From Terriglobia bacterium (GTDB taxonomy: Bacteria; Acidobacteriota; Terriglobia; Terriglobales; Acidobacteriaceae), in assembly GCA_020073495.1 (NCBI GenBank), contig JAIQFD010000002.1, positions 620,001 to 684,000 on the forward strand: a DNA stretch of 64,000 nt, given 5' to 3'. Each line of letters opens with the position of its first letter. Positions within the stretch are counted from its first letter, which is position 1. Under the pieces are notes generated by a model. The model did no database searches and was not told where the DNA came from. It saw only the letters and a program-made list of their open reading frames with translations. Both the position numbers and the translations under genes were made by a program. This document shows, piece after piece, positions 1-64,000 of this stretch.

Positions 1-149
1 TGCCTGCGGACCGGGCGGCTGCTGACCACGAACGCGCGCCGTTTGCCGCCCAGCACGGCGACCAGCTGCTCGCCCGCGCGGCGCAGTAGTCCGCTCTCGA
101 CGAAGGCCGAGTAGGGGCGCGGCGGCACGGCGATGTTGACTTCTTTCAC
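1..149 (-). CDS. aroB: 3-dehydroquinate synthase, N-terminal fragment
   Basis: Only the first 49 codons lie in the window; the gene continues past position 1. The reading starts at a GTG (147-149) and gives V-K-E-V-N-I-A-V-P-P-R-P-Y followed by a segment rich in R, A and V that ends in a beta-strand reading AFVVSS. This fits the N-terminal domain of AroB, the shikimate-pathway enzyme that converts DAHP to 3-dehydroquinate, where a short strand, a glycine-containing turn and the NAD-domain strand 'xxVVTD/SS' are usual. The gene is divergent from nadB with about 110 bp between them. The call rests on a short fragment, so it is moderate. Confidence 0.6.
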   Translation of the reverse strand, partial: MKEVNIAVPPRPYSAFVESGLLRRAGEQLVAVLGGKRRAFVVSSRPVRR

Positions 150-243
150 GGCGTTTCATCATAGCCGAAGGCCAAGTGACGGCGGGAGAAATGCGGGAAG
201 TCGAGCGCACTCCGGCTCACCGATTGCAAACCGGGCCGGGTGT

Positions 244-249
244 TATCAT
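244..249 (+). promoter_or_regulatory. Extended -10 box of nadB
   Basis: TGTTATCAT gives an extended -10 (TGn plus TATCAT). The expected transcription start lies about 3 nt before the nadB ATG at 259, so the transcript would be nearly leaderless. No good -35 is seen. Confidence 0.5.
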
Positions 250-258
250 TTTGCCGGC

Positions 259-1842
259 ATGAAGAGCGTCCCAGCCGAAACCGACTTCATTGTCGTGGGT
301 GCCGGCATCGCGGGCATGCGCGCAGCCATCGAACTGGCCGCCGCGGGGCGCGTCCTTGTGCTCGCCAAGAACGAGCTCACCGAATCAGCCACCCAGTACG
401 CTCAGGGCGGCATCGCCGTCGCGCTCAGCGACGAGGACGAGATCAGCCTTCACCTTCAGGACACGCTCAATGCCGGCGACGGCCTGTGCAATGTCGAAGC
501 CGCCAAGGTGCTGGTCGAGGAGGGCCCGGAGCGCATCCAGGAACTCATCGATTGGGGCACGCAGTTCGACCGGCACGGCACCAAGCTGACTTTCACGCGC
601 GAAGGCGCGCACAGCCGCTCGCGCGTGTTGCACGCCCACGGCGACTCCACCGGACGGGAGATCGGGCGCGCGCTCTACCACAAGGCAAAGACGTTCAGGA
701 ACATCTCCTTCTGCGAATTCGAGTTTGCCGTCGACCTGTGTCATCACGACGGCCGCGTGGGAGGCATCGAGCTGATCAACGAGAAGGGCGAGGTGAAAGA
801 GGTCCACGCGTCGGCGGTGCTGCTGGCCACGGGCGGCATCGGGCAGGTCTACAAGGAGACGACCAACCCGGGCGTGGCGACCGGCGACGGCGTGGCCATG
901 GCCTACCGCGCCGGAGCAGAGATCAGCGACATGGAGTTCGTGCAGTTCCATCCCACGGCGCTGTACGTCAAGGGGGCGCCCCGGTTCCTGCTGTCGGAGG
1001 CGTTGCGGGGCGAAGGCGCGATCCTGCGCAACCAGGAGATGGTGCGCTTCATGTCCAAGTACCACTCCATGGCGGAACTGGCGCCGCGGGACGTGGTGGC
1101 CCGCGCCATCGCGCATGAGATGGAGCGCTCGAAAGCGCCCGATCCCTGCGTCTTCCTGGACATGACGCATCTCGAGGGCAAGCACCTCCGAGAACGCTTC
1201 CCACGCATCTACGCCACCTGCATGGAGTTCAACATCGACATGGAGACGGACCTGATGCCGGTACGGCCCGCGGCGCACTATGCCATGGGCGGCGTACGCA
1301 CCGACCTGGAGGGCAGGACGAACCTGCCCGGACTCTATGCCGCGGGCGAGTGCGCCTGCACCGGCGTGCACGGAGCGAACCGCCTGGCCAGCAATTCCCT
1401 GCTCGAGGGGCTGGTGTACGGAGCGCGCGCCGGCCGCACCCTCTGCACCGAAGCACGCCCGGTGGGGCACAAGAACAATCCCGGCAACAAGGCAGGCACA
1501 AGGATCGAGGCCCCGGGTGAGCCGAACGGACCGGCGGCCGAGGGGATCATCCACGGCGTGCAAGACTTGGCGTGGAAGGAGGTCGGCATCGTGCGCAATG
1601 GCGGGCAACTGCGGCAGGCCATCCATCAGCTCGAACGATGGCACGACCGCCTTCCGCCCATGACCAGCCGGCGTAACTGCGAGGCCCATAACATCTACCA
1701 GAGCGCGCTGCTGATCGCGCGCTCGGCGCTGGCGCGCGAAGAGAGCCGCGGCGCCCATTACCGCCTGGACTACCCCAGCCACAACGACGCCAAGTTCCAC
1801 AAGCATTCGGTCGTCGTGCGCGACAAGACTCGCTTCGAATAA
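259..1842 (+). CDS. nadB: L-aspartate oxidase
   Basis: This flavoenzyme oxidises L-aspartate to iminoaspartate, the first step of de novo NAD synthesis in the cytoplasm. The protein is 527 residues, normal for NadB. The N-terminus has the FAD Rossmann motif VVGAGIAGMRAAIE near residue 15, followed by TQYAQGGIA. The succinate-dehydrogenase-like core includes HARGDSTG-type sequence (HAHGDSTGREIG), EFVQFHPTAL and RPAAHYAMGGV. The C-terminus carries ECACTGVHGANRLASNSLLEG. The ATG at 259 is preferred over upstream ATG codons because the homologous sequence starts there and a -10 box lies just before it. No nadA or nadC partner is visible next to it. Confidence 0.95.
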   Translation: MKSVPAETDFIVVGAGIAGMRAAIELAAAGRVLVLAKNELTESATQYAQGGIAVALSDEDEISLHLQDTLNAGDGLCNVEAAKVLVEEGPERIQELIDWGTQFDRHGTKLTFTREGAHSRSRVLHAHGDSTGREIGRALYHKAKTFRNISFCEFEFAVDLCHHDGRVGGIELINEKGEVKEVHASAVLLATGGIGQVYKETTNPGVATGDGVAMAYRAGAEISDMEFVQFHPTALYVKGAPRFLLSEALRGEGAILRNQEMVRFMSKYHSMAELAPRDVVARAIAHEMERSKAPDPCVFLDMTHLEGKHLRERFPRIYATCMEFNIDMETDLMPVRPAAHYAMGGVRTDLEGRTNLPGLYAAGECACTGVHGANRLASNSLLEGLVYGARAGRTLCTEARPVGHKNNPGNKAGTRIEAPGEPNGPAAEGIIHGVQDLAWKEVGIVRNGGQLRQAIHQLERWHDRLPPMTSRRNCEAHNIYQSALLIARSALAREESRGAHYRLDYPSHNDAKFHKHSVVVRDKTRFE

Positions 1843-1849
1843 ACCTCGC

Positions 1850-2824
1850 CTACGGACTGGACGGGCCCCCAGCCTCCGGCTCATGCTTTTTCGGCAACGC
1901 GATCGAGGCGCCGATGGAGACGGCAAGCACCACCGCCACGACGCCGAGGGCGAGGTGGATGGGCATGTCGTAATAGTGCGAAAGCAGCATCTTCGCCCCG
2001 ATGAACATGAGTATGACCGCAAGCCCGTAATGCAGGTAGTGAAACAGCTCCATCATCCCAGACAGCGCAAAGTAGAGGGAGCGGAGGCCCAGCACGGCGA
2101 AGACGTTCGAGGTGTACACGATGAACGGGTCCTGCGTGACCGCCAGGACCGCCGGGATGGAATCGGTGGCGAACAGCACGTCGGTGGTCTCGACCAGCAC
2201 CAGCACCAGCGCCAGGGGCGTGGCAAACCAGCCTTGCGGCGTGTGCTCGAAAAACCGGTCGTCCTTGTAATCGTGGGTTACACGGACATGCTTGCGGAAC
2301 AGCTTCAGCACCCAGCTGTCCTTGGGACTGATCGCTACCCCGCGATGTACGGCGAGCTTGACGCCTGTGTACACCAGGAACGCGCCGAATACGTAGATGA
2401 TCCACTGCACGCGGCGGATGAGAGTCACGCCGGTCGCGATGAAAATGGCCCGCATGATGAGCGCGCCCAGGATCCCCCAGAACAACACCTTGTGCTGGAT
2501 CTGCCGTGGCACCGCAAAATGGCGGAAGATCAGCAGAAAGACGAAAAGGTTATCGACGCTGAGCGACTCTTCAATGAGATAACCGGTCACGAACTCGAGC
2601 GCGAGCTGGCGATTGGGCTTGGCCCAGCTGCCGGTCATCAGATGACCGAAATGGTAGATGAGAACGGCGAATGTGGCGGCCAGGCCGACCCACACCACGG
2701 TCCACGCGAGGGCCTCGCGGTAGCGCACGGCGTGTGCCTTGCGATGGAAGACCCCCAGGTCCAACACGAGCATCGCCAGCACGAACGCGTTGAATAAGAC
2801 CCAGAACAGCCAGTTCCCGGCCAT
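1850..2824 (-). CDS. TerC/Alx family integral membrane protein
   Basis: A 324-residue polytopic inner-membrane protein with about nine hydrophobic segments, matching the TerC family (E. coli Alx is close in length). Characteristic acidic membrane residues are visible in EESLSVDNLFVF and in TTDVLFATDSIPA, motifs shared by TerC proteins implicated in manganese or other metal export and tellurite resistance. A GGAGAAAA ribosome site precedes the ATG. The upstream spacer to the next gene is only 57 nt, too short for the yybP-ykoY Mn riboswitch that often precedes such genes. The substrate cannot be told from sequence. Confidence 0.88.
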   Translation of the reverse strand: MAGNWLFWVLFNAFVLAMLVLDLGVFHRKAHAVRYREALAWTVVWVGLAATFAVLIYHFGHLMTGSWAKPNRQLALEFVTGYLIEESLSVDNLFVFLLIFRHFAVPRQIQHKVLFWGILGALIMRAIFIATGVTLIRRVQWIIYVFGAFLVYTGVKLAVHRGVAISPKDSWVLKLFRKHVRVTHDYKDDRFFEHTPQGWFATPLALVLVLVETTDVLFATDSIPAVLAVTQDPFIVYTSNVFAVLGLRSLYFALSGMMELFHYLHYGLAVILMFIGAKMLLSHYYDMPIHLALGVVAVVLAVSIGASIALPKKHEPEAGGPSSP

Positions 2825-2881
2825 TCAGTTTTCTCCGGTCGGCATTGTAACTGCGAGGTGTCGAATGTGCTGTGCGTTGGT

Positions 2882-4684
2882 TCACCCGGTGAGCGATTCC
2901 CACCCGCGTCGTTCCAGGTCCCAGAAGATGAAGGCGATGCCTGCAGCCGCACAAAGCAGCAGGCCGAATCCCAGGGCGAAGCGGCCGAAGACGACGTACC
3001 CGATGCCGAACAGGGCCGAGTAGATCATCCCGCAGCCCACGATCCAGTCCACCGCAGCCCAGCGCAGACTCTGCCGGGAGACATGGTTACGCGCGAAGGC
3101 GCGCCATCCCGCCGCCGCGGGCTGCACCTTGTCGTAGAACGCCTGCAGCCTGGCTGCGGGTTCCGGCGGCGTCAGGTAGGTGACGACCAGCCAGCTCACG
3201 GTAGTAAAGGCCGTGGTAAGGATCATGAGCCACGCGAAACCGTGGGCATCGTCGGAGCTCAGGGGTGCTGCCGGCAGGCGTAGGTCGAACTCCTGCAACC
3301 TCGTGACCACCGGCGCCGACCACCTCGATTGCAGGTAGAGCGAAGACACCGCGGCCGCGGTCATGGCGCTGACCTCCGACCACGCGTTAATACGCCACCA
3401 GAACCAGCGAAGAATGAAAACCAGCCCGGCGCCCGCGCCGATGGCAATGAGGAATTTCCACGCGCCTCCGATCGAGTCCATATAAAACGCGGCGATCCCC
3501 GCAACCAGCGTGACGAATACCGTCGCGACTCGCGAAGCCACCACATAGTGACGCTCTGCTTCTCCCCTGCGCACGAAACGCCGGTAGAAGTCGTTGATCA
3601 GGTAGGACGCGCCCAGGTTGATGTGCGTCCCGATGGTGGACATGAATGCCGCCGCGAAGCCCGCCAGCATCAGCCCGCGCAGGCTCGGAGGAAGTTGCGT
3701 CACCATGACCTGGAGGTAGCCCGCCTCGGGATCCTTCAGGTTCGGATACATCGCGACCGCGACCAGCGCCGCCAGGATCCACGGCCATGGGCGCAATGCG
3801 TAGTGCGCGATGTTGAACAGCAGCGTTGCGCCCAGCGAGTGCCGCTCGTTCTTTGCCGAGAAAATCCGCTGCGCGATGTACCCTCCACCTCCGGGTTCAG
3901 CGCCCGGATACCAGCTCGCCCACCAGTTGATGCTGAGAAACACCAGGAACGTGAGGAACAGGTCGGAGCCGGGCGCCGGGAAAAAGGCGAGCGTGTTCCG
4001 ATGGATGGTCGCGTCATACGCCGCGATCTTTGCTGTCAGCCCGGCCATGCCGCCCACCGCCGCCACCGCGAAGGCAGCCAGCGCGATCACCATGGTCATC
4101 TTCAGGATGAACTGTATGAAGTCGGTCCACAGCACCGACCACAGACCCGAGACCGCGGTGTAGACCAGCGTCAGAGCAGCGATGGCGAGGGCGAGAAGGA
4201 GGGCGTGCAGCTTGTCGAGGCCGAGGGTGATCTCGAGCACCTTGGCCATGGCCAGGTACACCCAGCCCATGATGATGGTGTTCACCGGGAGAGCGAGGTA
4301 GAGCGCGCGAAAGCCGCGCAGAAAGGCTGCCGGCTTGCCCGCGTAGCGCAGCTCCGCGAACTCCATATCGGTGAGCACTCCGGCCCGGCGCCACAGTCGG
4401 GCGAAGAAGAAGACAGTCATCATGCCGCTCAGCGCCATCGCCCACCACAGCCAGTTTCCCGCAATGCCGTTCTTGTAAACCAGGCCGGTAACGACCAGGG
4501 GCGTGTCCGCCCCGAATGTGGTCGCGACCATCGAGGTCCCCGCCAGCCACCACGGCACGCTCCTCCCCGAGATGAAGAACTCGCCCACGCTCCCGCTGGC
4601 GCGCCGGTAGTAATGGAAACCAATGCCGAGGTTGATGGCGAAGTAGACGGCGAGGACGAGCCAGTCGAGCGCGGTCAGTTGCAC
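2882..4684 (-). CDS. Sodium:solute symporter family transporter
   Basis: A 600-residue membrane protein of the SSS family (SGLT/PutP fold). It has some 12-14 hydrophobic spans, beginning with LDWLVLAVYFAINLGIGF, then the SSS-typical FFISGRSVPWWLAGTSMVAT in the second helix and a GAGAG-containing helix near residue 410. These carriers use the Na+ gradient to import sugars, amino acids or carboxylates; the substrate is not identifiable. The start is a GTG with a weak ribosome site. The gene lies downstream of the glutaminyl-cyclase-like gene on the same strand, separated by about 67 nt. Confidence 0.85.
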   Translation of the reverse strand: MQLTALDWLVLAVYFAINLGIGFHYYRRASGSVGEFFISGRSVPWWLAGTSMVATTFGADTPLVVTGLVYKNGIAGNWLWWAMALSGMMTVFFFARLWRRAGVLTDMEFAELRYAGKPAAFLRGFRALYLALPVNTIIMGWVYLAMAKVLEITLGLDKLHALLLALAIAALTLVYTAVSGLWSVLWTDFIQFILKMTMVIALAAFAVAAVGGMAGLTAKIAAYDATIHRNTLAFFPAPGSDLFLTFLVFLSINWWASWYPGAEPGGGGYIAQRIFSAKNERHSLGATLLFNIAHYALRPWPWILAALVAVAMYPNLKDPEAGYLQVMVTQLPPSLRGLMLAGFAAAFMSTIGTHINLGASYLINDFYRRFVRRGEAERHYVVASRVATVFVTLVAGIAAFYMDSIGGAWKFLIAIGAGAGLVFILRWFWWRINAWSEVSAMTAAAVSSLYLQSRWSAPVVTRLQEFDLRLPAAPLSSDDAHGFAWLMILTTAFTTVSWLVVTYLTPPEPAARLQAFYDKVQPAAAGWRAFARNHVSRQSLRWAAVDWIVGCGMIYSALFGIGYVVFGRFALGFGLLLCAAAGIAFIFWDLERRGWESLTG

Positions 4685-4751
4685 GTTGCTGAACTCTTAC
4701 CACGGATTCGAACCCATGCCCATCGCTATTCGAGAGTATCGGAGTAGCGGC

Positions 4752-5726
4752 CTAGCGCAGGTCGAGGAGCCGGATCGTCTCCAGAACCACGTCGCCCGAG
4801 ATCTGCAGGCTCTTCGGGCTCACTTTGTCGAGAGTGTCCTGGTCGGTGTGGTGCAGCGAGTTGTTGTAGCCGTAGTCGAGATCGATGATGTCGGCGACCG
4901 GCACGCCGAGCCGGCCGAAAGGCAGGTGGTCGTCCTCCACCGCGGTCTCGTTCACGAAGAAGTGCGATTGATAACCCAGGTTCGACGCCGCCTGGTACAC
5001 CAGATCCTCGAGCCATGCTGTTGAGTTCTGGTCACGCTGGATGTCTAGGTCCGCGTCGCCGATCATGTCGGTCAGTAGGAAGGCCTTGAGCTCCTTCAGG
5101 GTTCCGTCCTTCTGCCATTTCTCGGCCATGTGCTTGCTGCCGTAGAGGCTGTCCTCCGCAGACCATTGCCGCACCGCCTCCTCGCCGTCGAACCACACCA
5201 GCCAGACGCTGTAGCCCCGCCGTCTGCCCCGCAGATGGTTGGCGAGCTCGAGCAGCAGGCCGGTGGTCGAACCGCCATCGTTCGCCCCGACGAACTTCGG
5301 CCTGCCATACAGCGTGTCGTAATGTGAAGCGATGACGATGATTCCGTCCTTCGTCCCAGCGTACTTGGCGATGATGTTGAACATGGGGACTGAGCCCGCA
5401 GGCGTCTGCGCGGTGAACTCATCGCTCTCCACCTGGTCGCCCTTGAGCCGCGCCACGATGTAGTTCTCGACCTTCTTGTGCGCCGGGCTGCCGATCGGCC
5501 GCGCGCCGAGGCCCACCACCTCGCGCACGTACTTCATGGCCCGTGAGGCATCGATTTTGGGCGCGGTGGCCGGAGCCGGGTCAGCGGTGCGCGCCGGCGC
5601 CGCAGTCTGCGCCGGTTGTGCCGCGGCCTCGATTGGAGGTGGGCTCTTCGTATTTCCGTTCCCTTGAGAGCAACCCGCTGCCGTCAGCAAACTCAACGTG
5701 CCCAGCACGACGGCAATCCGGGTCAT
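4752..5726 (-). CDS. Secreted M28-family lipoprotein, glutaminyl-cyclase-like
   Basis: A 324-residue protein with a lipoprotein signal peptide: MTRIAVVLGTLSLLTAAGC, cysteine at residue 19 as the likely lipidated residue. A Pro/Ala-rich linker follows, then a zinc-dependent M28 fold. ASHYDT, GANDGGS, WFDGEEA and DDHLPF supply the zinc ligands and acid base. The pattern FDGEEA...W...DSLYGSKHMA plus LTDMIGDADL is closer to glutaminyl-peptide cyclotransferases (pyroglutamate-forming) than to M28 aminopeptidases. The start overlaps the tatC stop by 4 nt, so it is translated in the tatB-tatC operon. Envelope location is inferred from the lipobox; the exact reaction is inferred from the motifs. Confidence 0.82.
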   Translation of the reverse strand: MTRIAVVLGTLSLLTAAGCSQGNGNTKSPPPIEAAAQPAQTAAPARTADPAPATAPKIDASRAMKYVREVVGLGARPIGSPAHKKVENYIVARLKGDQVESDEFTAQTPAGSVPMFNIIAKYAGTKDGIIVIASHYDTLYGRPKFVGANDGGSTTGLLLELANHLRGRRRGYSVWLVWFDGEEAVRQWSAEDSLYGSKHMAEKWQKDGTLKELKAFLLTDMIGDADLDIQRDQNSTAWLEDLVYQAASNLGYQSHFFVNETAVEDDHLPFGRLGVPVADIIDLDYGYNNSLHHTDQDTLDKVSPKSLQISGDVVLETIRLLDLR

Positions 5727-6520
5727 GGCGCCTGCGCCTTGGCTTTCCGGCGAGTCGGATGCGCGAACCACGCGATGCCGATGCTCAGCAGGTAAAGCAC
5801 GATCATCGGGGCGGCGAAGATGCACATGTTCAGGATGTCGGTGGTCGGCGTCAGGATGGCGGCGATGATGAAGATCACCAGAATGGAGTAGCGGAAATTG
5901 CGCCACATCCAGCCGGCGCTCACTACCCCCATCAACGATAGGAAGAACACCAGGATGGGCAATTCGAAGATGACGCCCAGGCCGATGATGACGGTCAGGA
6001 ACAGGTCGGTGTACTCGCCGATGGTGATCATCGGCTGGAACTGCTCGCCGTATCCGATCAGGAAGTCCAGCGCCGCCGGATAGACCAGCCTGTAGCCGAA
6101 ATAGCCGCCCGCCAGGAAGAGAAAGACGGTCAGCACCATGAAGGGCACGACGTAGCGCTTCTCGTGCCGGTAGAGGCCGGGGGCGATGAACGCCCATACC
6201 TGGTAGAGGATGAAGGGAGAGGCCAGGAACAGGCCCGCAAGCAACCCAACCTTCAAGTAAAGGTTGAAAGGTTCGGTCGGGTTCAAGTAGACCAGCTGCT
6301 CGCTCTTGTGGTGCGCCCGCAGGGCCTCGACCACCGGCGCCTGCACGTAGACGTAAATCCGCTCGGCGTAGTACCAGGCGGCGCCGAAGCCCACACCCAC
6401 CGCCAGCAGCGAGTAGATGATGCGTTTGCGTAGCTCTTCCAGGTGTTCCAGGAAGCTCATGCCCGGCAGTTCTGAGCGGCTGACAGGAGGTTCGGGTGGG
6501 GCGGCGGCCGTCTCAGGCAC
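5723..6520 (-). CDS. tatC: Sec-independent protein translocase TatC
   Basis: A 265-residue six-span inner-membrane protein, the receptor subunit of the twin-arginine translocon that exports folded proteins. The signature MSFLEHLEELRKRI sits at residues 21-34, and PFILYQVWAFIAPGLY, the highly conserved first periplasmic/second-span region, follows. The GTG start overlaps the tatB end by 8 nt and has a GGAGG ribosome site inside tatB. The next gene overlaps its stop by 4 nt, so three genes appear to be translationally coupled. Confidence 0.95.
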   Translation of the reverse strand: MPETAAAPPEPPVSRSELPGMSFLEHLEELRKRIIYSLLAVGVGFGAAWYYAERIYVYVQAPVVEALRAHHKSEQLVYLNPTEPFNLYLKVGLLAGLFLASPFILYQVWAFIAPGLYRHEKRYVVPFMVLTVFLFLAGGYFGYRLVYPAALDFLIGYGEQFQPMITIGEYTDLFLTVIIGLGVIFELPILVFFLSLMGVVSAGWMWRNFRYSILVIFIIAAILTPTTDILNMCIFAAPMIVLYLLSIGIAWFAHPTRRKAKAQAP

Positions 6521-6854
6521 CTTGCCTCCCCTCGGGCTCGGTGGGTGGCACGCTCAGGCTTTCGCCGGTACCGTTGGTGGGCGCTGCTTCCGGGTACGGA
6601 GCATCCCGGGGGATGGTCTCGAGCGCGATCGGCTTCGGCGCGGGCGGCTCCGGTGGGGCGATTTTCTTGCGTGTCTCCTCGGCTTCCATGTTCCGGACCT
6701 CATCCTCGAGCTGCGCCTTGAACTCGTTGCTAGCGCGCTTGAACTGCGTCAGCGCCTCCCCGATCTGGCGCCCGATCTCCGGCAGCTTCTTCGGCCCGAA
6801 AATAAGCAGGGCAATGAAGAAGATGAACAGCATCTCCGAGAAGCCAAGGTTCAT
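6513..6854 (-). CDS. tatB: Twin-arginine translocase subunit TatB/TatA
   Basis: A 113-residue protein with one N-terminal membrane helix (MNLGFSEMLFIFFIALLIFG), then the Tat hinge FGPKKLPEIGRQIG and an amphipathic helix, a charged segment and a Pro-rich tail. A glutamate at residue 7 in the membrane helix and the long acidic/proline tail favour TatB over TatA; short of experiment the A/B label is uncertain. The ATG at 6854 is chosen because the membrane helix begins there; longer upstream reading would add a non-homologous stretch. It heads the tatB-tatC-cyclase operon. Confidence 0.88.
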   Translation of the reverse strand: MNLGFSEMLFIFFIALLIFGPKKLPEIGRQIGEALTQFKRASNEFKAQLEDEVRNMEAEETRKKIAPPEPPAPKPIALETIPRDAPYPEAAPTNGTGESLSVPPTEPEGRQGA

Positions 6855-7053
6855 AGGCAGATGATACCAGCAGGACGGCGGGCTGCGAGAGCCTCGCCGG
6901 CCGGAGTCTTGGGTGTTTATTACCCCTGACGGTTCCTGGTCTGCAACGTCCAACCGTGAGACGGGAACTTTCGCACCCCCGAACCCCCCGGGCGCATCTT
7001 AAGACTCAAAGAAGCCGGACGATTGGGGCCTGAGGTTCCTGTCGCTACCGTGC

Positions 7054-7059
7054 TATACT
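7054..7059 (+). promoter_or_regulatory. Extended -10 box of the S41 protease gene
   Basis: TGCTATACT, an extended -10. The leader to the ATG at 7110 would be about 44 nt, long enough to carry the GAAGGA ribosome site at 7094-7099. Confidence 0.5.
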
Positions 7060-7109
7060 GCGGGAAATTGGGACGATCTGTGTCCTGCCTGCTGAAGGAA
7101 CCCAGAAAA

Positions 7110-8705
7110 ATGGCTGGTCGTTCTCGTCGCTCTCTCCTCCTCGTGGTTTTCGTCATCCTGCTTTGCGGGGCGCTGGGAGCCGTCTTCGGTCAGCGCGTCA
7201 CCGGCACGCCCCAAAACAGCGATGCCGACATCCGTGAAAGCCTGCGCGAATTCTCCCAGGTGTACGACGTCGTGGAGCAGAACTATGCCGAGCCCGTGAA
7301 CGCCGACAAGGCCATCTATAACGGCGCCATCCCCGGCATGCTGCACGTCCTCGACCCGCACTCGAACTTCTTCGATCCCAAGTCGTACTCCCTGCTGCGC
7401 GAAGAGCAGCGGGGCAAGTACTACGGCGTGGGCATGCAGGTGGGACCGCGGAACAATAAGGTGATCGTGATCGCGCCCTTCGTGGGTACACCGGCGTACC
7501 GCGCCGGCATCCGCCCCGGGGACGTCATCGTCGCCGTGGACGGCAAGCCGACCGACAATCTCACCACCAGTGAGGTCGCCGAGATGCTCAAGGGCCCCAA
7601 GGGAACCGCGGTGCGCATCACCATCCTGCGGGAAGGCTCCGACAAGCCCCTCGAGTTCAAGGTCGTGCGCGACGAGATCCCGCGCGCCAGCGTGGACCTG
7701 AAATTCATGATCAAGCCCGGCATCGGCTACATGCACGTTTCCGGGTTCAACGAAACCACAGAAAAGGAAGTCGAAGACGCCCTCGAAGACTTCGGCGACC
7801 TTAAGGGTTTGATCCTCGACCTGCGCCAGAACCCTGGCGGGCTTCTGAGCGAGGGCGTCGGCGTGGCCGACAAATTCCTGAAGAAGGGTGCCCTGATCGT
7901 CTCGCATCACGGCCGTTCGAGCCCGCGGAAGGAGTACCGAGCGACGCACGGCAACGGCGGCAAGGACTACCCGCTGGTGGTGCTGGTGAACCGCGGGACA
8001 GCCTCGGCGGCGGAGATCGTCGCCGGCGCCATCCAGGACCACGATCGAGGATTGATTGTGGGCGAGACCACTTTCGGCAAGGGCCTGGTGCAGACCGTCT
8101 ATCCGCTGGCGGAGAACACCGGCCTGGCGCTGACCACCGCCAAGTACTACACCCCCAGCGGACGCCTCATCCAGCGCGACTATACCGGCGTCTCTCTCTA
8201 CGACTACTACTACAACCGGGAGGCGCTGGATAACAACGGCAACAAGGAAGTCCGCATGACCGACAGCGGCCGCACCGTCTACGGAGGTGGTGGCATCACC
8301 CCGGACGTGAAGATCGCGGCGCAGAAGAGCAATCGCTTCCAGGACACGATGCTCCAGCATTACGTCTTCTTTAATTTCGCCAAGCACTACCTGATCAACC
8401 GCCATGTGGCGAAGAACTTCGAGGTGGATGACCAGGTACTGAACGAGTTCCGGCGATTCCTCGACGACCAGAAGGTCCCCTACACCGAGGCGGAGCTGGT
8501 GGAGAACAACGACTGGGTGCGGTCGAGCATCAAGAGCGAGCTGTTCATCAGCGAATTCGGCCAGCAGGAAGGCCTGCGGGTGCGCGCGGAGAGCGATCCG
8601 CAGGTGACCAAGGCGCTGGATCTGATGCCCCAAGCCAAGGCCCTGGCGGAGAACGCCAAGAAGATCATCGCCGAGAAGGCGCAGGCCCGCGCGGGAAGCC
8701 AGTGA
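7110..8705 (+). CDS. ctpA: C-terminal processing peptidase (S41 family)
   Basis: A 531-residue exported protease with a signal/anchor helix at residues 8-27. A catalytic region follows with an embedded PDZ domain (residues about 105-185, GMQVGPRNNKV...AGIRPGDVIVAVDG). The S41 catalytic dyad is visible as Ser299 in GTASAAEI and Lys324 in FGKGLVQT. Such Tsp/CtpA enzymes cleave C-terminal regions of periplasmic proteins. The start at 7110 is chosen from the basic-hydrophobic signal sequence and a GAAGGA ribosome site. A long C-terminal extension (after about residue 400) is present, as in other S41 family members of this size. A clear terminator follows. Confidence 0.9.
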   Translation: MAGRSRRSLLLVVFVILLCGALGAVFGQRVTGTPQNSDADIRESLREFSQVYDVVEQNYAEPVNADKAIYNGAIPGMLHVLDPHSNFFDPKSYSLLREEQRGKYYGVGMQVGPRNNKVIVIAPFVGTPAYRAGIRPGDVIVAVDGKPTDNLTTSEVAEMLKGPKGTAVRITILREGSDKPLEFKVVRDEIPRASVDLKFMIKPGIGYMHVSGFNETTEKEVEDALEDFGDLKGLILDLRQNPGGLLSEGVGVADKFLKKGALIVSHHGRSSPRKEYRATHGNGGKDYPLVVLVNRGTASAAEIVAGAIQDHDRGLIVGETTFGKGLVQTVYPLAENTGLALTTAKYYTPSGRLIQRDYTGVSLYDYYYNREALDNNGNKEVRMTDSGRTVYGGGGITPDVKIAAQKSNRFQDTMLQHYVFFNFAKHYLINRHVAKNFEVDDQVLNEFRRFLDDQKVPYTEAELVENNDWVRSSIKSELFISEFGQQEGLRVRAESDPQVTKALDLMPQAKALAENAKKIIAEKAQARAGSQ

Positions 8706-8749
8706 GAGCAGCCGCCGGCCGCTAGCCGCCGATCTTCCGCAAGAACGCA

Positions 8750-8774
8750 AGCCCCGCAGAATACGGGGCTTTTT
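8750..8774 (+). terminator. Rho-independent terminator of the S41 protease gene
   Basis: A 7-bp stem (AGCCCCG / CGGGGCT) with a 7-nt loop is followed by TTTT. Confidence 0.85.
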
Positions 8775-8854
8775 GCTGGCCGCTCGCCGATGACCGACGA
8801 CTGCCGACCGGCGACCCCGCCCGCGATGCGCGACGGCGGCCTGGATTCAGACTC

Positions 8855-9658
8855 CTACAAGCCGGCCACGTGGGAGCGCCGCAGGCGCGCGTCGTAGCCC
8901 AGTTGATGCGAGATGCGCAGGGTGGCGTCCTTCACCGCCGCAGCCAGCTTGGGCAGCATTTCCAGGCTGATCTGGTGGATGGTCCCGGTCATGCCCAGGC
9001 TAGCTTCGATCTGGCCGCCGACGCCGAAGATGGGAGCGGCGACACAGCGCACCTCCGAGCTGTTCTCTTCGTCGTCCACCGCGTACCCCTGCTCGCGCAC
9101 TTTTTCGAGTTCCTTCATGAACCGTGCCGGGGAGGTGATGGTGCGTTGCGTCAGCTTTTTCATCCCCCGGGACTTCAGGATGGCCCCGATCTTCTCCGGG
9201 TCCAGGTAGGCGGCCAGGGCCTTGCCTACGCTGGTGGAGTGGATCTCCATGCGGCGGCCGACCCAGGTGTCCATCTTGATGAAACCCGGAGCGTCCACCT
9301 TCTCGACGTAGACGGCTTCATCGCCATCCAGGATGGCGAGGTGCGCGGTCAAATGGTTGTGCTCGACGAGATGGCGCATGATCGGTTGCGCCGCCTCGCG
9401 CACATCCAGCCCTGTGAGGGCTCCGCGCGACAGGCTCAATACTTTCACACCCAGGCGGTAGCGGCCGGTTTCCGGGTCGCGCCGCAGGTAGCCGCGGTGC
9501 TCCAGGGTGCGCAGGATATAGCTCGCGGAACTCTTGGGGATACGGAGCTTGCGGCTGATGTCGGCGTTGCTCATGCCGCCGCTGCGGTGGGCCACGGCTT
9601 CCAGGATCTCCAGCGTGCGCTCGACCGCGATGGAGGGGGATTCGAGGGTTGCAGCCAT
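8855..9658 (-). CDS. IclR-family transcriptional regulator
   Basis: A 267-residue regulator. Residues about 7-70 form a winged helix-turn-helix (SIAVERTLEILEAVA...MSNADISRKLRIPKSSASYILRTLEHRGYL), and the rest is the IclR effector-binding domain, including GKALAAYLDPEKI and ENSSEVRCVAAPIFG. The start at 9658 follows family alignment; upstream codons would read through the operator region. It is divergent from isocitrate lyase, and two palindromes lie between them, so it very probably controls aceA (glyoxylate shunt) and itself. The ligand is unknown; glyoxylate or pyruvate would be expected by analogy with E. coli IclR. Confidence 0.9.
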   Translation of the reverse strand: MAATLESPSIAVERTLEILEAVAHRSGGMSNADISRKLRIPKSSASYILRTLEHRGYLRRDPETGRYRLGVKVLSLSRGALTGLDVREAAQPIMRHLVEHNHLTAHLAILDGDEAVYVEKVDAPGFIKMDTWVGRRMEIHSTSVGKALAAYLDPEKIGAILKSRGMKKLTQRTITSPARFMKELEKVREQGYAVDDEENSSEVRCVAAPIFGVGGQIEASLGMTGTIHQISLEMLPKLAAAVKDATLRISHQLGYDARLRRSHVAGL

Positions 9659-9668
9659 ACGCCCATTG

Positions 9669-9697
9669 AATGTACAGCATCTTGAATTTGTGTTCAA
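9669..9697 (-). promoter_or_regulatory. Promoter of the iclR-type gene
   Basis: On the minus strand TTGAAC (9692-9697), 17 nt, then TACATT (9669-9674). The predicted start lies about 4 nt before the ATG. The -35 box sits within the upstream palindrome at 9690-9709, so binding there should repress the regulator's own gene. Confidence 0.6.
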
Positions 9698-9709
9698 TAG
9701 GCTGAACGA
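9690..9709. promoter_or_regulatory. IclR operator 1 (imperfect)
   Basis: GTGTTCAA-TAGG-CTGAACGA, the same layout as the perfect palindrome at 9764-9785 with three mismatches in the right arm. It covers the -35 box of the regulator gene. Confidence 0.65.
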
Positions 9710-9763
9710 CTGCGTTGACCCTCGGATTTCCACAGGCCTAGGCTGCGTACAGGATGCTGAATC

Positions 9764-9785
9764 AGTGTTCAACATATTGAACACT
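9764..9785. promoter_or_regulatory. IclR operator 2 (perfect palindrome)
   Basis: AGTGTTCAA-CATA-TTGAACACT, a perfect 9-bp inverted repeat with a 4-bp centre, 85 bp before aceA. The centre includes CATATT, a possible -10 for aceA. Confidence 0.75.
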
Positions 9786-9869
9786 CGGACTCCATCACGC
9801 TCCCCCGGGGCCCGAACGCCAGCCGGGAGAGAAGGCCCGCGATAAAACCGGCCACGACAGGAGACGCTT

Positions 9870-11276
9870 ATGGGAACCAACGGCACGAACGGCACAGCAA
9901 CGAAGATCACCGAGCAGTGGGCGACGGACCTGCGCTGGAGAGGGGTCGAGCGCCCCTACTCCGCCGCGGACGTGGAACGGCTGCGCGGATCCATCCATAT
10001 CGACTACACGCTGGCGCGCCTGGGCGCAGAGCGGCTGTGGCAGCTCTTGCAAGAGCCCGGCTATGTGCATGCGCTCGGCGCCATGACCGGCAACCAGGCG
10101 GTGCAGATGGTCCAGGCCGGCTTGAAGTCGATCTACGTCAGTGGCTGGCAGGCAGCCGCCGACGCCAACGACGCCGGACAGATGTATCCCGACCAGAGCC
10201 TCTACCCTGCCGATAGCGTGCCCAACCTCTGCCGCCGCATCAACAATGCGTTGCAGCGCGCCGACCAGATCCACCACACCGAAGGCAGGAACGGGACCTA
10301 CTGGTTCGCGCCCCTGGTCGCCGACGCCGAGGCGGGCTTCGGAGGCACTTTGAACGCCTTCGAGCTGATGAAGGCGATGATCGAAGCGGGCGCTGCCTGC
10401 GTGCACTTCGAGGACCAGCTCTCCTCGGTGAAGAAGTGCGGGCATCTGGGGGGCAAGGTTGTGGTCCCGACCAGCGAATTCATCCAGAAGCTGGTCGCGG
10501 CCCGGCTGGCGGCCGACGTCATGGGCGTCCCCACAGTTCTGATGGCGCGCACCGACGCCAACAGCGCCGGCCTGCTGACCAGCGACGTGGATCCGCGTGA
10601 CCGTGAGTTCTGCACCGGCAAGCGGACGGGGGAAGGGTTCTTCGAGGTCCGATGCGGCCTGGAGGCAGCTATCGCGCGCGGCAACGCCTACGCGCCCTAT
10701 GTCGAGCTCGTCTGGTGCGAGACGGCGGAGCCGAACCTGGAGGAAGCCCGGCGCTTCGCGGAGGGTGTGCTCCGGAACCATCCGACCAAGAAGCTGGCCT
10801 ACAACTGCTCGCCGTCGTTCAACTGGAAGAAGAAGCTGGACGACGCCACCATCGCCAAATTCCAGCGCGAGCTGGGGGCGATGGGCTATAAGTACCAGTT
10901 CGTGACCCTGGCCGGGTTCCACGCCATGAACCTCAGCGTGTTCGAGCTGGCCCGCGCATACAAGGACAAGGGGATGGCGGCCTACTCCAGACTGCAGGAG
11001 AAGGAGTTTGCCCGCGAATTCGAGTACGGCTACGGCGCGGTGAAGCACCAGCACTTCGTGGGCACCGGGTACTTCGACGAAGTGCAGAAGGTGATCACTT
11101 CGGGCCAGGCCTCGACCATGGCGCTGGAAGGCTCGACCGAGCAGGAGCAGTTCGACGTGAAGGTCAAACCAGTGCACATCCCCGGGCGCGACGCGTCGTG
11201 CCAGCCCATCCTGGGCGACTGCCCGGCGGTGACGCCGACCCAGATCACGAGGAGTGGTGAGGGCGCGGCCGACTGA
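9870..11276 (+). CDS. aceA: Isocitrate lyase
   Basis: A 468-residue cytoplasmic enzyme that cleaves isocitrate to glyoxylate and succinate, the entry to the glyoxylate bypass used for growth on acetate or fatty acids. The catalytic loop KKCGHLGGK has Cys190, and the substrate signature [12 protein letters not shown] is intact. WQAAADAN and [12 protein letters not shown] are further ICL signatures. A GGAGA ribosome site precedes the ATG. Malate synthase is not in the window. Control by the divergent IclR-type gene is inferred from the two operators. A strong terminator follows. Confidence 0.97.
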
Positions 11277-11292
11277 ACGATTCTTTGTCCAT

Positions 11293-11320
11293 GGCCTGGG
11301 CCGCGGCCCAGGCCTTTTTT
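11293..11320 (+). terminator. Rho-independent terminator of aceA
   Basis: A 10-bp GC-rich stem (GGCCTGGGCC / GGCCCAGGCC) with a tiny loop is followed by six T residues. Confidence 0.9.
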
Positions 11321-11363
11321 GTTCCAGAATCGATCGCGAACACAACCCCCGTCGCCGGTCCGC

Positions 11364-11369
11364 TATACT
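11364..11369 (+). promoter_or_regulatory. -10 box of the zinc peptidase gene
   Basis: TATACT, with the predicted start about 36 nt before the GTG at 11412. No clear -35. Confidence 0.45.
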
Positions 11370-11411
11370 GTCGCGTTCCACCGATCCTTATTTGACACAG
11401 AGGAGTCCCCG

Positions 11412-13526
11412 GTGCGTCTCACCACATTTGTCTTTATCATCTGCATCGTGCTGTTCGTCTTGCCTATGACCGCACAACAAACCACAGCCGCTTCCCCACC
11501 CTGGATCAAGGACGCGAGCGCAAAGCTTCAGGCCGACCTGATCACCCGTTACGGCGAGGGTCAGCGCACGCGCATCAAGCGCGGCCTGAAGCAGGTCGGC
11601 GAGTTCTGGCGCGCCGAGGACGGCGACCGGGCCGCATTCGAGGACTTTGTCCGCACCAACTTCGCCGGCGGCCAGCCGGCGCTCGACACCCTGTTCAACC
11701 GCTTCGAAACCCTCATGGAGCAGCTCGACGGCCACATGCACGAGATCGGCCGCGAGTTTCGCAACGTGGCCGATCTCGATGTCGGCCCCGTCCAGCCCTA
11801 CGACGAGATCTTCGCCGGTTACGAGCCGAGCGCCCACGTCCTTGACGATTTCTTCCAGAACAAGCTGGCGTTCGTCGTCCTGCTGAATTTCCCTCTGACC
11901 ACGCTCGAGGAGCGTCTCACCGGCGGGGAGAAGTGGAGCCGCCGGCAGTGGGCCGAGGCGCGTCTGGCACAGCGTTTTTCCAAGCGCATCCCCGCCGACG
12001 TGCAACTGGCCATCGCCCAGGCCGCGTCGCAGGCGGACGCTTACATCGCCAGTTACAACATCTGGATGCACCACCTGGTGGACGGCCAGGGCAACCGCCT
12101 GTTCGCCCCCAAGCTGCGCCTGCTCTCCCATTGGAACCTGCGCGACGAGATCAAGGCCGACTACAGCGACAAGAAAGACGGCCTGGCCAAGCAGCGCACC
12201 ATCCAGCAGGTGATGGAGCGCATCGTGACGCAGACCATCCCCGAGAGCGTGGTCAACAACCCGCATGTGGACTGGAACCCCTTCACCAACGACGTGAGCC
12301 CCGCGGCGGTGCAGGATGGCGAGGTGCCCGGCAAGAAGGACGTGAAACCAGGCAATGCGGCCGAGCCGGACACACGCTACTCGGTCCTGTGGAGCACCTA
12401 CGCCGCGGTGAAGAAGGCCGACCCGTACTCCCCCACTGCACCCACGCACATCGCGCGCCGCTTTGATGAGGATCGTGAGATCCCGGAGCCACGCTTCGAG
12501 GCCCTGCTGAAGGCCGTGGTCACCTCGCCGCTGGTGCCGAGGGTGGCAAAGCTGATCGAGGCCCGTCTGGGACGCCCGCTGGAGCCGTTCGACGTCTGGT
12601 ACAGCGGCTTCCGTCCGCGCGGACACTACACCGAGGCCGAACTCGACGAGATCGTCGCCAAGAGGTACCCCACCGCAGAGGCCTACAAGAAGGACATCCC
12701 GAACATCCTGGTGAAGTTCGGCTGGTCGCGCGAGCGGGCGCAGCAGCTGGCCGACAACATCATCGTGGACCCGGCGCGCGGCTCCGGCCACGCCATGGGC
12801 GCCAGCATGCGCTCGGAGAAGGCTCACCTTCGGACCCGCGTGGAAAAGTCGGGGATGAACTACAAGGGCTACAACATCGCCGTCCACGAGATGGGTCACA
12901 ACATCGAGCAGACCCTATCGCTGAACGACATCGACTTCTACGACCTGAACGGCGTGCCCAACACCGCCTTCACCGAAGCCCTGGCCATGGTGCTCCAGAA
13001 TCACGATCTCGAGCTGCTCGGATTGTCGCAACCCGACGCCAAGACCCAGGCCATGTCCACGCTCAATGAATTCTGGGGGACCTACGAGATCGCTGGGGTC
13101 GCACTGGTGGACATGGCGGTCTGGCACTGGATGTACGACCATCCCAAAGCCACCCCCGCCGACCTGAAGAAGGCGACGGTGCAGATCTCGAAGGACGTCT
13201 GGAACCAGTACTACGCGCCGGTCTTCAAGAAGAAGGACGTGGTGCTGCTCGGCATTTACTCTCACATGATCCATTCGTTCCTCTACCTGCCGGACTACCC
13301 GCTCGGTCACATGATCGCCTTCCAGGTGGAAGAGAAGTTGGGACAAATGAGCAAGATCGGGCCGGAGTTCGAGCGTGTCGCAAAATACGGGCATGTCGCG
13401 CCCGACCTTTGGATGAAACACGCCACGGGCGCGCCGGTCGGCCCCCATGCCCTACTTGCGGCCACCGATCGCGCGCTCAAACAATTAGAGGCGAACGCCG
13501 AGCTGGTGACTCCGGTCAGTCACTAG
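11412..13526 (+). CDS. Secreted gluzincin-type zinc metallopeptidase
   Basis: A 704-residue protein starting at a GTG with a perfect AGAGGAG ribosome site 6 nt upstream. An N-terminal signal peptide (residues about 3-22, FVFIICIVLFVLPMTA) predicts export. The zinc motif HEMGH lies at residues 492-496 and a likely third ligand, Glu522 in AFTEALA, 26 residues after it, as in gluzincins. I do not recognise a named family: the helical region before the motif resembles oligopeptidases of the M3 type only in layout. It stands alone between terminator and nuclease-like gene. Substrate unknown. Confidence 0.8.
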   Translation: MRLTTFVFIICIVLFVLPMTAQQTTAASPPWIKDASAKLQADLITRYGEGQRTRIKRGLKQVGEFWRAEDGDRAAFEDFVRTNFAGGQPALDTLFNRFETLMEQLDGHMHEIGREFRNVADLDVGPVQPYDEIFAGYEPSAHVLDDFFQNKLAFVVLLNFPLTTLEERLTGGEKWSRRQWAEARLAQRFSKRIPADVQLAIAQAASQADAYIASYNIWMHHLVDGQGNRLFAPKLRLLSHWNLRDEIKADYSDKKDGLAKQRTIQQVMERIVTQTIPESVVNNPHVDWNPFTNDVSPAAVQDGEVPGKKDVKPGNAAEPDTRYSVLWSTYAAVKKADPYSPTAPTHIARRFDEDREIPEPRFEALLKAVVTSPLVPRVAKLIEARLGRPLEPFDVWYSGFRPRGHYTEAELDEIVAKRYPTAEAYKKDIPNILVKFGWSRERAQQLADNIIVDPARGSGHAMGASMRSEKAHLRTRVEKSGMNYKGYNIAVHEMGHNIEQTLSLNDIDFYDLNGVPNTAFTEALAMVLQNHDLELLGLSQPDAKTQAMSTLNEFWGTYEIAGVALVDMAVWHWMYDHPKATPADLKKATVQISKDVWNQYYAPVFKKKDVVLLGIYSHMIHSFLYLPDYPLGHMIAFQVEEKLGQMSKIGPEFERVAKYGHVAPDLWMKHATGAPVGPHALLAATDRALKQLEANAELVTPVSH

Positions 13527-13559
13527 CTTGTTCGCCGTGGCTGCGATACAAGCGAAGCC

Positions 13560-14120
13560 ATGACCCATGCTCAGCTGATCAAGCTGGCGGAATCATGGCT
13601 TCGCATTTCCTGTCGCTGCGGGGTCATCCTTTCGGAGCAGGCCTGTGCCAGCGGCGAGACGCCCGATGTGATCGGGTGGAAAGGCAAGTGCCGCTCGGTC
13701 GTGGTCGAGTGCAAAGTATCGCGCGCCGACTTCCTGGCCGACGCGCAGAAACCCTGGCGTCAGGACCCCAGCATCGCCCTCGGCTGTGAGCGCATCTACC
13801 TGGCGCCCGCCGGCCTTATCGCGGCCTCCGAATTGCCCCAGGGTTGGGGCCTGCTCGAGAGCCGCGGGCGCGAGGTGCAGCTCGTCGTAAAGCCCCGGCG
13901 CACCAGCCTGCGCACCCAGGAAGGGCTTCTTCACGAAATGAACCTGTTGCTGGCCAGCCTGAGGCGGGTGGAAGTCCGCATCGAGCCGCAGACCATCACC
14001 GACTTCCTCAAGTGGAAAAACCGCATGGCCGAATACAACGGCGGCGCCTATCCTGCTGGCCTGGCCGCGCCGGAGGAAGAAGCCAATGTCCATCTGGACG
14101 ATGAACCTTCCTTGATGTGA
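13560..14120 (+). CDS. Nuclease-like protein (MmcB/PD-(D/E)XK fold)
   Basis: A 186-residue cytoplasmic protein. PDVIGWK followed by VVVECKVSRADFLAD reproduces the pattern of a PD-(D/E)XK nuclease fold: an aspartate, then E-x-K on the next strand. The DFLADAQKPWR segment is typical of the MmcB-like family linked to DNA repair in some proteobacteria. The rest has two short cysteines (CRCG) near residue 19 and a charged C-terminus. It starts 33 nt after the peptidase stop, with a weak -10-like GATACA 10 nt before the ATG. A DNA repair role is by family only. Confidence 0.6.
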   Translation: MTHAQLIKLAESWLRISCRCGVILSEQACASGETPDVIGWKGKCRSVVVECKVSRADFLADAQKPWRQDPSIALGCERIYLAPAGLIAASELPQGWGLLESRGREVQLVVKPRRTSLRTQEGLLHEMNLLLASLRRVEVRIEPQTITDFLKWKNRMAEYNGGAYPAGLAAPEEEANVHLDDEPSLM

Positions 14121-14133
14121 TCGCTCGCCATGA

Positions 14134-14162
14134 TTGACAGCGCGCCTCGGCGGGTCTAACCT
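14134..14162 (+). promoter_or_regulatory. Sigma-70 promoter of the PilZ-ligase pair
   Basis: TTGACA (14134-14139), 17 nt, TAACCT (14157-14162); the leader to the ATG at 14183 is about 14 nt and includes GAGGG. Confidence 0.7.
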
Positions 14163-14182
14163 CGGCTACCCACGAGGGACCC

Positions 14183-14518
14183 ATGCCGCGCTCCAAGAAG
14201 AACAACCGCCGGGCCGAACGCTACGCTTACCGCATTCCCACCAGCGTCAGAGTGCAACCCGGCACGAGCCGCTCGCTGGCGATGACTGGAAACCTGAGCG
14301 AGAAGGGCGTGTTCTTCTTCGCCGACGCCAAGGTCGAGAAAGGCTCCGAGATCGAGCTGGTCCTGATCATGCCGCCGGAGATCCCAGAATTCGCGCGCCG
14401 TTGGGTGTGCTGCAATGCACGCGTGGTTCGGGTGGAAGAAAAGCCGGGAGGCAAACAAGTGGGGATCGCAGCCGAGATCACCCGCTGCGAGGCCTTGCCC
14501 GAGATCCAGGGGTGGTAG
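14183..14518 (+). CDS. PilZ-domain protein
   Basis: A 111-residue single-domain protein. The N-terminus has the RxxxR type c-di-GMP-binding arginines (RRAERYAYR), followed by TGNLSEKGVFFF, which matches the PilZ (D/N)xSxxG pattern. Such proteins bind cyclic di-GMP and act as effectors. Here the NLSEKG variant keeps the N, S and G. Only 18 nt separate it from the CoA ligase gene, so the two probably share a message, though no functional tie is obvious. Confidence 0.8.
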   Translation: MPRSKKNNRRAERYAYRIPTSVRVQPGTSRSLAMTGNLSEKGVFFFADAKVEKGSEIELVLIMPPEIPEFARRWVCCNARVVRVEEKPGGKQVGIAAEITRCEALPEIQGW

Positions 14519-14536
14519 CGCGGGCCGGAGCGGGAG

Positions 14537-16108
14537 ATGGTCCGACTTCCGACTGAGTTCAACGTCGCCACTCACTTCGTCGACCGGCACGTAGAAGAAG
14601 GCCGCGGCGACAAAATCGCGATCCTGTGCGGAGACGCGAGGATCTCCTACGCCGATCTGTTGGCGCGCACCAACCGGGTCGGCAACGCGATCCGTGACCT
14701 CGATGTGCGCCCGGAAGAACGTGTGCTCCTGTTGCTCCTGGACGGGCCGGAGTTTCTCTACTGTTTTTTCGGGGCCATCAAGGCCGGCGCTGTCGTTGTC
14801 CCCATCAACACCCTGCTGAAGCCCGAAGAGTACGAATACCTTTTCAACGACACGCGAGCCCGTGTTCTGTTCGTGGGCCACGAGCTACTTCCCAAGGTGT
14901 CCGCCATCCCGAAGGAGCGACTGAAGTTCCTGCGGGATGTCGTGGTGGTGGGAGAGCAACAGGCAGGCGCCCTCGGGTTCGATGATCTGGTCTCGGCGTC
15001 ATCCCCCGACCTAGCAGCGGCGCCCACCCGTGCCGACGATGCGGCGTTCTGGCTCTATTCCTCGGGCAGCACAGGCGCTCCCAAAGGCTGTGTGCACCTG
15101 CACCACGACATGGTGGTGTCCACCGAGCACTACGCGAAGGCGATCCTCAAGATGGACGATCGCGACCGCTGCTACAGCGTGGCCCGCCTCTTTTTCGCCT
15201 ATGGCTTGGGAAATGCCGGATACTTCCCTCTGGGCGTAGGCGCCACCACGATCCTGTCCCCACGGCCACCGTCACCGGCAACCATCTACGCCAACATCGA
15301 GCGCTACCGCCCGACCCTGTTCTTCTCCGTCCCGACCAACTACGCGGCCCTCCTGTCGTTCCGGCGCGAGCCGGGTTCGGAGTTCGACCTGTCCAGCATC
15401 CGGCACGCGGTCTCCGCGGGAGAGGCGCTGCCGGCGGCTCTGTACGAGCGTTTCAAAGCGCGATTCGGGATCGAGATCCTCGATGCGCTTGGCTCCACCG
15501 AAACCTTGCACATGGTCCTCTCCAACCGGCCGGGCGAGGTGCGTCCCGGCTCGAGCGGCCAGGTCCTCCCCGGCTTCGAAGCCAGGATCGTGGACGAGAA
15601 GGGGAGCCCGGTGCCCCGCGGGCAGATCGGCAATCTCATGGTGAAGGCCGACTCGACCTGCGCCGGCTACTGGAATCACCACGAGAAAACCAAGAACACC
15701 TTCGAGGGACACTGGTATCGCACCGGTGACAAGTACCACCAGGACGAGGATGACTATTTCTGGTATGCGGGACGCGCCGATGATCTCTTCAAAGTAAGCG
15801 GCAGTTGGCTGAGCCCGGTCGAGGTCGAGGCTGCGCTCGTGGCCCACCCTTCCGTCCGCGAAGCGGCCGTGGTAGGGCGCGAGGACGATCACCGCTTGCT
15901 GCGTCCGGCGGCGTACGTGGTCCTCGAGCCGAACGCCCTAGCCTCCGACGAACTGGCGCGCCAGTTGAAGGCGTGGGTCGGGCAGCGGCTGGCTGCTTAC
16001 AAGGAACCTCGTTGGATCGAATTCGTCGCCGACCTGCCCAAGACCGCGACCGGCAAATTGCAGCGCTTCAGATTGCGCGAAGCGTACGCGGCGAAGAAGG
16101 CAGACTAA
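14537..16108 (+). CDS. Benzoate-CoA ligase family enzyme
   Basis: A 523-residue adenylate-forming enzyme. The AMP-binding signature YSSGSTGAPKGCVH lies near residue 175, the A5-type motif LGSTETLHM near 318, and WYRTGDKYHQDEDDYFWY near 396, followed by the C-terminal lysine segment PKTATGKLQRFRLRE. The close fit is to the BclA/benzoate-CoA ligase group: the N-terminus FNVATHFVDRHV is typical. It should activate an aromatic or similar carboxylate with ATP and CoA; no aromatic degradation genes adjoin, so the true substrate is open. Confidence 0.85.
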   Translation: MVRLPTEFNVATHFVDRHVEEGRGDKIAILCGDARISYADLLARTNRVGNAIRDLDVRPEERVLLLLLDGPEFLYCFFGAIKAGAVVVPINTLLKPEEYEYLFNDTRARVLFVGHELLPKVSAIPKERLKFLRDVVVVGEQQAGALGFDDLVSASSPDLAAAPTRADDAAFWLYSSGSTGAPKGCVHLHHDMVVSTEHYAKAILKMDDRDRCYSVARLFFAYGLGNAGYFPLGVGATTILSPRPPSPATIYANIERYRPTLFFSVPTNYAALLSFRREPGSEFDLSSIRHAVSAGEALPAALYERFKARFGIEILDALGSTETLHMVLSNRPGEVRPGSSGQVLPGFEARIVDEKGSPVPRGQIGNLMVKADSTCAGYWNHHEKTKNTFEGHWYRTGDKYHQDEDDYFWYAGRADDLFKVSGSWLSPVEVEAALVAHPSVREAAVVGREDDHRLLRPAAYVVLEPNALASDELARQLKAWVGQRLAAYKEPRWIEFVADLPKTATGKLQRFRLREAYAAKKAD

Positions 16109-16180
16109 GAGCGACCTGCGCCGGCTTGCGCGACTCTTTGGTCACTGCGGTTTGCGGGCGGGAGACTTGCAGGAAGACTG

Positions 16181-16290
16181 GGTGGAGCTAGTCGGGATCG
16201 AACTTGAGCCGTCTAGCGGGCGTGAGCGAACAAGCGCAGCGAGAGAGCAAGAGCCCGCTGGCGAAATCCTGAGCCGGAAGCGCAGCGAAG
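16181..16290. repeat. tRNA 3'-end duplicate with adjoining repeat unit (copy A)
   Basis: Positions 16181-16203 repeat exactly the 3' end of the adjacent tRNA-Ala gene (16327-16349). Next to it is a unit shared with position 43518 onward: 16197-16228 matches 43518-43549 with three differences. The unit contains an inverted repeat (AGCGGGC 16215-16221 / GCCCGCT 16253-16259). The layout, tRNA end, unit, tRNA end, resembles a small element inserted at a tRNA 3' end. No coding potential is seen. Confidence 0.65.
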
Positions 16291-16325
16291 GCGAAGGACC
16301 TGGGAGGGGATCACGTGGAAGGGTT

Positions 16326-16401
16326 TGGTGGAGCTAGTCGGGATCGAACCGACGACCTCATCGTTGCGAACGATGCGCTCTCCCAGCTGAGCTATAGCCC
16401 C
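16326..16401 (-). tRNA. tRNA-Ala (anticodon CGC)
   Basis: Reading the minus strand, the 76-nt sequence folds to a full cloverleaf: acceptor GGGGCTA/TAGCTCC with the G3-U70 wobble pair that identifies alanine tRNAs, D-arm GCTC/GAGC, anticodon stem CATCG/CGATG with loop TTCGCAA (anticodon CGC), T-arm GTCGG/CCGAC with TTCGATC loop, and an encoded CCA end. Confidence 0.97.
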
Positions 16402-16469
16402 ACTCGAACATTTTCATTTTATCAACCGCCCCGCGGATTGTGTAGAGCCGATGACCCACTCCGCACAAC

Positions 16470-17681
16470 TCATTCCAGCGCCCGGGCGATTTCTTCTAGA
16501 ACGGATCCGATCTTGTTGGCGCTGGCTACGCCGCCCTGGGCGAATTCGCGGTTGCCGCCACCACGTCCGCCCAGCGCCGCCATCGCCGTCTTCATCTGCG
16601 CGCCCATATCCGATGGCAGACCGGGTGACTGTGCGAACACCAGCGTCGGCTGCCCTGCGGTCGAAGCCAGGAGGACGATCGCTGGTTCTCCCGCCGCGGC
16701 GATCTTCTGCGCCAGCAGGCGGACGAAGATAAGGTCGCGGTCGGCGATCACGCGCGCGATCTTCTTGCGCCCGTTCTCAGCGGATGTCGCGGCCAGCAGG
16801 CGGACGGCGTGCATCTCGGCCAACTCCTCGAGCAGGCGCTGCTGCGCCTTGGCGCTCGTCTTGGCGTCATCGAGTGACTTCCGGATCTGCTGCGGCAGCT
16901 CCCAGATGTGGGTCGAGAGCGCGCCCGCAGCGTCGGCCAATGCCGAGTAGTCATGCCGGGCGGTACTGATGGCGCGGCCGCCGCAGACGAACTCCACCCG
17001 CACCCCCTGCTTCACGTTTTCGGTCTTGCGCAGCAGGATGGCCCCGATCTGTCCCGTGCTGCGCACATGCGTGCCACCGCACGCAGTCAGGTCGAAATCG
17101 CGGATGTCGATCAGACGCAGCTTGTGCCGCTCTGCCTCGGGGATCTTGCGCACCCCAAGCTTTCGCGCCTCATCCGGCGTGACCAAGCGGATCTCGACCG
17201 GCCGATCCTCTGTCACCACATCGTTCGCCAGCCGCTCGGCCTTCTCCACCTGCGCTGGTGAGATTGATCTGGTTTCCAGGTCGATGGTGCAGCTCTCCTC
17301 GCCCATGTGGAAGGAGACCGTTGGCACGTCGAACAGGCGCACGTAGGCCGCCGAGAGCACGTGCTGCCCGGAATGCTGCTGCATGTGATCGCGGCGCCGC
17401 GCGGCATCGATGGTCCCGTGGATAATCGCGCCTTGGTCGATCGGCGCGGAGCCGAAATGAAGTATGGCGCCGTCTTCTGCTTCTTCAACTTGCTCGACTC
17501 GGACTTCGGCGCTACCTAAGATTTTCAGAGTGCCAACATCGCATGTCTGGCCGCCGCTCGCTGGATAAAACGCGGTGCGGTCGAGCACGACAGCGCTTCT
17601 GCCGCCCATGTCGCGTGACTCGACGACGCGGGCGTCGAAATCGTACAGGAAGGAATCCGTGTAGTAGAGCCGCTCAGTCAT
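16470..17681 (-). CDS. Alanyl-tRNA editing protein (AlaX long type with DHHA1)
   Basis: A 403-residue protein that hydrolyses mischarged Ser- or Gly-tRNA(Ala) in trans. Domain order: an N-terminal beta-barrel (residues 1-90), the AlaRS-type editing domain with zinc ligands HMQQHSGQH (about residue 99) and CGGTH (about 200), and a C-terminal DHHA1 domain ending in a Gly-rich GGRGGGNREFAQGG. This is the AlaX-L arrangement. The start is placed at MTERLYY (17681). It is 23 nt downstream of thrC and lies directly beside the tRNA-Ala(CGC) gene, a substrate-related neighbour. Cytoplasmic. Confidence 0.9.
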   Translation of the reverse strand: MTERLYYTDSFLYDFDARVVESRDMGGRSAVVLDRTAFYPASGGQTCDVGTLKILGSAEVRVEQVEEAEDGAILHFGSAPIDQGAIIHGTIDAARRRDHMQQHSGQHVLSAAYVRLFDVPTVSFHMGEESCTIDLETRSISPAQVEKAERLANDVVTEDRPVEIRLVTPDEARKLGVRKIPEAERHKLRLIDIRDFDLTACGGTHVRSTGQIGAILLRKTENVKQGVRVEFVCGGRAISTARHDYSALADAAGALSTHIWELPQQIRKSLDDAKTSAKAQQRLLEELAEMHAVRLLAATSAENGRKKIARVIADRDLIFVRLLAQKIAAAGEPAIVLLASTAGQPTLVFAQSPGLPSDMGAQMKTAMAALGGRGGGNREFAQGGVASANKIGSVLEEIARALE

Positions 17682-17704
17682 CCGATTGTGAGCCGATCTC
17701 CCGA

Positions 17705-18913
17705 TCAATAGGGGCCGATGATTCCGCCGATGTTGCGCGAAGCCGGCTGCTGCGCGCGGCCGATTTTCATCGCCGCCGCGATCACTTCAAGGTACTTCAG
17801 CCCCGAGCCGGTATTGAACAGCACGACCCGGTCGCTCTTCTTCAGGAACCGGCTGGCGCGCAGCTTGCGATACGCGGCCAGCGACGCCGCCCCCTCCGGC
17901 GCCGCGAACACTCCCTCATGCGACGCCCACTCTCGCAACGATTCCATGATCTCGTCGTCGGTCACGGCCACGGCGGTGCCGCGGCTCTTCTTCAGGATGT
18001 CGAGGATGATGTAGTCGGCATAGGCCTTGGGGACGCGCAGACCGGCGGCAACGGTGTCGGCGTCCTGCCACGGTTCCGACACCTTCTTGCCTTCATCCCA
18101 TGCTTTAGGGATAGGCGCGCAACCGCTTGATTGCACAGCAATCATCTTAGGCCGCCTGGCGCCGATCCAGCCCAGCTCCTGCATCTCCTCGAAGGCCTTC
18201 CACATGCCGATCAGGCCCACTCCTCCGCCGGTCGGATAAATGATGGCTTCGGGAAGCTCCCAGTTCAGTTGCTCCGCGACCTCGTAGCCCATGGTCTTCT
18301 TGCCCTCGACGCGGAAGGGCTCCTTCAGGGTCGAGATGTCGAACCATCCTTCGGCCTGCCGGCGCTCGCCGACTATGCGAGCGCAGTCGCTGATCAGCCC
18401 ATCCACCAGGGTGACGTGCGCGCCGTACGCCTTGCACTCGACCAGATTGGCCTGGGGTACGTCCGTGGGCATGAAGATGTGCGCCTCGATGCCGGCTGCG
18501 GCTGCATAGGCAGCCAGCGCGCTCGCCGCGTTCCCCGCCGAGGGTACCGCCAGCTTCTTCAGCCCGTAGGCCTTCGCCATGGTCACGGCCGCGCACAGAC
18601 CGCGCGCTTTGAACGAGCCGGTCGGGTTCAGCCCTTCGTCTTTGATGAAGACGTTCGCGTCGTGGCGGCTGGGCAGCATGGGCGTGAATCCTTCACCCAG
18701 CGAAACCGGAGTGACCTCGGGCAAGACCTCGGCGTACCGCCACATCGTCGCCGGCCGCCCGGCCAGTGATTTCTTGCTGAACTTGCGCCGGAGCGCCGCC
18801 AGGTCATACCGGACGTAGAGCGACCCTGCATCCTTCGGGCAGACCGTCTGCGGGCGGTCGCCGTCCAGGCTCGCGCCGCATTTTGTGCACTCCAGGTACG
18901 CGATCTTCGCCAT
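17705..18913 (-). CDS. thrC: Threonine synthase
   Basis: A 402-residue PLP enzyme converting O-phosphohomoserine to threonine. The N-terminus has the short zinc-ribbon-like stretch ECTKCGASL...CPKD, seen in many threonine synthases. The PLP lysine lies in NPTGSFKARG (about residue 110), and the phosphate-binding loop TGGGVG near 220 is present. The start at MAKIAYLEC (18913) is chosen over a non-homologous upstream extension of 12 codons. It precedes the alanyl-tRNA editing gene by 23 nt and probably shares its message. Confidence 0.93.
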   Translation of the reverse strand: MAKIAYLECTKCGASLDGDRPQTVCPKDAGSLYVRYDLAALRRKFSKKSLAGRPATMWRYAEVLPEVTPVSLGEGFTPMLPSRHDANVFIKDEGLNPTGSFKARGLCAAVTMAKAYGLKKLAVPSAGNAASALAAYAAAAGIEAHIFMPTDVPQANLVECKAYGAHVTLVDGLISDCARIVGERRQAEGWFDISTLKEPFRVEGKKTMGYEVAEQLNWELPEAIIYPTGGGVGLIGMWKAFEEMQELGWIGARRPKMIAVQSSGCAPIPKAWDEGKKVSEPWQDADTVAAGLRVPKAYADYIILDILKKSRGTAVAVTDDEIMESLREWASHEGVFAAPEGAASLAAYRKLRASRFLKKSDRVVLFNTGSGLKYLEVIAAAMKIGRAQQPASRNIGGIIGPY

Positions 18914-18967
18914 GGGGAAACCGAGAAGTCTAGCAGAACCCGGACCCAAAGCTCGGGCTGCGACCTT

Positions 18968-19702
18968 TCAGCGCAGGTCTTTCAGAAGCGCTGCGGCTCG
19001 GCGGTACCACGGACGTTCCCGCCGGCGCTGGAATCCTGGCATCGTCCGCTTCTTACTGCGCACTCGCTCGAGCAGTTCTCGCGCCTCGGCGTCACGGCCC
19101 TGGGACTTCAGGAACTCGGCGTAATGAACCTGCGACTCGGTCAGCGTCGAGGTCTCCATCACCTTGCGGAAGAGGTTGTCGGCCTTCTCGTTCTGTCCCG
19201 TGCGCGCATAGGCGTGGGCCAGCAGCGCCGGCGCTCGCGCGAAGTCATATTTCGGGTCCTTGCTGACGACGCGCTCCAGGTCGGGCACGGCGGCGGCAAA
19301 ATCTTCCAGCTCCATCGAGCAGATCCCACGCCGGTAGAACGGATCGGAAGAATCGGTACGCGACGAGATGGAGCGGTCGAAGCACTCTTTCGCGCGCGCG
19401 AACTTTTCTTCGTCCAGGTACAACTGTCCCAGCTCTTCGTAGTTGCCGGCGGAGGGGTTGTCCAGCACCATCGCTTGCAGTTCGCCGATGCGCCGGCGGC
19501 GCGAGAACCCGCGAAACGTTCCGCCCAGCAGCTGCGCGTCCGGCAGCACCTCGGCGACGATGTAAACCAGCGCGCCCAGGGGGCCGAGGAAAAGGATCAC
19601 CCACAGCCAGTAGCCATCCGGCCGCCGTCGTATGAAGTGGATGATCGCCCCGACCTGGAGGAGGATCCCCCACGGGTACAGCAATCCCAACAGGCTGAAC
19701 AT
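18968..19702 (-). CDS. Membrane-anchored TPR protein
   Basis: A 244-residue protein. Residues 1-55 contain two hydrophobic spans with the pattern YWLWVILFLGPLGALVYIV, like the short PLDc_N-type membrane module. From about residue 80, tetratricopeptide repeats follow (NYEELGQLYLDEEKFARAKECFDRS, DPFYRRGICSMELEDFAAAV and others). The basic C-terminus reads RRRERPWYRR. TPR proteins scaffold other proteins; no partner is evident. It is 54 nt upstream of thrC on the same strand. Confidence 0.7.
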   Translation of the reverse strand: MFSLLGLLYPWGILLQVGAIIHFIRRRPDGYWLWVILFLGPLGALVYIVAEVLPDAQLLGGTFRGFSRRRRIGELQAMVLDNPSAGNYEELGQLYLDEEKFARAKECFDRSISSRTDSSDPFYRRGICSMELEDFAAAVPDLERVVSKDPKYDFARAPALLAHAYARTGQNEKADNLFRKVMETSTLTESQVHYAEFLKSQGRDAEARELLERVRSKKRTMPGFQRRRERPWYRRAAALLKDLR

Positions 19703-19764
19703 GCGCGCTGGTTATAACATGGGAGCGCGTTAGGAATGCAGCTGGTCCGCGTCCGCTGCTCTGC

Positions 19765-19770
19765 TAAAAT
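19765..19770 (+). promoter_or_regulatory. Extended -10 box of the HAD-transglycosylase pair
   Basis: TGCTAAAAT. The first in-frame ATG (19769) overlaps this box, so translation more likely begins at the GTG at 19778, nearly leaderless. Confidence 0.5.
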
Positions 19771-19777
19771 GCACGTA

Positions 19778-20608
19778 GTGAATCTGCCTGTCCGCCTGCT
19801 CGCCATCGATATTGATGGCACCTTGCTCGATCCTACCTTCCAGGTCAGTGCGGCGAACCTTGCGGCGCTGAAGCGCGCGCACCAAGCGGGGATCGAGATC
19901 GTGCTGGTCACGGGACGTCGCAGCACTTTTGCCCTCCCCGTGGCCGATGCTTTGGGCTTCGAAGTGTCGCTGATCAGTTCCAACGGCGCCGTGACCAAGT
20001 CGAGCACCGGCGATTTATTCCATCGCGACCTGCTGCCCGCCGCGACCGCAAGCGCGATCTGCGGTTATATGCGCGACTACCGCGATTGCCTGGTGCTCAC
20101 CTTCGACATCAGCGGACGCGGCGAGATTGTGCTCGAGCAGACCGTGAGCCATCCCAGCATCCAGCGCTGGATGGAGAAGAATGCCGAGTACATCGAGCAT
20201 GTCGTTCCCATCGAGCGCGCGCTCACCTCCGACCCGGTGCAGGTGATGTTCTGCGGCGGCGTGGAGCGGATGCGCCGCGCCGAAGCCCGGCTGGTGGAAG
20301 GGCGCTTCCATGTCACCCTGCTGAAAACGCAGTACGTGGCGCGCGATCTCTGCATCCTCGACGTCCTGAACGCGGGCTGTTCCAAGGGTCACGCCCTGGA
20401 GCGATGGGCGCGGCACCGCGGCTTCGGCCGCGAGCAGGTCATGGCCATCGGTGATAACTATAACGATGTCGAAATGCTTGAGTTTGCGGGCGTCCCCGTT
20501 ATCATGGGCAATGCATCCGAAGATCTGAAGCAGAATGGCTGGCACGTGACTCTGGGCAACGACCAGAGCGGCGTGGCGGCGGCGGTGGAACAGGTTTTGC
20601 GGATCTGA
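19778..20608 (+). CDS. HAD-superfamily sugar-phosphate phosphatase (Cof type)
   Basis: A 276-residue cytoplasmic hydrolase. The HAD motif I is AIDIDGTLLD near residue 9, motif II VTGR, and the C-terminal Mg-binding motif GDNYNDVEML near residue 228; the C2 cap lies between. Cof/YbiV-type enzymes dephosphorylate sugar phosphates or flavin intermediates; the substrate is not inferable. The start is set at the GTG 19778 because an upstream ATG at 19769 lies inside the -10 box. Its TGA stop overlaps the next ATG, so the pair is coupled to the transglycosylase. Confidence 0.85.
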   Translation: MNLPVRLLAIDIDGTLLDPTFQVSAANLAALKRAHQAGIEIVLVTGRRSTFALPVADALGFEVSLISSNGAVTKSSTGDLFHRDLLPAATASAICGYMRDYRDCLVLTFDISGRGEIVLEQTVSHPSIQRWMEKNAEYIEHVVPIERALTSDPVQVMFCGGVERMRRAEARLVEGRFHVTLLKTQYVARDLCILDVLNAGCSKGHALERWARHRGFGREQVMAIGDNYNDVEMLEFAGVPVIMGNASEDLKQNGWHVTLGNDQSGVAAAVEQVLRI

Positions 20609-21327
20609 TGAAGAGGGCGGCAAAACTCGGCGCGTGGGCTCTGGCCATGACTCTGGTGCTGCCGTCATGGGCGGCGGATTCCTCCGTCCAGGCGAAACCC
20701 TCGGTCGCGCCGGTGGCGTACCTCGCCCTTCTGCGCAACGGGTTCTCCATCCGCCACCAGCGCAGCGAAGCGCGCGACGGCGGGGTCACCCGCCTGTATA
20801 CCTCCGCCGACGATTTCGTGGATGTCCCCACGCTGGAGATCGCCTCCATCGAGGCCGAGGAGGCCCTGCCCCAGCCGCCGCAATCGCCCCCTACAGGGGA
20901 CGTTCCCCGGCTGCTCGATCTGGCCAGTGACAAGCACCAGGTGGACGCAGATTTCATCCGCAGTGTCATTCGCGCGGAGAGCGGATTCAATCCCAGGGCG
21001 CTGTCACCCAAGGGCGCACAAGGGTTGATGCAGCTGATGCCGCAGACCGCTTTGAAACTCGGCGTGCAAGACCCGTTCGAGCCTGGCGCCAACATCGACG
21101 CCGGCACCAAGTACCTGCGCGATCTTCTGCTGCAGTACCACGGAGACGTGGCCAAGGCCCTGGCCGCCTACAACGCCGGCCCGCTGCGCGTGGCGCAATA
21201 CAACGGTGTGCCGCCGTACCGCGAGACGCGTGCTTACATCCGCCGCGTGATCAATGATTACAATCGCGCGAAGCGCTCGCAGCCGCACAAAGACCAATCC
21301 AGCACCGCACCGAAACCCGGTAACTGA
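20608..21327 (+). CDS. Lytic transglycosylase (SLT family)
   Basis: A 239-residue exported murein-cleaving enzyme. A signal peptide (residues 1-22, ending PSWAA) is followed by about 80 residues of linker, then a goose-lysozyme-like SLT domain: VIRAESGFNPRALSPKGAQG carries the catalytic Glu near residue 114, LMQLMPQTA and YLRDLLLQYHGDVAKALAAYNAGP complete the conserved core. The basic C-terminus follows. It overlaps the upstream HAD gene by one base. It acts in the periplasm to remodel peptidoglycan, releasing anhydromuropeptides. Confidence 0.9.
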   Translation: MKRAAKLGAWALAMTLVLPSWAADSSVQAKPSVAPVAYLALLRNGFSIRHQRSEARDGGVTRLYTSADDFVDVPTLEIASIEAEEALPQPPQSPPTGDVPRLLDLASDKHQVDADFIRSVIRAESGFNPRALSPKGAQGLMQLMPQTALKLGVQDPFEPGANIDAGTKYLRDLLLQYHGDVAKALAAYNAGPLRVAQYNGVPPYRETRAYIRRVINDYNRAKRSQPHKDQSSTAPKPGN

Positions 21328-21342
21328 TTCCGCTAGAACGAA

Positions 21343-21368
21343 GAACGGGGCGCGAATCCGCCCCGTTC
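21343..21368. terminator. Hairpin between convergent genes
   Basis: A 10-bp stem (GAACGGGGCG / CGCCCCGTTC) with a 6-nt loop between the transglycosylase and beta-propeller stops. There is no T-tract, so intrinsic termination is uncertain. Confidence 0.5.
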
Positions 21369-21390
21369 CAGGTTCATCGCTTTCCGACCG

Positions 21391-22605
21391 CTACGGGTCG
21401 ATCTGGAGCACGTCTTCAATCTTCCCGACGGCGTCCAGTTGCTGGCTCAAGGGCAGCGGCTGGGCTGTTGTCGTATTGAAGATGCGGATCTCGCCGCCCT
21501 GCGCCAGGTACATGCGGTCGCGCCCGCTGATCGCCTGGATCCCGCCCACGTCTCCAAAGCCATTGCCGTTGTGGGACGGATCCGGGTCGATCTCGACCGT
21601 CGCTGTCTTCGCGCCGGTGTCGTAGATAGTCAGGCAGCGGAGCTGGGTGCACGTCCTGGCTCCGATGAAAAGATGGCTGTGCGTGTCCAGGCCCATCTTC
21701 CAGTGAAATCCGTCGCCGATCTGCACGGGGTTGCTCACCGTCATCGTTCCCGTATCCACCACCGACAGCTGGCCCACGAGTTGGCCGTCAATGCCCGCCA
21801 CGTAAAGCGTGGAGGAATCCAACAGCGCTACGGTTGCTCCGGGCACGGGGATGGGGCTCCCCACCACCGACGTGGTGTTCATGTCCACCACGGTCACGTT
21901 CGCTTGTGCGCCGCCGCATTCCGCCCCGCAGCTCAGGATGTAGGCCTTGGAATCGTCGGAGCTGAAGACGCCCGAGATGGGATGGTCAAAGGCCAACGCC
22001 GACTGAATCGCTGTCGCGGCACCCGCCGGATTGGTGGACGCTGTGGCCGTATCGATGACCGTGATCGTGTCCGTCAGCGTGTCGCTGAACACCAGCAGCT
22101 TCTTGCCGTTGTGGCCCAGCACCACCTGCACCGGGGTCTGCACCGACACCGTCTGGGCGATAATGGAGTTTTGCAAATCGAGAACGACCACCCGATTCGC
22201 GTTCCGCACGGAGGCGAAGCCGGTCGCATTATTCAGAGCCGCAAAACCATCGCTGTGGTCCGGCAACACGATGCCTGTTTGCTGTTCCGTGCTGCTGTTG
22301 AGAACGTACATCACATTGCCGGCTGGACTGAAGACGAGCGTGACCGACCGGTCGAGCGCTAGCTCCATCTGCTGCGGCTGGGCGTTTGTTAGCTGGAAAG
22401 AGAAGGTAGAAAAAACGTCCTGGCTCGCGTCAATGATGTTGATCACGCCGGAGAAGCTGTTGGACGCCAGGACCCGCTTCGTCAGCCCGCTGGTCGGGTT
22501 CGTTGTGGTCTGGGAGCCAGAGGTCCCGCACGCCGTCAGGTACACGCCAAGCAGGATCAGAGCGGATAATGCCCAGAAGATTCGCTTCAAACGTCGAACT
22601 CCCAC
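21391..22605 (-). CDS. YVTN-type beta-propeller lipoprotein
   Basis: A 404-residue secreted protein. A lipoprotein signal (hydrophobic ALSALILLGVYLTACG, Cys26 as lipid site) is followed by repeats of 40-45 residues of the YVTN/lactonase kind, such as VLASNSFSGVINIIDASQ, TDTITVIDTATAS, and NVTVVDMNTTSV. This is a seven-bladed propeller scaffold typical of surface or periplasmic binding proteins; no catalytic residues are apparent. The start is a GTG; the strong extended -10 (TGCTATAAT) lies about 33 nt upstream. It is divergent from the methyltransferase-reductase gene. Confidence 0.8.
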   Translation of the reverse strand: MGVRRLKRIFWALSALILLGVYLTACGTSGSQTTTNPTSGLTKRVLASNSFSGVINIIDASQDVFSTFSFQLTNAQPQQMELALDRSVTLVFSPAGNVMYVLNSSTEQQTGIVLPDHSDGFAALNNATGFASVRNANRVVVLDLQNSIIAQTVSVQTPVQVVLGHNGKKLLVFSDTLTDTITVIDTATASTNPAGAATAIQSALAFDHPISGVFSSDDSKAYILSCGAECGGAQANVTVVDMNTTSVVGSPIPVPGATVALLDSSTLYVAGIDGQLVGQLSVVDTGTMTVSNPVQIGDGFHWKMGLDTHSHLFIGARTCTQLRCLTIYDTGAKTATVEIDPDPSHNGNGFGDVGGIQAISGRDRMYLAQGGEIRIFNTTTAQPLPLSQQLDAVGKIEDVLQIDP

Positions 22606-22637
22606 GGAGATGATGAAATTGGAGTGCTGAACTGCGG

Positions 22638-22643
22638 ATTATA
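22638..22643 (-). promoter_or_regulatory. Consensus extended -10 of the beta-propeller gene
   Basis: Minus-strand TGCTATAAT, a perfect extended -10, with predicted start about 30 nt before the GTG at 22605. Confidence 0.6.
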
Positions 22644-22701
22644 GCAGAGCGGTCGCGCGGTCCGGATCGCGCATGGACTGACGCACAGCACGGATTTGAG
22701 A

Positions 22702-22707
22702 TATTCT
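22702..22707 (+). promoter_or_regulatory. -10 box of the methyltransferase-reductase gene
   Basis: TATTCT ends 7 nt before the ATG at 22714, so the start site should fall on or next to the A of the ATG. Confidence 0.45.
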
Positions 22708-22713
22708 CATCGG

Positions 22714-24588
22714 ATGGTGGGTGATTTCCTTTCACGGCTGAAAGAGGGCCCGGTGCTGTGTGACGGCGCCATGGGCACCTTGCTTTATTCCAAGGGCATT
22801 TTCATCAACCGCTGTTACGACGAACTGAACCTCTCGCAGCCGGACCTGATCCGCTCCATCCACGCGGAGTATCTCCAAGCGGGCGCCGAGGTTATCGAAA
22901 CCAATACATTCGGGGCAAACTCCTTCCGCTTGGCGCGGCACGGCCTGGCCGAGCACCTGCGCGACATCAACATCGCCGGCGCCAGCCTGGCGCGTGCCGC
23001 GGCCGACCACGAAGCCGCCAAGCGCGCCATCCAGCCACTGGTGGGCGGGTCCGTCGGTCCGCTCGGTGTCCGCATCGAGCCACTGGGCAAGATCGCCCGC
23101 GCAGAGGCGCGCACCGCCTTCGTCCAACAGATCGGCGCCCTGGTGGAAGGCGGAGTGGACCTGCTCATTCTCGAGACCATGGGATATCTGGAGGAAGTTC
23201 ACCAGGCCATCCTCGCCGCGCGCGAAGTCGATCCCAAGATCCCCGTGGTGGCGCAAGTCACCATCGACGAAGAAGGCAATTGTCTCGACGGCTCCAGCCC
23301 CGAAACCTTTGCCACCAAGCTCACCGACTGGGGCGCCGATGTCGTCGGCTGCAACTGCAGCGTCGGCCCAGTCGCCATGCTGGACGCCCTGGAGCGCGTT
23401 CGCCGCGTCACGTCCCTGCCCACCTCGGCCCAGCCCAACGCCGGCATGCCGCGCTCGGTCGAAGGACGCAATATCTATCTCTGCTCACCGGAGTACATGG
23501 CCAGCTACGCGCGGAAGTTCGTGCGCTCGGGCGTGCTGTTCGTCGGCGGATGCTGCGGCACCACTCCCGACCACATCCGCGCCATGCGTTCGGCGCTGCG
23601 CTCCAGCGAAGCCAAGACCACCTTCCAGGTGGGGAGCGCTCCGCGGGCCCAATCCGCGGTCGAAGTCCCGCCGCTGGAGCAGCGCTCGAGCCTCGGGGCC
23701 AAGCTGGCGCGCGGCGATTTCGCCACCATGGTCGAGATCGTCCCCCCCAAGGGCACCAACGTGGGCAAGGAGCTCGACGGCGCCAGGTTCCTGAAGTCCA
23801 TGGGCGTGGACGGCATCAACATTCCCGACAGCCCGCGAGCCTCCGCGCGTATGAGCAACCAGGCGCTGGCTACGCTGGTCCAGCAGCAGGTGGGCATCGA
23901 GTCCGTCCTCCATTACACCTGCCGGGACCGCAACGTGCTCAGCATCCAGTCGGATCTGCTGGGCGCCAGTGCCCTCGGTATCCACAACCTGATCTGTATC
24001 ACCGGCGACCCGCCGAAGCTCGGCAACTACCCCGACGCCACCGCGGTGTTCGACGTGGACGCCATCGGGCTGGTGAACATCGTGAGCAACCTGAATAAGG
24101 GGCTGGACATCGGCGGGAACGCGATCGGCACGGCAACGACCTTCGTCATCGGTGTCGGCGCTAACCCCGGTGCGCCCGACCTCGACGAGGAGATCCGCCG
24201 CTTCGAGTACAAGGTCGAGGCGGGCGCCGAGTACGCGGTCACGCAGCCGGTCTTCGACGTCGCCCTTCTGGAGCAGTTCCTGAAGCGCATCGAGCACTGC
24301 CGCATCCCGGTGCTGGCTGGCATCTGGCCGCTGATCAGCGTGCGCAACGCCGAGTTCATGAAGAACGAATTGCGCGTGTCGGTGCCCGATCTCGTTATCG
24401 ACCGCATGGCCCGCGCGGCCAGCGCCGAGAGTGCGCGCGCCGAGGGCGTCGCCATCGCCCGCGAGATGTTACTGGCCGTCCGTGGCATCGTCCAAGGTAC
24501 CCAGATCAGCGCCCCGTTGGGCCGTTATCCAGCGGCCATGGATGTGCTCGAGGTGCTCGGATCACGCCCCGCCGGCACTGCGGTCTGA
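22714..24588 (+). CDS. Bifunctional homocysteine S-methyltransferase / methylenetetrahydrofolate reductase
   Basis: A 624-residue fusion. Residues 1-300 are a Pfam homocysteine S-methyltransferase domain (DGAMGTLLYSKG, NTFGANSFRL, the zinc-cysteine motif GGCCGTTPDHI). Residues about 325-600 are MetF-type methylenetetrahydrofolate reductase (FAD barrel: VEIVPPKGTNV, YTCRDRN, ITGDPP). This YitJ-like fusion lets the cell reduce methylene-THF and remethylate homocysteine from one polypeptide, feeding methionine and S-adenosylmethionine. The start is placed at ATG 22714 since the -10 box lies just upstream. No other methionine gene adjoins. Confidence 0.93.
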   Translation: MVGDFLSRLKEGPVLCDGAMGTLLYSKGIFINRCYDELNLSQPDLIRSIHAEYLQAGAEVIETNTFGANSFRLARHGLAEHLRDINIAGASLARAAADHEAAKRAIQPLVGGSVGPLGVRIEPLGKIARAEARTAFVQQIGALVEGGVDLLILETMGYLEEVHQAILAAREVDPKIPVVAQVTIDEEGNCLDGSSPETFATKLTDWGADVVGCNCSVGPVAMLDALERVRRVTSLPTSAQPNAGMPRSVEGRNIYLCSPEYMASYARKFVRSGVLFVGGCCGTTPDHIRAMRSALRSSEAKTTFQVGSAPRAQSAVEVPPLEQRSSLGAKLARGDFATMVEIVPPKGTNVGKELDGARFLKSMGVDGINIPDSPRASARMSNQALATLVQQQVGIESVLHYTCRDRNVLSIQSDLLGASALGIHNLICITGDPPKLGNYPDATAVFDVDAIGLVNIVSNLNKGLDIGGNAIGTATTFVIGVGANPGAPDLDEEIRRFEYKVEAGAEYAVTQPVFDVALLEQFLKRIEHCRIPVLAGIWPLISVRNAEFMKNELRVSVPDLVIDRMARAASAESARAEGVAIAREMLLAVRGIVQGTQISAPLGRYPAAMDVLEVLGSRPAGTAV

Positions 24589-24699
24589 GTGCCCGTTACG
24601 AAACCGCGCCCAATAATGAACTGCGGTTCAGTAATGTGGAAAACTTCGCCCTTGACCATTGCGGATGTGGAGTAAGATTCTAGCTAGACGGAGCAGACC

Positions 24700-24939
24700 T
24701 TGCCGAAGTTCGAGGAGTGTCTTCAGCGCCTGGAAAAGATAGTAAACGAGCTTGAGAAGGGGGACCTGCCCCTGGAATCGGCGCTAAAGCTCTTCGAAGA
24801 AGGTATCCAGCTCTCCAATTCCTGTCGCAAGGAATTGGAATCGGCGGAAGGCAAGGTCGAGATCCTGCTGAAGCAGAACGGAAAGCTCCAGCCTGAGCCT
24901 TTTGAAATGGCAGAAAAGGCGCAGGCGCACAAGAAGTGA
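24700..24939 (+). CDS. xseB: Exodeoxyribonuclease VII small subunit
   Basis: A 79-residue protein beginning at a TTG (GGAGCAG ribosome-site-like sequence upstream). FEECLQRLEKIVNELEKGDLPLESALKLFEEGI is the hallmark XseB sequence (two-helix bundle that binds XseA). ExoVII degrades single-stranded DNA. The large subunit xseA is not nearby. It precedes the receiver-like gene and the polyprenyl synthase; xseB-ispA is a frequent pairing in other bacteria. Confidence 0.9.
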   Translation: MPKFEECLQRLEKIVNELEKGDLPLESALKLFEEGIQLSNSCRKELESAEGKVEILLKQNGKLQPEPFEMAEKAQAHKK

Positions 24940-25039
24940 ACGGCTTTGAACCTTAACCCGCCTGCGGTGCCCCCTGACACCGCAGCCTTCTCCGGCCCGG
25001 CCTCATGGGCGCCGAGCCGATCCTGGAAGGTGGTTCGCC

Positions 25040-25411
25040 ATGAAGCCCTTGACGGTTGTCATCGCTCAGCAAGACCCCATATGCGCGGAAACGCTCGCTG
25101 CGTCTCTCCACTCCCACTTCCGCGCCATTTCGGTGGCGCGCTCGGTCGATGAGCTCCGCACGGCTATCCCCAAGAATCGCGCCGACCTGGCCGTCGTGGA
25201 CTTGGAGCTCGCGACCCTCCCCGATATCGCAGAGCTGCATCGCGAATTCCCCCAGACGGTGGTTGTGTGCACACACCGCACCCCGGACGAGGAGATGTGG
25301 TCGTTGGTCATGGAGGCCGGTGCGTCGGACTTCTGCCAGAACTCCGACGTGCGCTCGATCGTGATGGCGGCGACGCGGGACACGCATTTGGGGAACGGGG
25401 CCGCTGCCTAG
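25040..25411 (+). CDS. Degenerate stand-alone receiver-domain protein
   Basis: A 123-residue single-domain protein of the response-regulator receiver fold: alternating strands VVIAQQD, LAVVDLEL (phosphoacceptor position Asp52 of the motif VVDLE), VVVCTHRT, and the GASDF turn. The first acidic pair is reduced to QQD and the invariant lysine of the KPF segment is missing (the sequence there reads SDFCQNSDVR). It therefore may not phosphorylate normally, acting as a pseudo-receiver. No sensor kinase is adjacent. A clear terminator follows it. Confidence in the fold is fair, in function low. Confidence 0.65.
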   Translation: MKPLTVVIAQQDPICAETLAASLHSHFRAISVARSVDELRTAIPKNRADLAVVDLELATLPDIAELHREFPQTVVVCTHRTPDEEMWSLVMEAGASDFCQNSDVRSIVMAATRDTHLGNGAAA

Positions 25412-25429
25412 CTCAAGTTTGGAAGGCTG

Positions 25430-25454
25430 GGGCGCGCTTCGGCGCGCCCTTTTT
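25430..25454 (+). terminator. Rho-independent terminator
   Basis: An 8-bp stem (GGGCGCGC / GCGCGCCC) with a TTCG loop, then TTTTT. Confidence 0.9.
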
Positions 25455-25515
25455 GCTTTCTTGCATCGAACCCCGATCGACTGACGTACCGATGACCCGA
25501 CCTGCCGCTGTCCGC

Positions 25516-25521
25516 TATACT
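25516..25521 (+). promoter_or_regulatory. -10 box of ispA
   Basis: TATACT, ending 9 nt before the ATG at 25531. Confidence 0.5.
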
Positions 25522-25530
25522 CATCATTTC

Positions 25531-26412
25531 ATGCTCAAGGACACACTCGAGCAGGGTCGCGTAGCCATCGACGCCGCCCTGCAGCGTCTTCTTCCTCCAG
25601 ACACGCAATACCCGCCTTCGATCCACAAGGCGATGCGCCACAGTGTCTTTGCGGGGGGCAAGCGTCTGCGGCCCATCCTCTGCATGGAGGCGGCGCGCAT
25701 GCTCACAGGTTCCCTGCCGGAAGGGATTGAGGAACTGGGCTCGGCGCTGGAGATGCTGCACACCTATTCCCTCATCCATGATGATCTGCCGGCGCTCGAC
25801 AATGACGATCTGCGCCGTGGCCAGCCCACGTGTCACAAGGCCTTCGGCGAATCCACCGCCATCCTGGCCGGAGACGCGCTCCAAACCTATGCCTACGAAG
25901 TGCTTGCCCGCCTGCATTGCCCCGCCGACCGCTGCGTGCGCATCATCGAAGAAAGTGCCCGCGCCACCGGTACGGTGGAGGGCATGATCGGCGGCCAGGT
26001 CATGGATCTCGAAGCCGAGCGCACCAAGCCCGACGCCAGGACGCTGGAGTACATCCATCGGTCGAAAACCGGGGCGCTGATCACCGCCAGCCTGGTCAAC
26101 GGCGGCATCTACGCTGGCGGCAGCAACACCGACATCCAGCGGCTGCGCGAGTTCGGCCGCGCCATCGGCTTGGCCTTCCAGATCGCCGACGACGTGCTCG
26201 ATGTTACGCAGACCTCCGAACAACTGGGCAAGACCGCCGGCAAAGACACCGCGGTCGACAAGGCAACCTACCCCGCTCTGTTCGGGATCGAGGAGTCCAT
26301 GAGCATGGCGTCGCGACTGGTGACCCAGGGGTGCGCCGCGCTGGATTCGTTCGGCCAGCGGGCAGCCACGTTGAAGGAGTTGGCGCACTTCCTGGTCGAG
26401 CGCAAAAAATGA
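25531..26412 (+). CDS. ispA: Polyprenyl diphosphate synthase (farnesyl/geranylgeranyl type)
   Basis: A 293-residue cytoplasmic trans-prenyltransferase that joins isopentenyl diphosphate to allylic diphosphates. The first Asp-rich motif reads DDLPALDNDD (about residue 85) and the second QIADDVLDV (about 222), with GGKRLRP and FQIADD between. The wide DDxxxxD spacing in the first motif is the bacterial FPP-synthase type. The ATG is 9 nt after a -10 box. It precedes the BshB1-like deacetylase by 47 nt. Confidence 0.9.
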   Translation: MLKDTLEQGRVAIDAALQRLLPPDTQYPPSIHKAMRHSVFAGGKRLRPILCMEAARMLTGSLPEGIEELGSALEMLHTYSLIHDDLPALDNDDLRRGQPTCHKAFGESTAILAGDALQTYAYEVLARLHCPADRCVRIIEESARATGTVEGMIGGQVMDLEAERTKPDARTLEYIHRSKTGALITASLVNGGIYAGGSNTDIQRLREFGRAIGLAFQIADDVLDVTQTSEQLGKTAGKDTAVDKATYPALFGIEESMSMASRLVTQGCAALDSFGQRAATLKELAHFLVERKK

Positions 26413-26459
26413 AGCGTCGCCTTCACTTCTGCAATCTGAGTGCTGCGTTCTGACTTCAG

Positions 26460-27269
26460 ATGACTCGTTCTCTCCATGACGTACTGGCCCGACCGCTCGA
26501 CGTGCTCGTCATCGCTGCGCACCGCGACGACGCCGAGCAGACCTGCGGCGGCACGCTGCTTAAAATGGCGCAACTGGGCCATCGCACCGGGATCCTCGAC
26601 CTGACGCAGGGAGAACTGGGCACTCGCGGCACTGCCGAAGAACGCGCCCGCGAAGCCGCCGAGGCGGCTAGGATCCTCAAGGTGAGCTGGCGTCAGGCCC
26701 TCGACATCCCCGACGGTCGCGTCGAGAACACTTGGGAGAACCGTTTGAAAGTGGCCCGCGTCATCCGCCAAACCCGTCCGCGCGTGGTCATCCTTCCCTA
26801 CTGGCAGGGCCGCCACCCCGACCACTACACCTGCTCCACCCTCGGATACGAAGCGTGCTTCCTCGCCGGCCTTACCAAGCTAGATATTGACGAGCCCCTG
26901 AAGGGGCACGGCTTCAGCCGTGCCGAAAGAACTCCAGGAAAGAAAGCGGCTTCAGCCGCTGAGGGCCCGCATCGTCCTTTCAAAATCGTTTATGCGACCC
27001 TCTACTTCGATGTCCGCCCCACCTTCGTCGTGGACATCACCGACCAGTTCGAATCCCGCATGCAGTCCATCTTCGCCTACAAGTCGCAGTACCTGGACCA
27101 GGAGGCGGGCAAGGGCGACTTCCCGCCGCAGCAGGAGATCCGCAGCCGCGTCGAGTCCATGGCGCGCTTCTACGGCCTGATGGCAGGAGTGAAATATGCG
27201 GAGCCATTCTTGCAGAAGGAAGTCGGCCTCGTGGACAACCTCGCGTTAATCCCGGTAAAGTCGGTCTAG
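26460..27269 (+). CDS. PIG-L family deacetylase (BshB1-like) with an inserted segment
   Basis: A 269-residue zinc-dependent N-acetylglucosaminyl deacetylase-like protein. The zinc site appears as AAHRDDAEQTCGG (His-x-x-Asp, the usual AHPDD having Arg for Pro) and HPDH at residues 119-122. GELGTRG is a BshB1 hallmark, and HRPFK (171-175) joins the last lobe. BshB1 removes an acetyl group from GlcNAc-malate in bacillithiol synthesis. Between residues about 143 and 170 there is an extra segment encoded by three palindromes (26895-26965), seemingly an inserted repeat kept in frame. It ends convergently with the O-methyltransferase, sharing the bases CTAG. Confidence 0.82.
   Translation: MTRSLHDVLARPLDVLVIAAHRDDAEQTCGGTLLKMAQLGHRTGILDLTQGELGTRGTAEERAREAAEAARILKVSWRQALDIPDGRVENTWENRLKVARVIRQTRPRVVILPYWQGRHPDHYTCSTLGYEACFLAGLTKLDIDEPLKGHGFSRAERTPGKKAASAAEGPHRPFKIVYATLYFDVRPTFVVDITDQFESRMQSIFAYKSQYLDQEAGKGDFPPQQEIRSRVESMARFYGLMAGVKYAEPFLQKEVGLVDNLALIPVKSV
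26895..26965. repeat. Intragenic palindromic repeat cluster
   Basis: Three adjacent hairpins inside the deacetylase gene: CCCCTGAAGGGG, GGCACGGCT-TC-AGCCGTGCC and AGCGGCTTCAGCCGCT. They encode about 26 residues that relatives lack between the KL and HRPF segments. Confidence 0.75.
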
Positions 27270-27928
27270 AGTTTCAGCGCCACCGCCACCCCGTCGCGCA
27301 GCGGCAGCACGGTGGTGAATAGTTCCTTCGAACCGTAGAGCAGCTTGTTGAATTCGAGGATGGCCTTCGTGTCTTTATCCGGATTGCCCTTGGCCACCCT
27401 GCCGCTCCACAGTACATTGTCGGTCACGAACAGTCCGCAGCGGCGCAGGCGCGGCACCGCCATCTTGAAGACGCGCGGATAGTCTTCCTTGTCCACATCG
27501 TTGAAGATAATGTCGTACGACTCGCTCTTCTGCTCCGACAGGATCTCAAGTGCATCGCCGACCCGCACGTCCACCTTGTCCATCACGCCGGCGCGCTTGA
27601 AGTACCCCTTGGCTTCTTCTGCGTTCTTCGGATTGCCGTCGGTGTAGACGACGCGCCCGCCCTCGCCCAGGGCCCGTGCCCACCAGATGGTGGAGTACCC
27701 GATGGCCGAGCCCATCTCGAAAACGGTGCGGGCGCCGATCATGCGCGCCAGTTGGAAGAACATCCTGCCCACCGCCGGACCGACGATGGGAATGTGCCGC
27801 TTCTCCGCCTGCTTCTCCTGCTCGGCCTGTACTTCGTCGCGCTCCGGCAGCATGCCGTAGAGATAAGCCTCCACCGCCTCGTTCGTGATCCCACCCATCG
27901 CCCAGTACGGCTTCGTGCTCGCGTTCAC
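27266..27928 (-). CDS. Class I SAM-dependent O-methyltransferase
   Basis: A 220-residue methyltransferase of the caffeoyl-CoA/catechol O-methyltransferase type. EMGSAIGYSTIWWA (about residue 53) is motif I for SAM, YTDGN and VDVRVGDALE follow, and FNDVDKEDYPRV holds the metal-binding Asp pair. The start is set at a GTG 27928 with an AAGGAGA ribosome site; a GTG at 27970 overlapping the upstream stop is the alternative. It acts on a hydroxylated substrate, unknown here. It follows the metallo-hydrolase gene and ends with a CTAG shared with the deacetylase stop. Confidence 0.85.
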   Translation of the reverse strand: MNASTKPYWAMGGITNEAVEAYLYGMLPERDEVQAEQEKQAEKRHIPIVGPAVGRMFFQLARMIGARTVFEMGSAIGYSTIWWARALGEGGRVVYTDGNPKNAEEAKGYFKRAGVMDKVDVRVGDALEILSEQKSESYDIIFNDVDKEDYPRVFKMAVPRLRRCGLFVTDNVLWSGRVAKGNPDKDTKAILEFNKLLYGSKELFTTVLPLRDGVAVALKL

Positions 27929-27966
27929 CCTATCTCCTTTTCCCACGACCGGCGACACGCGACCCT

Positions 27967-28674
27967 TCACGACAGCGTCTGCCCCGGCTTCATCTCCAGC
28001 ACCTGGAGCCCCAGGTCCGCCGTGAGCTTCTTCAGCTCCGCCGGCGTCCCAATCAGCGGCGGAAAGGTCCCGAAGTGCATGGGGATGACCGCCTTCGGTT
28101 TCAGCAGTTCGCAGGCGTAGGCAGCCTCCCTCGGTGACATGGTGAACAGGTCACCGATCGGCAACATGCAGATCTCCGGCTCGTAGAGCTGGCGGATGAT
28201 GTGCATGTCGCCGAAGACGTTGGTGTCGCCTGCGTGATAGATCTTCAGCCCGTTCTCAAACTCGATCACGTACCCGCAGGCCTCGCCGCCGTAGATGATC
28301 TGGTCCCCATCCAGGATCCCGCAGGAATGATCGGCGTGCACCATGGTGATGCGCATGTTGCTCACCGTCTGCGAGCCGCCCTTGTTCATGGGCGAGATCT
28401 TCTGCACGCCTTTCTTCTGCATCCAGGTGCACAGCTCGAAGATGCCCACCACCGTCGGGTCATGCTGCTTGGCCAGTTCCACCGCGTCGCCGATGTGGTC
28501 GAAGTGGCCGTGGGTGCAGAGCATGGTGTCGATCTTCTGGAACTTCTTGCTTCTCGGCGGGCACATGGGATTGCCCATCACCCAGGGATCGATGAGGACG
28601 GTGTCGCCCGAGGGTGTCTCGACCTTGAAGGTCGAGTGCCCCAGCCAGGTCAGCTTGACTCCGTTCAGCTTCAT
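27967..28674 (-). CDS. UPF0173-type metal-dependent hydrolase
   Basis: A 235-residue metallo-beta-lactamase-fold protein. The zinc ligand motif THGHFDHIGD (HxHxDH) sits near residue 59, AHAGDTNV-like sequence (YHAGDTNVFGD) near 150, and IPMHFGTFP near 203. It belongs to the UPF0173 (YtkL-like) group, whose substrates are unknown. An AAAGG ribosome site precedes ATG 28674. It lies between the rhodanese-like gene and the O-methyltransferase, and the same strand suggests a small operon. Confidence 0.88.
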   Translation of the reverse strand: MKLNGVKLTWLGHSTFKVETPSGDTVLIDPWVMGNPMCPPRSKKFQKIDTMLCTHGHFDHIGDAVELAKQHDPTVVGIFELCTWMQKKGVQKISPMNKGGSQTVSNMRITMVHADHSCGILDGDQIIYGGEACGYVIEFENGLKIYHAGDTNVFGDMHIIRQLYEPEICMLPIGDLFTMSPREAAYACELLKPKAVIPMHFGTFPPLIGTPAELKKLTADLGLQVLEMKPGQTLS

Positions 28675-28714
28675 GACATGCCTTTCCCCCACATCCGGTC
28701 GCCTGATTCAAGCG

Positions 28715-29068
28715 CTACGCGCCACTCTCTTTCCAGGCCTTCCAGCCGCCGGCCAGCGAGATCACGTTATTAAAGCCCATCTTCTTGAGATTGTCGGCAG
28801 AAAGGGCCGACCGCGTCCCGCCGCCGCAGTACAGGACGATCTTCTTGTTCTTGTCGGCCGTGATCTGATCGATGTTGACCTCCAGCATCCCCCGCGTGAG
28901 GTGCTTGGCGCCGGGGATCATGCCGTTGGCCACCTCGGGGTGGTCGCGCACGTCGATCAGGATGAACTCGTCACCCGACTTCTGCATGCGCTTCAGCTCG
29001 TTGACGTCGATCTCCTTGATGTTCCTCTTGGCTTCGTCCACCAGTTGCTTCAGTTCGGGCAGCGCCAT
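28715..29068 (-). CDS. Rhodanese-domain sulfurtransferase
   Basis: A 117-residue single rhodanese domain. VDVNEL, ILIDVRDHPEVANGMIPGA and the active-site loop YCGGGTRS with Cys at about residue 80, then NVISLAGGWKAW. Short rhodaneses transfer sulfur or bind substrates. A GAGGAGG ribosome site precedes the ATG. It is the first gene of a minus-strand run with the metallo-hydrolase and the O-methyltransferase; whether they act together is not evident. Confidence 0.9.
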   Translation of the reverse strand: MALPELKQLVDEAKRNIKEIDVNELKRMQKSGDEFILIDVRDHPEVANGMIPGAKHLTRGMLEVNIDQITADKNKKIVLYCGGGTRSALSADNLKKMGFNNVISLAGGWKAWKESGA

Positions 29069-29145
29069 GACTGGTTCCCTCCTCGCACTTGAATCGCGAG
29101 GATTCTAATCGCCCCGGAGGGCGGGCTGCAACGTAAGCCAGCGGT

Positions 29146-29151
29146 TACAAT
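29146..29151 (+). promoter_or_regulatory. -10 box of hpt
   Basis: TACAAT. The first ATG (29150) overlaps the box; the ATG at 29159 is the likely start, with an almost leaderless transcript. Confidence 0.5.
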
Positions 29152-29158
29152 GAAGCTG

Positions 29159-29692
29159 ATGCCGCTGCCGCAGTTACAGGTCCTGTTCACGCGCGAGCAG
29201 ATCGCGCGCCGGGTCGCCGAGATGGGCGAGCAGATCACGCGGGATTTTTCCGGCGAATCGGTCGTGCTGCTCGGCGTGCTGAAGGGCGCGTCCATATTCT
29301 TGAGCGACCTGGCACGCGCCATCCACCTCGACGCCACCTTCGATTTCCTCGGAGTCTCAAGCTACAACAACGGGACCCATCACAGCGGCGAGGTCCGCCT
29401 GACCAAGGACGTGGACGAGTCCATGGAAGATCGCAACGTCCTGCTGGTCGAGGACATCCTCGACACCGGCCTGACCATGACCTACCTGAGCAAGGTCCTG
29501 CTGGCGCACCAGCCACGGGCGCTGCGCACAGTGGCGCTGCTGGACAAGCCCGCGCGCCGCATCAAGCCCGTGCGCGCCGATTATGTCGGCTTCGAGATCC
29601 CGGACGAGTTCGTCGTGGGGTACGGCATGGACCACGCCGAGCGCTACCGCAATCTCCCCGACATCTGCATCCTCCCCAACCACGTACTCTAA
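29159..29692 (+). CDS. hpt: Hypoxanthine phosphoribosyltransferase
   Basis: A 177-residue purine-salvage enzyme transferring ribose phosphate from PRPP to hypoxanthine or guanine. LVGVLKG-type sequence (LLGVLKGASIFLSDL) near residue 37, the PRPP-binding loop LLVEDILDTGLTM (about residue 98), and KPVRADYVGFEIPDEFVVGYGMD near 135 are all classical. The start is put at the second ATG (29159) because the first lies inside the -10 box. Followed by deoC with about 42 nt between. Confidence 0.93.
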   Translation: MPLPQLQVLFTREQIARRVAEMGEQITRDFSGESVVLLGVLKGASIFLSDLARAIHLDATFDFLGVSSYNNGTHHSGEVRLTKDVDESMEDRNVLLVEDILDTGLTMTYLSKVLLAHQPRALRTVALLDKPARRIKPVRADYVGFEIPDEFVVGYGMDHAERYRNLPDICILPNHVL

Positions 29693-29721
29693 GGTAATGT
29701 GCCTCCGGCCCCGCGCCTTGC

Positions 29722-29727
29722 TACAAT
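29722..29727 (+). promoter_or_regulatory. Extended -10 box of deoC
   Basis: TGCTACAAT, ending 7 nt before the ATG at 29735. Confidence 0.5.
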
Positions 29728-29734
29728 CTGCCCG

Positions 29735-30445
29735 ATGGCCACCACGCAAGTTCCCCAGACCCGGTCCCTGACGTGGCAGGAGGCGGCCCGCGTCATCGAC
29801 AGCACCCTGCTCCGCGCCGATACCAGCCGCGCCCAGGTCGTGCATCTCTGTGAAGAAGCTGCCCACTTCGGATTCGCCAGCGTATTTGTCCATCCTTCCT
29901 ATGTCGCTCTCGCGGTCTCCATCCTGCACAACACTCCCGTGAAGGTGGGGACGCCGGTCGGCTTCCCTCTCGGAGCGGCCCTCACCACGGTCAAACGCTT
30001 CGAGACCCGGGAAGCCCTGCGCCTGGGCGCCGACGAGATCGACATGGTGATGAACATCGGCGCTCTGAAGTCCGGAAACCGCGGCGTGGCGCACGCCGAC
30101 ATCGCCGGCGTGGTGGACATCGCCCATGACGCGGGAGCGATCGTAAAGGTGATCCTGGAGACGGCGTTGCTCACGATCGAGGAGAAGCTCGCCGCTTGCG
30201 AGGTAGCGGTCGCCGCGCGCGCCGATTTTGTGAAGACCTCGACCGGATACGCCAATGGCGGCGCCACTGCGGACGACGTTGCGCTGATGCGGGGCGTCGT
30301 GGGATCGCGCGCCGGAGTGAAGGCCGCGGGCGGTATCCGTACCGCCTCCGATGTCGCCCGGATGCTGGCCGCCGGCGCCGACCGCATCGGCACCAGCACG
30401 GCCGCGAGCATCATGGGCGAACTCTCCGCTCCCGCCTTCAAATAG
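29735..30445 (+). CDS. deoC: Deoxyribose-phosphate aldolase
   Basis: A 236-residue class I aldolase that cleaves 2-deoxyribose 5-phosphate to acetaldehyde and glyceraldehyde 3-phosphate in nucleoside catabolism. VGTPVGFPLG, DEIDMVMNIG, and the Schiff-base lysine in FVKTSTGYANGGAT (about residue 162) and VKAAGGIRT near residue 192 fit DeoC. Start set at ATG 29735, just after the -10 box. It follows hpt; both are nucleotide-salvage genes. Confidence 0.95.
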   Translation: MATTQVPQTRSLTWQEAARVIDSTLLRADTSRAQVVHLCEEAAHFGFASVFVHPSYVALAVSILHNTPVKVGTPVGFPLGAALTTVKRFETREALRLGADEIDMVMNIGALKSGNRGVAHADIAGVVDIAHDAGAIVKVILETALLTIEEKLAACEVAVAARADFVKTSTGYANGGATADDVALMRGVVGSRAGVKAAGGIRTASDVARMLAAGADRIGTSTAASIMGELSAPAFK

Positions 30446-30502
30446 CTTTCCGGAACAGAATCCGCGGCCCGAGCCTCACATCTAATCCACAGGTCCGGCT
30501 GC

Positions 30503-30508
30503 TATCAT
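30503..30508 (+). promoter_or_regulatory. Extended -10 box of the RsbU-type gene
   Basis: TGCTATCAT. The first ATG at 30507 overlaps it, which favours the ATG at 30516. Confidence 0.5.
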
Positions 30509-30515
30509 GAACGAG

Positions 30516-32336
30516 ATGACTCCCACGGCCAATCCCGCAGTCGCCGCGCGCTCGCGGCCCGAGCCGATCTCCTCGGTCAAACTCGACCAGTTCCTGCTCG
30601 AGGTCGCTGACGTGGTCAACACCACCCTCGACCTCGACACCCTGCTCAAACGTGTGGCCGAGCTCGTGCGGCGGGTCATAGATTACGAGATCTTCGCCAT
30701 CTTGTTGGTCAACGAGAAGACCCAGGAGCTGCGCAGCCGCTTCCAGATCGGACATCCCCCGGAGGTCGCCGAGCGCCTGCGGGTGAAGATCGGCCAGGGC
30801 GTCACCGGCCAGGCGGCGTTGCGCCGCGAAGCCGTCCTGGTCAACGACGTCGCCGCGGACCGCGATTACATCGCCTGCATCGCCGGAGTGAAGGCCGAGC
30901 TGGCTATTCCACTCATCATCAAGAACCGCTGCATCGGCGTACTCGACATCAACGCCCGCCAGCGCAATTACTTCACCGACGAGCATGCGCGGCTGCTGAC
31001 GGTGATCGCCTCTCGCATTGCCATCGCCATCGAGAACGCACGCCTGTACACGCGCGTCGCCCGCCAGGCGCAGAGCCTGAAACTCCTGAACGAGATCAGC
31101 CGTGAGCTGACCTCCATCCTGAATCTCGACCAGCTCCTCAAGCGCATCGGCGATCTGCTGAACCGGATCATCGACTACCAGATGTTCAGCATCCTGCTGC
31201 TCGACAACTCCGGGCAGATCCTGCAACATCGCTTCTCCGTGCGCTTCAACGAGAGCGTCCAGATCAAGCACGACATTCCGCTCGGGCGCGGCCTGGTCGG
31301 TTATGCCGCCCAGAAAAAAGAGCCCGTGCTCGTTCCCGACGTCAGCAAAGACCCGCGCTATATCAAGGCAAATCCAGAGACCAGGTCTGAGCTCTGCGTT
31401 CCGCTCATCTACATGGACAAGGTGATCGGCGTCCTCGACCTCGAGCACACCAAGCGTGGGTACTTTACCGACGACCACATGCGGACCATCACCACGCTGG
31501 CCGCGCAGGTGGCCATCGCCGTCGAGAACGCGCGGCTTTACGAGCAGGTGACGAAGCAGGAGCAGCGCCTGGAGCGCGACCTTAGCATGGCGCGCCAGAT
31601 CCAGTTCCGCCTGCTGCCCCAGTGCTGTCCGACCATGGGCAACGCCGAGTTGGCCGCCAAGTTCGTTCCCGCCCAGGCCATCGGCGGAGACATGTACGAC
31701 TTCCTCGAGTACTCGTCGCACTCCACCGCCATCGCCATCGGCGACGTGAGTGGAAAAGGCGCTCCGGCAGCGCTCTACGCCGCGCTGGTCAGCGGCATGC
31801 TGCGCTCCAACGCGGGCATGGAGCCATCGCCCGCCGAGATGCTCTCCATGATCAACCTTGCGCTCGCCGAGCGCGCCGTGGATGCCCAGTTCGTCTCCAT
31901 GATCTACGCCGTGTGGGAGGATGACGATGGCATCATGCGCATCGCCAACTCCGGCCTGCCACGGCCGATATACTGCCACCGCGGCCAGGCCGAAGCCGTG
32001 GAATGCACCGGCCTCCCGCTCGGCTTGTTCGCCGATGCGGAGCATGACGAGGTCACCATCCGCCCCGACTCCGGAGACGTCTTCCTCTTCTTCTCCGACG
32101 GCATCACGGACGCGCTCAGCAGTGACGGCGACTTGTTCGGCCGCCAGCGCGTGGAAGAGATCGTCCAGGCCAACTGCGAGCGCAGCGCCGACGAGATCGT
32201 GACCGCCATCTTCAAGGCCGTCGCAGAGCACGCCGCAGGCCTCGACCCCTTCGACGATCAGACTATCGTCGCCATCAAGATCAAACCGTCGAAGCCTGAG
32301 GTTTCGAAAAGTACGAAGCCGGGCAAAAAGAAATAA
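30516..32336 (+). CDS. GAF-GAF-PP2C (RsbU-like) phosphatase
   Basis: A 606-residue regulatory protein. Two GAF-type sensory domains occupy about residues 40-180 and 210-345 (each with GVTGQAA/GLVGYAA and LxVPLI...IGVLDL). A helical signalling linker (about 350-385) leads to a SpoIIE/PP2C phosphatase domain: FVPAQAIGGDMYDF, AIAIGDVSGKGAPAAL, FSDGITDALS and DDQTIVAIK carry the metal-binding aspartates. Such proteins dephosphorylate anti-anti-sigma factors in partner-switching stress pathways. The GAF ligands are unknown. No sigma factor partner is in the window. Confidence 0.9.
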   Translation: MTPTANPAVAARSRPEPISSVKLDQFLLEVADVVNTTLDLDTLLKRVAELVRRVIDYEIFAILLVNEKTQELRSRFQIGHPPEVAERLRVKIGQGVTGQAALRREAVLVNDVAADRDYIACIAGVKAELAIPLIIKNRCIGVLDINARQRNYFTDEHARLLTVIASRIAIAIENARLYTRVARQAQSLKLLNEISRELTSILNLDQLLKRIGDLLNRIIDYQMFSILLLDNSGQILQHRFSVRFNESVQIKHDIPLGRGLVGYAAQKKEPVLVPDVSKDPRYIKANPETRSELCVPLIYMDKVIGVLDLEHTKRGYFTDDHMRTITTLAAQVAIAVENARLYEQVTKQEQRLERDLSMARQIQFRLLPQCCPTMGNAELAAKFVPAQAIGGDMYDFLEYSSHSTAIAIGDVSGKGAPAALYAALVSGMLRSNAGMEPSPAEMLSMINLALAERAVDAQFVSMIYAVWEDDDGIMRIANSGLPRPIYCHRGQAEAVECTGLPLGLFADAEHDEVTIRPDSGDVFLFFSDGITDALSSDGDLFGRQRVEEIVQANCERSADEIVTAIFKAVAEHAAGLDPFDDQTIVAIKIKPSKPEVSKSTKPGKKK

Positions 32337-32372
32337 GCTGGCCTTCCTCCGCGTCCTCAGCGTCCTCCGTGG

Positions 32373-32378
32373 TTAAAT
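32373..32378 (+). promoter_or_regulatory. -10-like box of lysA
   Basis: TTAAAT, ending 6 nt before the GTG at 32385. Confidence 0.35.
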
Positions 32379-32384
32379 AACCCG

Positions 32385-33638
32385 GTGCGTCCCCCGGGCT
32401 TTACCTACAAGAAGGACCTCGCCCACTGCGAGCACGTTCCGCTGCCTCGGCTTGCCGAGAAGTACGGCACGCCGCTCTACGTGTACTCGGCAACCACGCT
32501 CCGGGAGCGGTACGGCACCTTCGACAAAGCTTTCGGCAGCTTGCCGCACACTATCTGCTACTCGGTCAAAGCCAACTCGAACCTCGGGATCCTGCGCCTG
32601 ATGGCGAAATTGGGATCGGGCTTTGACGTCGTCTCAGGCGGAGAGTTGGCACGTGCCCAAAGAGTCAGCAAGCGCGCCCCGGTGGTCTTTTCAGGAGTCG
32701 GAAAAACGGCCGGCGAAATGGACGCCGCTCTGCGCGCCGGCATCCTGATGTTCAATGTGGAGAGCGAGGGCGAACTGGATCTGCTCGCCCAGCGGGCCGC
32801 CAAGCTGAAGAAATCGGCGCGCTTCGCGCTGCGGGTGAATCCCGACGTCTCCGCCGAGACCCATCCTTACATCTCCACCGGCCTGCGCGAGCACAAATTC
32901 GGCGTGGCCATGGGCGAAGCGCGCGCGCTGTACGCCCGCGCTGCGCAAGAGAAGTGGCTCGAGGTCGCAGGCGTCAGCGTCCACATCGGCTCGCAGATCA
33001 CCGATATGGAGCCCTTCGAAGCGACCATGGAGCGGGTCGCCGAGTTGGTGTGGGCTCTTACCTCCGACGGCCACCATATCCGCTACGCGGACGCTGGAGG
33101 CGGCCTCGGCATCTCCTATCACCATCCCGACGATCTTCCCCGCCGCGCACGCGCCTACGCCAAGGCGATCACAAAGCCGCTGCGCAAGCTGGGCGTGCAC
33201 CTGATCCTCGAGCCCGGGCGCGCCATCGTCGGCCCCGCCGGCGCTCTCCTCACCCGTGTCCTGTACGTGAAGCACAACGGCGACCACAAGTTCGCCATCG
33301 TGGATGCCGCCATGAACGATCTCCTCCGCCCGTCCCTCTATGGCGCATATCACCAGATCGCGCCCGTCGTCGCTGACGACCGCCGGCCGGTCACTGACGA
33401 CTGGGATATCGTTGGCCCCGTCTGCGAGACCGGAGACTTCCTTGCCCGCGACCGCGAATTGCCCGCCCTCGAGCCCGGCGAACTGCTGCTGGTCCTCGAC
33501 ACGGGCGCCTACGGCATGTCCCTGGCTTCGAATTACAACTCCCGCCCCCGCCCCGCGGAGGTCCTGGTGAACGGCTCCAAGGTCACCGTCATCCGCAAGC
33601 GTGAAACCATTCGTGATCTGATGGGGCAGGAGCGTTAG
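32385..33638 (+). CDS. lysA: Diaminopimelate decarboxylase
   Basis: A 417-residue PLP enzyme of the last step of lysine synthesis, decarboxylating meso-diaminopimelate. The PLP lysine is Lys62 in YSVKANSN, and SGFDVVSGGEL, HIGSQI, and DAGGGLGI follow; CETGDFLARDRELP (about residue 346) is the dimer-spanning active-site segment. The start is a GTG. The barrel plus beta-domain layout and length fit the family. It is alone on its strand before the repeat-containing gap. Confidence 0.95.
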   Translation: MRPPGFTYKKDLAHCEHVPLPRLAEKYGTPLYVYSATTLRERYGTFDKAFGSLPHTICYSVKANSNLGILRLMAKLGSGFDVVSGGELARAQRVSKRAPVVFSGVGKTAGEMDAALRAGILMFNVESEGELDLLAQRAAKLKKSARFALRVNPDVSAETHPYISTGLREHKFGVAMGEARALYARAAQEKWLEVAGVSVHIGSQITDMEPFEATMERVAELVWALTSDGHHIRYADAGGGLGISYHHPDDLPRRARAYAKAITKPLRKLGVHLILEPGRAIVGPAGALLTRVLYVKHNGDHKFAIVDAAMNDLLRPSLYGAYHQIAPVVADDRRPVTDDWDIVGPVCETGDFLARDRELPALEPGELLLVLDTGAYGMSLASNYNSRPRPAEVLVNGSKVTVIRKRETIRDLMGQER

Positions 33639-33639
33639 A

Positions 33640-33718
33640 AAGGCGTATGAGTCCCGTCGGGGCGTCTGAGACTAGCCCGCCGCTCCAGCGGCGGATGAGG
33701 CGCCAACGCTGGGCTATG
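33640..33718. repeat. Palindromic intergenic repeat
   Basis: The stretch after lysA contains a perfect 8-bp hairpin (CCGCCGCT-CC-AGCGGCGG, 33677-33694) framed by AGCCC and GGGCT. It has no coding content and looks like a REP-type element; a terminator role for lysA is possible but no T-tract follows. Confidence 0.5.
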
Positions 33719-33785
33719 CGCCGCTAGGCACGGCTGACGGCAACGATCCCGGCGATGTCGGCGCTCCCGGCGATCTCGGCGATTC

Positions 33786-34640
33786 TTATCTCTGTCCCCA
33801 GCTCAGCTTGGTGCGCAGCACGTCGAAGAAGCTGCGCTTGCCCAGCTTCAGCAGGCGGACGTTTCGGGCGGACTTCTTGCAGGTGATGCGGTCGCCATCC
33901 AGCACCGGCTCGCCGATCTGGCCGTCGATGGACAGGAACGCCTCCTCGCCCACGCTCTTCACCAGGACGACGATCTCGCGGTCGTCGCGCACCACCAGCG
34001 GCCGGTTGGTCAACGAATGCGGCGAGATCGGCGTGATGACGAACGCACTCACGCCAGGCGAAACGATCGGTCCGCCTGCGGCCAGCGAGTATGCCGTCGA
34101 TCCAGTCGGGGTGGAGACGATGATGCCGTCGGCTTTGTAGTTGGTGACCAGTTGCCCGTCCACCGTGACTTCGAATTCGACGATGCGGGCGATGGCGCTC
34201 TTGGCCACGACCACGTCGTTCATGGCGTCGTAGTGCACCACGCGCTCGCTGCCCCGCATCAGGTGGCAGTGCACCATGGAGCGCGGCTCGACGTCGCAGC
34301 GGTTCTCGACCAGGGCCTCCAGCGTCGGGTAGAGCTCTTCGACCGGCACCTCGGTCAGGAAGCCGAGCGAGCCCAGGTTCACGCCCATGATGGGGATGCC
34401 GGCCTGGGCCACCGCGCGCGCCGCCGCCAGCATGGTGCCGTCGCCGCCCAGCACGATCACGAACTCCGGCTTCTTTTCGGAGAGCTTCTCGCGCTCTACC
34501 ACCTCGTAGCCGGGCGCGTGGGGCGCGGTTTCGCGGTCCACGTAGACGGTGTAGCCGCGCTGGGCCAGCCACTGCGCCACCTGGGGCGCGACCCGGTTCG
34601 CCTGTTCCGACGGCTTGGAGATGATGGCGGCTGTTTTCAT
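33786..34640 (-). CDS. nadK: NAD kinase
   Basis: A 284-residue cytoplasmic kinase phosphorylating NAD to NADP. The hallmark GGDGTMLAAAR occurs near residue 65, GVNLGSLGFL near 90, and the second NAD-binding segment HYDAMNDVVV with DGIIVSTPTGSTAYSLAAGG near 180. It shares 4 nt (ATGA) with the upstream tlyA gene, so the pair is translationally coupled, a common bacterial arrangement. Confidence 0.95.
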   Translation of the reverse strand: MKTAAIISKPSEQANRVAPQVAQWLAQRGYTVYVDRETAPHAPGYEVVEREKLSEKKPEFVIVLGGDGTMLAAARAVAQAGIPIMGVNLGSLGFLTEVPVEELYPTLEALVENRCDVEPRSMVHCHLMRGSERVVHYDAMNDVVVAKSAIARIVEFEVTVDGQLVTNYKADGIIVSTPTGSTAYSLAAGGPIVSPGVSAFVITPISPHSLTNRPLVVRDDREIVVLVKSVGEEAFLSIDGQIGEPVLDGDRITCKKSARNVRLLKLGKRSFFDVLRTKLSWGQR

Positions 34641-35368
34641 TCGAATCTTGCGTACAACAGGAACTCGCGGTTCCCTTCCGTGCCCAGGATCGGCGACTCG
34701 ATCACGTCGGTCGATCTGGCGCCGAGCGCTATCGCGGCGTTTCGGACCTTGTCCGCCGCGGCCTGCTGCGCTTTCTCGTCGCGGACGATCCCGCCCTTGC
34801 CGACCAGCTCGCGTCCGACTTCGAACTGCGGTTTCACCAGGATGACCGCGTCCAGCGGGCGTGCACAGGTGGCCAGCACCGCGGGAAGCACGAGTGTAGC
34901 AGAGATGAATGACACGTCCATGGCAAGCAAGCTCGGAGATTCGCCGATGTCTGCCGGCTTCAGATAGCGCGCATTGGTTTTCTCCAGCAGGCGCACGCGC
35001 GGGTCGTTGCGAAGACGAGAGTCGATCTGGCCGTAACCGGTATCCACGGCGACAACGCTCGCCGCGCCGTGTTGCAACAGGCAATCGGTGAATCCTCCGG
35101 TCGAAGCGCCCACGTCCATGCAGGTGCGTCCGTTGACGTCGAGCTTCCAATGGTCGAGCGCCTTCTCCAGCTTCAGCCCGCCGCGGCTGACGTAGCGCAG
35201 GTCCTCTCCCAGCAAACGGATTGGAACGTCCTCTTCGACCGCGGTCCCGGCCTTCTCCACTCTCTGTTCCTTCACCAGCACCCGCCCAGCCAGGATCATG
35301 GCCTGCGCGCGCTCGCGCGAGGGCGCCAGTCCCCGTTCCACCAGCAGCTTGTCGATTCGCACTTTCAT
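34637..35368 (-). CDS. tlyA: TlyA-family rRNA 2'-O-methyltransferase
   Basis: A 243-residue protein. An S4 RNA-binding domain (MKVRIDKLLVERGLAPSRERAQ...) is followed by a FtsJ-like methyltransferase: DVGASTGGFTDCLL is the SAM motif, VDTGYGQID and DVSFIS (about residue 160) follow. TlyA methylates 16S and 23S rRNA 2'-hydroxyls, affecting antibiotic sensitivity, and is often called hemolysin A. Overlaps nadK by 4 nt. The start at ATG 35368 fits the S4 domain start. Confidence 0.93.
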   Translation of the reverse strand: MKVRIDKLLVERGLAPSRERAQAMILAGRVLVKEQRVEKAGTAVEEDVPIRLLGEDLRYVSRGGLKLEKALDHWKLDVNGRTCMDVGASTGGFTDCLLQHGAASVVAVDTGYGQIDSRLRNDPRVRLLEKTNARYLKPADIGESPSLLAMDVSFISATLVLPAVLATCARPLDAVILVKPQFEVGRELVGKGGIVRDEKAQQAAADKVRNAAIALGARSTDVIESPILGTEGNREFLLYARFE

Positions 35369-35436
35369 CCCGGCGCGCCGAATTATACGGCCCGCGAATC
35401 CCTCGACGGGCGGCTGCGCGGGTTCTTGCGTTTTGG

Positions 35437-35442
35437 TAGACT
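35437..35442 (+). promoter_or_regulatory. Extended -10 box of the glutaredoxin-like gene
   Basis: TGGTAGACT, ending 7 nt before the ATG at 35450. Confidence 0.45.
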
Positions 35443-35449
35443 CCGGCGC

Positions 35450-35692
35450 ATGGGGGATCGCGAGGTTATTCTCTATTCGCGCAAAGGATGCCACCTCTGC
35501 CAGATCGTGAAGGAGACGCTGCACAAGTGTCACCGCCGCGGCGGCTTCACCTGGCGCGAAGTCGACGTGGACTCCGACCCCGATCTGCACCGCCGCTTCA
35601 CCGACGAAGTCCCGGTCGTCTTCATCGACGGGAAGAAGGCCTTCAAGTACCGCATGGAAGAACGCGACTTTCTGCGTCGCCTCTCCTCCTGA
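35450..35692 (+). CDS. Glutaredoxin-like protein
   Basis: An 80-residue thioredoxin-fold protein. The active site is CHLC (residues 14-17, in LYSRKGCHLCQIV), followed by a DVDSDPDL helix and the cis-proline segment VPVVFIDGKKAF near residue 56. This matches the glutaredoxin-like group (DUF836 type), which often has CxxC and no monothiol variation. It probably reduces disulfides; partner unknown. The ATG lies 7 nt after a -10 box. Confidence 0.85.
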   Translation: MGDREVILYSRKGCHLCQIVKETLHKCHRRGGFTWREVDVDSDPDLHRRFTDEVPVVFIDGKKAFKYRMEERDFLRRLSS

Positions 35693-35709
35693 CCTCTCCG
35701 GGATAGGGA

Positions 35710-35715
35710 TACAAT
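35710..35715 (+). promoter_or_regulatory. -10 box of the acyl-CoA ligase gene
   Basis: TACAAT, ending 9 nt before the ATG at 35725. Confidence 0.45.
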
Positions 35716-35724
35716 CAGCCGCCC

Positions 35725-37293
35725 ATGCGCCCCAAGCCTCGTACGGAGCTTCACGGTGATCCCCATGGCCGGTTCGTCCACGATCTGGTGCTTGAGGCTT
35801 GCCGCCGCTTTTCCGAGAAAACTGCGCTCGTCGACGCCTCCCTCCCCGAACCGCGCAGGATCTCGTATGCCGAGTACGGCGAGACGGTCGAGCGCATCGC
35901 GCGCAACCTGGTCGCGGGCGGGGTCCGTCCCGGCGACGTCGTTGCCATCTACCTGCCCAACTCCTGGGAATTCTGCGTCAGCTACCACGCCGTGACCCTC
36001 GCGGGCGCGGTCCCGACGCCGCTCAATCCCAGCTACCGCGAACGAGAGGTCCGCTATCAGCTCGAGAATTCCGCCGCCGCCGTGCTCCTGACCGACGCGC
36101 CCGTTCTTCAGCAAACGAACCTCTCGGGCCTGCCCGCACTGCGCCGGGTATACATGACGCGCCAGGTAGCCGGCGCGGCCAGTGCCTTTACCGAGCTCCT
36201 GCGGCCGACTACCACGGGTATCTCCTCTTCTCCCGACTCGCCGACGCACGCGCTCGCCGCCCTCCCCTTTTCCAGCGGCACCACCGGCCTTCCCAAGGGC
36301 GTCATGCTCTCGCACTCCAACCTGGTGACCAACGTCTATCAGACCATTCCCGCCGCCCGCATCTCGACCGGCGATGTGACGCTAGGTTTCTTGCCGCTCT
36401 ATCACATCTACGGGCTGAACGTGGTGCTCAATCCCGTGCTCACCGTCGGCGGCAAACTCGTCCTGCTTCCGAGATTCGACCTCGACCGCGCCATGGGTCT
36501 GATCCCGCACGAAGGCGTCACCTGGGTCCCCATGGTCCCGCCGGTGATGAACGCCCTCTGCGTCGCCGCCGAGCAGGGCCGCTTTCCCCGCGAGCATCGC
36601 GTTCGGCGCGTTCAGAGCGGCGCCGCGCCGCTCGCCCCGGAACTGGCCCGCCGTTTCACCTCCCTGACCGGCATTCCCGTGACGCAAGGCTATGGCATGA
36701 CCGAGGCCTCGCCGGTCACTCACATCGGCACCATGGAACCGTACCGCCCGGACTCCATCGGCATCCCGGTGGCGCTGACCGATTGCCGCCTCATGCGCGA
36801 CGACACCACCGAGGCCGCTCCCGGCGAGCCCGGCGAACTCGTCATGCGGGGCCCGCAATTCATGCTCGGCTACTGGAACAATGCGGAGGCGACCGCCGCC
36901 GTCCTGCGTGACGGCTGGTACTAGTCGGGCGACATCGCCCGTATGGACGAGGACGGCCTCTATTCCATCGTTGATCGCCGCAAGGAGATGATCAAGTACA
37001 AGGGCTTCCCTATTGCCCCCGCCGAGGTGGAATCCGTCCTCCTCGAGCATCCGGCGGTGCGCGACGCCGGTGTCGTCGGCGTCGCCGATGACGACGCCGG
37101 CGAGATCCCGTGCGCATTCATCGTTCTGCGTGACGGACACCCTGGTTCCCGGAAGATCGAGGACGAACTGCGCGGCTTCGTCGCCGAACGGCTCACTCCC
37201 TACAAGCAGCCTCGCAGGATCCAGTTTGTGGCCAACGTCCCGCGCAATCCTTCCGGCAAGATCCTCCGCCGAGACCTCCGCAAGCTGCTCTAG
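35725..37293 (+). pseudogene. Acyl-CoA synthetase interrupted by one in-frame TAG
   Basis: The frame reads as a complete 522-residue long-chain fatty acid-CoA ligase of the ANL superfamily. The AMP signature FSSGTTGLPKGVMLSHSN is near residue 180, GYGMTEASPVTHIG near 330, and after the stop RRKEMIKYKGFPIAPAEVE and PRNPSGKILRRDL complete the C-terminal lysine domain. A single TAG (36922-36924) falls inside the conserved DGWY-x-SGD motif, where relatives have one sense codon between Y and S. One C-to-T change from CAG, or a base-call error, would explain it. The upstream part lacks the C-terminal domain needed for catalysis, so as it stands it is likely non-functional. Confidence 0.85.
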
Positions 37294-37302
37294 AAACACC
37301 AC

Positions 37303-37322
37303 GGCCCGCCTCGCGGCGGGCC
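37303..37322. terminator. GC-rich hairpin between convergent genes
   Basis: GGCCCGCC-TCGC-GGCGGGCC, an 8-bp stem. No T-tract follows on either strand, so it may not terminate by itself. Confidence 0.4.
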
Positions 37323-37348
37323 TGGAGAGCTTTCGCGGTCTCTTTGCG

Positions 37349-37984
37349 TCACGGCTCCGAGGGGCTGGCTTCCGTACAGTAGGAACTCGGCGCGCAGAAA
37401 GTCAAAATTGACATGCCAACCACCGCGGCCGCCGCCGGCAGATAAATCTTCGTGCTTCCCTGCGCCACGCTGTGCACGACGATTTCACATGTGGCTCCCG
37501 GCCGGTTCATGCTCACGGACTGTCTCGGAGCGATCGTTTGCCGGATGGTGCCGTTGTCGACCACCGCCCAATTCTCGAGCGCGGTGATCTTCACCGTGCC
37601 GTTCATCTGCGAGACTTGGATCTTGGTGATGTTTTGCGCCGCCGGCGTCACCGTGATTCCCGCTACTCGCACCATCGTCCCCACCGAAGTCGTCACCACC
37701 GCTTCGCCGCAGCCCAGGTCGAGCGTGCGGCTGGTGAAGATAGCCGTGGTGTTCGGATCGAGCTGCACCATCACCCCTTGCGAACTGATGGTGGCGAAGC
37801 CGGCCGCGGCGGTCTGGATCCGGTCGCCCGCGAATACGGTGGTCGTGCTGGGAACTGCCGTGCCGTTGACTGTGACCGTGCCCTGCGCCAGGATTGTTCC
37901 CTGCGCCGGCGACGCGTTCATCACGCCAGGGAAAATCAGCAGGAGGCACCAGGCAATAGTTTTGAGGAGGGTTGGATTTCGCAT
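37349..37984 (-). CDS. Exported FecR-like protein
   Basis: A 211-residue protein with a signal peptide (residues 7-25, LKTIAWCLLLIFPGVMNA). The middle resembles the FecR-type beta-helix/beta-sandwich: ATGTVTVNG-like repeats (GTVTVNGTAVPSTT), TVFAGDRIQTAAAGFATIS and VQLDPNTTAIF. A second hydrophobic segment (YLPAAAAVVGMSILTFCA) close to the C-terminus may anchor it. FecR domains often sense or form envelope structures; no ECF sigma factor is near. Family assignment is tentative. Confidence 0.6.
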   Translation of the reverse strand: MRNPTLLKTIAWCLLLIFPGVMNASPAQGTILAQGTVTVNGTAVPSTTTVFAGDRIQTAAAGFATISSQGVMVQLDPNTTAIFTSRTLDLGCGEAVVTTSVGTMVRVAGITVTPAAQNITKIQVSQMNGTVKITALENWAVVDNGTIRQTIAPRQSVSMNRPGATCEIVVHSVAQGSTKIYLPAAAAVVGMSILTFCAPSSYCTEASPSEP

Positions 37985-38113
37985 CTCCGGCTCAGAGTAG
38001 CTTGCCTGCGGTTGCAGGGCAATGAGTTGCCCGTTAACGAAGTAAGTTCCTCCCCCGGCAACGGCTTAGAGGAGTTCTAGAACGAACGGGAAGGAATGAT
38101 GACCAGGGCCGGC

Positions 38114-38206
38114 TCACACGGCCCCGGCGCCGCCCTCGGTGAGCAACGCGACAATCAATATGCAGCCCGCAGTCAGGGTGAGCAGGAATGCCGCGTCCGC
38201 CATCAT
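38114..38206 (-). CDS. 30-residue hydrophobic peptide following kdpF
   Basis: A short frame MMADAAFLLTLTAGCILIVA (20 of 30 residues), ending in EGGAGAV. It starts directly after the kdpF stop and is predicted to be one membrane helix. No similarity to KdpA is visible. It is the last frame before a non-coding hairpin (GGGCCG / CGGCCC around 38105-38124). Unknown function; possibly translated in the kdpF message. Confidence 0.45.
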   Translation of the reverse strand: MMADAAFLLTLTAGCILIVALLTEGGAGAV

Positions 38207-38296
38207 TCAGAACCTCTCCGGGCGCAGCAGCGCATAGCGGAGATAAACCATCAGCAGAGCGCTGACTGCGAGCACGATCACGGATTCCGTACTCAT
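38207..38296 (-). CDS. kdpF: KdpF-like small membrane protein
   Basis: A 29-residue single-helix peptide, MSTESVIVLAVSALLMVYLR followed by YALLRPERF. Length, helix placement, the Y-A-L-L-x-P-E-x-F ending and the location beside kdpD/kdpE match KdpF (29 residues in E. coli), which stabilises the KdpFABC potassium pump. A GAGGTAAG ribosome site precedes the ATG. The pump genes kdpA, kdpB and kdpC, which should follow, are absent; an unrelated 30-residue frame and then a FecR-like gene take their place. It lies behind the porin and a 28-residue peptide, 11 nt apart. Confidence 0.75.
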   Translation of the reverse strand: MSTESVIVLAVSALLMVYLRYALLRPERF

Positions 38297-38307
38297 GATG
38301 TCTTACC

Positions 38308-38394
38308 TCAGTTCAAGCGATCGCAAAATCGGGCATAGGCCAGAGAAACCATGAAGAACGCGATGGTTACAGCGCTGAAAATCAGGTCTTGCAT
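38308..38394 (-). CDS. 28-residue membrane peptide upstream of kdpF
   Basis: MQDLIFSAVTIAFFMVSLAY then ARFCDRLN, one helix with a short basic end. Such a small ORF (FF-A-x-x-Y-x-R-x-C-D-R-L ending) commonly precedes kdpF in other genomes, as far as I recall. It starts 10 nt after the porin stop, and 11 nt separate it from kdpF, so the three probably share one transcript. Function unknown. Confidence 0.6.
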   Translation of the reverse strand: MQDLIFSAVTIAFFMVSLAYARFCDRLN

Positions 38395-38404
38395 ATGGCC
38401 ACTC

Positions 38405-39886
38405 CTACCAAGCTCCCTGCTTCTGCCCGAACCACCAGACCAGACCCACGGTCGCCGTGTTCTGTTCCTTCTCCAGAACGCCCGAAGCGTCGGTCAGGAA
38501 GAACGGGTGATTGGAAAAGTCTCGGCGCCACTCCGTGCGCACCAGAAAACCCTCGGCGAATTTGTACTCGTAGGTCAGTGTCGTCTCTTTGAGCGCCTGG
38601 GTGGTGCCGCTGAACAGCCCGCCGCGATCGGAAAGATATTCCGCTCGCGCGGCGAAAGCGCTCTTCGGGGTGAATTGATAGCGCGCGTAGATGGCGCCGC
38701 CGCTGACGTGCGCTGGCGCGGACTCCTTGAAGACCCGGTTGATGACGTAGTCGCCCTCCAGGGCAAGAGTCAGCTTGGGTGTCGCCGTCCAAGCGACATA
38801 CGAATCGATGATGTGGAACCGCCCATCGGGCGTCGGGACCACCGGCGTGGTGGACAGGCCGGGCTGCGTCGGCCCGACTGGCAAGCCGGGATTCAGCAGG
38901 GGAAGTACGTCCCGCTGTTCCCGTCCGTCGTGATAATTGACATTCCACGAGACGTTTTTCGTGGGCTTGAGGGTCAGAAACAGCATCTGGGACTTGCCAC
39001 CGTTGAAGTCTTCGGTCTGCTGGACGCCGTTCACCACGGCATACGTCGCCGTCAACCAATCAGCGAACTTGTACGTGGCGCGCACGCCCATGTGGTAGAA
39101 GGGCAGGAAGTTGAAGAAGTAGGAGCGCGAATAGTTGATCTGGTCCTTGGAGTAGTTGTTCTCGATGCCCATCGCGCTGGCGAACTTCCCGAAGTCCACC
39201 GTCAGCCCGCTGCCGATGGGAGCAACGTAGGTCCCGTAGGCCTGGAAGATCGGCCGGTATACCTGGGGGCGAGGTTCGTTGGCGGCGTTGCCCTGCAGGG
39301 TATCGGTGGCCTGGCCGAACTGGAGATCCAGGCGCCCGCCGAAACGCCTGCCGGCGGAGACGTCGGGCGCGCGTTCGATCACCAGGTTGGCCTGGTTGAG
39401 GCTGAAGCTGTTGCTGGAAACGTCATAGGCACGCAGCAGGTTCACGCGCCCGACCGGCTGATTGAAGTTGTAACCGTAGTAGCCGTCCACGGCGAGGTTG
39501 ATAGTCGTGTCGCGAAGAAAATCGACCGTACTACGCTCAGCGTCACTCAAGGCGCCAGCCGGAGCGACTTGCGCCGGAGCCGTATTGATTGCGGTGGCGG
39601 CCTGAACCTGCGGTGGCGCGGACGGGCGAAAAGCGCCACGCGCCTCGAGCGCTGCCACACGGTCGCGCAGTTCGCGCACCATCTGCCTGAGCTCCTCGAC
39701 CTCCTTCTTGTCGGCCGCTGCATCGGAGGCTTGCTGCGCATGAGCCGCCGGCAGGGAGAGCAGAATCGCTAGCAAGACCATCAATGCGGCCTGCTTGTGC
39801 CTTCCGCGACTCTGCGCCGAGGTGACCGGCATGGATACGACCTTCGAACTGCGAGCCGATGGTTTTTCGATGCACGCGACGTTCAC
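38405..39886 (-). CDS. BBP2-type outer membrane porin (putative beta-barrel)
   Basis: A 493-residue outer-membrane protein. A GTG start (39886) with an AGGAGG ribosome site is preferred. A signal peptide (AALMVLLAILLSLPAAHAQQ) is followed by a coiled-coil-like helix (KKEVEELRQMVRELRDRVAALE) and alternating beta-strand repeats with aromatic girdles (YSRSYFFNFLPFYHMGVRATY, FLTLKPTKNVSWNV). It ends in F or W (TATVGLVWWFGQKQGAW). This matches putative beta-barrel porin-2 of BBP2/DUF1597. It is first in an operon with kdpF and is preceded by a KdpE-box-like repeat. Confidence 0.82.
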   Translation of the reverse strand: MNVACIEKPSARSSKVVSMPVTSAQSRGRHKQAALMVLLAILLSLPAAHAQQASDAAADKKEVEELRQMVRELRDRVAALEARGAFRPSAPPQVQAATAINTAPAQVAPAGALSDAERSTVDFLRDTTINLAVDGYYGYNFNQPVGRVNLLRAYDVSSNSFSLNQANLVIERAPDVSAGRRFGGRLDLQFGQATDTLQGNAANEPRPQVYRPIFQAYGTYVAPIGSGLTVDFGKFASAMGIENNYSKDQINYSRSYFFNFLPFYHMGVRATYKFADWLTATYAVVNGVQQTEDFNGGKSQMLFLTLKPTKNVSWNVNYHDGREQRDVLPLLNPGLPVGPTQPGLSTTPVVPTPDGRFHIIDSYVAWTATPKLTLALEGDYVINRVFKESAPAHVSGGAIYARYQFTPKSAFAARAEYLSDRGGLFSGTTQALKETTLTYEYKFAEGFLVRTEWRRDFSNHPFFLTDASGVLEKEQNTATVGLVWWFGQKQGAW

Positions 39887-40048
39887 TCTCCGCCTCCTGT
39901 ATCGCCTGTCTTCGTGAATGAAGTTGCACAGACACCACAGAAGAAAACAACACCGGCCGAACTGAAGCCCGTGACTGCAACAACCGGAAGGATCGATCTC
40001 ATCGCCGCTTGCATTCCGCGCCGTCCTGAAACGATTGGACATCTGCGG

Positions 40049-40088
40049 CAATAAGGGTGGGATAAAGGGTTCGTAAAACGTTCGTAAA
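40049..40088 (-). promoter_or_regulatory. KdpE-box-like direct repeat and promoter of the porin
   Basis: On the minus strand TTTACG-AACGT-TTTACG (TTTACGAAC twice, 11-bp period), strongly like the E. coli KdpE site TTTATA-N5-TTTACA. The second half forms the -35; TTATTG (40049-40054) follows after 17 nt. It lies between kdpE and the porin, giving a leader of about 155 nt. Confidence 0.6.
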
Positions 40089-40107
40089 GACCCGGACGGG
40101 AAGGAAG

Positions 40108-40809
40108 CTAGTCGCCGGGGGTGAAGCGGTATCCGACCCAGGGCTCGGTAAGGATGTAACGTGGAGTAGATGCGTCAGGCTCGATCTTCTTGCGCAATTG
40201 GCCGACGAAGACGCGCAGGTATTCCGGCTGCTCGGTGGCGTTCGGACCCCAGACGGCAGCAAGCAGCGCGCGGTGAGTCACCGCCTTCCCTGCGTGCCGC
40301 GCCATATACACCAGCAGGTCGAACTCCTTGGGAGTGAGGTGGACGTCTCTGCCGCGGAGGGCGACCGTATGGGCCCCCAGATCGATGCGAAAATCTCCGT
40401 CCTCGATGACGCCGCCCTCTTCCGGTTCGCCGCCCGGCACGCGCCGCAGATTGGCACGAACGCGGGCCAGCAGTTCACTCATGCCGAAGGGCTTGGTGAC
40501 GTAATCGTCGGCGCCCACGTCGAGCGCCTGCACCTTGGTCCGCTCCTCGCTCTTGACCGAGAGCACGATGATGGGCATCTGGGCCCTGGCGCGCACCCGG
40601 CGGCACAGTTCGAGGCCGTCCATGTGAGGCATGGAAAGATCGGTGATCACCAGGTCGGGAGTCCAGTCCTTCATGATCTCCAGCGCAGTTTCGCCGTCGT
40701 TGGCGACGCGGATGTCGTAGCCCTGGGAGGAGAGGCTGGTGCGCAGGACGCGGGTGATCTGGGGCTCGTCGTCCACGACCAGGATGCGGCGGTGGTCCTT
40801 GGCGGTCAC
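40108..40809 (-). CDS. kdpE: KdpE-type response regulator
   Basis: A 233-residue OmpR-family regulator. The receiver domain has VDDEPQITRVL, the phosphoacceptor Asp in VITDLSMPHMDGLEL and the lysine in DDYVTKPFGMSEL. Residues about 130-228 are a winged helix (HTVALRGRDVHLTPKEFDLLVYMARHAGKAVTHRALLAAVWG) with YILTEPWVGYRF at the end, the KdpE hallmark. It overlaps kdpD-N by 4 nt. In other bacteria KdpE activates kdpFABC; here the only box found is in front of the porin. Confidence 0.92.
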   Translation of the reverse strand: MTAKDHRRILVVDDEPQITRVLRTSLSSQGYDIRVANDGETALEIMKDWTPDLVITDLSMPHMDGLELCRRVRARAQMPIIVLSVKSEERTKVQALDVGADDYVTKPFGMSELLARVRANLRRVPGGEPEEGGVIEDGDFRIDLGAHTVALRGRDVHLTPKEFDLLVYMARHAGKAVTHRALLAAVWGPNATEQPEYLRVFVGQLRKKIEPDASTPRYILTEPWVGYRFTPGD

Positions 40810-41927
40810 TTGGCCTCTTGGGTGACGATGTGGACGTCCACGGACGGCGCATCGCGCAGAAACTTGTGGATGGCGGAAAAGTAGAGGTGCTTGCGCCAGC
40901 CCCGGGATGCTGACCGGCCGAACACCACTTGCGTGATGTGCTTCTCGCGGACGAATTCCGCGACTCGCTCAGCCACGCTGCCGCCTTCGAGCCGGACCAC
41001 GGTCGCGCCCAGGTTCTCCGCAAAACGGATGTTCTCCGCCAGCGTGCGGCGATCTTCATCCCGCGAATCGGCGCCGATATCGACGTACACCACGTAGAAC
41101 TCGGCGTCGATGGCCTGCGCCATGCGCGCGCCCCGCGCGATCAGATACTGGGCGGCCGGATTGGAACTGATGCATACCGCGATGCGCTCGCGCACGCCGA
41201 GATTGCGCTCGATGTGCTCTTTCGCCAGGTACGATTCGAGGGTCTTGTCCACGACCTGGGCGACCTGGCGGAGGGCCAGTTCGCGCAGGGCGATGAGGTT
41301 GCCGGGACGAAAGAAGTTCGACAAGGCGCGCTCCGCGCGGTCGAGCGGGTAGATGTCGCCGCGCTTCATGCGCGTTTGCAGCGCCTGCGGGGTGAGGTCG
41401 GCCATCACGATCTCGACCGCCCGCTGGACTACCCAGTCGGGAACGGTCTCACGCACGTGCACGCCGGTGATGCGCTCGACTGTTGGCGTCAGGCTCTCGA
41501 TGTGCTGCACATTCATGGTGGAGAGGACGTCGATCCGGGCATCGAGGATCTCCATGACGTCCTGGTAGCGCTTGGGATGCTTGCTGCCCTCGATGTTGGT
41601 ATGCGCCAGTTCGTCCACCAGCACCACCTGCGGCTTGCGCGCGATGATGGCGTCCACATCCATTTCTTCGAAGACCGTGCCCTTGTATTCCAGCTTCCGC
41701 TTCGGGACGGCCTCGAGCTTCCCCGCCAGCTCACCGATGGGTTTGCGGCTGTGCGTCTCCACGACGCCGACGACGACGTCCTCGCCGCGGCTGTAGCGGC
41801 GGATGGCTTCGCTGAGCATGTTGTAGGTCTTGCCCACGCCCGGGGCAAAGCCAAGGAATAGCTTGAAGACACCTTCCTTCTTTTCCGGGCTGGCCTCGTC
41901 CAGCCATTGTTCCGGAGTCCTCTGCAT
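40806..41927 (-). CDS. kdpD: KdpD N-terminal sensor protein (no kinase domain)
   Basis: A 373-residue protein made only of the KdpD cytoplasmic sensor half. Residues 1-230 are the KdpD domain with the Walker-like GFAPGVGKTYNML and VLVDELAHTN; residues about 235-365 are a universal-stress-protein (USP) domain (GASVVRLEGG-like region, VVFGRSASRGWRK near 340). The transmembrane and kinase parts are absent, and a separate divergent DUF4118 histidine kinase at 41982 could supply them. The start at ATG 41927 is the natural beginning of the domain. It overlaps kdpE by 4 nt. Confidence 0.9.
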   Translation of the reverse strand: MQRTPEQWLDEASPEKKEGVFKLFLGFAPGVGKTYNMLSEAIRRYSRGEDVVVGVVETHSRKPIGELAGKLEAVPKRKLEYKGTVFEEMDVDAIIARKPQVVLVDELAHTNIEGSKHPKRYQDVMEILDARIDVLSTMNVQHIESLTPTVERITGVHVRETVPDWVVQRAVEIVMADLTPQALQTRMKRGDIYPLDRAERALSNFFRPGNLIALRELALRQVAQVVDKTLESYLAKEHIERNLGVRERIAVCISSNPAAQYLIARGARMAQAIDAEFYVVYVDIGADSRDEDRRTLAENIRFAENLGATVVRLEGGSVAERVAEFVREKHITQVVFGRSASRGWRKHLYFSAIHKFLRDAPSVDVHIVTQEAK

Positions 41928-41969
41928 GGGGCTATTGTCCTTGAGCGCGGAGGAATTGTCGATGTCGGC

Positions 41970-41975
41970 TACAAT
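41970..41975 (+). promoter_or_regulatory. -10 box of the DUF4118 kinase gene
   Basis: TACAAT ends 6 nt before the GTG at 41982, so the transcript starts at or beside the GTG. Confidence 0.5.
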
Positions 41976-41981
41976 GCGGGC

Positions 41982-43421
41982 GTGAAACGGTCGCCGGCCA
42001 GTTCGTTGTTGCGCTTCGTGGTGACGGTGGGGATCGTTCTCGCCGTCGTGGGCGCGTACCGGCACGTGGTGCGAGTGAATCCGACCACCGCGGCGCTAAC
42101 CTTCCTTCTGGCCGTCCTGGTAGTCTCCGCCACCTGGGGGCTGAAGTACTCCGTCGTCCTGGCGCTGCTGGCCACTCTGGCCTTCAACTATTTCTTCCTG
42201 CCGCCGGTGGGGACGTTCACCATCGCCGACACCCAGAACTGGGTCGCGCTGTTCGCATTTCTGGTCACCGCGATCATCGCCAGCCATCTTTCGGAGCGCG
42301 CGCGGCGGGAAGCCCAGGACGCCACCCACCGACGTCACGAAGTCGAGCGGCTGTACGCGTTCAGCCAGCAGATGCTGATAGCCGACAACGTGGTGGGGCT
42401 GCTCAACACCCTTCCCCAGTACCTGGTGGAAGGGTTCGGCGTCAGCGCCGCAGCGCTGTTCGTCACCGGGCGGGAGAACATCTATCGCTCTAGCCCGAGT
42501 ACGCGTGAGCTGGATGCGGAGCGCCTGCGGACCGCGGCCGCGCGCGGCGAGCCGATCGTCGACGCCGGGCACGGGCTTCGCTTCCTGCCGTTGCGGATGG
42601 GCGTGCGCGTGGTAGGGGCCATCGGGGTGGCCGGCGGCGAATTGACCCGCGAAACCCTGGAAGCGGCCGGCAGCCTGGTCGCCATCGCCATCGAGCGTGC
42701 CGGCGCGGTGGAGAAGCTGGGCAAAGCGGAAGCGTCGCGCGAAGGCGAAAAGCTGCGCTCCGCGCTACTGGATTCGGTCACCCACGAGTTTCGCACTCCG
42801 CTCACCGGCATCAAGGCATCGGTCACGAGCCTGCTCTCCGACGGCAATCTCGATCCGGCGCAACAAAAGGAACTGTTGACCGTCATCAACGAGGAGAGCG
42901 ACCGCCTGGATCGCCTAGTGGGCGAGGCCGCGCAGATGGCCCAGTTGGACGCCAATCAGGTCGAACTCCACCGCGAGCCGCACCAGATCAAGGAGGTGGT
43001 GGAGCGGGCCGTCGAGGAGTCGAAGCAGGCCCTGGCCGGCCACCCGCTCGAGGTTGTGGCGCCCGAAGAACTGCCCACTGTGCGGATCGACCTTGACCGG
43101 ATCAAAGACGTGCTCAACCATCTCCTGGAGAATGCGGGCAAGTATTCTCCGGCCGACTCGCCGATCCGGATCACGGCAGAGGCCAAGGACCGGCGCATCC
43201 TGGTGAGCGTCGCGGACCGCGGCCCCGGCATCGACGACTTCGAACAAACGCTGATCTTCGACAAGTTCTACCGCGGAAAGGACCAGCGTTACCGCGTCCA
43301 AGGCACCGGAATGGGACTCGCGATCGCGAAAGCCATCGTTGAGGCGCACGGCGGATCGATCAATGTGACTAGTCAATTGGGGCATGGATCGGTGTTCTCG
43401 TTTACGCTGCCTATTACTTGA
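41982..43421 (+). CDS. DUF4118 membrane histidine kinase (KdpD C-half-like)
   Basis: A 479-residue sensor kinase. Four hydrophobic spans in residues about 8-95 (LLRFVVTVGIVLAVVGAY, ALTFLLAVLVVSATWG, VVLALLATLAFNYFF, WVALFAFLVTAIIA) form the DUF4118 membrane domain of KdpD. A GAF-like domain covers about 125-240, HisKA with H268 in DSVTHEFRTPLTG, and the HATPase with GRGPGI-type (ADRGPGID) and GTGMGLAIAKAIVEAHGG. It is the missing C-terminal half of KdpD, placed divergently 54 bp from the N-terminal half. The start at GTG 41982 is 6 nt after a -10 box. Confidence 0.9.
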   Translation: MKRSPASSLLRFVVTVGIVLAVVGAYRHVVRVNPTTAALTFLLAVLVVSATWGLKYSVVLALLATLAFNYFFLPPVGTFTIADTQNWVALFAFLVTAIIASHLSERARREAQDATHRRHEVERLYAFSQQMLIADNVVGLLNTLPQYLVEGFGVSAAALFVTGRENIYRSSPSTRELDAERLRTAAARGEPIVDAGHGLRFLPLRMGVRVVGAIGVAGGELTRETLEAAGSLVAIAIERAGAVEKLGKAEASREGEKLRSALLDSVTHEFRTPLTGIKASVTSLLSDGNLDPAQQKELLTVINEESDRLDRLVGEAAQMAQLDANQVELHREPHQIKEVVERAVEESKQALAGHPLEVVAPEELPTVRIDLDRIKDVLNHLLENAGKYSPADSPIRITAEAKDRRILVSVADRGPGIDDFEQTLIFDKFYRGKDQRYRVQGTGMGLAIAKAIVEAHGGSINVTSQLGHGSVFSFTLPIT

Positions 43422-43500
43422 GGGGCCGATGGCCGATTCATCGCGCATAGGTGCCATCAAAACCCTTTATTCCTAGGCTTCCCACGAATCTTGGAAAGAA

Positions 43501-43585
43501 TGGTGGCCAGGGACGGAATCGAACTTGAGCCGCTGAGCGGGCGTGAGCGGTCCGAAGGCGCATCCGAAGGGGCGTGGGAGCCCGC
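43501..43585. repeat. tRNA 3'-end remnant with adjoining repeat unit (copy B)
   Basis: Positions 43501-43524, read on the minus strand, give a T-loop (TTCGATT), a CCGTC stem and a CCTGGCC-A-CCA acceptor end, like the 3' part of a tRNA-Phe gene; the 5' part is absent. The remnant joins the repeat unit also seen at 16197 and retains its inverted repeat (GCGGGC 43537-43542 / GCCCGC 43580-43585). This gap of about 270 bp holds no gene. Confidence 0.6.
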
Positions 43586-43695
43586 CGCGAATGAACTGTC
43601 GCAGGTGACGACGGTCATAGCCGAACAGGAAGAACAAATGGTATCTATGGCGACTTGAGCGCCGCCCGCGCGGCAGCTCTCATCCCGAATCCTCT

Positions 43696-45390
43696 ATGCC
43701 GGACCAACCATTTATCCAGTTCGACCCTGGCAGGATGTCTCCAGAGCAGTTACGCCATGCCTTCGCTGGTCTGCTGCCCGGCCAAGCCACTCGCGAGGAG
43801 CGGATCTCCGCCATCGAGGCTGCCCTGGGAAGCCCCATGGGGCGGGCGCTGCGGGCCGACATGGGAACGTGGATCGTGGACAACCTCGTTCCTGCCGAAC
43901 ACCTGGTCCCGGAGGCCTACGCGGCATGGCGAGCCCCGGTACGAGATGCCATGCTGTTCGTGGTCGCCCACCTATCGGACGCGCGCCTCGCGCCCAAGCT
44001 CCTGGAACAGATCGAGCTGCCTCCCAGGACACATCCGGAGACGCGTTTGCTGCGGCTCATCGCCAAGGTCCCCGGCCTGCAAAAACTCGGCCAGGTGCTG
44101 GCGCGAAACCGGCATCTCCTTCCGGCCCTGCGCAAGGCGCTCTCGAGATTGGAAAACGGCATCCGCGACGTGGACGCGGCAGGGATCTGCGAGATCATCC
44201 GCCGGCAACTGGGTGCGCGGATCGGGAAATTCGCGGTGGAGATCAGGCCGGCCGTGCTGTCGGAAGCCAGCGTCAGCGCCATCATCCGTTTCACCTGGCG
44301 CAATCCCGAGACCGGCGAACGGGAGCGGGGAGTCTTCAAGGTCCTGAAGCCGCACATCCCTGCATGCTTCGCTGAAGACATGGCAATGCTGCAGGAACTC
44401 GCTCAATACTTCGGACGAAGGCATCGCGAGTACGGTCCGGGAGCTCGCCTGATCCCGGATACATTCAAGAAAGTCCGCAGGTTGTTGCAGCACGAGGTGG
44501 ATTTTGTCCGCGAGCAGAAGACATTGGTCGAAGCTGGGGCGCTCTACCGGGGAATTTCAGGGGTCCGGGTCCCGCGCGTGATGCAGCCATTATGCACGGC
44601 CACGATCACGGCGATGTCCGAGGAGGCCGGGTCCAAGGTGACAGACGCAGCCGCCCGCATGCCGGCATGGCGACGCAGCCGCGTGGCCGACCAGCTGGTG
44701 GAAGCGCTGGTCGCCGTCCCCCTGTTCGCATCGGGAGAGCTTTCGCTGTTTCATGCCGACCCTCACGCCGGCAACCTGCTGTACAACGGCGCCACCGGGC
44801 AATTGATCCTCATCGATTGGGCGTTGCGGGAACGGTTGAGCCGCGATCAACGGCGCCACCTGGCGCTGCTGTTCCTGATGGTCGCATTGCGCGATCCGGT
44901 CGGAGCATCGAACGCCATCACCGCGCTGGGAGAGCAGCGGGGGCGGCGCGGTGCACGACAGGCGCAGACCATTCGCGATTGTGTGCGCCACTTTCTCGAC
45001 GTCCTGCCGCTGAAGCATATTCCGAGCGCGGTGGATGCCATGCGGCTGATGGAGCAGGTCGCCTTTCAAGGCATCCGGTTCCCGGGCCCCCTGGTCATGC
45101 TGTCGAAGGTGGTGTTCACGCTGGATGGCATCCTGGTGGATATCGGCGGGAGCAGCACCTCGATGGGCCTGGTGCTGGCACGCCACATCGCGCGCCATTG
45201 GCTTGCCGATCGCAAGGCATTCGCCTCGCCGCTCACTGCCACCGACTGGATCACGGTGCAATGCAGCGCGCTGCTGTACGGCAGCCGGTTATGGGTAAAG
45301 AGCGAACAGACGATCCTGAACCGATTCCTCCCGCTTGAGTCGACGACTTCGCCGCCGCGAGCGAAAGCGGCCTCGCAGGCGCGTGGCTAG
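43696..45390 (+). CDS. ABC1/UbiB-type atypical kinase
   Basis: A 564-residue protein. The ABC1 kinase-like domain is in the middle: HPETRLLRLIAKVPGLQKLGQVLARN is an ABC1-type leading segment, and FHADPHAGNLLYNGATGQLILIDWALRERL (about residue 350) has the HxDxHxGN catalytic loop and the LIDW metal-binding segment. The C-terminus is Pro/Ser-rich. UbiB-like proteins support quinone or lipid-linked biosynthesis; whether this one acts in ubiquinone/menaquinone or lipid metabolism is unknown. It is the first gene of the lipid-related region. Its TAG stop shares CTAG with the convergent lipase-like gene. Confidence 0.8.
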   Translation: MPDQPFIQFDPGRMSPEQLRHAFAGLLPGQATREERISAIEAALGSPMGRALRADMGTWIVDNLVPAEHLVPEAYAAWRAPVRDAMLFVVAHLSDARLAPKLLEQIELPPRTHPETRLLRLIAKVPGLQKLGQVLARNRHLLPALRKALSRLENGIRDVDAAGICEIIRRQLGARIGKFAVEIRPAVLSEASVSAIIRFTWRNPETGERERGVFKVLKPHIPACFAEDMAMLQELAQYFGRRHREYGPGARLIPDTFKKVRRLLQHEVDFVREQKTLVEAGALYRGISGVRVPRVMQPLCTATITAMSEEAGSKVTDAAARMPAWRRSRVADQLVEALVAVPLFASGELSLFHADPHAGNLLYNGATGQLILIDWALRERLSRDQRRHLALLFLMVALRDPVGASNAITALGEQRGRRGARQAQTIRDCVRHFLDVLPLKHIPSAVDAMRLMEQVAFQGIRFPGPLVMLSKVVFTLDGILVDIGGSSTSMGLVLARHIARHWLADRKAFASPLTATDWITVQCSALLYGSRLWVKSEQTILNRFLPLESTTSPPRAKAASQARG

Positions 45391-46304
45391 CTGGGGGCGC
45401 GACCACGCCGCTTGTCCGAAGCTTCCGCCAGGCGGTCGGCGACGATGGTGTACACGGAAGGGTTGAAAACCAGCCCGATGTGGGTGCCCGAGACCTCGAA
45501 GTCGACGTCGCTGTTGCCGGTCCGGCAATATCGCCAATCCGCGATGCCATCATCGCGGGTGTAGATCGCAGTCTCCTTCACGTGGCCGGCCATCTCGCAG
45601 CGCAAGGAATTGACGAAGTCGCAGGTGCAGTGAGACGTGTAACACTCGGGCAGGACGTCGGAACCGTGGTGGTCGAGGATCTGCCGCCGCACCGCGGATG
45701 CCACCTGCATCACCTTGTGATGGAGGACCTTCCCGCGGAAGGGAGCGGCCAGCGTGATGACCGAGGCGACGTCCTTCGGCCTCTGGGTGGCGATCGAGCG
45801 CGCCATCATGCCGCCCAGGCTGTGGCCGATCAAGTGGATCTTTCTCCGGGTCTGCTTGAGCGCTTTTTCGATGGCCTCATGAAGGCGGTACTTGATGAGC
45901 AGGTTAGGGCATTCGGCGTTCAAACCGATGCCGGAGAGATACGCGCGGTAGCCGATGCGTCCCAGCCAGGAACTCAGGTGCGTGAGATAGACGTCGTTGC
46001 CGAGGAAGCCGGGGATGACGACGACTGCCGAGCCGTCTCCGCGGGGTATGCCAAGGCCGTAAAAAACAGGCGAGGCGTGCAGGAGAAGAAGTTCGGCGCC
46101 GAACAGCACTTCTTTCCAAATTGGGATGTCAGCCTCCGCGTCATCGTTGCGGACGCTGTAGCGGTGCGGGGCCATACAGTGCGATGCCACTGTTGTTTTT
46201 TTTCTCACTCGACCGGGACCGTGGGCGACCCACATGAAAAGGTGGGTCAGTATCTCTTGTCCTGTGGATCGATGTCTACGATTTTCTTGTCGCTCGGGAA
46301 ACAC
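45387..46304 (-). CDS. Alpha/beta-hydrolase, lipase/esterase-like
   Basis: A 305-residue hydrolase. VVVIPGFLGN near residue 94 is the oxyanion-hole strand, and the nucleophile elbow GHSLGG with Ser around residue 163 is classical for triacylglycerol lipases of this bacterial type. Asp and His partners are probable at SDVDFEVSGTHIGL near 271. The start is uncertain: the longest frame begins at a GTG 46304 and no in-frame start has a good ribosome site; MAPHRYSV at 46175 is the alternative. It lies between a kinase-like and a phasin-like gene, so a storage-lipid role is plausible. Confidence 0.75.
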   Translation of the reverse strand: MFPERQENRRHRSTGQEILTHLFMWVAHGPGRVRKKTTVASHCMAPHRYSVRNDDAEADIPIWKEVLFGAELLLLHASPVFYGLGIPRGDGSAVVVIPGFLGNDVYLTHLSSWLGRIGYRAYLSGIGLNAECPNLLIKYRLHEAIEKALKQTRRKIHLIGHSLGGMMARSIATQRPKDVASVITLAAPFRGKVLHHKVMQVASAVRRQILDHHGSDVLPECYTSHCTCDFVNSLRCEMAGHVKETAIYTRDDGIADWRYCRTGNSDVDFEVSGTHIGLVFNPSVYTIVADRLAEASDKRRGRAPS

Positions 46305-46396
46305 GAATTCCGCAGTTGGGACTCAATCAAAGCACGTCGATCTCCGCGTTGAGCCGCAATCAAGCAGGCCGACCGGCAGAGGCTACGAAGGAGATG

Positions 46397-46422
46397 CGTG
46401 CCGTTGCGGAAGCAACGGCACG
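46397..46422. terminator. 11-bp hairpin after the phasin-like gene
   Basis: CGTGCCGTTGC-GGAA-GCAACGGCACG between the phasin-like stop and the lipase start. No T-tract, so either an attenuator-like structure or a weak terminator. Confidence 0.4.
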
Positions 46423-46480
46423 CCCTTCGATCATGCTGCGTTCAGCCCGATACCAGCCGTCCGCCCTTCTGCTCTCTGCA

Positions 46481-47392
46481 TCAAGCCGCGGCTGCGCGGG
46501 CCACTGCGGTCTTGCGCCGCGGTGGACGCTTGGTGTGACGCTCCGCCACGTGTTTCGGGCCGCCGCGAGTCCTGACCATGGAGTCGATCAGCGCCTTCTC
46601 CGCGGTCACGAAGCTCTTGATGCCTTCTCCGGTGATGTTCGCCATGGGCAACAGCCGGGACGGTGTGATCAACGCCATCGTCTTCGTCGCCGCCTTGAGG
46701 TTGACGTTCATCTGCTGGCCAGCGACGTCCAGCAGCTTCTTTTGGGCCTCGATGAAGGCGTTGCTGGCGTCGCGCGCAAGCTTCGCCAGTTCGGTCTTCT
46801 TGACCATCTTGGCCTTCTCCGCCTTGCCGGCGGCCAGCCGGTTCGTCTCCTGTGCGACCACGTCGAGGAATTTCTTTTGGGCGTGGACGAAGGCCTCAAT
46901 CGCTTCGCGGGCGAGGTCGACGACATGAGTGCCCATGTATTTGCCTTTCTTCGTTGCCTCCAGCCAGTCAAGCGTCTGCTTGCTGGAGATTTTGAGGAAT
47001 TCGTGCTGCACCCCCAGGAACGTATCGATGGTGCGGCGCATAAGTTCAGTCACGGCGGTCGCCGGGACGGAGCTCGCGACCCGTTCCTTTACGCCGTTCA
47101 TCAGGATCTCATTCTCCTGCTGCGCCAGGTTGAGCAAGATCCTCTGCGCTTCGATGAAACTCGAGGTCCCCTCGACCGCCAGTTCGGTCAGGACCGCGAC
47201 GGGAGAATGCTCCGGGTCTGACAATCCGTCCCGCAGGCTCTTCATCGCGACTGCATTCTGGCGCATGGCAATGTCGACCAGGATCCGCTGGGTGGCAAAG
47301 AAGCTTTCAACTCCTTGCTGCACCCAGCCCGACAACAGTGTGAGGAAGGAAGATGGATGATTGGTGGGGGCGGGCTTGGTCTTTTTTGGCAT
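46481..47392 (-). CDS. Phasin-like protein with six internal repeats
   Basis: A 303-residue soluble protein, mostly amphipathic helix, ending in a basic tail (RHTKRPPRRKTAVARA). Six similar units begin near residues 27, 75, 121, 164, 209 and 257, spaced 43-48 residues, each of the form G/x-F-x-x-x-Q-x-x-L-x-x-x (for example FFATQRILVDIA, FIEAQRILLNLA, FVHAQKKFLDVV, FIEAQKKLLDVA). This matches the phasin-type helical repeat that coats polyhydroxyalkanoate granules. The GGAGG site precedes the ATG. PhaR lies divergently, and a consensus promoter plus a PhaR-like site lie between, supporting the call. No PHA synthase is in the window. Confidence 0.78.
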   Translation of the reverse strand: MPKKTKPAPTNHPSSFLTLLSGWVQQGVESFFATQRILVDIAMRQNAVAMKSLRDGLSDPEHSPVAVLTELAVEGTSSFIEAQRILLNLAQQENEILMNGVKERVASSVPATAVTELMRRTIDTFLGVQHEFLKISSKQTLDWLEATKKGKYMGTHVVDLAREAIEAFVHAQKKFLDVVAQETNRLAAGKAEKAKMVKKTELAKLARDASNAFIEAQKKLLDVAGQQMNVNLKAATKTMALITPSRLLPMANITGEGIKSFVTAEKALIDSMVRTRGGPKHVAERHTKRPPRRKTAVARAAAA

Positions 47393-47407
47393 GATGGCCT
47401 CCGTTCT

Positions 47408-47422
47408 TGCTGCATTGCAGCA
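47408..47422. promoter_or_regulatory. PhaR-type operator 1 (phasin side)
   Basis: TGCTGCATTGCAGCA, a perfect palindrome with TGCATTGCA at its centre (CTGC-N3-GCAG). It lies 2-16 nt downstream of the predicted phasin start site. Confidence 0.65.
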
Positions 47423-47430
47423 TCAGGAAA

Positions 47431-47459
47431 AATATAGTGTTTCCGCCAGTTTATGTCAA
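47431..47459 (-). promoter_or_regulatory. Consensus sigma-70 promoter of the phasin-like gene
   Basis: Minus strand TTGACA (47454-47459), exactly 17 nt, TATATT (47431-47436). Predicted start about 47424, with a 30-nt leader containing the PhaR-type palindrome and a GGAGG site. Confidence 0.75.
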
Positions 47460-47478
47460 TATAGGGGCAGCTTTTTAT

Positions 47479-47487
47479 TGCACTGCA
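47479..47487. promoter_or_regulatory. PhaR-type operator 2 (phaR side)
   Basis: TGCACTGCA, differing from the operator-1 core (TGCATTGCA) by one base, 17 nt before the phaR GTG. Likely autoregulation. Confidence 0.5.
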
Positions 47488-47503
47488 TCATGAAGGGGAT
47501 TGC

Positions 47504-47995
47504 GTGAAGACAAGGACGATCGTTATCAAGAAGTACGGAAACCGCAGACTCTACGACACTTCCGCGAGCCGGTACATCAACCTGGACGACATCGCCCGCT
47601 TGGTCCGAAATGGGAAAGACGTCCGTGTGATCGATGCAAAAACCGGAGACGACCTTACACGGGTGACCCTGACGCAGATCATCGTGGAAGATGCGAAAGA
47701 ACAGCCTGCCGGCCTGCCGCTGGAACTGCTTCGCCAACTCATCGTCGCCACCGACCACGTCGGGCGAGAGTTCGTCATGTGGTACCTGAAATCCGCATTC
47801 AGCACCTACCAGAAAATGCAGAACGCGCTGCAAGGCGGGCTGACGGAGGTGCGCTCCGCGGCGCTGTCTCCGCTCGATGTGATGAAGGACCTTATCCAGG
47901 GCAAAACGGCGGAGCAGACGGACAGCGGCGAGTTGCGGAGATCGCGCCGCAAGAAACCCACACGACGCGGGAAGCGCGGACGGACGACGCGCTGA
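47504..47995 (+). CDS. phaR: Polyhydroxyalkanoate synthesis repressor PhaR
   Basis: A 163-residue regulator. Residues 3-65 match the PHB/PHA accumulation regulator DNA-binding domain: IVIKKYGNRRLYDTSASRYI, LDDIARLVRNGKDVRVIDAKTGDDLT. The middle is a helical PHB-binding region (FVMWYLKSAFSTYQKMQNAL), and the tail is very basic (RRSRRKKPTRRGKRGR). The GTG start has a GAAGGGGA ribosome site. PhaR represses phasin and its own gene until granules titrate it. Here two TGCAYTGCA sites lie between the two divergent genes. Confidence 0.9.
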   Translation: MKTRTIVIKKYGNRRLYDTSASRYINLDDIARLVRNGKDVRVIDAKTGDDLTRVTLTQIIVEDAKEQPAGLPLELLRQLIVATDHVGREFVMWYLKSAFSTYQKMQNALQGGLTEVRSAALSPLDVMKDLIQGKTAEQTDSGELRRSRRKKPTRRGKRGRTTR

Positions 47996-48014
47996 CCTGG
48001 GTGCCGCGAGATTG

Positions 48015-49667
48015 CTACGCGCCGATGGCCGCATGGATTGCCCTGTGCTTCTGATCGCCCTCAGGCGAAGTCGCAACTTTTTCCGGAAAACGGATCACTG
48101 GCGTTGTCGGCTTGGCGGCCGGCGCAGGCGGTGACATTTCGGGTGCGCTGCCATGTTGTGTCGGCAGCACGTGACTTCGCCGCGCTGGATGGTCGACACC
48201 GGTCTCCCTTTGCAATTCGGCAAAACTTGCCCGGAGGAACTTGGGAAACAGTTCAACATCGGAGACCGCGTGCACGTCGGCGGTAAATCCGAAATAGGCG
48301 GTGCCGTTGTACGTCAGGATCGCACAGTTCATGCCCATCTCGCCGCCGATCGGCACGTAGGGATAACAGGAGAGCATCTTGTGGCCGAGCAGGTACAGAG
48401 GGGTCTTCGGGCCGGGCACATTGGTGCAGATCAGATTGCATACGCTCAGCGGCAATTGGCTGGCGACGGGCCCGATCGCCGCCTGGAACGGCGCTGGGAT
48501 GGCCCCCAATAATGTGCCTGCGAGTCCGACCAGTTCCGCGACATGCGTGCTCTTTAGCAAGGCCACGTTCTCGTGTACGGCGGCGACGACACTCCGAAGC
48601 CGACGGATATCCAGCGGTATCGTGACAGGAATGAAAGTGATGTGGTTTCCCAGTTCCCCCATCTCGGACTTGGCGCGCATACTCACGGGAACAACGATCC
48701 GCAGGCGACGGCCACGTATCTTGAGGCCATGCAGTTGGACATAGCGGCGCACCGCGGAGGTCATCAAGGCCAGCACGACATCGTTGAGAGTGGCGCCGCA
48801 GGCGTGCTTGACGGCTTTCAGTTGGGCAAGCGGGATCTCCGCGCAAGCAAACTTCTGCGGACCGCGACAGACGATGTTGAATGGCAACCGCTCGGTCGGT
48901 CCAAGCAATTCCGGAAGCAGCCGGTTCAGATCCTGAAGGGACGGGATCGGCGTATCGGAGTTGAAAGGAACGTTTAATGCGGGTACCGGTACCGCCGTCT
49001 CTTCCTCTTTTTCCGCAGCGGCGACCAGATGCTGGGCGATATTCAGCAACTGCGATTCCGCGGTCAGCACCCGTTGCACAGCGTTGAAACAGGAGTCGAC
49101 GAGGCATTGCAGAACCGATTGCGGGTGCTGGCCGTTGGTCGGCGCAGGCGTCCGCTTTCCGGCCGGCAGGACCGGTCGAACCGGGCTCGAGTCCATCAAA
49201 ACGGTCATCAGTCCAACCCCCGAGAGACCATCGGCCATCGAGTGATGCACCCGGGTCAGAATGCCGGTGCGATTCCCTTTCAGCCCTCGGAGCAAGGTCA
49301 AATCCCAAAGCGGCCGCGCGCGATCCATGGTGGAGCTCAGGATGCGGGAGGCAACGGTCCTCAGCTCAGCTTCGGTGCCGCGCCTGAGCGTCACCTCACG
49401 GACGTGATTGCGTATGTCGAAGCCGCGATCGTACTGCCACGATGGCAGTCCGACGTTCATGGGCGGGGCTACGACGTGCTGGCGATAGCGCGGGATGAGC
49501 GGCAGTTTCGATTCAACGTAGCGGATGCAGTCCTGCAGCGAGATCCGGCCCTCGAAGATGGAGAGCGAGGCGACGTGAAGTGGCATGCCCTCGCGTTCCA
49601 GATTCAGAAAAAGAGAGTCTCCGAAGGAGAGGCAATCATTCTGTTCGGAAGCTGCAGTGGTGCTCAT
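48015..49667 (-). CDS. Wax ester synthase / diacylglycerol acyltransferase
   Basis: A 550-residue WS/DGAT-family acyltransferase that makes triacylglycerol or wax esters from acyl-CoA. The active-site motif HHxxxDG is at residues 141-147 (VHHSMADG). PLWD near residue 120 and NVPGP near residue 430 are family features; the C-terminus is rich in proline and lysine. It is a WS/DGAT of normal length. It begins 4 nt inside the upstream GMC oxidoreductase stop (ATGA), so the two are translationally coupled. The gene is next to phaR, consistent with storage-lipid metabolism. Confidence 0.9.
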   Translation of the reverse strand: MSTTAASEQNDCLSFGDSLFLNLEREGMPLHVASLSIFEGRISLQDCIRYVESKLPLIPRYRQHVVAPPMNVGLPSWQYDRGFDIRNHVREVTLRRGTEAELRTVASRILSSTMDRARPLWDLTLLRGLKGNRTGILTRVHHSMADGLSGVGLMTVLMDSSPVRPVLPAGKRTPAPTNGQHPQSVLQCLVDSCFNAVQRVLTAESQLLNIAQHLVAAAEKEEETAVPVPALNVPFNSDTPIPSLQDLNRLLPELLGPTERLPFNIVCRGPQKFACAEIPLAQLKAVKHACGATLNDVVLALMTSAVRRYVQLHGLKIRGRRLRIVVPVSMRAKSEMGELGNHITFIPVTIPLDIRRLRSVVAAVHENVALLKSTHVAELVGLAGTLLGAIPAPFQAAIGPVASQLPLSVCNLICTNVPGPKTPLYLLGHKMLSCYPYVPIGGEMGMNCAILTYNGTAYFGFTADVHAVSDVELFPKFLRASFAELQRETGVDHPARRSHVLPTQHGSAPEMSPPAPAAKPTTPVIRFPEKVATSPEGDQKHRAIHAAIGA

Positions 49668-51544
49668 GCGCTGCCTCCACGCTCAGCCGTACCGCTGGTC
49701 GAGCGCCTTATGAAAGGTCTTATGAATCCGTCAATGAAGACATCTAAGACCCCATTATCGTAGTTCCGCTTTGGGACGGGCCGCACGGACATCATCGAGG
49801 ATAATTTTCGACGGTTCCAATTCGGTACTGTTGAGTTCTTCAACAGGTCGCGTGATGACGTTTTGCCCGGATTGCCAGCTCGTTCCCGGGAATCCTCGGC
49901 GGTGTCTTGCCAAGCTGTCTCTGTAGCTGCTGGAATGAAACTCATCGCTCGTTCGGCCAGGGCGGTGATCGTCAAGCTCGGATTGACTCCAAGATTCGCG
50001 GCCACCACCGATCCATCGCACAGGTACATATTCGTGTAGCCGTAGACCCGGTGACGATGATCGACCACTCCGGTGTGGCGCGAATCGCCGATCACGCACC
50101 CTCCAATACAGTGCGCGGTGCCGGGTACATTGAACAGGATCTCCGGCAACATGCTCATCGCGGTCCCGCCCGTGAGACGTGCAAAATGTCCGGCGAACTG
50201 GTTTGCCTGCGGGATAAACGTGGGCACCTTGTCGCCACGGCTGACGAGAGACTTCGTGAAGGGCCAGAACCACGGGCGTCCCCAGCGCATATCGATGTGG
50301 CCCTCCAGCGCCTGCATGCAGAGCAGGATGATGCTCTCGCGCGCCCAGCCCCAGGGTTGAAACAACCGCAGCGTTTTGAACGGATGCCGCAGCAACGCCG
50401 CGGCGACATTCTGGATCCAGAGCGCGATCCGGACGGGGCCGGGACGGCCGTCGGTGAGGATGGTGGCCAGCAGGCTCATCGCATCCGAGCCGCTGGGATA
50501 TCGCACGGCTTCGATGTGCGTGTGCTGGTCGATGTAGAGGCCGGACCCGATCGCGACCCCTTGCGAGAGGTCCTGGCGAGACCGCGGGATCCGCACGCCG
50601 ATCAGCGATTCGGAATTCGTCCGCACGCGCCGGCCCAACTGATCGCTGATCGCCGGCAAGGAGCCCGTTTCCTTCAGATGGAACAACAGTTCCATGGTGC
50701 CGAGCGACGATGCGGAAAACACGACGCCGCGGCAGTTGAAGCGTCTCCGGTTTCGGCGTATCCAAGCCGTCGAGCAGACGGTATGCACCTCGTACCCATC
50801 GCGACCGTCCGCGACACCGTTCCGCGCGCACACGTCGACCACCCGGGTCTCCGGGTACACCCGCGCGCCATGCTTTTCGGCGAGGTACAGATAATTGAGG
50901 TCCAGGCTGTTCTTGGCGCCGTGGCGACAGCCCATCATGCAGCCGCCGCAGGCGATGCACGTCGTTCGCTCCCTCCCTTCTCCTCCGAAGAACGGGTCCG
51001 GCACGGTCTTGCCGCCGGAGTCTCCCTCGGCCGGCTGGAAGATGGACACGCTCGTGCGATAGAAGGTGTGGCCGAGGTTGAGCGATCCTGCGGCTTGTTT
51101 CAGCAGATCGTCGGCGGGGCCGAGGATCGAATTGGGCACGACGCCGAGCATCCGGGAAGCCGAGTCGTAATGCCGCGGCATCTCCGCCTTCCAATCCGAA
51201 AGCCCCGCCCACGAGCCCATGTCCCAGATCGTGTCCGGCGGCCGCAGCAGAGTGCAGGCAAAGGTGATGGAGCCGCCGCCGACCGCGCAACCGTGCAGGA
51301 TCGTTACGTGCTTGAAGAAACGCATGTTGAAGAAGCCGCGCAGCCCCAGTTTCGGGCGCCAGAACCAACGATGGATGGCCCAGCTGGTGCGGGGAAAATC
51401 GTCCGCCTCCCAGCGCCGCCCCATTTCCATGACCGCGACTCGATATCCCTTTTCCGTGAGACGGTGCGCAGCCACGCTGCCGCCGAAGCCGGACCCAATG
51501 ACGATGAAGTCGAAATCGAATTCGTCACGATGAGGAGCCGTCAT
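49664..51544 (-). CDS. GMC-family FAD oxidoreductase (cholesterol-oxidase-like)
   Basis: A 626-residue flavoprotein. The FAD motif FIVIGSGFGGSVAAHRLTE is at about residue 12. A Cys-rich insertion CIACGGCMMGC near residue 203 resembles the ferredoxin-like segment of this GMC group, and the substrate-binding C-terminal motif HCIGGCVIGDSRHTGVVD...CDGSVVAANLGVNPSLT is near 480-550. Cholesterol oxidase, alcohol or sterol-type dehydrogenases share this form. The start at ATG 51544 is chosen from the FAD-fold start. It precedes the WS/DGAT gene with a 4-nt overlap; a role in making alcohols or ketones for esters is conjecture. Confidence 0.85.
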   Translation of the reverse strand: MTAPHRDEFDFDFIVIGSGFGGSVAAHRLTEKGYRVAVMEMGRRWEADDFPRTSWAIHRWFWRPKLGLRGFFNMRFFKHVTILHGCAVGGGSITFACTLLRPPDTIWDMGSWAGLSDWKAEMPRHYDSASRMLGVVPNSILGPADDLLKQAAGSLNLGHTFYRTSVSIFQPAEGDSGGKTVPDPFFGGEGRERTTCIACGGCMMGCRHGAKNSLDLNYLYLAEKHGARVYPETRVVDVCARNGVADGRDGYEVHTVCSTAWIRRNRRRFNCRGVVFSASSLGTMELLFHLKETGSLPAISDQLGRRVRTNSESLIGVRIPRSRQDLSQGVAIGSGLYIDQHTHIEAVRYPSGSDAMSLLATILTDGRPGPVRIALWIQNVAAALLRHPFKTLRLFQPWGWARESIILLCMQALEGHIDMRWGRPWFWPFTKSLVSRGDKVPTFIPQANQFAGHFARLTGGTAMSMLPEILFNVPGTAHCIGGCVIGDSRHTGVVDHRHRVYGYTNMYLCDGSVVAANLGVNPSLTITALAERAMSFIPAATETAWQDTAEDSRERAGNPGKTSSRDLLKNSTVPNWNRRKLSSMMSVRPVPKRNYDNGVLDVFIDGFIRPFIRRSTSGTAERGGSA

Positions 51545-51642
51545 GACCCGGCTCCGGGTCGTGCCCGTTCCGCTTGGCGGCGTCCTAGACATCCTGGCGA
51601 AGGCGCGGTATCGTCCGTCGCTGGGACGAGGATCTCCTGCCA

Positions 51643-52095
51643 ATGCGAAAGCTCACCGAAGTCGAAGAGGCAACGGCGTTGATGAACGAGGCCGTGGAGT
51701 GGTCTGTGATGAGATGGCTGAAGGAAAAGAAACGGGTGCGCAAGATAGCGGACCGCGCCAACGATGCTCTCGACCAATCGATGGAGCAGACGAAAGCCCG
51801 CTGGAGTCAGGATCTGCTGGCTGCCTACGCTGAATTGGCCGGACCGGAAATTGCGAAGGACGCACGGACCGCCGATGGCGGATTGCGGGCCTTTGCCAAG
51901 GAGATGAAACGCGCCGCCGAAGACGCCTATCGCGCCAGGATGGACGCCGAGGACACGTTTGACGAAGCCGAGAGCCAATTAAGCACCCGTTTGGCCCGAG
52001 AGGGATGTCGAAAAGCCATTCACTCCTGGGATCTGCACGAGAAGGCCATCCGAAAAGCCGAAACCGCGATCGGCTCACGTCAATTCGCCAGCTAA
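51643..52095 (+). CDS. Uncharacterised helical protein
   Basis: A 150-residue protein, predicted highly helical and charged (KKRVRKIADRANDALDQ, KEMKRAAEDAYRARMDAEDTFDEAE). No known motif is recognised. There is a possible coiled coil over residues about 85-120. It lies divergently from the GMC gene (98 bp) and converges with a 76-residue gene. The charge pattern could suit a granule-surface or DNA-associated protein but nothing supports a function. Confidence 0.55.
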   Translation: MRKLTEVEEATALMNEAVEWSVMRWLKEKKRVRKIADRANDALDQSMEQTKARWSQDLLAAYAELAGPEIAKDARTADGGLRAFAKEMKRAAEDAYRARMDAEDTFDEAESQLSTRLAREGCRKAIHSWDLHEKAIRKAETAIGSRQFAS

Positions 52096-52100
52096 TCCGG

Positions 52101-52331
52101 TCACGTCCAGGATTCAGCCATCAACTCTTGCCACCAGAACGTGTGGGCATGCATGGCGGCATCGTACGCGCTGACACCCGCATCGTAATCTCTGCGAAAG
52201 TCGTATGCCCAATTCTTCCGCCAGGCGTCCATCTCCATGTGCATGGACGCAAGGGTCGCCCGCACCTCGTTGAGCCAGGTGGTGTAGTCGGGTCTGAACT
52301 CTAGGACCGGAATCTGTCTTACAGCCGCCAT
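52101..52331 (-). CDS. Small uncharacterised protein
   Basis: A 76-residue protein with several tryptophans (TTWLNEV, MDAWRKNWAYD, HTFWWQELMAES) and an acidic-aromatic character. No family recognised. Its stop lies 5 nt from the convergent gene's stop, and it is downstream of another minus-strand gene. Confidence 0.5.
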   Translation of the reverse strand: MAAVRQIPVLEFRPDYTTWLNEVRATLASMHMEMDAWRKNWAYDFRRDYDAGVSAYDAAMHAHTFWWQELMAESWT

Positions 52332-52366
52332 TCTGGCCTCTCATCAATCTTGAAAGTAACTCATTG

Positions 52367-52741
52367 TCATGCCGCGACTAGGTCTCCGCTTTTCGCAGCC
52401 GCACGGCCACGCCGTGAAGTGGTCGAGGGTGGTATTTCTGCACTCGCGGCCTGGGGCGGCTTCAGTTTGTATGCGCCGGCGGTTCGTTCCTCAAACAGGA
52501 GTCGGCGCAAAGAACGAAGATCATTGAGGATCCGAACGCCTTTGTTCACGTGGCCCTCAAGCTTTTCCAGGTTGTACGACGCTACGCGCAAGGCATCGAG
52601 ACGGCGCGAACCCTTGGCACTCTCTCGTTCTACATCTAGCTCGATTTCGTGCTTCGCTTCCGCGACACACTCGGACAAGACTCGTAAGAATTCGTGGGCG
52701 CTCTCGATGCCGTCGAAGGGGGTTCCGGAATGCTGGTCCAT
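52367..52741 (-). CDS. Small uncharacterised protein
   Basis: A 124-residue protein: helical first 90 residues (SAHEFLRVLSECVAEAKHEIELD, LRVASYNLEKLEGHV), then a Lys/Arg/Ala-rich tail (KLKPPQAASAEIPPSTTSRR). The start ATG at 52741 is chosen over an upstream frame-start. It may be transcribed together with the 76-residue gene 36 nt downstream. No function seen. Confidence 0.5.
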   Translation of the reverse strand: MDQHSGTPFDGIESAHEFLRVLSECVAEAKHEIELDVERESAKGSRRLDALRVASYNLEKLEGHVNKGVRILNDLRSLRRLLFEERTAGAYKLKPPQAASAEIPPSTTSRRGRAAAKSGDLVAA

Positions 52742-52909
52742 GCGGATTCTCCACTTCAAGGTTCGAATGGTTGACGCATCGATAGACGGCGGCGGGCTAC
52801 CTCGCGCTAGAGATTCTCATGTAGTGCGATGTGCGTCTGTGATGTGGGGCACGAAGTCCGGTGATGCGGCGGTGACGCTGTATTCCGCTCCGGCCACATT
52901 GCCATGCGC

Positions 52910-52927
52910 CTGTGACGCGCCTCACAG
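52910..52927. promoter_or_regulatory. CRP-family palindrome
   Basis: CTGTGA-CGCGCC-TCACAG: the perfect TGTGA-N6-TCACA arrangement of CRP/FNR-type sites. It is centred at 52918.5; the CATAAT box at 52948-52953 predicts a start at about 52960, putting the site at -41.5 (class II activation). Confidence 0.65.
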
Positions 52928-52947
52928 ACCAGTGCGTCAGGCGGAAA

Positions 52948-52953
52948 CATAAT
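52948..52953 (+). promoter_or_regulatory. -10 box of the acyl-CoA dehydrogenase-PKS operon
   Basis: CATAAT, no -35; consistent with a CRP-type activator-dependent promoter. Confidence 0.45.
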
Positions 52954-53063
52954 CGTTATCCGCCAGCCGGGCATGATCCGACTCGGCTGCCGAGTCGCCA
53001 CTCCCGACCGCAATCGCCCGAGTACCTGAGGAGTCCCAGACTTGGGTGCGGAGGCAGCCCCAT

Positions 53064-54818
53064 ATGGACGACAGCGCAGCAGCCGTCAGCGCTCTCCCCG
53101 TCTCCAGTGATCCCATCGCGGAGTCGGCAGCTAAGCCGAGCGCCGGTCTCGACGACAAAAGTCTTGAACTCAGCTTGAAATCGCTACGGGACTTCGCCAA
53201 GGACCGTCTGCCGGACGAAAAGCTACTGGAACTTGACGCGCGGGACGAGTGTCCGCTCGACATTGTCCGCAGCATGTGCGGCGCGGAACTGGGCATTCAG
53301 CTCCTCTTTATTCGTGAAGAGTTCGGCGGCATGGGTGGGGGCGCGTTCGATGTGTATCGCGTGTGCGAAGAGATGGCCCGGATCGACCTGGGCATCGCGA
53401 CGGCCGTGTTGGCGACATTCCTGGGCAGCGAGCCGATCAGCGTCGGCGGCACCGCCGAGCAAAAGAAATACTGGATGACTCGCATCGCCGACGAGGGGTT
53501 GCTCTTCGCCTATGCCGCGACCGAACCGGAAGCCGGAAGCGATCTGGCGGCGCTCCGCACCACCGCGGAGCCAGTCACGAAGGACGGTCGGGTCATCGGC
53601 TACAAGATCAACGGCAGCAAACAATGGATCAGCAACGGTGGCATCGCGGATGCGTACAGCGTACTGGCGACGGCGCCCGGGGGGCCCAGCTGGTTCATCG
53701 TTGAAAAGGGCGCGCCAGGGCTGAGCCACGACAAGCCCGAGAATAAGCATGGGATCCGCACCAGCAACACCGCCGCCCTGTCCTTTGACGACGTCGATGT
53801 GGATGTCGACCGCCTCGTCGGCGGTGTGGAAGGCCTGGGGCTGATCCAGGCACAGGCGGTGTTCGGATACACGCGCTTGATGGTGGCGGCGTTTGGGCTC
53901 GGCGCCGGCTGGGCCGCGCTCGATCGAGCAATCCCTTACGCGGCGGAACGTATCCAGGCGGGGTCGCCGCTCTCGGAAAAGCAGGGATACACCCACAAGC
54001 TGATCGTGCCGCATGTGGCCCGCCTGGAGGCCAGTCGTGCCTACATCGAAGAATCGGCGGAGCGCATCGACTCCGGCGAAGGAAGCTTGAACACCGAAGG
54101 GTCGATCGCCAAGTACATGGCGTCCGAAGCCGGGAATCTGGCTGCCGACGCGGCCATCCAGGCGCTCGGCGGCTACGGCTACACGCACGAATACAAGGTG
54201 GAGAAGATCAAGCGCGACGTCCGCATCACCACGATCTACGAAGGCACTTCGGAGATCATGGAGATGACCATCAGCCGCGACCGCTGGCAGCTCCACCTGA
54301 AGACGCGCGGGCAGCATTATCACGACGAGGCGCGCCGGCTGGAAGCTCTGCACGCCCGCTATCCGGCTGCTGGTGCTGATGTCGCGGGGCTGGCTTTCCA
54401 TGCCCTGGCCGAAGTGATGGAAAAGGCCCGCCTGGCTCGCCTGACACGGTATCAACACATCCTTTTGCGCCTGGGCGAGCTGATTGCTTTCGCGGAGTGC
54501 GCCGGCAGTCTCGTTCGCCGCGTCGGTCTTGCCTCGGAGAACCGGCTGAACGAAAAAGCCAACCGGCGCTTCGACGTCACGGCGCTAGCCGCCCTGAGCC
54601 GCACCTTCGCCCGCGAGGCGGCGCTGAAAGTAGCGGAAGACGGCTTGCGCTGGATCACTGGGGCCGCCGCGATCAGCGATCCCGAGATGGCAGCATTCGA
54701 AGCGGCCTTGGGACTGGCCAAGATCCATCGTGCGCAGGCAGGGCTGATCGCGGACATGGATCTGATCGCCGACGTCTTGTTCGATCGCAACACCACGCGC
54801 GCAGGACAGTCCGGATAG
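53064..54818 (+). CDS. Acyl-CoA dehydrogenase
   Basis: A 584-residue FAD enzyme, longer than ordinary short/medium-chain ACADs and near the VLCAD size. [26 protein letters not shown] starts the fold (about residue 85); [15 protein letters not shown] near 155 and [15 protein letters not shown] near 190 are classical. [20 protein letters not shown] and IYEGTSEI near 395 supply the catalytic Glu region. The C-terminal extension of about 170 residues is helical. A GGAGG ribosome site precedes ATG 53064. It heads an operon with the synthase and could desaturate or degrade its acyl product; its substrate is inferred only. Confidence 0.9.
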
Positions 54819-54867
54819 CCGAAGGCCGCATGAGCGTCGCGAACTATAGATAGAGATAAGGAGCGTC

Positions 54868-57800
54868 ATGGAAAAGACCGCTGGACGAGCGACGGCGATC
54901 GTCGGCGTGGGAGCCGTCCTACCCGATGCCCCCAACGCAGCGGCATTCTGGGAGAACGTGAAAAAGGGACGCGACAGCATCAGCGAAGTCACGCCCGACC
55001 GCTGGGACCCGGCGCTTTTCTACGATCCCGACCGCACCGCTCCCGACATGACTTACTCGAAGATCGGTGGCTGGGTGCGCGAGAGCGCATGGGATCCCGT
55101 GAAGTGGCACCTGCCCATCCCGCCGCGCGTCGCGATTGCGATGGACCAGACGCAGAAATGGGCAATCGCTGCCACCCGCGAAGCCCTGGAAGACTACGGG
55201 TATCCCAAGCGGACGCTGGACCCCGATCGCACCGCGGTGATCCTGGGCAACGCGATGGCCGGAGAACAGCAGTTCCTCACCGTCTTGCGCGCGTATTTTC
55301 CCGAGTACGCGCGCGAACTGGCGGAGACGGCTGGATTTGCCGCTTTGCCCGAGGCGCTTCGCCGCGAGATCACGCGCGAATTGCAGCAGCGGATCGGCAA
55401 GCATTTTCCCGAGATCACGGAAGATACGATGCCGGGCGAACTGGCCAACTGCATCGCCGGCCGCATCGCCAACCTCTACAACTTTCATGGCCCGAACTAC
55501 GTTGTGGATGCCGCGTGCGCGTCGGCGATGGCGGCGATCAGCGCGGCGGTCGACGGGCTGGCGGAGAACGATTTCGACCTGGTGGTCACCGGCGGCATTG
55601 ACCACAACATGGGCGCATCGACATTCATCAAGTTCAGCAAGATCGGCGCGCTTTCGGCGACCGGCACTCGGCCCTACGCGGACGGAGCCGATGGCTTCGT
55701 CATGGGAGAAGGCGGTGTCATCCTCTTGCTGAAGCGTCTGGCTGACGCCGAACGGGACGGCGACAAGATCTATGCGGTGCTGCGCGGCATCGGCGGCTCG
55801 AGCGACGGCAAGGGCAAGGGGATCACCGCTCCCAATCCCATCGGCCAGAGGTTGGCGATCCAGCGAGCCTGGCAAAATGCCGGGCTGTCGCCCGCCACCG
55901 CCACGTTGTTCGAAGGCCACGGCACTTCCACCAAGGTCGGCGACGTGGTCGAAGTCGAATGCCTGGCGGAGGTGCTCAGCAGCTTTCATCTGCCGGCGAG
56001 ATCGGTGGCCCTGGGCTCGGTGAAATCGAATATCGGCCATCTCAAAGGCGCCGCCGGGGCGGCTGGACTTCTGAAGACCGCGCTGGCACTGCGCGACAAA
56101 GTGCTTCCGCCGAGCCTGCACTGCGAGCACCCCAATCCCGACATCGACTTCGCCCACACTCCGTTGTTCGTCAACTCCGAGCTGAAACCGTGGACCGCTC
56201 CAGCCGACAGTCCGAGGCGCGCCGGAGTGAGCGCCTTTGGTTTCGGCGGGACGAACTTCCATCTCGTCCTGGAAGAACACATTCCTCAGAAGCTGACCGG
56301 CAACCACAAGCGCTCGGTGACGGTCAGTGCGATCCCGCCCACTCTGGCGAAGGACGCAACTATGAATGTCAAAGAGCTTTCCTGCAGTTCTCAGGTTGGA
56401 TCCTCGTTCAAAGCGCCGTTGCGCGGTGCGCTGGTGATCGGCGCCGCCACCGAGGCCGCATTGGCCGAGCGTCTGCGCGCCGTGCAAAAGAACGCTGAGG
56501 CCGGCCGGGCCCCTGCACCGACGATTCCCGCGGAATCGGATCTGCGTGCGCCCGAACGCGTGGCCATTGACTATGCCGACGCGCCTGAATTGGCGGACAA
56601 GTCTGCCCGGGCGCTCAAGGCGCTCCAGGCCAATCACGGAGGAACCTGGAAGGCTCTGCGCGCCAAAGGCATCTTCCGCGGTCGTGGTGCTGCGCCCAAA
56701 GTCGCGTTCCTGTACACGGGTCAAGGGTCGCAGTACGTGAACATGCTTCGGCCGCTCCGCGACACCGAACCGATCGTCGCTCAGACCTTTGCCGAAGCGG
56801 ATCGCGCGTTGGCTTCTTTGCTCGGCAAGCCGCTCAGTGAGTACATCTTTGTCGACGAAACCGACGGCGCGGTCGCCCGGGCTGAACAGGATCTGCGCCA
56901 AACCGCCATCACCCAGCCCGCCGTGTTAGCCACCGACATTGCGTTGACTCGGCTCCTGGCGGCTTACGGCATCACCCCAGACTTAACCATGGGCCACAGC
57001 CTCGGAGAGTACGGAGCCCTGGTCGCTGCCGGCGCCCTCCCGTTCTCCGACGCGCTGGAAGCGGTCAGCGCGCGGGGCCGCGAAATGACACGGGTATCGG
57101 TAGCGGACAACGGCCGCATGGCCGCCGTCTTTGCTCCGCTCGAACAGATCGAGCGGATCTTGAAGTCCGTCGAAGGCTATGTGGTGATCGCGAACATCAA
57201 CAGTGAGAACCAGGCAGTCATCGGGGGCGCGAGCAAAGCGGTCGAGCAGGCAATCGACGTTTTCCAGAAAGCGGGATGCCACGTGATCGCGTTGCCGGTC
57301 AGCCATGCCTTCCACACCTCGATCGTCGCGCCGGCCAGCGAGCCGCTGCGCGAGGTGCTGACGCGGCTGCGGATGCAATCGGCACGCGTCCCGGTCATCG
57401 CGAACGTGACCGGCGAGTTTTATCCGATGGGCGCTGACGTCGTACCGCAGATGCTCGACATCTTGGCGCGGCAGGTGGCCTCTCCCGTGCAATTCGTCAA
57501 GGGCCTGCGCACGCTGTACGAAGCCGGTGCGCGCATCTTCGTCGAAACCGGGCCGAAAAGAGCATTGCAGGGATTCGTGGATGATGTGCTCGGCGAGCGC
57601 GACGACGTGATGTCGCTCTTCACCAATCATCCAAAACGCGACCTCGAATCCTTCAATCAGGCGCTGTGCGGCTTGTATGCGGCCGGGCTGGGCCACGGAC
57701 AAGCGACAACCGCGCACGAACTCTCCACTAAGCCCGTGAAGTCAGTGTTCGCTGTCGGATCGCCGACGTATGTCCCAAAAGCCGCTTCCATCCCACGTTC

Positions 57801-60800
57801 TCAGGACGATATCCCGACCGGTTCGCCGGTGGTGATCACGGGCGCGTCGTTGGGACTGCCTGGCACCGAGCGCATCTTCGACGACTCGAATGTCAGCCGC
57901 ATCCTGCGCGGTGATCAATTCATCGATGTGATCCCGACCCGCTTTCGCCGGGCCATGCTCGACAAACACATCACGCGGCTGGTCAAGAGCGACAACGGTG
58001 GACCGACGTTCGAGTCCATCGGCGACCTGGCGGACGTGATCAAGCTGGCCGGCCGTGGCGGCGCATTCGACGTGGAAGAAGAATTCGGTGTCCCCGCCGA
58101 TCGCGTGGCTGCCCTCGACCGGGCCACCCAATTAGCGATCGCGGCCGGCATCGACGCGTTGCGCGACGCCGGCATCCCTCTGGTCATGCGGTACAAGACG
58201 ACCAGCAAAGGCACGCTGCTGCCGGATCGGTGGATGCTGCCGGAGTCCTTGCGCGACGACACGGGCGTGATCTTCGCCTCCGCCTTCCCTGGCTACGACG
58301 CTTTCGCCCAGGACTTTTCGCGGTACTACGCCGACCTCGCGCGCCACCAGCAGATCGCAACGCTGGAGAGCCTCCGCTCACGAGCGGCGGAGATCAATGG
58401 TCATTCGACCCTGGGTCAGGAGATCGAGCGCCGCATCAACGAACTACGCGCGGCCATCGAGAAGGACCCGTACGTCTTCGATCGGCGGTTCCTGTTCCGG
58501 ATCCTCTCCATGGGACATTCACAATTTGCCGAGTTCATCGGTGCGCGCGGTCCCAACACCAACGTCAATGCCGCCTGCGCGAGCACCACGCAAGCGCTCG
58601 CCGTGGCGGAGGACTGGATCCGCACCGGGCGGTGCCGCCGGGTCATCGTGGTCTCGGCCGACGACGTCACTTCCGACAATCTCATAGAGTGGATCGGCGC
58701 CGGTTTTCTGGCCAGCGGAGCGGCAGCGACCGATGAGGTCGTGGAACAGGCTGCCATTCCCTTCGATCGCCGCCGGCACGGCATGATCATCGGCATGGGC
58801 GCCGCGGCCCTGGTGGTCGAGAGCGCAGAGGCCGTGCACGAACGCGGCATCCGTCCCATCTGCGAGGTGCTGAGCGCGGTGATCGCCAACAGCGCCTTCC
58901 ACGGCACGCGCCTCGATGTACAGCACATCGGCGACGTGATGGAGGGCCTCGTCTCCCAGGCGGAGTCGCGCCGCGGCATAAAACGCGGAGAGATCGCGTC
59001 ACAGATGGTGTTCGTCTCTCACGAGACCTACACACCGGCACGCGGCGGCAGCGCCGCGGCGGAGATCCACGCCCTGCGCCGCGTCTTCGGCGAGAACGCG
59101 GATCGCATCGTGATCGCCAACACCAAGGGCTTCACCGGCCACCCGATGGGAACGGGTATCGAAGACGTTGTCGCGGTGAAAGCGCTGGAGACCGGCGTGG
59201 TGCCGCCAGTGGCCAACTTCAAGGAAGTCGACCCCGAGTTGGGCGCCCTGAACCTGTCAAAGGGCGGCATTTATCCGGTCGAATACGCTTTGCGTCTGGC
59301 CGCCGGGTTCGGCTCGCAGGTCTGCATGGCGCTGTTGCGTTGGGTGACCAGCAAAGACGGCCTCCGCCCCAGCCCGAACGCTCTGGGATATTCATCTCGT
59401 GTTGACGATAAACATGCATGGGAAACCTGGCTCAGCAAGATCGCCGGCTTCCCGAACGTAGAGCTCGAAGTGGTCCACCGCACCCTGCGCGTGCGCGATC
59501 AGCGGCAGGCAGCCCGGGTCGAAGAAGTTGTTCCGGCGGTCCGAAAGATTCCATCGCCCGCACCTACGGTGCAGGTACCGCCGCCCCCGCCAGCCCCGCA
59601 GTCCAAACCCGCCGCACCGCCGCCAACCGTCGCGGTCGCCGAACCAAAGGCGCCACCTCAAGTCGCCGCACCGGTTGCACCTGCCCCATCAAAACCCGCT
59701 CCGACCGGAGATTCAGTGAAACAGCGGATCCTGGCGATCGTGGCCGAAAAAACCGGCTACCCGGTCGACATGCTCGACCTTGATCTGGACCTCGAGGCGG
59801 ATCTGGGTGTCGATACCGTCAAGCAGGCGGAAGTGTTCGCCAGCGTCCGCGAAGCTTACGGCATCGCGCGCGACGACAAACTGAAGTTGCGCGACTTCCC
59901 TACCCTCGCGCACGTGATCGGGTTCGTGCACGAGCGCCGCCCGGAGCTGCGCAGCGAAGCGTCGTCTCCCGCGACGGGATCAATCGCACCAGAAACACCC
60001 AAGCAGGAGATCAAGGTCGTCGCTCCGGCGCCCCCGATTCCACCGGCAGAAGACGGCGCCGAGGATGCCGTGAAGGAGCGCGTGCTGGCCCTGGTCGTCG
60101 AGAAGACCGGATATCCGCAGGACATGCTGGACCTGGACCTGGACCTGGAAGCAGACCTCGGCATCGACACCGTCAAGCAGGCGGAGTTGTTCGCGGCGAT
60201 CCGCGAGATCTACAACATCCCTCGCGATGAGAGCCGCAAGCTGCGCGATTATCCGACGTTGGCGCACGTGATCCGGTTCGTTCACGAGAAGCGGCCGGAC
60301 CTCGCCGCTGCGGCTCCGGCGAGAATCGAGCCGATCGATTCTCGCGCGATTCCCGTGCCTGCTCCGGTTCCGATCGCAGGCGAACCTGCCAGCGATGACG
60401 CCATCAAGGAAAAGGTCCTTGAGATCGTTGCCGAGAAGACCGGTTACCCCAAGGACATGCTGGACCTGGACCTCGATCTGGAAGCAGACCTCGGCATTGA
60501 TACCGTGAAACAGGCGGAGATGTTCGCGGCCGTGCGCGCGGCATACGACATCCCACGCGATGAACATCTCAAGCTGCGCGACTTCCCAACCCTGGCTCAC
60601 GTGATCCAATTCGCGCAACAGAGACGGTCGGGGCAGAAACCAGCGCCCCCGCCCCCCGCTTCCGAGTTGCGGGGGATCCTTGAACCGGCTGCGGAAAGTC
60701 CGGTAGCTGCGCCGGTCGCAGCGCCTATGCCGACTTCGGTCGCGCGGCCAGCGCCCGCATCGTTCGACGCCGCAAACCGTATTCCGCGCCGCGTGCCCGC

Positions 60801-63297
60801 GCCGATCCTCCGACCTCCGCTCAACATCTGCAAGGATACGGGAGTGAGTCTGGGCCGCGGCAGCCGCGTGGTCCTCATGCCGGATCAAGGCGGTGTCGCC
60901 GACGCTCTCGCGCAACAGCTGCGGAGCAAAGGCGTTGAAGTCCTTCGCCTCGAAGCCGTAGCCGATGCGGGTGCGCTGACCAGCCGTCTGAAGGACTGGA
61001 TCTCGGACGGTCCCGTACAAGGGGTCTTCTGGCTGCCCGCCCTCGATCACGAAGGCTCGCTCAGCGCAATGGAGCCCGCAACCTGGCACGAAGCTGTGCG
61101 GGTCCGGCTGAAATCGCTGTACACGACCATGCGTGCTCTGTACGAGCAAGTGGCGGCGCCCGGCACGTTCCTGGTATCGGCGACGCGGCTGGGCGGCCAG
61201 CATGGTTACGACGAAGCCGGAGCAGTCGCGCCTTTGGGTGGCGCGGTCGTCGGGTTCACCAAGACGTACAAGCGCGAGCGTCTCGACGTGCTCGTCAAGG
61301 CGGTCGATTTCGAGATCGAGGCCAAGCCGTCGGAGCTCGCCGGCATCCTGATCGAGGAGACGCTGCGCGATCCCGGCGCGGTCGAGATCGGTTACAGCAA
61401 AGGTCAGCGCTGGTCCATCGGATTGCAGGAACGACCTGCGGCCGACGGTCAGCCCGGGCTGAAGCTCGGTAAGGATACTGTTTTCGTGATCACCGGCGCA
61501 GCGGGAAGCATCGTCTCGGCTATCACAGCCGACCTGGCGGCGGCTTCCGGCGGTACCTTCTACCTGCTCGATCTTGTTCCCGAGCCTGATCCGAACGATC
61601 CGGATCTCAAGCGCTTCGTGAGCGACAAGGACGGACTTAAGCGCGACCTGTTCGCGCGCATTCAGGCTCGTGGCGAGAGGGCCACGCCGACGCTGGTGGA
61701 GAAGGAACTGGCGGCGCTGGAGCGGGCACACGCCGCGTGTAGCGCCATCGAGGCAGTACGAGCGGCTGGCGGCACCGCGCTCTATTTCAGCGTGAATCTC
61801 ACCCATGGCGACGAGGTCGCCATGGTCATGCGCGAAGTGCGCGAGCGCAGCGGCCGCATCGACGTATTGCTGCACGCCGCCGGCATGGAGCGCAGCCATC
61901 TCCTGCCCGATAAGGAGCCGCGGGAATTCGATCTCATCTTCGACGTCAAGAGCGACGGGTGGTTCAACCTTCTGCACGCCATCGGCGACATGCCTTTGGG
62001 GGCGACGGTGGCGTTCAGCTCGATCGCCGGCCGTTTCGGCAACGCAGGACAGACGGATTACAGCTCCGCCAACGATCTGTTGTGCAAGATCACGTCGAGC
62101 TTCCGCACCACTCGTCCCGCGACCCGCGGCATCGTCATCGACTGGACCGCCTGGGGCGGCATCGGTATGGCGACGCGCGGTTCCATTCCCAAGATGATGG
62201 AAGTTGCAGGGATCGACATGCTGCCGCCGGAAGCGGGCATCCCCTTGATCCGCCGCGAGCTCACCGAAGGGGGGACGAGCGGTGAGATCATTATCGGCGA
62301 GCGCCTCGGCATTCTGTTGAGTGAATGGGACGCGACCGGTGGGCTCGATCCAAAGGCAGTTGAGATTCCCGGCGCGGCGACCGGACCAATGGTGGGCAAC
62401 ATCACAGCCATGACCGTGGGAGAAGGCCTCACCATCGAGACGACGCTGGACCCGGCCGTCCAACCCTTCTTGCACGATCATCAAATCGACGGCACGCCGG
62501 TGCTGCCCGGCGTCATGGGCATCGAGGCGTTTGCGGAGGCCACGCTTTGCATGCTGCCGGATTGGCACGTCGAGAGCGTCGAAGACGTGAACTTCCTCGC
62601 GCCCTTCAAGTTCTACCGCAGCGAGAAGCGCGCGTTGACGATCCAGGTGGCGCTCCATCCGCTCGGCGACAGCTTGGAGGCGGACTGCCGGCTGACCGGT
62701 CGTCGGGTGCTTCCGGGGCAACCCGATCCCCAGATCACCACCCACTTCACCGCCCGCCTGCGGCTGGCGAAACATCCGCCCAAAGGTATGCCCGGTACAC
62801 CCCCGGCACGTCTGGCTGGATCGATCATCGAAGCCGCCGACATCTATCGCGTCTATTTCCATGGACCGGCCTACCGCGTCATCGAGGAGGCGTGGTGGGA
62901 CGAGAACCGGATCGTCGGGCGCATGACCAAGGACTTGCCCAGCAATCACCAACCACCCGAGCAGCCGACGGTCATGGCGCCGCGGCTAATCGAGCTCTGC
63001 TTCCAGACTGCTGGTCTCTGGGAGCTCGGGATGCAAGGACGCTTTGGCCTGCCGCTCCATGTCGATCGGGTCTGCATCTTGCGCACACCGGATCTCGCCG
63101 AAGGCCGTCTGCATGCCGTCGTCACTCCGAACCCGGAGCAAGGCACATTCGATGCGGAGGTCCTGGATACGGCGGGAACGCGCTATCTCCAGTTGACCGG
63201 CTATCGCACAGTCGCCCTGCCGGGTGGCGTTGATGCCGACGCGTTGAAGGCGCTGCAGTACGTCGTGCGCGAGGAGTGCGAGGTCGAACCCGTGTGA
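54868..63297 (+). CDS. Iterative type I polyketide/fatty-acid synthase, KS-AT-KS-ACP3-KR-DH
   Basis: A 2809-residue single-chain synthase. KS1 (residues about 8-470): Cys217 in DAACAS, His351 in EGHGTS, His391 in NIGHLKG. AT (about 610-930): GHSLGEYG with Ser711 and HAFHT with His816. KS2 (about 986-1493): Cys1237 in NAACASTT, His1385 in SHETYT, His1425 in TKGFTGH, so a full triad but unusual motifs. Pro/Ala-rich linker, then three ACP-like domains (about 1616-1690, 1734-1806, 1845-1918) whose attachment residue is Thr (1650, 1768, 1879) in D-L-G-x-D-T-V-K-Q. KR (about 2000-2490): [10 protein letters not shown], Ser2384, Tyr2398, Asn2402. DH (about 2500-2800): H2538QIDG with Pro2547; the partner motif reads E2709LCFQ2713 instead of DxxxQ. 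Related to PfaA-type PUFA synthases. Confidence 0.9.
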
Positions 63298-64000
63298 CGG
63301 CCGCAGATCGCTCGCTCGCATCGAGCAGTTGCATGGATACCTATTGGCTGGAGCAGACAGAGGCCGAGCTGCCCGAGGACGATGCGTGGCTCAGCGCCGT
63401 CGAACTCTCGCGCCTGCGCGGCCTGCGTTTTCCCAAGCGCCGAGCCGACTGGCGGCTGGGACGCTGGACGGCGAAGTGTGCAGTGGCCACGTACTTGAAC
63501 CTGCCCAGTGATGCACGCACGCTTGCCACCATCGAGATACGCGCGGCGGCATCGGGAGCGCCTGAGGTTTTCCTCGCTGACAAACCTGCTGCGGTCGTCA
63601 TTTCACTGAGCCACAGTGCCGGCACAGCGGCGTGTGCCTTGGCGTCTCCCGGCGCGTCGTTGGGTTGCGATCTGGAGATCGTCGAGCCGCACAGCGACGG
63701 TTTCATCGCTGATTACTTCACCGCAGACGAGCAGGCGTCGATCGCGCGGACCGTCGCCGCCGACCGGTCGCTGCTTGTGGCCCTCCTCTGGAGCGCGAAG
63801 GAGAGCGCACTGAAAACGCTGCGCGAGGGACTTCGGCTGGACACCCGCTCCGTGCAGGTTAGCTGTGGCCCGGAGCAGCAGCAGTGCACCCGGGCCTGGC
63901 ATCCGCTGCAAGCGCGTTGTGCGGACGGTCAGGTCTTTCACGGATGGTGGCAACGCAATGGCAACCTGGTGCGAACCTTGATTGCCGTTCCGGCGCCGTC
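63294..64000 (+). CDS. Sfp-type 4'-phosphopantetheinyl transferase (3' end outside window)
   Basis: Reads from a GTG (63294) overlapping the synthase TGA by 4 nt (GTGA), or from ATG 63333, to the window end without a stop. The product contains [15 protein letters not shown], the metal-binding GCDLEIV (about residue 120 from ATG 63333) and [15 protein letters not shown], the three conserved Sfp/HetI-type motifs. It transfers 4'-phosphopantetheine from CoA to carrier domains, and here it should activate the three ACPs just upstream. Overlap with the synthase suggests coupled translation. The C-terminal part is cut by the window edge. Confidence 0.9.

Follow-up and report, generated by a model that had tools for sequence, protein, structure and literature searches.

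A synthase of Type R architecture with threonine at its carrier sites and an acyl-CoA dehydrogenase gene partner

Read from sequence, an operon of a Terriglobia bacterium encodes a large PfaA-like synthase in which every ACP motif found has Thr where phosphopantetheine would be attached, and whose gene lies between those of an acyl-CoA dehydrogenase (ACAD) and a PPTase. The window that we analyzed is the whole 64,000-nucleotide stretch at positions 620,001 to 684,000 of contig JAIQFD010000002.1. ORF and Pfam analyses confirmed the gene order ACAD, synthase, PPTase, all on the forward strand. The synthase ORF (54868-63297, +) spans 2809 aa; having zero internal stops and its catalytic residues present, it is not a broken gene. 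As the first-pass annotation of this DNA had proposed, Pfam matches (KS in two stretches, AT, three PP-binding stretches, KR and PS-DH/PKS_DH_N) give the order KS1-AT-KS2-ACP1-3-KR-DH of a putative iterative type I synthase with no enoyl-reductase (ER) domain apart from SDR-type matches, which sit on the KR. The PfaA relationship it claimed also holds, since the best NCBIfam model is PfaA (TIGR02813), at 953.9 bits and below the cut-off of 1010.1; because two relatives (G091 and G101) exceed this cut-off when their pieces are summed, it is borderline for the synthase family. The operon parts named in the earlier title were likewise recovered, but the span given, 54868-64000, omits two of them, the ACAD and the CRP site.

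Residue columns, with Pfam for AT, KR and DH, place catalytic residues in each of these domains. KS1 (aa 4-480; 54877-56307, +) carries C217, H351 and H391, and the AT (aa 614-914; 56707-57609, +) has S711, R736 and an HAFH motif, which we take to be malonyl-type. The KR (aa about 2207-2432; 61486-62163, +) has a Gly-rich motif with G2210 and G2213 together with S2385, Y2398 and N2402, and the DH (aa 2507-2788; 62386-63231, +) has H2538, G2542 and P2547, with E2709 and Q2713 conserved. Across the 54 synthase ORFs longer than 2400 aa that we compared, catalytic residues were identical wherever the column was filled, except for the DH Gly (49 Gly, 3 other residues and 2 gaps). Cultivated environmental bacteria that hold the synthase include Trebonia kvetii and a Paractinoplanes strain.

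The second KS (KS2, aa 984-1516; 57817-59415, +) has the triad C1237-H1385-H1425, and this Cys-His-His triad was intact in all 54 ORFs. A chain-length factor (CLF) is a KS-like domain without the KS nucleophile; in G105, a CLF-like domain has Glu where the Cys would be. Because its triad is intact, KS2 is not a degenerate CLF. A structure model, which served fold comparison alone, predicted a FabF-like fold with a helical insertion, the top PDB match being FabF (TM-score 0.84 by target length, 22% identity). FabF rows were also nearest to KS2 in the KS tree, across a separating branch of 3.9 changes per column that carries a long-branch warning. By its modeled fold, KS2 is a very divergent group of the KAS-II fold, which differs from FabF/KAS II in that long branch, in the helical insertion and in its location inside a megasynthase. 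The two oddest features of the synthase, Thr for Ser in the ACPs and an intact, isolated KS2, are both missing from the first-pass annotation.

The arrangement had been thought unlike that of known synthases, a claim that does not survive comparison with the published description of Type R (Shulse & Allen 2011, PMC3098273). That description, which gives no product, covers Acidobacteria, Elusimicrobia and Chloroflexi (Koribacter, Solibacter, Elusimicrobium and Roseiflexus) and a KS-MAT-CLF-ACP(3-6)-KR order with a downstream PPTase, accompanied in Koribacter by an ACC gene. The synthase architecture is therefore not new: it matches Type R in being a single PfaA homologue with KS, MAT, a second KS-like domain, three to six ACPs and KR, and in the PPTase downstream. 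Set against that description, the middle domain called a CLF in 2011 has a full Cys-His-His triad here, and a DH follows the KR here whereas the 2011 listing names none. A term search of the paper's main text gave zero occurrences of "acyl-CoA dehydrogenase", "threonine" and "serine". In a tree that left out sequences of the named 2011 Type R strains, KS1 belonged to a clade of 23 rows (SH-aLRT 100) from Acidobacteriota and further phyla. Among the matches listed by a literature search in which subscription journals were mostly uncovered, PMC3098273 was the only report on an operon of this kind. That search found no characterized synthase with this domain order and a known product, which the first-pass annotation had named as evidence against its reading.

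The PfaA-E PUFA synthases share the KS-AT-tandem ACP-KR-DH order of PfaA, but the window synthase has the extra KS2 and Thr rather than Ser in its ACPs, no PfaB or PfaC gene lies beside it, and a PfaD-type enoyl reductase (TIGR02814) had no match in its genome at E 0.001. RerA/RerB of Rhodococcus erythropolis PR4 resembles it in KS-AT-ACPn-KR-DH order, PPTase partner and lack of an ER; the available portion of the source (PMC11563203) describes neither a second KS nor an ACAD, and the partner has a thioesterase (TE). The swf sponge family was ruled out as a match by its order, KS-AT-DH-ER-KR-ACP, as given in the available part of PMC3908369.

HMM and motif searches placed ACP1 (59707-59943, +), ACP2 (60061-60297, +) and ACP3 (60394-60627, +), whose attachment residue is in each case Thr, encoded by ACC at 59815-59817, 60169-60171 and 60502-60504. 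Using a motif pattern that left the attachment position open to any residue, we found Thr at the phosphopantetheine site in 228 of 228 ACP motifs from 86 non-duplicate loci (four duplicate loci removed). An HMM count with duplicates included gave Thr in 243/243 ACPs with the column covered, four truncated ACPs not being scorable. Because the residue is present in 86 loci and all four Thr codons are used (ACC 112, ACG 97, ACA 11, ACT 8), local mutation and assembly error are ruled out. In PDB alignments the synthase Thr lies opposite the Ser of a PigH ACP and of a second ACP. The housekeeping ACP beside FabF in the same genome has Ser (DLGADSLD), as do 5/5 ACPs found (LGIDS) in four other synthases from this phylum that are PfaA-like (G048, G060, G105 and G134). 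A phosphopantetheine-bearing Ser is taken as the mark of carrier proteins in the available portions of, for example, PMC7949117 and PMC4882568, and a full-text literature search, with most subscription journals outside its coverage, found no natural Thr carriers.

The partner PPTase of the first-pass annotation (63333-64000, +, continuing beyond the window to 64073) is of Sfp/HetI type by Pfam (ACPS superfamily), NCBIfam and homologues. Its start, judged by eye, is probably ATG 63333 and not GTG 63276, because homologues begin near the former; from ATG 63333 the proposed overlap with the synthase gene disappears, and only the GTG would produce it. A GCD[LV]E motif was present in 30 of 34 PPTases from synthase-family loci. 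Downstream neighbors in the 55 loci with more than 2.5 kb of downstream sequence were ACC (42), PPTase (32) or either one (52). The WS/DGAT neighbor (O-acyltransferase; 48015-49667, −, opposite to the operon) was confirmed by Pfam and NCBIfam (TIGR02946, 326.1 bits versus 309.95) and may take up the acyl product. A WS/DGAT match occurs in 11 of 100 non-duplicate loci; in nine of these it shares the operon strand and lies no more than 6 kb upstream. The ORF at 51643-52095, which had been called phasin-like, matched nothing in Pfam or NCBIfam at E 0.001.

The ACAD gene (53046-54818, +; ORF, Pfam, NCBIfam and PDB search) encodes 590 aa from a GTG start, with an ATG following at 53064, and its product has a C-terminal extension and a YEGT motif, presumably that of the catalytic Glu. 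Pfam upholds the earlier assignment of this partner, and in 80 of the 83 loci with room for one an ACAD gene immediately precedes that of the synthase (74 by script and 6 by hand, the latter within 5'-extended synthase ORFs). It is missing from G257 (a sister type with an extra KS), G360 (truncated and partly unread) and L141. The MAG to which L141 belongs holds another copy, L135. By Pfam there is no ER domain in L141, G257 or G102, which have no ACAD neighbor or are of the sister type, and this weakens a simple story in which the ACAD replaces a lost ER domain. PF13561, titled "Enoyl-(ACP) reductase", falls on the KR there. A correlation between absence of the ACAD and absence of KR/DH was dropped: in G257 a run of unread residues is followed by a break in the frame, and a different frame holds a KR/DH-like part.

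Genes for EtfA, EtfB and an Fe-S oxidoreductase accompany the operon in 27 of the 63 loci whose upstream sequence exceeds 6.5 kb (Acidobacteriota 23/35, Actinobacteria 4/16); the membrane part of the Fe-S protein in these loci was judged by eye alone. In one relative Pfam confirmed the partners (CCG and Fer4; ETF; ETF_alpha). In Syntrophomonas, EtfAB with a membrane Fe-S oxidoreductase has been modeled as an EtfAB:menaquinone oxidoreductase, according to the available portion of PMC5101538. No such genes were found beside the ACAD in the window's operon, nor was a close EtfA/Fe-S partner found in its own genome, where the matches are a single distant EtfA (37% identical) and, for the Fe-S protein, partial ones.

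Upstream of the ACAD gene, 135 bp before its GTG start, lies a CRP-family-like operator, TGTGACGCGCCTCACA (52911-52926), which matches TGTGA-N6-TCACA exactly and agrees with the CRP site proposed earlier. Because 1.07 sites with up to one mismatch are expected per shuffled window, a single site alone would mean little. Such sites recur, however: among 23 acidobacterial loci, made up of the window and close relatives, seven including the window have one no more than 300 bp from the start of the operon, versus 0.2 expected, which rules out pure chance. Overall, 8 of 74 operons tested have sites, all eight within the acidobacterial group. With up to two mismatches the excess was weaker (7/23 versus 1.51 expected), and FNR-type sites were not enriched (2/23 versus 2.09 expected at up to two mismatches).

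The reading that we favor, at slightly less than an even chance, is that this is an iterative, malonyl-CoA-using, fatty acid-type lipid synthase of the PfaA superfamily and Type R order. Its own PPTase would put phosphopantetheine on Thr, not Ser, of the three tandem ACPs; condensation would be shared by KS1 and the divergent, intact KS2, which may act at different chain lengths or in initiation; and KR and DH would yield a trans-2-enoyl thioester. The ACAD, run in reverse with ETF as electron donor, may then act as a trans enoyl reductase, and in many relatives the neighboring EtfBA would supply the ETF and the Fe-S oxidoreductase would link the ACAD to quinone. The acyl product may end up in storage or membrane lipids, with the neighboring WS/DGAT as a possible route, and a CRP-family regulator would control the operon in the window's lineage. 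Precedents for this reading are the Syntrophomonas EtfAB system and TcsD, an ACAD-type enzyme that requires an ACP-bound substrate (available portion of PMC4768178). Against it stand the lack of a TE domain in the synthase and of an evident release enzyme in the operon. The reductive role of the ACAD is also opposed by the missing close EtfA/Fe-S genes, by the polyenes of the ER-less RerA and by the reaction of the PKS-associated ACADs TcsD and HliR (the latter on thioester mimics), which oxidize rather than reduce.

It is possible, if doubtful, that the operon makes a polyene or other unsaturated lipid, with the ACAD oxidatively adding a double bond (alpha,beta or gamma,delta) to a conjugated polyenoyl chain and passing electrons via ETF to the quinone pool. 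RerA (KS-AT-ACP2-KR-DH) with its PPT-Y-TE partner yields conjugated polyenes up to C22 nonaenes without an ER (PMC11563203, available portion), HliR performs gamma,delta-dehydrogenation of an alpha,beta-enoyl thioester (PMC4768178, likewise), and the missing PfaD match fits as well. However, RerB carries a TE and none was shown in the window's operon, RerA is described in that portion without a second KS whereas KS2 is constant in the synthase family, and the ACAD is almost always present although polyene formation would not require a dehydrogenase. The unsaturated or hydroxylated lipid first proposed is thus far a candidate product, and a saturated one would also agree with so regular an ACAD.

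We think it improbable that the ACAD serves catabolism or starter supply, processing acyl-CoA before loading or recycling product while housekeeping FAS-II reductases reduce the enoyl group. In favor of such a role, most of its top PDB matches are acyl-CoA dehydrogenases of the ordinary kind, with short- to very-long-chain substrates, and 5 of 104 loci have a KAS-III gene close to the synthase; but the ACAD and synthase genes directly adjoin each other in several phyla, and in two of these ETF and Fe-S genes join them, which favors a role for the ACAD within the pathway. Least probable, and very much so, is that the Thr-ACPs carry no phosphopantetheine and are structural or docking domains of a synthase using CoA thioesters: although spinach ACP-I reportedly lost function on Ser38-to-Thr change (a secondary source, PMC9310384, in part), which also counts against the favored reading, and a PfaA with one of five ACPs changed from Ser to Ala still out-produced the four-ACP native enzyme (available portion of PMC5067506), the family keeps one to six ACPs with the entire surrounding motif, a PPTase gene near the synthase in 32 of 55 loci, and intact KS and AT.

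A wider interpretation of the favored lipid synthase reading, which we consider rather unlikely, is an orthogonal carrier chemistry in which megasynthases of several phyla use phosphopantetheinyl-Thr through a matched PPTase and, in full form, an enoyl step in which quinol, by way of Fe-S protein, ETF and ACAD, replaces NAD(P)H as the driving reductant. If so, Thr carriers could stay apart from the housekeeping Ser-ACP machinery, and lipid synthesis would become a sink for the respiratory chain. A large natural family with Thr in all carrier motifs found and other active sites intact makes PPTase use of, or preference for, Thr directly testable, and with PPTases that serve Thr, synthase engineering would gain an orthogonal handle. 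The ACAD/ETF partnership likewise makes quinone-linked enoyl reduction in a megasynthase testable, and Type R, productless in its 2011 description, gains concrete partners and targets for reconstitution.

The operon belongs to a source genome of 3.70 Mb in 8 contigs. A CRP-like site (52911-52926) lies at the 5' end, followed by genes on the + strand for the acyl-CoA dehydrogenase (ACAD; 53046-54818), the synthase (54868-63297) and the phosphopantetheinyl transferase (PPTase; 63333-64073, with its final 73 bases beyond the window). The KS-AT-KS-ACP3-KR-DH order lacking an enoyl reductase (ER), as claimed in the first-pass annotation, is backed by Pfam and NCBIfam; the arrangement it had set apart from canonical PUFA synthases and modular PKSs proved to be an architecture already known, Type R of a 2011 paper (PMC3098273). 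Active-site residues of KS1, AT, KS2, KR and DH are constant at filled columns across 54 aligned synthase ORFs, the sole exception being the DH glycine, which differs in 3 of 52. This set comprises all synthase ORFs longer than 2400 aa, a few clipped at contig ends, leaving out L107 and L110 (loci taken as duplicates of genomes G005 and G091) and the partly unread G257. The AT motif is HAFH, which we take to be malonyl-type. A TE domain is absent from the synthase. A gene 8.5 kb upstream of the synthase (45387-46304, - strand) encodes an alpha/beta-hydrolase with weak PGAP1, palmitoyl-thioesterase and lipase-type matches.

All three carriers of the synthase read LEADLG[VI]DTVKQAE, with threonine at the attachment residue. 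A pattern permitting S, T, A, C or G at this position found threonine in 242 of 242 relatives' motifs, and one allowing any residue found it in all 228 motifs from 86 loci after removal of four duplicate loci (codons ACC 112, ACG 97, ACA 11 and ACT 8). Threonine also occupies the site in 243/243 HMM-aligned ACPs in which the column is covered, four more being truncated; the HMM was built from family seeds, so strongly deviating ACPs may escape it. The five ACPs that the same HMM found in four PfaA-like synthases from the same phylum all have serine. The ACP adjoining FabF in the window's own genome also has serine (DLGADSLD), and in PDB alignments serine stands opposite the threonine. Threonine carriers are also present in the KS-KS-AT-KS2 types of G257 and G268 and in the KS-KS-AT type of G102, which has no KS2 and whose KS domains fall apart from the family's KS1 in a 67-row tree. 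Threonine at the carrier site is a firm fact of sequence for the loci examined. Full-text searches of the published literature found no natural threonine carrier; the introduction of one paper reports a loss of function when Ser38 in spinach ACP-I was replaced by Thr or Cys (PMC9310384), and a passage of a PUFA review has the PPTase loading a serine (PMC4882568). Among neighbouring PPTases of family loci, 30 of 34 share GCD[LV]E, and the window's genome has two additional ACPS-superfamily genes.

The 2011 paper labels the domain corresponding to KS2 a chain-length factor (CLF; PMC3098273), an assignment that the intact catalytic triad contradicts for the synthases aligned here. In the 67-row tree all 23 KS2 domains cluster with the third KS from each of two sister synthases (SH-aLRT 100; 54 for KS2 without the sister rows), and the branch leading to this group measures 3.9 changes per column. 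The group adjoins two FabF rows and is distant from KS1, PfaA KS and a CLF-like domain, at a place where, as the program warned, long branches meet. FabF is also the best PDB match of the AlphaFold2 model of KS2 (pLDDT 85.2; TM-score 0.84 by target). Two tandem N-terminal KS domains precede the AT in sister synthases L205 (G102), L206 (G313), L214 (G257) and L082 (G268); the first KS of G257 and G313 has Q or Y in place of the first catalytic His, and G102 also matches a penicillin acyltransferase-like (AAT) domain.

Neighbours were counted at 100 loci after four duplicates were dropped, 83 of them with more than 1.5 kb upstream. The ACAD lies directly upstream of the synthase in 74 of these 83 by script, and in six more (L114, L136, L140, L145, L163 and L166) it sits where expected, overlapping a synthase ORF that is extended at its 5' end; it is missing upstream in G257, G360 and L141. 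One Frankiaceae MAG carries two Type R-like synthases, L141 and L135; the former, with no adjoining ACAD, is followed by what by eye is an apparent acyl-CoA ligase gene. Genes for EtfA, EtfB and an Fe-S protein occur together in 27 of 63 loci with more than 6.5 kb upstream, and the actinobacterial proteins share only 28-34% identity with their G005 counterparts, yet their genes occupy the same neighbourhood. Pfam finds CCG and Fer4 domains in the Fe-S protein, whose N-terminal part is hydrophobic by eye only. In the window's genome the EtfA match is distant, the Fe-S matches are partial and no PfaD was found.

Judged from sequence, the parts of an iterative KS-AT-KR-DH synthase look intact, with no ER domain and a near-constant flavin ACAD gene. 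The ACAD would take over the ER role, a reductive reading to which we give slightly less than an even chance. PDB matches of the ACAD include CarC, the caffeyl-CoA reductase-Etf subunit (6fah), an ETF-linked ACAD that reduces enoyl-CoA. Among NCBIfam models the window's ACAD scores best against acryloyl-CoA reductase, yet its 233.5 bits fall short of 640, so that it is not a member of that family. An EtfAB/Fe-S pair of Syntrophomonas is modelled as a link to menaquinone, there in the oxidative direction (PMC5101538). Against an ER role, the PKS-associated ACADs described in one paper oxidise (PMC4768178), and in another paper polyenes are made by an ER-less synthase (PMC11563203); that the synthase and ACAD act oxidatively or yield a polyene seems rather unlikely to us.

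Downstream of the synthase, an acetyl-CoA carboxylase-type gene (ACC) is found in 42 of 55 loci and a PPTase in 32 of 55; the window's locus has no ACC beside the synthase. The ACC of G005 joins biotin carboxylase, biotin-carrier and ACC_central domains in one chain, as does the operon ACC of relatives (L032:15819-19501), which measures 1794-1905 aa in four loci where it seems complete (G091, G079, L111 and G082). The ACC_central domain is of eukaryotic type. Of 104 loci, 5 have a KAS III gene near the synthase and 11 a WS/DGAT match. In G276, G065 and G300, from one acidobacterial genus, a FabH-like KAS III gene just 5' of the ACAD is a candidate starter enzyme. In the window, a GMC oxidoreductase gene (49664-51643, - strand) adjoins WS/DGAT and exceeds the NCBIfam cholesterol oxidase threshold (NF058674; 885.6 vs 850 bits); L148 has a homologue of 66% identity close to its synthase.

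The window, G148 and L099 carry the CRP-like site without a mismatch, and G101, L087, L103 and L146 carry it with at most one. Such sites lie within 300 bp in 7 of 23 acidobacterial loci against 0.2 expected (binomial P 7e-10), or 6 of 22 without the window, whose own site prompted the test and whose near relatives are not independent. Together, the 74 operons tested have 8 such sites against 0.4 expected, including one at -345 in G005 from a slightly wider stretch. From these counts, predicted CRP-type regulation is confined to part of one lineage. Upstream of the operon lies a small divergent ORF without a Pfam match (52367-52759, - strand); G101, G148 and L087 have homologues of it, also upstream of their operons and in the same orientation.

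KS2 is by itself diagnostic, exceeding 990 bits in 3 of 31 near genomes, the other 28 peaking at 97.4 bits. It occurs in 24 of 396 genomes of the phylum (E <= 1e-60), and a scan of a genome collection of, by its own description, 84,980 species gave at least 468 confirmed relatives among at least 586 matching stretches. The nearest named relatives by KS2, among the matches listed, are Terriglobia MAGs (76-80% identity), and on these we assign the window to Acidobacteriota. The best 80 of the at least 468, which were retained, include actinobacteria (Mycobacterium spp., Kineosporia, Paractinoplanes, Planobispora, Nonomuraea and Trebonia), Myxococcota, Calditrichota, Bacteroidota and proteobacterial MAGs. 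The family is patchy inside families and broad over phyla, and has likely spread horizontally. Its architecture is known; its biochemical features are new and testable.
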